From Spirogloea muscicola (taxonomy: Eukaryota > Streptophyta > Zygnematophyceae > Spirogloeales > Spirogloeaceae), in assembly GCA_009602725.1 (NCBI GenBank), contig WELB01000293.1, positions 113,960 to 136,416 on the forward strand: DNA of 22,457 nucleotides. The letters are read 5' to 3'. Both the position numbers and the translations under genes were made by a program. The notes under the pieces were generated by a model. The model had not been told where the DNA came from. It searched no databases and worked only from the letters and a program-made list of their open reading frames with translations. Positions 1-22,457 of the stretch are shown here, piece after piece. Numbering within the stretch: position 1 is the stretch's first letter; every line of letters begins with the position of its first letter.

Positions 1-2
1 TG

Positions 3-90
3 CTGCACCTGCTGCTGCTGCTGCACTGGCTGCTGCTGTTGCACCTGCTGCTGCTGCTGCACTGGCTGCTGCTGCTGCTGCACCTGCCGG
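3..90 (+). repeat. In-frame CTG-rich minisatellite
   Basis: A 36-bp unit of CTG codons interrupted by CAC and TGG starts at about 6, recurs at 42 as a 39-bp version, and begins a third time at 81. Read in the frame of the downstream glycosyltransferase it gives Leu runs broken by His and Trp (HLLLLLHWLLLL). Both period lengths are multiples of three, so the frame is kept. It may be a coding hydrophobic segment such as a signal anchor, or an intron or leader tract that happens to be open. The window starts inside it, so its full length is unknown. Confidence 0.7.
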
Positions 91-2066
91 ACCTGAAGTT
101 CGTCATCGCCGCCTTCCCGAAGGTCTACCGCAAGGGCACCGGCTGCCAGCTCCACATCATGTCCATGCTCATGGCCCTCGCCGCCGCGTCGCGCCGCGTC
201 CTCGTCCTCGCGCCGCGCACCTTCGCCCGCGCCGACCACCCCGGCTGCGCCGGCGCCCGCGCCTCCCTCGCCTGCTACTTCCGCCCGCCCTCGCCGCCGG
301 CCTGCGAGGCGCGCGCCCTGGAGCTCTTCGCCGCGCAGGGCAACCTCTCGGCGCTGGAGCCCGGTGAAGACGTCTGGCGGGTCGACTTGTCTAGCCTCCC
401 TCAGGACTTCCGGGTGGGCCCCAAGAAGAGCTTCCTCCGCCCCGACGTCTGCCCCGGCCTCTTCTGCTTCAACGTCACGGAGGCGCAGCTGTCGATGACC
501 GACGAGTACGGCGGCCGGCTGCGTAACCACAAGCTGGACTGGTTCCGCGCGCAGTCCATGCGCTACCTGCTCCGCTACCCCACAGGTCAGCTGCCGGACA
601 CTTTCGCCATCGCCCCATAAACCAGCTGCTCCAGTAATCAGGAAAAAAAACTGTGCAACGTTCGTAACAATTGGGTTTTGTATGGCTTGTGCTTGTGCTT
701 GTGGTGTCCTCATTCACGTCAACCTGCGTCAGACCGAGCTACTGACGCACGCCGGTGTCCCTAACCTGCACGCCGTTTGGTGCAGAGTACTTGTGCCACG
801 TGGAAAACCGGGCGCGGCATGCGTCGTACGGGCACTGGATGGCGCGCGACGCGCTGCGGTGGGACGCCAAGCTGCAGGAGCTCAAGGCACAGGATGGCGC
901 AGACCCGACAGACTTCGTGCACACGAGCGCAGCCACAGGGCAGCTGGAGCAGAAGCTTTGGCCGGCCGACGCCGTGGTCGCGCCGCGGCCGTACATCTCT
1001 ATGCACGTGCGCGAGGGCGCCAAAGGTCGTGAGATGACGCTCTACCCGCTCCGCGTCTACATGGAGCAGGTGAGCAGCTTGCCCTCGTAGCAGCTCACCA
1101 TGACAGCCAGAGTGCACAGTAAACAATCTGCCTTGAAGGACTTGGCTCGTCTTTGTTTCTGTCGGGCTTTCGCAGCAACAATGGGGCTTCTCTCTCTTCT
1201 ATGACAGGGCCTGACGGCTCTGGATGAGCACCTGCGGCTTGGTGTTACCTGCGCAGGCTGAGCGAGTGCGGCGGTATGACCCGAGCGTGCATCGCATCTG
1301 GATTGCCACCATGCTTACGAGTGTCCTCGACAAGGCGCATGAGACGTATGCTACTGACTGGTCTTTCTACTTCACCAAACAGCGAAGATTGCAGGTGAGA
1401 GCCTGCTGACTCAAGCGAGCAGGCCTTGCTGTAATTGCAAGTACTTTGCTTCCCTCTCTGTAAGCTAGCAGAGCACGCTTGCGTTTGATTATACTTCAGC
1501 TCAAGAGGGGCTTCACAGCCGAAGAGGGTCTGCACATGCTTGTCGGAGGGCTGTGATTTACGCCTCACATGAGTAAATTGCACAGAGTAGACTGTGACAG
1601 TAGTGAAGGTGAGGAAGGACCTCGCTGGGAGCAGGGCCTCAATATGTTCAAGTGGCTGCTGTTAGGAGCATTGGGAGGCCTGTTCGCGTCCGCATGTTTC
1701 TGCATCACAGATCGTGGGTGCTAAGCATTGCTCCTCTGTATTGAAACTGGACTACTGGGGCCAATTCTGCTCCAAAAGCTTGACACCCCCTCGCTGGTGT
1801 GCTGCTATCAGGGCGATGAGGAGGGGGGCGACTTTGATGACATTCCACCATCATTGGAGCTGACTCCAGAGCAAGCGGTTGAGGAAGCCAAGTGGGCACT
1901 CAAGACGTCTGTGGACATGTCTTTTGTGAACCTGCTGGTCCAATCCCAGGCGGACTACTTCATTGGCACGCTTGGGTCCAATTGGGACCGTCTGATTGAT
2001 GAGATGCGGAAGACCAATGGTCGACTACGCAGGGGATACATTAGCCTAAACTATGCGCAAACCTGA
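3..2066 (+). CDS. GT23/FUT8-like glycosyltransferase, 5'-partial, four exons
   Basis: Probable Golgi-type sugar transferase related to alpha-1,6-fucosyltransferases (GT23). My exons are 3-585, 786-1069, 1257-1394 and 1812-2066, giving about 419 residues to a TGA. All introns are GT-AG and frame is preserved (phases 1, 0, 0). An N-terminal block GCQLHIMSMLMALAAASRR resembles the start of the nucleotide-sugar-binding fold. A YISMHVREG motif (HVRE at 1004-1015) matches the FUT8 motif that contains the essential Arg. A strand resembling the family's V-Y-L-A-T-D region follows (IWIATMLTSVLDKAHETY), and then QSQADYFIGTLGSNWDRL, like the FUT8 SQADFLVCTFSSQ region. The start codon lies before the window. 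There is no upstream ATG in frame; a TTG at 39 is inside the repeat and is not a credible start. The substrate cannot be read from sequence. Another O-fucosyltransferase-like GT-B family is the main alternative. Confidence 0.72.
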
Positions 2067-2187
2067 TCTAACTGTGGACCTTCTCATTGTTGTGAGAAGC
2101 TTCGCGGCTCCTAGTACACCTTGTTGCTGTATTTGGCTGCAGATTGATGTGCTTTTAGCATTGTATATTACCAGACCAGGTGTTCTC

Positions 2188-2192
2188 TGTAA
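2188..2192 (+). other. Candidate TGTAA polyadenylation signal
   Basis: TGTAA lies 122 bases after the glycosyltransferase stop. TGTAA is the common poly(A) signal in chlorophyte algae. The pentamer is short and frequent by chance, so this is only a candidate. Confidence 0.35.
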
Positions 2193-4264
2193 TTTTATGA
2201 CTTATTGATAAGGTGAATAACAGGTGATTGATCAGATTCTCATAATTTCGGAGCTGTTATACATGGACCTCTACATGCACTGTAGTCGCTGACAGAGCCT
2301 CATGGGCAAGCGACAAGATCTTGTTCTTGTATGGCAACTGATTTCAGTTTAAAACAAGCTGCACGACAAGCACATGCATGATCCAGAGCCACCAATATCA
2401 CATGATAGACGCTCCATTCAGAGGCCCAAGAAGCGACTTTGCAAAGCGATGCCATGATGTCTTTCGTCTGTTTTATGAAGCATTGGAACATGTGGAATGG
2501 AAAGCAGATACCTGTGTACATGTTGACTGTATAGACTTGAGGATAAAGCAGATCTGTCCTTGGAGATTAGAGTCAGTAAGTCATACATAGAAGCCTAGTC
2601 CTCTCAGAAGCCTTGTCAAGTTCTCTCAAGAGGGTTGTACTACCTGTTCAGTAGCAGGTGTGCTTTCAGAGTAGCACTCAATCATTTTGTCACAACAATG
2701 TGATCTTGCGTGAATCCCATTTTCCAGTCGGCAATACCAGCTAAAGCCACAACTGTCGGTTATACTAGCTTAAGCCACACCTGTGCAAGGAAACTGGTTG
2801 TCCGCATATGAAATGTCTTATGCAAGGATTCACAATTGAGAATACGTTGTTGCGCATGCACCTGCTTCTGAGAGAGTACATCGTCAACCTCCTAAGAGAA
2901 GTTGCACAGCACTTTGATTGCAAGGAGTTTGAGAAGCAAGTCAGCCCACAGCCATAGACACTTGGATGAGAGGTGGTCATGATGCATCACACCGGTGCAT
3001 ACCATCTCAGATCTATACGCATCCTTACCATAAATTACTCTGAGCCCACAGTTGATTTAATGAAGTCCAGAGAATGCCCAAGTGCATTGGCAAGTTGTGA
3101 TTCTTCATCGTTTGTATGATGTCGTCCATGTGATGTGACGATTTGTGATTGAGTCCTACATCGTTCTTTAGATGTCGTCCACATTATGGACGTATGTCGA
3201 CTTTAATGCAAGCATGACCGAAGCTGCTCAATCTTGTTCAGCATGACTTAGTATGCGGCTTTGTCAAGAGGTTGGGAGAAGGGTGTGGAGTACTTTGTTG
3301 AGGCCAGATCCTGCGTGCATGTGCACAGTAATGTGGCAATTAAAGCATAGTCGATGCATAATACATGATGCAGTATTTACAGAGAATGAAAGGCTGATGC
3401 TCGTGCAATGACATATAGGGGTTCTGCTGTTAACCATTTTAGTGTGAAGGTCAGAACACGTTCTTTAGTGCATGCCTTTAAGCTTGGGGTTCGACGATGC
3501 ACTACTACTGGTGCATACATTGCTTGCAGCAAGCAGCTTGTGACTATAATCGCTACACGGTCCATCCTTGAGAAGTGCAGCTAGCAATCTAGTGATAACT
3601 TGGGAATTTAATAGACAGATTCTTAATTAAGGACAGGCCTTGCCTTCAGGTGAGCTATCTTCAACCTGACTGCTGGTTCATCTGCTGTCCCCTTACAAGC
3701 AGGCCATGTCCTTCCAAGACCCCAGACTGTGGCCCAACATGTCTTCTATCCCTGTCAAGTCCCTGTGATTATACTGCAAGACCGTTGGACATTGCGGAAG
3801 CCCATTGCACCAGATGAAGCTGCTAAGCTGGCGGCAAAAGGCATGTATACGATTGTAGCTGTGTGGCGTCGTATGACCAGAACCATCGAGCCCACTCATA
3901 TTGACTGGATGCCAACTAGCAACGTCTCCCTCTCAGACCTACACTGTTCACAGCCGACACGTCATTGTGAAGGAAAGGGGAATTTCAATTGTCGGCAGCT
4001 GCAGCCGCAGATGCATCTCATCACAATAATCGCTCGTCCCGCTGAGTAGAGGGCATTTGGGTACAAAGTGCTCAGATCAGAGTGGCCCACTTTATGCCGA
4101 CGAGCGTGAAGGACTGATCACACGAAGAAGTAGCTCTTTCATACGGGCCAAGCGCTTGAAGCGCTTGGAAGGGGAAGTAGCTTTTTCTGAAGGGATGCGA
4201 GGGCTGTGGAAGACCAGCCACCAAAAGAATAAACAAGGAGCCAATAGGCATGGAGATACAGTAA
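2193..4264. other. Intergenic, no recognisable gene
   Basis: About 2 kb of moderate-GC sequence. Open frames are short (up to about 106 codons at 3729-4049 on +) and match nothing I recognise. The 3729-3900 part (DRWTLRKPIAPDEAAKLAAK) is the most protein-like piece and could be an exon, but I see no partner exons. At its right end, 4196-4234 carries a diverged member of the GGCTG...CAGCC palindromic family described below. Confidence 0.5.
4196..4234 (+). repeat. Dispersed palindromic unit (diverged)
   Basis: GGGCTGTGGAAGACCAGCC followed by an A-rich AAAAGAATAAACAAGG tail. This resembles the tail of the well-preserved units (AAAAAAGAATGAACAAAG at 10789-10806). It sits just left of the 3' end of the LINE at 4265-4901. 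Confidence 0.5.
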
Positions 4265-4901
4265 GAAAATTTCGTGTATTTGAAACAAACATAGGCCAAT
4301 GGCTAAGTACAAAGGCAAGCAAGCACATCTAAATATCTACATAACCTACAGCAGGTTGACCCGCTCAAAATCCACGGGTCAAAACATAAAGGTCGCTAAC
4401 CGATGCATGAATACTAGATGTCAGGTACGAAGCCCTTCTGTCACCAACTAGAGCTCGCCCAGCTTTCTGATGCAAGGCATTAGCCTGAGCTCGCTGCAAA
4501 CAGGCCGAAAGTCGACGTCGCAAGAACGACAAATATGCAGCTGGCAAGCCCATTTCAGCCGGAAACACATCTGCACGTCGTGTGTAGCCTAGATTGGCAA
4601 TGTTTTGGAGGAGGGTGTGAAATCGAGGACCCAGACAGCCATAGATGTCGATTGCCGCTGGCAGGAGCTGGTCGCATCGAGGGTAGTCGGAGTAGTGCTG
4701 CATCTTCCTTTGTTCTGCACTGCCCACTGCGTGACCAGCGATGTGTGTTGACGCTGGACCTTTATACGCCTCAGTGACAACCACGTCGACCAGGGCCCGT
4801 GGTCCTCCACCAGGTTGTACGCCCACAATGTCAAGTGTGCGGCGATGATGACGTCCCTGTGCGTCCGTGGTGATGGGCATGATGTTGTTGACTTCCACGA
4901 C
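4265..4901 (-). mobile_element. 5'-truncated LINE, C-terminal endonuclease-like region and 3' UTR
   Basis: A non-LTR retrotransposon fragment read on the - strand. It aligns end to end with 20221-20854 at about 90 percent identity by eye, and the similarity stops abruptly at 4901, as expected of 5' truncation during target-primed reverse transcription. An open frame ending in TGA at 4365-4367 encodes the C-terminus of the retrotransposon protein: RRTLDIVG, then ALVDVVVTEAYK, then AEQRKMQHYSDYP. That pattern fits the D...hhhD...K restriction-like endonuclease region of LINEs, and a basic tail ending SDLYVLTRGF follows. In this stretch the frame is intact where the copy at 20221 has a stop. No reverse transcriptase domain remains, so it cannot move by itself. 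A CCAGCCC motif lies 25-35 bases beyond the truncation point. Confidence 0.8.
4356..4382 (-). repeat. LINE hairpin spanning the stop codon
   Basis: TTGACCCG and CGGGTCAA form a perfect 8-bp stem around an 11-base loop that contains the LINE stop codon. The second LINE copy has the same stem at 20309-20335 with substitutions confined to the loop. Confidence 0.6.
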
Positions 4902-5282
4902 GCCCAGCGTAAGGTGCCTGCTTGTGTATAGCCAGCCCAGACCGGGGAAAATGAAGTAAAGAGAAACAGAAAAGCTTGGACAAACGAAAGACTGAACAGG
5001 AAAGGAGGTCCAGTGAAGCCTCAATCTGACCGCATGGGGCTGAACAGAAGCCGGATAGTGGTGGCGGGTCGTTGAGCGAGACACCCCTCCGCATGTATGG
5101 GCAAGGCAGCATGGGGTGCGGATCAGACAACGGTTTCATTATCTTGTTCTTCCTTTCAGGCGGCCGCGACGTCCCGCTGCCCGCCCACGGCGGCAAATCA
5201 TTAGATTTCCCGTCGGCTCGGCGCGACTCCCCCCCCCGCTTACGTGTCGACGTGTAGTCCCGGCCGCGCACACAGTGGAAGG

Positions 5283-5288
5283 CACGTG
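5283..5288. promoter_or_regulatory. G-box (CACGTG)
   Basis: The site is GGCACGTGGC, one base from the perfect plant G-box palindrome GCCACGTGGC. It lies about 790 bases upstream of the Lhcb ATG. G-boxes bind bZIP and bHLH factors in light-regulated plant genes; whether it acts here is inference. Confidence 0.35.
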
Positions 5289-5496
5289 GCAGGCGCGAGG
5301 GGCACACGCGGCGCCACGCGGCGCCAGGCCGCCCGCCACGCGGCACCTGCACAATGCAATCATCCAACCTACCATTCGTCGTTCAGGAAGCAATAAGGAG
5401 AGTGGGGGCGGTAGTGTATGATCGGAACCGTCACCGAATGCGTGCCGACGCGGCGCACCAGGCTACGTGGCCGAAGCCAACCAGCCTGGCAGATGC

Positions 5497-5535
5497 TTTG
5501 ATACTACCGGCGCGCCGTCCGCCGGTCGTATCAAA
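5497..5535. repeat. Long near-perfect palindrome upstream of Lhcb
   Basis: Two 16-base arms, TTTGATACTACCGGCG at 5497-5512 and CGCCGGTCGTATCAAA at 5520-5535, pair at 15 of 16 positions around a 7-base spacer (CGCCGTC). It stands in the GC-rich upstream region. It could be a binding site for a dimeric protein, a cruciform, or a small remnant of a mobile element. Confidence 0.75.
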
Positions 5536-6074
5536 TGCGGCGGTGGGTGACCGGAGGGCAGCGGATCGGACGGTCTGCATTGACTCGGACAAGCGGCGCC
5601 TGACCTGCAGCGCCCCATCCGACGGGGGGCGCGCGCCCGGGCTACCGGCACCAGGCGGGGGCAAGCGAGAGCCAGTGGGAGCCATCTGGAGCAATCTCGC
5701 GGACCAATAAAGCGCGGCGAGCCGCCTCCCGGGCGGGCTGGGGGGTGGGACCGGCCGCCCCCCCTCCCCGGGCGCCGCTCTCAGCACCGTGCGGGAGCCT
5801 CGCCCGGGAGCGGCCCCTCCCTCCCTCCTCCTTTGCCTAGCCTTTGGCTCCGTCATGAACACCAGTATGCATCTGGCTGGCATTTCACAGCCGATTCTTT
5901 CATATCAGCAGCCGCTTTCTCCTCCCGGCGCCTGGGAGCTCCCCGCGCCTCCCTCTTCCCGGATAGGCTCCCCCTTTTGAAGCCCCGCCCCAGTTCCAGT
6001 TCCGACAGTTGCACGCTTGATCTCCACTTCTCCCGCATCCCCTCGCCGTTCACCTCCCGCAATACTCCGTCGCC

Positions 6075-7560
6075 ATGGCCGCCATCACCGCCGCCGCCGT
6101 CGTCGCCCCGTCCACCTTCGTCGGCCAGACCGCCGAGCTCGCCAAGCAGGTCCCTCCCTGCCTCCGCCTGTGGTCTCTATCGCTGCACTGCTGTTAGCCC
6201 GCCTGTAACGGGCTCATATATACGATCAGAGTTGCCTGCAGCTGGATTTGCCTGCAGCTGGATTTGCCTCGCATCTGTGATATTCTTGAGGCTCCTTGTT
6301 AATGTCCTTGCGGCCTGTGACTCAATGCCATACCGTTCGACTTGTGACTTGAAGCCATACCGTTCCTGTCACAGGTTGGCAATGTCGAGGCTCGCGTCAC
6401 CATGAGGAGCGTCCGCCGGGCTGTCAGCTCTGGCAGCTCCACATGGTCAGGGGCTCGAGGAAGCAAATGTGTACAGCTTGTATTATCAAACAACTAATTG
6501 GACGTTGGATACATTGGTGCAGCAGCAATGGATGAGCAGCAACTCGACCGTCTACTACTGCCGTTAGTCTTTGCAGTCTTTGAAAGTCAGGTTGTCCTCA
6601 ACTGCAGGTACGGCCCTGACCGCCCCCTGTTCCTGGGCCCGCTGACTGGCTCTCCTCCCTCGTACCTGAATGGCGAGTACCCCGGTGACTACGGCTGGGA
6701 CACTGCGGGCCTCTCTGCTGACCCTGAGACCTTCGCCAGGAACAGGGAGCTTGAGGTGCAGGCCCTTCTGTTGCATCTCACTGTTCACAAGAATAGGACT
6801 CTATACCTCGATTGCTTCTAATGCAAGAGAGTAATTACAGGACATACACCAACGGTACATCTTGGCCTGCGCAGGTCATCCATGCTCGCTGGGCCATGCT
6901 TGGCGCTCTTGGCTGCCTCACCCCAGAGCTTCTGGCCAAGAGCGGCACCTCCTTCGGGGAGGCCGTTTGGTGGAAGGCTGGCTCCCAGATCTTCGCCCCG
7001 GGCGGCCTTGACTACCTTGGCAACTCCAGCCTGGTTCACGCCCAGTCCATCCTCGCTACCCTTGGCTGCCAGGTCATCCTCATGGGTGCTGTTGAGGGCT
7101 ACCGCGTTGCTGGCGGCCCCCTGGGCGAGGTTCGTTTCTTTCTCAGTCTGGGCTTCAAACTTCTGGCTGAATCATATTTTGATCATGCTGTTGAGGCCTC
7201 CTAACATGAAGAGAGGATTTGGTTGGAAATTCGAGATTGTATACTAATCTCCTGTTTAGATGCAATTGATATGATATTTAATCATGCCAATCTACCACTT
7301 CTGGCTTCCAGGTCACCGACCCCATCTACCCGGGTGGCAGCTTCGATCCCCTCGGCCTTGCCGATGACCCCGAGTCTTTCTCTGAGCTCAAGGTGAAGGA
7401 GATCAAGAATGGCCGCCTTGCCATGTTCTCCATGTTCGGCTTCTTCGTCCAGGCCATTGTTACTGGCAAGGGCCCTCTGGAGAATCTGGATGACCACCTT
7501 TCTGCCCCGTTCCAGAACAACGCCTGGGCCTATGCCACCGCCTTCACCCCCGGCCAGTAA
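6075..7560 (+). CDS. Lhcb: Light-harvesting chlorophyll a/b-binding protein of PSII (LHCII)
   Basis: A thylakoid antenna protein that binds chlorophylls a and b and carotenoids and feeds energy to photosystem II. Exons 6075-6149, 6375-6445, 6608-6755, 6875-7129 and 7312-7560 give 265 residues, the usual family length. All four introns are GT-AG. Subtracting 33 (a chloroplast transit peptide beginning [18 protein letters not shown]) gives exact LHCII mature numbering: WYGPDR trimerisation motif at 49-54, helix B E98/H101/R103 (E65/H68/R70), helix C Q164/E172 (Q131/E139), helix A E213/N216/R218 (E180/N183/R185), Q230 (Q197) and H245 (H212). The protein is therefore complete and looks functional. 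The ATG sits in CGCCATGGCC, a good eukaryotic start context. A candidate TGTAA poly(A) signal follows at 7690. The WYGPDR motif argues for a major trimeric LHCII (Lhcb1-3/LhcbM) over a minor monomeric antenna. Confidence 0.96.
6232..6269 (+). repeat. 16-bp tandem repeat in Lhcb intron 1
   Basis: TTGCCTGCAGCTGGAT occurs perfectly at 6232-6247 and 6248-6263, with a third partial start. Later in the same intron a 23-base segment ending GCCATACCGTTC is repeated at 6316-6338 and 6343-6365 with a few changes. Local duplications make up a good part of this 225-base intron. Confidence 0.85.
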
Positions 7561-7689
7561 AAATCTGATCTAGCATGCCGTACAACAGCTATTAAGAACT
7601 TGGCAATGGGGCTTAATAGCATGGTAACATAGCAGGCAGGTTAGCACAGACACAGGAACCAAAGTGAGGTGTAAAGACAGGTTTTGCAC

Positions 7690-7694
7690 TGTAA
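7690..7694 (+). other. Candidate TGTAA polyadenylation signal of Lhcb
   Basis: TGTAA lies 130 bases beyond the Lhcb stop, in the expected range for a chlorophyte 3' UTR. It is a short motif with no other support. Confidence 0.45.
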
Positions 7695-7751
7695 TTGAGA
7701 ATGTCACTCATGTGATGTGCTGGGCCCAACATTCGAAGACTACAGTTTGCA

Positions 7752-7783
7752 GATGCTCTGATGATCTGATGCTCTGATGATCT
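7752..7783 (+). repeat. 16-bp perfect tandem duplication
   Basis: GATGCTCTGATGATCT is repeated twice head to tail just past the Lhcb 3' UTR. Confidence 0.9.
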
Positions 7784-10505
7784 TTGCGCTGATCTGAAGC
7801 TGTGGCATGGCGTGCATATGAAAGAGTTTCTGCATCTCTGCATCTCATCGTCTGTGATGAACTTGCTTGAAGCCGAAGCTTCATGCTATTTGCTTCTCGC
7901 TTCTTTCAATCACAAATGACTTTGATAAAGCAAAATTAACATCAAGAAAATTGTTAAAAGCTGAAGCCTTTTTCCAAAAGCAAAATCATGTCAATATCTT
8001 GCGCCTACCAACTTCTGGGCTGTGATGAAATTTGACGATATGCGACTACAATAAGTCAAAAATGAGATATATGCTCCGACCATGATATAATTAATGAAGT
8101 AGTAAACAATCAATTGCAGGCAATAATAGTGACAATGAAATTGTCAAACGTCTGACTAGATCACTCTCAGAACTGTTCAAATGTTGAAAGCTTACATGCT
8201 TTCCCATAACACTGAAGAATTGAAGATGCTGGAAGCAGTCCGATCTAAGACTACCTTCCTGTGCGGTGGCAGTGAGAAGTCACCTTTGACAAAAATTCTG
8301 CATCAAGCAGCATGATCGTGCCATACCTATCCCATTTGTTGACTGCTAGTCGAGTGTACAAAGTCTGCAATGGGGGACCCTTAATCCTAGACGGAATTGA
8401 CAGCTACAAAAATCTCTCGAGTACTTTAGAAGTCTTCCTCGTTTACACGTCGATTCAAGTACGCACGCAATGCTTCCAATTGTTCAGACAGCCCTGAGCC
8501 AGCCGAGGCTGGAGGATGAGGACTTCATAATTCGTTTGATGATTTGATAATGGCCATGTGGCACGCGCTGGCCTTGTGTCGTCGCACAGGTCGATCCACA
8601 ATGCAGCATAACTGTGTGCGTAACTGTGTGCGTAAGCAGTGCTCACTTCTGGCAACCCTGCTGCATTTCGAGCAATTTCAGGACTTCCAGAAGAAGTGGG
8701 CATATTGCTTGCTGCAGCGATACTGCAGGGATTATTGCATGTTCAATGATGTCCAGGTGTGATAGATACATGATACATGCATAAATTGACGTCAGACTTT
8801 AGCCTTCAATCAATAGTATCCGATACAGGCTTTGTCGAGCAAACGTTGCAGCTGACCTTTACTTGGGGCGTTGTCTACGGTGACACCTTATGAATGTTTT
8901 AGACTCCCTTCAATTGTACTGAATTGGGCATCGCTGCAGGCATCACATGTGTGGCAGACGCTGGTCTTGAGTTGTAGCCGAGCACAAGGCTGCTTTTCTA
9001 GCGGACCTTGCTTATCACAAGATTGTTGCCTTGCGAGCTGGAAGTCACACTCTAGCAGTCATGCACTTCGGCCTACGAATCAGGTTTAAGTTGCATTGCT
9101 CACAATGGCTCCTGTCTCAAAAGCACAAAATGCACGAGGATTTCACGAGGTCTGCTGAACAGCTTGATGATGACATGTGGCTTCTCATAGTATGCAGTGC
9201 AGGCCTCGGAGTCATATGACTCGAAGGTCGATGGCCATGCTACTAGGGTACGGGCCGGAAGCCCAGGCCAAACCAGAAGCCAACTTCTGCGTGGTTGATG
9301 TACAGGTGCAGCAATCTTTGTAACCCAAGCAGCTCATCAATGCTCCAGGTCCTGTTTCATAACCCTTGACACGATTTGACATTCTCCTCATGCCAGCTTC
9401 TCAGTAATTTCGATTTGCTACATTGTCAAATATTCCTAAAAGCTTACCTGCACAGATTAAGCCCATATAGGACTTATATGAACGATGATGCAGTGGCCTT
9501 GTCACTCAGGCGAGATAAAACCTCCCTGACTATTTGGTGCAGTATGTGCAGCCACTAGAGGAGTCCAATAGGGCTGCAGGCTTGCAAGAAGGGGCAACAA
9601 TTGCAGAGGTGGTGCGAGACAGGAGTTTGCTTCCAATTGCTCGACGTGGTTGCTTATCGTGCCTGACATGTAGACATCGCAAGAGAGTGTCAAGCAGACA
9701 TCGCACTTACGATGTACAATCAAGATTGCAATGAAACCGCAGCAAAGAAGACGCATAAGCAAGGGTCTAAATTACTTGTATGTAGTGGAACTGCTTGTCA
9801 ACAAAGCAGATCCTCACGCTTGTAACAAGAGCGGACTCAGTGCAATCTGAAGGTAGACTGCGGTGCTTTTACTGAACAGCTCAGAGAGGGCTCTCCACAC
9901 TGTTGAGGAAAGCGCCCGGCTGTGCAAGCATCAAAATGTCGACTATGCTGAGCAACATAGTTCGACACACAGAGCAGAGTCTTTCAAAGCTTCGGATGAC
10001 GCAGGCCTATGCTGGGCACTTCGCAGTTTGGAAATCTGACAAGGTCTGATGTCACTCGGTGCATCTGCGGCCATGAGCGGGCTTCGTCTTCACCGCCGAG
10101 ACGGATGCGACCCGCTAATCCTCTCGGAGTCGATTACATCCACGGGGCGTTAGGGGCTCAACGGGGCGGCGAGCTATGACTCGGCGTCAAGGAGAGAGGC
10201 GCGCGAGCGCATGAAAAGGAAAGGGAGGCCACTAAGGGCAGCTGGGCGAGCAGCCCGGCCTCAATACCGGCTGGCCGCTCGCTAAGGATTTGAAGTATGC
10301 TCCTCTCCACGTACTCCAGACGTTCGCTGTGCACTCGCGAGCAGGCGATTCCGTCTCTAGGTCCAGCGTGGCGACGTCTTTCTAGCTGCTAGCTACCCTG
10401 ACTTGCAGCTGTTGGTTTGGTGAGCACTCATTCGTAGTTTCCGTTTGCATTGTGGCGTGTTTTCTCTTTCCGGCTCTTTGAGCCTTGTCCATTCCCTTTG
10501 GGTCG
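7784..10505. other. Intergenic, no recognisable gene
   Basis: About 2.7 kb in which I find no gene, RNA or clear mobile element. From about 7880 to 8260 it is AT-rich. A 12-bp perfect duplication, TAACTGTGTGCG, lies at 8609-8632. GC content rises around 10030-10290. The short frames on both strands have no family features. Confidence 0.5.
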
Positions 10506-10750
10506 GCCTCTCACAGCCATCTGCTCGCTTAAGAGCTTCTTCTCCGTGGGGAGGGGCAAACGCCCAGCCGAGGACAGGGAGTGCGGACGAGAAGCGGCGG
10601 CTGTTGAAGACGAAGATGCTCTTCCAGAAGTAAGCTCTTCCAGAGGGGGCGAGTATAGTGAAGAGCCAGCCCACAAAGGGATGCCCAAGGTCCAAAGGAG
10701 TCGGAAAGCGTACAGACCACTAAGGATGCCTGCTCCTCTACGAAGAAAGT

Positions 10751-10799
10751 GCTCGCCCATTGAGGATAGGGGCTGGAAAAGCCAGCCCAAAAAAGAATG
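10751..10799 (-). repeat. Class A palindromic unit, subfamily 1
   Basis: Contains GCTCGCCCATTGAGGATAGG, the hairpin GGGCTGG-AAAAG-CCAGCCC and a poly-A-like tail ending GAATG. The same 49 bases occur on the opposite strand at 17846-17894 with one difference by eye. A third copy at 22353-22404 extends the match to CTTTGTT outside the unit. Confidence 0.9.
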
Positions 10800-10964
10800 A
10801 ACAAAGTCTAAACCCCCTCATGAAGCGGCTTTTACTAAACAGAAGGGAATGGGGCGCCTTCCGAATGGGGCGAGGGCTGTGAAAAGCCAGTCCACGAAAA
10901 GAACGTATCTGTGAAGAAAGACACGGCTCGGCTAGTGTAAGGCAATGGCTGTGAAATGGAGAAG

Positions 10965-11008
10965 TGCTCGCCCATAGAGAAGAGGGCTGGCAAAGCCAGC
11001 CCAAAAAC
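10965..11008 (-). repeat. Class A palindromic unit, subfamily 2
   Basis: The hairpin is GGGCTGG-CAAAG-CCAGCCC, and the box next to it reads CTCGCCCATAGAGAAGAG instead of CTCGCCCATTGAGGATAG. The copy at 19279-19325 shares these diagnostic bases. Confidence 0.85.
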
Positions 11009-11571
11009 AATGTCTAATGTCCAATGTCCAAAGCCAAAGAACGAGGTACCGAAAAAGGACTACACTACCAAACACGACATGGACTAGGGAAAGGCCAGCC
11101 CCAGGAGAATGTATGTCAAGACACTATTAGAGGTGCACATCCCGAGTAGCCAGGTCGGGGGAAGGGAAATAAAGAGAGAAACAGCTCTATTGTTGGGCAA
11201 TGGCTGTGAGAGGCCAGCCCCAAGAATCAACACAATTCTCCGCAAGTGGGCTGGGCCAATCACAGCCATCGCCTCTCTACTGGAAGGGTCTTTCCTCCTG
11301 GGGGCTGGCCTTTCACAGGCATTGACTTACATTGAATAATGGAACAAGGTATACAGGTGCAATAGACATGGTACTAATTTTGGTTGTCACTCCGAACCTT
11401 CTGAAAAACTGGCTCGAGACGCTCGCAAGCTTGTGTCCCACCAGGTCGGCCAAGCGGCTGACGTCAGGCCGCCTCGAGCACGTGCAGGCGACACGCCACG
11501 CGTCGACATTTGAGGAGCCCCGCCGGTCATACACGTGTCGAGCGATCTCGCATCCGGGTACGGAAGCTCGA

Positions 11572-11604
11572 CGGGCAGCAGCAGAACGTTTCTCCTGCTG
11601 CCCG
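11572..11604. repeat. Hairpin 1, 10-bp perfect stem
   Basis: CGGGCAGCAG at 11572-11581 pairs perfectly with CTGCTGCCCG at 11595-11604 across 13 bases. Confidence 0.75.
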
Positions 11605-11701
11605 AGGCTCGCGCCTGGGGGAACGTACGAGTCGCCAACGCTAGCTGGGCCATCAGACCCAACCGGCTCAACGGGGACGACCCTTGGCCCCCCGAGGCCC
11701 T

Positions 11702-11728
11702 CCGCTGCCCGCCCGTCGCGGGCAGCGG
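11702..11728. repeat. Hairpin 2, 11-bp perfect stem
   Basis: CCGCTGCCCGC at 11702-11712 pairs perfectly with GCGGGCAGCGG at 11718-11728 around 5 bases. Its arm shares GCTGCCCG with hairpin 1. Confidence 0.8.
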
Positions 11729-11741
11729 CTGCGAGTGGGCC

Positions 11742-11753
11742 CGCCACGTGGCG
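11742..11753. promoter_or_regulatory. 12-bp palindromic G-box
   Basis: CGCCACGTGGCG is a perfect palindrome with a CACGTG core. Two further CACGTG cores lie 213 and 266 bases upstream, the nearer within the 8-bp palindrome ACACGTGT. Confidence 0.5.
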
Positions 11754-12115
11754 CGTCCAACCCAGCCAGCGCGGCCCATTCTTCACGAGTCGTCAACAGT
11801 CCATCTCGGCCCCGCCGCCGCCGACGCCGCGGCCGACGCCGCCGCCGCCGCCGCCGCAGCCCGGCTGCAGGAGGTCTGCCGTTCTGGTCACGCCCACTGT
11901 AGNCCTGCGGCGTGGCCATGGTCCGGCGCGGCGGCCGGCACGGGCCCCCGAGCCGCCTCCAGGCCACACAGCGGAGCCGGGCGCACCGCAAGGAGCGGCT
12001 GCGGGGCTGGCTGCGCGCGGGCTGATGCTCCGCAACCGCTAGTTCGCGAAGCTCGCGGCTCCTCCGTGCCGGGAGGTCCGGCGGCGGCGGCGGCGGCGGC
12101 GGCGGCGCAGCAAGG

Positions 12116-15100
12116 ATGTCGGCGTTCTCGAGCTGCTGGTTCCCGCCGACGTGCCTCAGCCTGACCGTCGTCGGCCTCGCCAAAGGTGAGTCGTCTCGAC
12201 GCAGTAGACCAGGCTGCGATGCATGAGGCTGTCCGAGACCTCTCAGCCACGCTTTGGCTCGGGCTCCCCCGTTCATTGTCACTGCCTGCGGTGCACCGCC
12301 ATAATGCCCATGCCCGAACGCCAGGCCGCCTGTCTGCTGACCTGCTGACTGCGGGAAGCCGTGGCGCTGCCTCGTTGCCCTGCCAGGCCTGCTCATCTTC
12401 CCGCTCGCGCTTGTCATCCTCGTCGTTGGCAACACCCTTGTCGCGCTCGGCCTCCTGCCGCTCACCTTCGCCATGACCCTCTACTCAGTCGCCTTGTGAG
12501 CTCACACCTGATTCCCACCTTCGCTTTTGCATCAGCCCTCGTAGCACGTGCATGGCAGACAGTCTCGGCGGACAGCCCAGGCAGGTCGATGCAATGGTTG
12601 CAAGGCAATTGTTGCTGGGACACTGTCTTGGCCACAGCAGCCTTGTGTGTCAACCAGCATAGGTGTAGGCTACAAGCACTGCCAGCTTCAGGGCGCCTGC
12701 ATGCACAACACAAATCAAGCACTAGTGCGAACAGATTTTGGCCTGTCGTCTGTCGAACCTTGCAGCAAAGCCAACGACACCTGTCAGGCACTGAGCTAAT
12801 CTGTCGCCGGTGCACTTTCTCTTCCAGGACGAAGCAGCTGCGCATGGTGCAAAAGGCGGGAGCTCTTATCTGCCTGCCCATTCTGATACTCCTCTGGCCA
12901 GTCGTCGTCTTTGTCGGCAGCTTGTTTGTCAGTGTCATGTATGGCTTCTTCGTGCCCCAGATTGCCACATTCAAAGCCATTGGCGAGAACCGGGAAGACA
13001 AGCTGCACCACGTCCTCCGGGTGAGCACTTTGCCAGCCAGATAAAATGGCTATCGCCACTGCAAGCCAGTCCCCTACAGCTACAGGCGGTCCCTCTCCAC
13101 ACCACACAGGCGTGCTGGGCATCCTCGTCAGAGCTGCTTGGGGCACCTCTAAATTACCGAACTTGAGGCGCCTTTCCACAGGATGGATTTGTGGGCCAGG
13201 TAGGCGTGTGCACGTCGATTGTGAAGGACTTTGCCGACTTCAGCTACAACAGCTACCCATGGTACTTGAAAACTTATCGCACCAAGGAGGAGAAGGCAGA
13301 GAGCGTCTCGAGCATGATCAAGTGAGCGGCGCTGCTTACTTGTGTGGCAGAATTGTGTCTCCCTGGCTGGTTGTGCCTAGCAGTCCCACAGTTCAGTTTC
13401 CACACACTATAAGGTAGTGCTGAGCTTTGAGTAGATCAATTGTCTTTTCTCAAGTCAATAGAAGTCTGTGCATATAAGCAAAGCATCTGAGATGACAAAC
13501 AGGCACTATCTTGTGGGCTTATGCATGCTTGTGTCCTGCACCAGGCAATTACTGTGCTCAGCATTGCTGTTTTTTGCACTCATCTCGTATGAGATTAATG
13601 TTTGCTTGTCAGGATCAAGGTACTGCCAGGGTGCCTCCTTGTCAGTGTGTGCGGGCTCCTCGCCGACACAGTCCTCCTCACTGCCATCGCTATTGCCAAG
13701 AGCCCAGTGCTTCTGTGGCGTGGCTGGCAGCGCCTGTTTGAGTCGGCGATTGAGCGCCAGGGGCTATGCCTTGAGGCCACGTGCCTGCCGTGCGCCTTGC
13801 TTGTGCTCGTCCTCTGGCCTATCGCTGTGCTTCTGTCCATACTTGGCGCTTTCATGCTCAGCCCCTTCGTGGGGATGTATGCTGCGGCTATTGCATACCA
13901 GGTGCTCCACTGTGCACATGGCCAGCATGCAAAGGCCAATGCTTTTGTGATACTGTGCCCCTCTCAGACTGAGATTATTCACACATTTGCCATCAGGGAT
14001 CATAACCTATTGCAGACCCACTTGCCTTAAGCTTGTGTGAGCTTGTCTTTGGCAGGAGAACTCAACAAAGATGGGGTTTGCTTACATCATGACCGTGGTA
14101 GCAGAGTTTGACGAGTACACAAATGAGCTGCTGGACATGAACGAAGGCACAGTCTTCCCCAAGTGAGCACAGCTTGCTTCAAGGACTGTTTGCCTATTCA
14201 CTCTTGTGTACTCTGATCGCATGGCCCTCTGCCTCAGCAGGATATGATGTGTCTGTCATCTTGCAGGTATAGATACCGGCAGGATGCGGGGTCATCGTCA
14301 CAGTCCTCCTCTGAGGCCTCGGAGCAGGGTGCCAAGGTTGCTGCATCGGAGGAGCAAGACAAGGTGGCGGAGCAGCCGGTCAACCGTCAATCACTGGAGC
14401 TGACGCAGCAGCAGCTGGGGCAGGTGCCAGTAGCGATGCCGCTCGATGGTGACCAGTCCAGGACCAGCATATGGCAGGCCATTGAGAAGCAGGCAGCGGG
14501 AGGCGGGACGCCAGGTCGGTTGCCTCAGCGGCAGCGGTCGGCATCGTTGTCGTCGAGGCTCTCGGGCCTTGAGAGGCAACGCTCGGGGCCAGCCGTCATA
14601 CTCCACCGACTTGCCCGCACCGCCGCCGGCAAGCCAAGGCCAACACAGCATTTGGCCATGAAGCAGGTGCTTGCTAAGCTGCACGTCTAGTAAAGAGCAA
14701 GATTGGCATTGTGAACGTGCAAAGGCACCTCGAGTTGCAGTATGTGGTCCATTCTGCGGCGTGCTCATGTATCAATGCTCTAGGTTTAGGGTTAGGGGTA
14801 GGGTTTGAGGTATAGGATTTGGGGTTTAGGGTAAGGAGTAGGGGTTAGGATTCAGGGTTTATGGTTATGTTGTCGGTGCTGACAGCCAAACCTGACAAAG
14901 TGGAGGAGAGCTTTGTTTGGCAGCTGTGGAGCAGCTTGCTGGGGACGTGCAAGATGATAGGCCACGAGCTGGTGGACTGCGGTGTCGTTGGACCCAAGGA
15001 GATGCAACGGTGGACACTTGACTGGGCAGGCCCGAATAAACGGAGTGGCGCGGTGGGCATCCCGGCCCTTTGCCTGCTTCGCATGCTGCTCCAGTCCTAC

Positions 15101-16006
15101 AAGCGCAACTCGGCGGGCCTGGTTTTCTGTAAGTCCTCTTCTCGCAGAGCATTGATGAGCTTGACCATGCTACGCACACACAGCCTTCAGAAAATTGTGC
15201 AACCTTCCTTTTGCTGATGGCTACTGACTGCTGTTACTTGCTGACCCTCTACATGATTGCTCACAAGTATGTTCGTTAAATGATAGATTGCCTGTCTAGG
15301 TCTACCTCCAGCAGTCATCATGTTCCTATGTACTACATCTTTAGGCCTAAACATTTGCTCAATTGACAATTCTGCTTCGCGCTGTGACCTGTCGCCCCTA
15401 TAGGTGATGGCCACGAGCTGCTGGCCAGCAACAAGCCGGACCATCGGGTGGTGGAGTGGTTCTTCAATCCGCTCATGGTGATCAAAGCGCAGCTGCAAGC
15501 GGACCAGCTTTCGCCACGAGAGGAGCGCTACTTTGAAGGGCTTGTCCTCTCGATGGGCGATGATACAGTCTTGGAGAGGTGGCTTCAGGACAAGGATGCA
15601 GCCCCCCCTACCGAAGCTGCTCGTAACAGCGAGCTCCAGGGATTTGCACGCAGGTGAGAGAACCTGTCTGTAGATTCGTGTGGTAATTGGGGTTGTCGAG
15701 ATGTATGATTGAAGATTGGACATACTACTTTCTGCGTAACTGTCAAGCCTGACTTGTCGCTCCTGCCTCCTAGCAGAGCCATGCATTTAAGGTGAGGTTT
15801 AAGGTCAATCAGGCAGCCACCTCACGTGGCAAGTAAGACTGCTACATGCTTTCAGGATTCAAGGCATTGCTACGACCTTAGCAACATTCCCCACATTCCG
15901 GCGGCGATTCCACAGGCTTGTTGAGGAGTTGGGTCCCTATGCTCGGGCCCAAAGACTGCATCGACCAACAAGCGTGCCAGCAAATATTGACAACTTGCCA
16001 GTATGA
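12116..16006 (+). CDS. At3g27390-like multi-pass membrane protein, ten exons
   Basis: Homologue of the plant uncharacterised membrane protein At3g27390; function unknown. Exons are 12116-12185, 12387-12495, 12828-13020, 13182-13321, 13613-13901, 14056-14162, 14267-14514, 14886-15128, 15404-15653 and 15856-16006, about 599 residues (the Arabidopsis protein is about 590). Residues 10-60, 75-105 and 180-265 hold hydrophobic membrane segments, with family-like blocks VGNTLVALGLLP, LLWPVVVFVGSLFVSVMYGF, IAKSPVLLWRGWQRLFESAI and LLDMNEGTVFPKYRYR. A Ser/Arg/Gln-rich linker follows, then a soluble C-terminal part with VEWFFNPLMVIKAQL, LSPREERYFEGLVL and QGIATTLATFPTFRRRF. Only the exon 7-8 junction is uncertain. 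Frame requires a phase-1 splice, and 14514/14886 fits best; 14666/14849 (phase 0) is the alternative. Without that splice the protein stops at 14690 after 443 residues and loses the C-terminal part. Confidence 0.85.
14781..14861 (+). repeat. Interstitial telomere-like repeats within intron 7
   Basis: About eleven degenerate units of TTTAGGG. Two are exact and the rest are variants such as TTAGGGG, TTTGGGG and TAAGGAG. TTTAGGG is the plant-type telomere repeat, also found in many green algae. The tract has the G-rich strand on + and ends 25 bases before the inferred acceptor of exon 8. Confidence 0.85.
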
Positions 16007-17845
16007 CCTTAGAGCTCTCGAATTGTGTGCAATCTTACAGCAGGAGCACTGCTTATCATGAGGTAGTGCTGCAGATGGTGGCTGCAGCATGCCGATTGGA
16101 CACTCCAGTCCAACTCTTGTGTCAGCTCAAGTCTCATCCAGGACTTGGAAGAGTTTTACCAAGCCCCCTCACCCCCCCCTACGACTCCCTCCTTTTTAGT
16201 GCTAGCTACCTTGCCGTCTCGGCTCTCAGTTTGCACCTTGACAGGCCACACTGGCCACTTTTTGCCATGATCTCTTTGTAAGAGTCATGAGTCTATTGCG
16301 GATGCTCGTCTCAAATTAGTGCAGCAGGGGGCATTCCGTGGTTGGAAATTATTTTCAAGAATCACCAGTAGCGGTCTTTGTACAATGTCCTAGCAGATTT
16401 GGGGGTCGAGTGGTTCATTGCAAGCTGGCAGCAATGCAGTAAGACAAGCGAATGGGCGGAGCCTTCAGACACGACGCCCTCTCCACACCTCAATGGCACT
16501 TTGGATTGCTAGAAATTTGACACTTCACATTTTGAAGTGCAGCCTTTTGCACCGTTAATGCTGCCTACCATGCACTTCTGTTGCCTCAGCACATCACCTT
16601 ATTTTACTATGCTGACTGTTCACGAATATCTTGTGCAGACTGCTTGTCAAGGGGCCATCATCTGCTTGCCCTTCTCTGCACAGCTTGTGATAGGATTCCC
16701 CTTCAAGCTGGCACCAGGCAGTGGAAGAGGTTTACTGTTTTTATGAAGCGGCGTACTGTGTCCGTTGAATTCAATACTCATTCGTCTCAGCCCTTACAGG
16801 CACCTATGCACATCTTATCTTTGCACTTCAGCGTAACAGTATATTAAAGATGATCGCAAACCCTTCAGCAGTCCTCATCAAGCTCAAGCAGGGGTGCCAG
16901 CGCCTCACGGCTGTGCACCTTGGGCTCTGAGTGGCAGGGGTGACATGCCATGGCCACAGGGATGAGTAAAAGCACCCTCACAAAATTTTGATTGTGCCAG
17001 AAATTTTGCTGCTGCAGGTGCACATCAGTTGCGCCCACTCTCACTGAAGAGACCAACCCTCAGGAGATAAGGCCTCCCATAATTGCCACAGTTGCTACAG
17101 AGGCCAAACGAGCGGGCGTTTCAATGGCAGCCAAGGAAAAAGAAGCAAAAATGTAAGGCAGATTGAACACCTGGAATATTTTTCTCCCTGCCAATGGACT
17201 ATCACTTTGCTCAAGCTTTCGGAGGCTATCCGAGCCATCGAGCCGGGGAAGCCAAACTCCAAACGGGACATGCTGTTGCCCAAGAGTGACATGCGAGCTC
17301 AATTGACCCTGGCCTCCGCAGCTTTTGGCAATAGCGTGACTCCACCATTGTGGCCATTGAGATAGAATCGTCGTGGTCGAAAACGTCCAAGCATGGACTT
17401 TCCAGGACTCGTAGTTTGCCTTTGGTCATCACAGCTAGAATGAAGAGGCTGTTGGTAAAATTGTTGTTTTTAATGCTATTCCAGCTGTCTTATTATAGAG
17501 TCAAAGCGGCCCTACGGTCGAGATGCTGGGGTTGGACCACTCGTGAGCCAAGACTAATTTTCCAATTGAAAGGCCCCCTGCGTGGCTTCATAAGGCGTTG
17601 AGGACCGGAGCTCAAAAATATTCTAGGGCCGGGTCTCAGAGTGTGCTAGGGGTGAGAAGCAGGCTATTCTTCACCTCCTGGCTTTCTGCAACTTGATCCC
17701 GCTGGCCATCTGGGCAACGTGCAGAATGAAGGCTTGTAGGCGCCCAGCTTGCGGTAGCCACCGGTGCATGGTGGCTACCACGACGAGGAGCGGAACCTAA
17801 AAGCGAGCGACGGCTGACGTAGGCACAACTCGAAAGAATGACCTC
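16007..17845. other. Intergenic, no recognisable gene
   Basis: Includes the 3' UTR of the membrane-protein gene, with a candidate TGTAA poly(A) signal at 16277-16281. The rest holds only short frames (at most about 92 codons) without family features. I see no RNA gene or repeat of note. Confidence 0.5.
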
Positions 17846-18106
17846 CATTCTTTTTTGGGCTGGCTTTTCCAGCCCGTATCCTCAATGGGCGAGCCCTTTC
17901 TCTTCCATGAATGTTTTACCATCAGTGATAATTGTTCTCTAACTTATTCTTATCAAAATCCTCTTCATTCCAGGATGTTTATATTAATTACCAAATATGT
18001 AATGCTAGTGAGTAGTAAATCGTCAACGGGAATCTGGGGGTGTGTCTTGAAGAAGGATAGCCTTCCAATTGTACAGCAATGGCTGTGAGAGGCCAGCCCA
18101 AAATGT
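17846..18106. mobile_element. MITE-like element bounded by inverted palindromic units
   Basis: A class A subfamily 1 unit at the left (17846-17894) and a class B unit at the right (18076-18101) face each other. The outer ends match as terminal inverted repeats: TTTTGGGCTGGC at 17853-17864 and its complement GCCAGCCCAAAA at 18093-18104. CATT just outside on the left and AATG on the right extend the symmetry. The total length of about 250 bases and the lack of coding capacity fit a non-autonomous element. I see no convincing target-site duplication, so the pairing could also be chance juxtaposition of two repeats. Confidence 0.45.
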
Positions 18107-18133
18107 AAAGAACTCCCTGGGTGCCCAGTGACT

Positions 18134-18165
18134 CTTCTAATCAGTCAATCTTCTAATCAGTCAAT
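18134..18165 (+). repeat. 16-bp perfect tandem duplication
   Basis: CTTCTAATCAGTCAAT is repeated twice head to tail. A small perfect hairpin, CCGGTTC-CTCA-GAACCGG, follows at 18210-18227. Confidence 0.9.
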
Positions 18166-18489
18166 CTGGCCGCGCTTGCTTCTAAGGGATAGCTGCTTTC
18201 TCTTAGAAACCGGTTCCTCAGAACCGGCGGCAGCTACAGCAGCGGAGGCGGCGGCCACGTGTCGACTTCTGTGAGGGCTTTGAGGCAACTGCCCGTCGCT
18301 CAATTATCCCATTACAGCAGAGGCAGGGCTCCGCCGAATTGTAATATATAGTGATTTTCAAGCCAAAATCTGCTATGTCCAGTGAGAGAACCCTGCAACA
18401 GCAAGTTGCAGAGCAAATTGCTGATTCCCTGATCCTTGATCCCTGAAAGGGAGAGGGATACGACGACGTCGCCAACGGCCAATGCCATA

Positions 18490-18661
18490 GGCGCCTGGTC
18501 ATGATTGGGTAAGCCCTTTCACGAAGGGATTCCCAGTCTCGTTGCTACAGATGCTGTAAAAGCATGTGCAGCAATGGCGCCTGGTCATGATTGGGTAAGC
18601 CCTTTCACGAAGGGATTCCCAGTCTCGTTGCTACAGATGCTGTAAAAGCATGTGCAGCAAT
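18490..18661 (+). repeat. 86-bp perfect tandem duplication containing two hairpins per unit
   Basis: Units 18490-18575 and 18576-18661 are identical and each begins with GGCGCC. In unit 1 the first hairpin is TGGG (18506), CCCTT (18514), loop TCACG, AAGGG (18524) and CCCA (18532). The second is TTGCTACAGATGCT (18542-18555), loop GTAAA, AGCATGTGCAGCAA (18561-18574), paired at 12 of 14 positions. Most of each unit is taken up by the two hairpins. I find no tRNA signature (no B box), so no RNA class is proposed. Confidence 0.9.
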
Positions 18662-18824
18662 GGCCGGGATTGAGAAGACCTCTCAAACCGCTGGTCCTCT
18701 GGCTCTCCATCTCGTCGGTAGCTTTTCTCTACACCTTGAAGGCCTGGTTGGAGTCGACTGTCCCCTAAAGAAAGACAAGACACCTCCACCTCCTAATCAT
18801 GCTTCAAAGTGATGAACTCCTCGG

Positions 18825-19120
18825 AGTTCTGCAGCTCGGCAAATGGCTTCTTGCTGTATCCTCAACTGGCATCCCCTGGCCACTCCTTTAGCCCTGGATC
18901 TGCAGCTTAGCGAGTAGTTTCTTGCTGCGTCTTCAGCTGACATCCTCTGGCCAATCCTTTAGCCTCTTCCTACACGTCTTCAGCGTGCACCCTGCAGCTC
19001 AGCCTGGTAGCTTCTTGCTGCACATCCTCAGTTGGCATTCCTGCAGCTCAGTCCTGGAAACTTCTTGCTGCCATGCTTCAGCTGGCATTCCTCAGCTGGC
19101 ATCCCCTGGCCTGTCCTTAG
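18825..19120 (+). repeat. Degenerate minisatellite
   Basis: Four to five imperfect units share TTCTTGCTG (about 18848, 18918, 19012, 19061), followed by a CTTCAGCTGGCAT-like segment and CCCCTGGCC, with GCAGCTCAG-like linkers. Spacing varies from about 50 to 95 bases. A frame of 148 codons crosses it (18922-19368) but its protein is low complexity and unrecognised. Confidence 0.6.
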
Positions 19121-19278
19121 GTTTAGTTAGTGCTCTGGGGTCTGCTAAGCAAGCAGTAATCGGAGATCAGGGCTCCTCCACTGGGCTTTTTCGTTTTCCT
19201 CTAGAAGAAGATCCCTCATCCACCATCACCTGTTACCTTATACTTTCGGCACCTCTTTCTTTGGCTTGGGATATTGTC

Positions 19279-19325
19279 CATTCTTTTCGGGCTGGCTTTG
19301 CCAGCCACTCTTCTCTATGGGCGAG
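19279..19325 (+). repeat. Class A palindromic unit, subfamily 2
   Basis: CATTCTTTTC, then GGGCTGGC-TTTG-CCAGCC, then CTCTTCTCTATGGGCGAG. It shares the diagnostic TTCTCTATGGGCGAG with the opposite-strand copy at 10965-11008. Confidence 0.85.
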
Positions 19326-19456
19326 TACTTTGTTTATACATCTCAGCATATGGGCTTCGTTGAAGTAGCCTTCTTTTTTGCACTAGGTTTTGCCTGAACA
19401 GTTTCCTGGCTCAAATTGGCCTCCCTTTCATTCATGCGCACCGCACGCCTTCTCTC

Positions 19457-19496
19457 TTCCACGCCTGCAAAGCAGGCCTGGAAAGCAGGCGTGGAA
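19457..19496. repeat. Hairpin with 12-bp perfect stem
   Basis: TTCCACGCCTGC at 19457-19468 pairs perfectly with GCAGGCGTGGAA at 19485-19496. The 16-base loop repeats part of the arm (GCAGGCCTGGAAA), suggesting local duplication and inversion. Confidence 0.8.
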
Positions 19497-19579
19497 AGCA
19501 GAAGGAATTAGGTCAAACCGAGCAATCTGCCAACTCAGCCAGTTTTTCGAGGGAAAGGCTACTCGATAATCATCCTCTC

Positions 19580-19910
19580 CGGGCTGGCTGTTCACAGCCC
19601 TTGCCCACCTTTGGGAGAGCCACTTTCTTTCTTCTGGGCTGGCCCAGAAAAAAGGGGGTGACACGTAGAGGGTGATGACTGTGAGTAGCCAGCCCAGAGG
19701 GAAGAGTGAACAAACTTGGAAAAGGCCAGAGAGAGGGCAAAAGCACAGTGACTCAAGTAGCCACAAGGCACTCATCATTCAGTAACCCCAGAAGAAAGGA
19801 TGAAGTGGGCGAGGGCTGTACAAAGTCAGCCCGACAAGAGTTGACAAGATCCCAAAGAAACAGCTTTCGAATATACGGCAGTGGCTGTGAGAGGCCAAGC
19901 CCAAAGAGAG
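19580..19910. repeat. Second cluster of palindromic units
   Basis: Units at about 19581-19605 (GGGCTGGCTGTTCACAGCCC), 19633-19698, 19808-19838 (GGGCTGTACAAAGTCAGCCC) and 19877-19905 (class B, GGCAGTGGCTGTGAGAGG). The 19633-19698 part is bounded by perfect 11-base inverted repeats, TCTGGGCTGGC and GCCAGCCCAGA. Confidence 0.75.
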
Positions 19911-19974
19911 AAGGGGCGCGGTGCGGATTTCGAGGGGGAGGGCAATTCTAGCCTTACAAAATGTCCTTCTAAGT

Positions 19975-20175
19975 GGGTAATGAGCTGGCTAAGGGGGACA
20001 CTAAATATCCCCGAGTGAGCACATGCATATCTGACAAGCTACACAGAGGAGCCAAATTACCACCACGGAAGCCATTAGCCTGGGCTAATGCACGACCTGC
20101 ACGCTGGTGAATCGCAAGTGCCTGGGAGCGATGCAGACTCAATGATAGCCGCATTCTGTAGCATGCAACGCCTAA
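19975..20175 (-). mobile_element. Short LINE 3' fragment, related but distinct family
   Basis: Read on the - strand it encodes LHRSQALAIHQRAGRALAQ and, further on, SLSDMHVLTRGY. This lines up with LQRAQANALHQKAGRALV and SISDLYVLTRDY of the larger LINE beginning immediately to its right. Only the last 60 or so codons are left. Being clearly diverged in sequence yet in the same orientation, it is a separate, older insertion or a related subfamily. Confidence 0.6.
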
Positions 20176-20308
20176 ACCCAGAGGAATGTACGAGGGGCAG
20201 AAGAGCGCTGAATACGAAGGGAAAATTTCGTGTATAGGAAACAAACGAAGGCCAAATGGCCAAGTACAGAGGCAAGCACATCGGAAGACCTACATAACCT
20301 ACAGCAGA

Positions 20309-20335
20309 TTGACCCGCTCAGTAATCACGGGTCAA
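20309..20335 (-). repeat. LINE hairpin spanning the stop codon (second copy)
   Basis: TTGACCCG and CGGGTCAA again form a perfect 8-bp stem with an 11-base loop. The loop differs from that of the copy at 4356-4382, but the stem does not. Confidence 0.6.
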
Positions 20336-22234
20336 AACATAAAGGTCGCTAATCGATGCCTGAATACTAGATGTCAGATACGAAGCCCTTCTACCACCAA
20401 CTAGAGCTCGACCAGCTTTCTGGTGCAAGGCATTAGCCTGAGCACGCTGCAAACAGGCCGAAACTCGTCGTCGCAAGAAAGACAGGTATGCGGCTGGCAA
20501 GCCCATCTCAGCCTGAAACACATCTGCACGACGTGTGTAGCTTCGATTGGCAATATTTTGGAGGAGGGTGTGGAAACGAGGACCCAGACAGCCAAAGATG
20601 TCGATTGCCGCTGGCAGGAGCTGATCTCATTGTGGGTAGTCGGAGTAGTGCTGCAACTTTCTTTGTTCTGCACTGCCCACTGCGTGACCAGCGATGTGTG
20701 TTGATGCTGGACATTTATACGCCTCCGTAACAACAACGTCGACCAGGGCCCGTGGTCCACCACCAGGTTGCACGCCCACAATGTCAAGTGTGCGGCGATG
20801 ATGACGTCCCTGGGCGTCCGTGGTGATAGGCATGATATTGTTGACTTCCACGACCGCACGGTAGCCGGCGTCGCGCATCAAGCCCGCCAGGGCATCGCGG
20901 AGGAGGTTGTGGATGCCCACCAATTCTGGTCCAGTGGGGCATCTCAGCATGTGAGTGGCGAGCTCAGCACCCTCTGCGCGGAAGCCGCACTCGCGTTGGC
21001 GCACCCCAATCAGGCAGTTAGGTGGGAGGCCGAGGAAGAGTTGCAGCGACGTCCGAAAGGCCTCAGAGCTGATGCTGAAGGCGTTGACGACGGCGTGTGA
21101 GGTGATCCAATCCGTGGCACCAGGTGTGGCTAGAGAAGTAAGTCTTGCCAGGCTCCTTGGATTGTTCTCGAACTCTGGCAGCCTCCTCAACCTTCTGCGG
21201 CGCTCGTCTTCCACTGCCGTAACCAGTCTGGACTGTGCCCCTCTATCAGAAGCTTGGGCGAGGGCGGAGAATGGCGTGAGCAGGGGTTGGAGAGAGGGGA
21301 AAGAGCCGATGGCTGAGTCGCGGATGCTCCTCAGATCCGCTTGGAAGGGGAAGGGGCCTTCCTCCACATTGCGTACAGGGACGTGGAGGCAAGGGAAGCG
21401 CATGGGGAGCAGAGACGCGATTTGGTGCCAGCAGCCCAGGAAGGCTGCTTGCGCCGTCTGCTCCAACGACCGGCAGCCAAGGCCGCCCATGCCAGTTGGG
21501 AGGGAGGCCTGGAGGGATGCTGAAGCTGAGGGGAAAGAGAGAAGGCGCGCGGTGCGCATGAAATTAAAGCGAGGCCAATTCAATACATTGTTCAGACAAA
21601 ACTAGCGCAAAGATAAGGGGGCCTTGTTGACCCATCAAACGACCACTGCTGGAGCTGCGGGGTGAGTGGGGCAGCAGCAAAGATGAAGAATGTAGTAGGG
21701 ATGCCAGGGACTGCAAAAGGGAGTCATCATATTCTTTGTAGAGCTCCACCACCATGCCCACTGGGGCGACTGTCAGTTGAAGATAGCAAGCCCGTCGGCC
21801 GATGCAGCGGGTGAGGATGGCCAACGCCAGCTGTGTGTCCCCAAGCAGGGGAAGAGAAGGGAGGTGGGCGAGGTGTTTTTGAAGGCGTTCCCGCAGGTCC
21901 GTGAGCAGAAGAAGTAGAGCTCCGTGAGCTGGTGCACCGAAGGGGACCTTGAGGATGGCCAGCCCATTGGCATGGGGTCTGACAGCCGTGGGGGAGCTGA
22001 AGGTTGGCGGGGAGACCGCGTGTGGACCAGGCCACGCTCTTGGACGGGCAAACCCGCAGGCCCATCAGGTCCAATTTGCGAACGAGCAAGGGGTAAGCCT
22101 CCATGACTTCAGCTGGAGGTCCAATGATGTGTGTCATCCGCGTAGGAAGGGAAGAGGAGGTCTGGCTGTTGGCTCTGGGTGCGCCGAAGAGCCCGGCAAT
22201 GTGCCAAGGCAAACAGAATTGGGCTAAGGGGATC
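20318..22234 (-). pseudogene. LINE reverse transcriptase/endonuclease-like protein, broken
   Basis: Domains in order on the - strand are as follows. RT motif DPLSPILFALAH spans 22199-22234. The catalytic YADD is encoded at 22133-22144. Next come THIIGPPAEVMEAYPLLVRK, a stretch ANGLAILKVPFGAPAHG, a segment with CIGRRACYLQLTVAPVGMV, and GMGGLGCRSLEQTAQAAF, the GGLG block typical of LINE proteins after RT. A Cys/His region ECGFRAEGAELATHMLRCP is followed by IHNLLRDALAGLMRDAGY and the endonuclease-like RRTLDIVG and ALVDVVVTEAYK. The frame is broken just after YADD, near 21970, and near 21590, and a TGA stands at 20627-20629 where the other LINE copy has TGC. The motif order fits LINEs with a restriction-like endonuclease (R2/CRE-like or Dualen-like). 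Clade assignment is inference. Confidence 0.85.
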
Positions 22235-22352
22235 CTCTCTCTGATTTGCGGCTGCTTAGCAGGGGTTACTGAGTGATTTGTAGCTGCTTTCTTTCTTTGT
22301 GTGCTTTGGTTTCTTAGCGCTTCCTCTGGCTTCCTCTGGCCCCCTTCTCGTT

Positions 22353-22404
22353 CTTTGTTCATTCTTTTTTGGGCTGGCTTGTCCAGCCCCTATCCTCAAT
22401 GGGG
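22353..22404 (+). repeat. Class A palindromic unit, subfamily 1
   Basis: CTTTGTTCATTC, a T run, GGGCTGGCTTGTCCAGCCC, then CTATCCTCAATGGG. It matches the reverse complement of 10751-10806, including the outer CTTTGTT, apart from one loop base and a change after CAATGGG. Confidence 0.9.
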
Positions 22405-22457
22405 GCTAAGGCACAGTGCCGCTTCTCCTGCTCCGAGTTACTCTGATCTGCTATTGC

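Follow-up and report, generated by a model that had tools for sequence, protein, structure and literature searches.

The 49-base hairpin unit scattered through this stretch of green-lineage nuclear DNA appears, on sequence comparison, to be the best-preserved segment of a longer repeat, now decayed, whose copies stand in tandem and inverted. The window (the whole stretch of DNA analyzed, 22,457 bases, 54% G+C) had been predicted to carry the 49-base unit as a propagating element. That the unit itself propagates is not supported, nor is it the whole repeat: copies align over much longer stretches outside the unit, and their clusters resemble tandem and inverted monomers of about 110 bases. The analysis does support a dispersed, non-random family in two orientations, in which class B is diverse and class A comes in two sub-versions.

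Results

Class A copies form two sequence versions

All five class A units of the original prediction were recovered, self-BLAST among the evidence, within a few bases of their expected positions, two on the forward strand and three on the reverse, in keeping with the claim that both orientations occur. First-version copies lie at 10744-10810 (+; perfect 7-bp stem, linker TTGAGGATAG), 17846-17901 (-; linker TTGAGGATAC) and 22353-22403 (-; box cut to CCCAT). Second-version copies lie at 10962-11054 (+; linker TAGAGAAGAG, longer 3′ flank) and 19244-19334 (-), and have 94 alignment columns in common. The box said to be shared, CTCGCCCAT, occurs four times in the whole window, every time inside a class A copy, while the 22353 copy has TAGCCCCCAT instead. 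The outermost pair of the hairpin stem is missing from one of the five copies (19279). The proposed three-plus-two division of linkers is exact for TAGAGAAGAG (twice) and for TTGAGGATAG (twice), and inexact for the third first-version linker, at 17846, where the final base is C.

Self-BLAST identities among the first-version copies (10744, 17846, 22353) are 96.4% over 56, 98.0% over 51 and 95.5% over 44 bases. Comparisons across the two versions give 81.6-89.4% over 38-62 bases, and the second-version pair (10962 and 19244) is 81.9% identical over 94 columns. The best E-value among class A copies, 4e-20, bears out the view that these are not chance GC-rich sequences. That separate lineages were copied is a fair reading of 95-98% identity within the first version versus 82-89% between versions. 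We infer that class A is a younger, more recently copied subfamily.

Class B relatives are diverse and extend beyond the class A interval

The pattern GG[CT]TG[GT]N3-12CCAGCC gave 16 matches in the window, which correspond to 11 distinct sites, since a palindrome is hit once per strand; the same pattern had a mean of 0.24 matches in dinucleotide-shuffled windows (50 shuffles). The window has only four exact matches to GGCTGTGAGAGG. Fifteen class B candidates were collected by fuzzy search and by eye; they were picked on the core, so its conservation is partly built in. Each was scored with an ungapped, leave-one-out position-weight profile trained on all other rows and run against 100 shuffled windows. 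For ten candidates the score was never equalled by the best of any shuffled window, matching the predicted figure of about ten relatives, and 19814 was equalled in 2 of 100. Two indel-bearing class A rows fail this ungapped profile (A10985, 97/100; A19288, 13/100), and BLAST joins both to the family.

Profile-supported copies lie at 4185-4241 (+; core 4202, also found by fuzzy search, adjoining the 3′ end of a LINE-like fragment), 18050-18130 (+; core 18081), 19560-19629 (-; core 19580) and 19668-19794 (+; core 19677), the last having a long 3′ flank in common with 22255-22397. A pair of cores, 19814 and 19883, at 19802-19914 (+) is collinear with 10863-10985, with 19814 marginal when taken alone. 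In the main cluster, core 10498 sits in an inverted arm (10419-10558, -) recognized by its alignment with the direct arm at 10617-10757 (+), which carries core 10654 and is supported by profile and gapped alignment. Core 11202 (11191-11224, +) has an inverted partner, core 11301 (11298-11331, -); both are supported by profile and alignment. The cores at 4202 and 10498 show that the family also occurs outside the interval 10751-22404 to which it had been assigned.

Four class B-like candidates fail the leave-one-out profile and are insecure: 4920-4939 (+) and 5873-5892 (-), both from the fuzzy search, the latter some 180 bases ahead of the start codon of LHCII; 11081-11100 (+; core 11090), which sits in the regular array; and 11247-11267 (-), equalled in 19/100 shuffled windows under the full model and 1/100 under a B-only model. 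Class B is probably the older, diverse part of the family.

Homology extends well beyond the 49-base unit

In gapped local alignments, the four longest pairs show homology over 127-198 bases a side. Controls were 300 mononucleotide shuffles of one partner per pair, and the margins are somewhat flattering because regions were picked after an earlier all-against-all look. The segment 10646-10815 matches 10867-11035 with 123 identities in 191 columns (score 102, against at most 48 in 300 shuffles). Three inverted pairs follow: 10419-10558 with 10757-10617 (102/156 columns; 73 vs. 50), 19668-19794 with 22397-22255 (96/149; 75 vs. 52) and 10863-11058 with 19433-19236 (148/217; 138 vs. 63), the left half of the last being doubtful because it overlaps a LINE-like stretch. 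Through the second of these, the homology of the class A copy at 22353-22403 with the unit at 19668-19794 extends to 22255. Shorter alignments also exceeded the best of 300 shuffles: 19802-19914 with 10863-10985 (86 identities in 130 columns), 18050-18130 with 19855-19923 (59 in 82) and, inverted, 11191-11224 with 11331-11298 (28 in 34).

Flanking sequences, which played no part in picking copies, gave a consistent picture. Across 19 copies (171 pairs), the mean pair score was 15.03 for 3′ flanks, against a maximum of 12.88 in 100 random sets, and 13.87 for 5′ flanks, against a maximum of 11.18. For class B alone, the 5′ flank was clear (13.08 vs. an own-shuffled maximum of 11.30) and the 3′ flank marginal (13.42 vs. 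13.36).

The main cluster, 10419-11331, combines an inverted arm (10419-10558 against 10617-10757) with a run of monomers on one side only. Its six core ends, at 10671, 10787, 10892, 11001, 11100 and 11219, are separated by 116, 105, 109, 99 and 119 bases, the fifth belonging to a candidate that is insecure by itself. Lag scans peaked at 100-120 (38-43.5) and 210-220 (60-79.5), where the best of six shuffles reached 35; smaller peaks at 260 and 330 were also above the best shuffled value. The longer lag corresponds to a B-A dimer present in two forward-strand copies (10646-10815 and 10867-11035, together 10646-11035) with a period of about 218, as the alignment also indicates. The second cluster has just two outstanding lags, 210 and 290. 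Of two control regions, one had a peak (at lag 390, 34 versus at most 30 in six shuffles) and the other had none. TRF reported no array of about 110 bases in the main cluster, even at score 30; the tandem nature of the repeat therefore rests on gapped alignments of regions chosen post hoc. The tandem structure thus appears to be old and decayed.

This arrangement raises the question of whether the repeat is an old minisatellite confined to the locus, which recombination duplicated and inverted in place with no mobile carrier. Clusters that lie within 22 kb in tandem and inverted arrangement would fit, as would the presence of other duplications nearby, one of them an exact 86-base tandem. Two search patterns also went unmatched in viral contigs, and one of them in prokaryote contigs, although these are not collections in which such a repeat would be expected. 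We nevertheless consider the minisatellite reading unlikely, as single class A copies (17846 and 22353) lie kilobases from the main cluster, class A as a whole occupies both orientations, and a secure class B copy, at 4202, lies beyond a gene.

Strong folding is mainly a property of class A

Compared with dinucleotide shuffles, all five class A copies fold far better than expected (z = -2.60, -3.43, -2.68, -3.05 and -3.62), with AAAAG-like loops. Among 14 folded class B copies, z fell below -2 in two (11202 and 19814), 19580 was at -1.96, and 11 were above -1. Class B thus retains the sequence, yet 12 of its 14 folded copies miss z = -2; with covariation lacking as well, the proposal that the hairpin defines the family is not supported. 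In 20 aligned copies, 34 of the 35 class A cells for the seven stem pairs are paired, as are 82 of the 105 class B cells. A search for covariation in these copies found one compensatory cell in total, with 82.9% of cells paired versus 83.6% in shuffles; the paired percentage is higher than with slid partners, a consequence of the class A palindrome. Class A is without one T that is present in class B (GGCTG-GAAAAGCC vs. GGCTGTGAAAAGCC), and this yields its perfect stem.

Absent covariation and weak class B folding led us to reject a structured RNA. More broadly, a role as structured non-coding RNA, or as regulatory sites grouped upstream of genes, is very unlikely, even though all class A and secure class B copies fall outside recognized coding parts, a multi-exon gene follows about 800 bases after one of the clusters, LHCII has a weak copy upstream, and the core is better conserved than the flanks (a comparison in which candidates were chosen on the core). 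Rfam returned 0 matches at gathering score, the best weak match in the clusters being MIR3444 at 24.2 bits against a cutoff of 80. A tRNA-derived SINE was likewise rejected, with ARAGORN finding 0 genes and no tRNA among the weak Rfam matches.

Signs of mobility and identity

At class A unit ends, flanking matches of 5-6 bases occur in two of five copies, which is the chance level (41.5% of random spots have direct repeats of at least 5 bases and 11.9% of at least 6). A Helitron-type 3′ end, CTRR within 20 bases behind the hairpin, is found in one of the five copies. No transposase or complete terminal repeat was found. Pfam searches of nine ORF pieces detected no transposon domain, and their one match was a sub-threshold O-FucT.

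These results bear on the idea that the short class A palindrome is itself mobile, inserting or spreading by template switching as do yeast mitochondrial GC clusters or Volvox organelle palindromes. First-version copies are 95-98% identical over 44-56 bases, with similarity lost sharply beyond, and strong folding (z = -2.6 to -3.6) is seen in every class A copy, much as a mobile palindrome would show. Yet 3′ ends differ among copies (GAATG vs. AACAAAG and beyond), homology of the 22353 and 10962 copies with other copies extends over more than 100 bases, target-site duplications do not exceed chance, and the window is nuclear, whereas the palindromes named spread in organelles. An independently mobile palindrome thus seems improbable, to about the same degree as the minisatellite.

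The earlier statement that the repeat matches no named family stands in a weak form, the library of named families compared being Rfam (0 matches at gathering score). The class A box pattern hit 23 stretches of viral contigs, none of them unit-like beyond the pattern in BLAST (best matches 14-32 bases, E 0.014 or worse), and these are taken as chance. The class B pattern had no match in viral contigs, and a pattern of the class A hairpin plus A-run had none in viral contigs or prokaryote genomes; with few eukaryotes in these collections, such absences say little. The publications found by literature search do not name the repeat, which is no proof of its being unpublished.

Genomic setting

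An intron-bearing major LHCII gene occupies about 6075-7560; the protein joined from its exons scores about 405-419 bits against what we take to be land-plant LHCII and about 374-390 against presumed Chlamydomonas chains, a difference that hints at a streptophyte host. Two LINE-like fragments, 4265-4901 and 20221-20854, are 90.8% identical over 638 columns and have a common 3′ end. A YADD motif, which we take to be typical of reverse transcriptases, is readable near 22140. A viral-contig search with a piece of the LINE-like protein P0002 found no relative. Local duplications such as the exact 86-base tandem also occur nearby. A LINE origin of the hairpins was considered and rejected: a class B core (4202) lies near the fragment end at 4265 and none lies at 20221, and the hairpin is therefore not part of the LINE end. 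The hairpins and the LINE-like fragments are apparently separate features, and one fragment seems to have inserted into a class B neighborhood (4202 and the insecure 4920).

Discussion

We give an even chance to the reading that the homology, spacing, inverted arms and two class A versions described above are the decayed remains of a non-autonomous transposon, foldback-like or satellite-carrying in type, of which class A would be a younger subfamily; the carrier itself is putative. Under this favored explanation, the repeat would be non-coding, with a monomer of about 110 bases in which the core (GGCTGTGANAGGCCAGCCC) is followed on its 3′ side by an A-rich flank; a spacer of lower conservation comes next, and a CTC-box precedes the following core. 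The monomers would form short tandem arrays, some of them organized as B-A dimers, with inversion between adjacent arrays, and may have been moved by a foldback-like or Helitron/Helentron-like transposon mobilized in trans; satellite-like repeats are carried likewise in other eukaryotes. The class A palindrome would have been perfected by loss of a T from GGCTGTGA. The hairpin may then be a side effect, or a trait of one subfamily that is linked to recombination or to a transposase, rather than an RNA product.

Plant MITEs are short, non-coding, hairpin-forming and found near genes, as are the repeats here; terminal inverted repeats with a target-site duplication were not found in our case.

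Among described systems, the foldback transposon Tetris of Drosophila virilis, with internal tandem repeats of 220, offers a possible parallel in its tandem repeats inside inverted arms and its non-coding, apparently non-autonomous, satellite-like modules (PMC4079207). The B-A dimer period of about 218 happens to be near the 220 of the Tetris repeats. Here, in contrast, no terminal ends, target-site duplication or complete element were found, the arms are far shorter, and the host belongs to another kingdom. Cg_HINE of the Pacific oyster, in which Helentrons carry satellite-like repeats, is similar in its short satellite-like arrays scattered through euchromatin (PMC7492417), and differs in that CTRR follows the class A hairpin within 20 bases in only one of five copies here. 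Yeast GC clusters are GC-rich palindromes with subfamilies that spread as short units (PMC4478555), but they are mitochondrial, whereas the present short unit is nuclear and lies inside a longer monomer. The short palindromic repeats of Volvox carteri are intergenic hairpins of a green alga, also present in nuclear DNA (PMC2670323); they are organellar, have TTTA-type loops where those seen here are AAAAG-like, and are judged inert in the nucleus.

A more speculative variant, to which we attach little credence, is that the perfect 7-bp palindrome created by the single-base deletion conferred mobility or recombinogenic activity on class A; a nuclear short-palindrome element would then have arisen from an inert satellite-like repeat and later split into two lineages. 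As it stands, the repeat resembles a commonplace remnant of mobile or satellite-like DNA, not a new kind of element, and the family leaves the general picture unchanged. If it proves to be genome-wide, it would serve as a marker of repeat turnover in a green lineage that has been little studied, and as a small test of how palindromes originate within longer repeats and of whether they spread faster once formed.

Genes and other repeats in the window

The window carries a multi-exon gene (1-2066, +), which starts within a CTG-rich tandem repeat and the last part of which gave a sub-threshold O-fucosyltransferase match (16.1 bits against a cutoff of 31.5). It also holds a major light-harvesting gene (LHCII; 6075-7560, +) that several introns interrupt. 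A weak sequence resembling class B, the relatives of the hairpin-bearing class A repeats, lies upstream of the LHCII gene at 5873-5892.

An inverted pair of class B copies weakly matched the microRNA precursor MIR3444 at 11185-11281 (24.2 bits against a cutoff of 80), which is probably a chance match.

Degenerate interstitial telomere-like repeats of the TTTAGGG type were located directly behind a gene (14783-14862). An exact 86-base tandem duplication (two copies) was found at 18490-18664, and degenerate tandem repeats around CTGGCATCCCCTGGCC, at spacings of 50-71 bases, occupied 18828-19118.

Two LINE-like retrotransposon fragments, at 4265-4901 and 20221-22300 (-), are both broken and 5′-truncated; they share a common 3′ end and 90.8% identity across 638 columns, and the second contains a YADD motif near 22140. 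An additional short repeat at 19377-19458 (+), 19903-19928 and 21535-21611 (80.7% across 83 columns) connects the second hairpin cluster with the interior of the LINE-like fragment.
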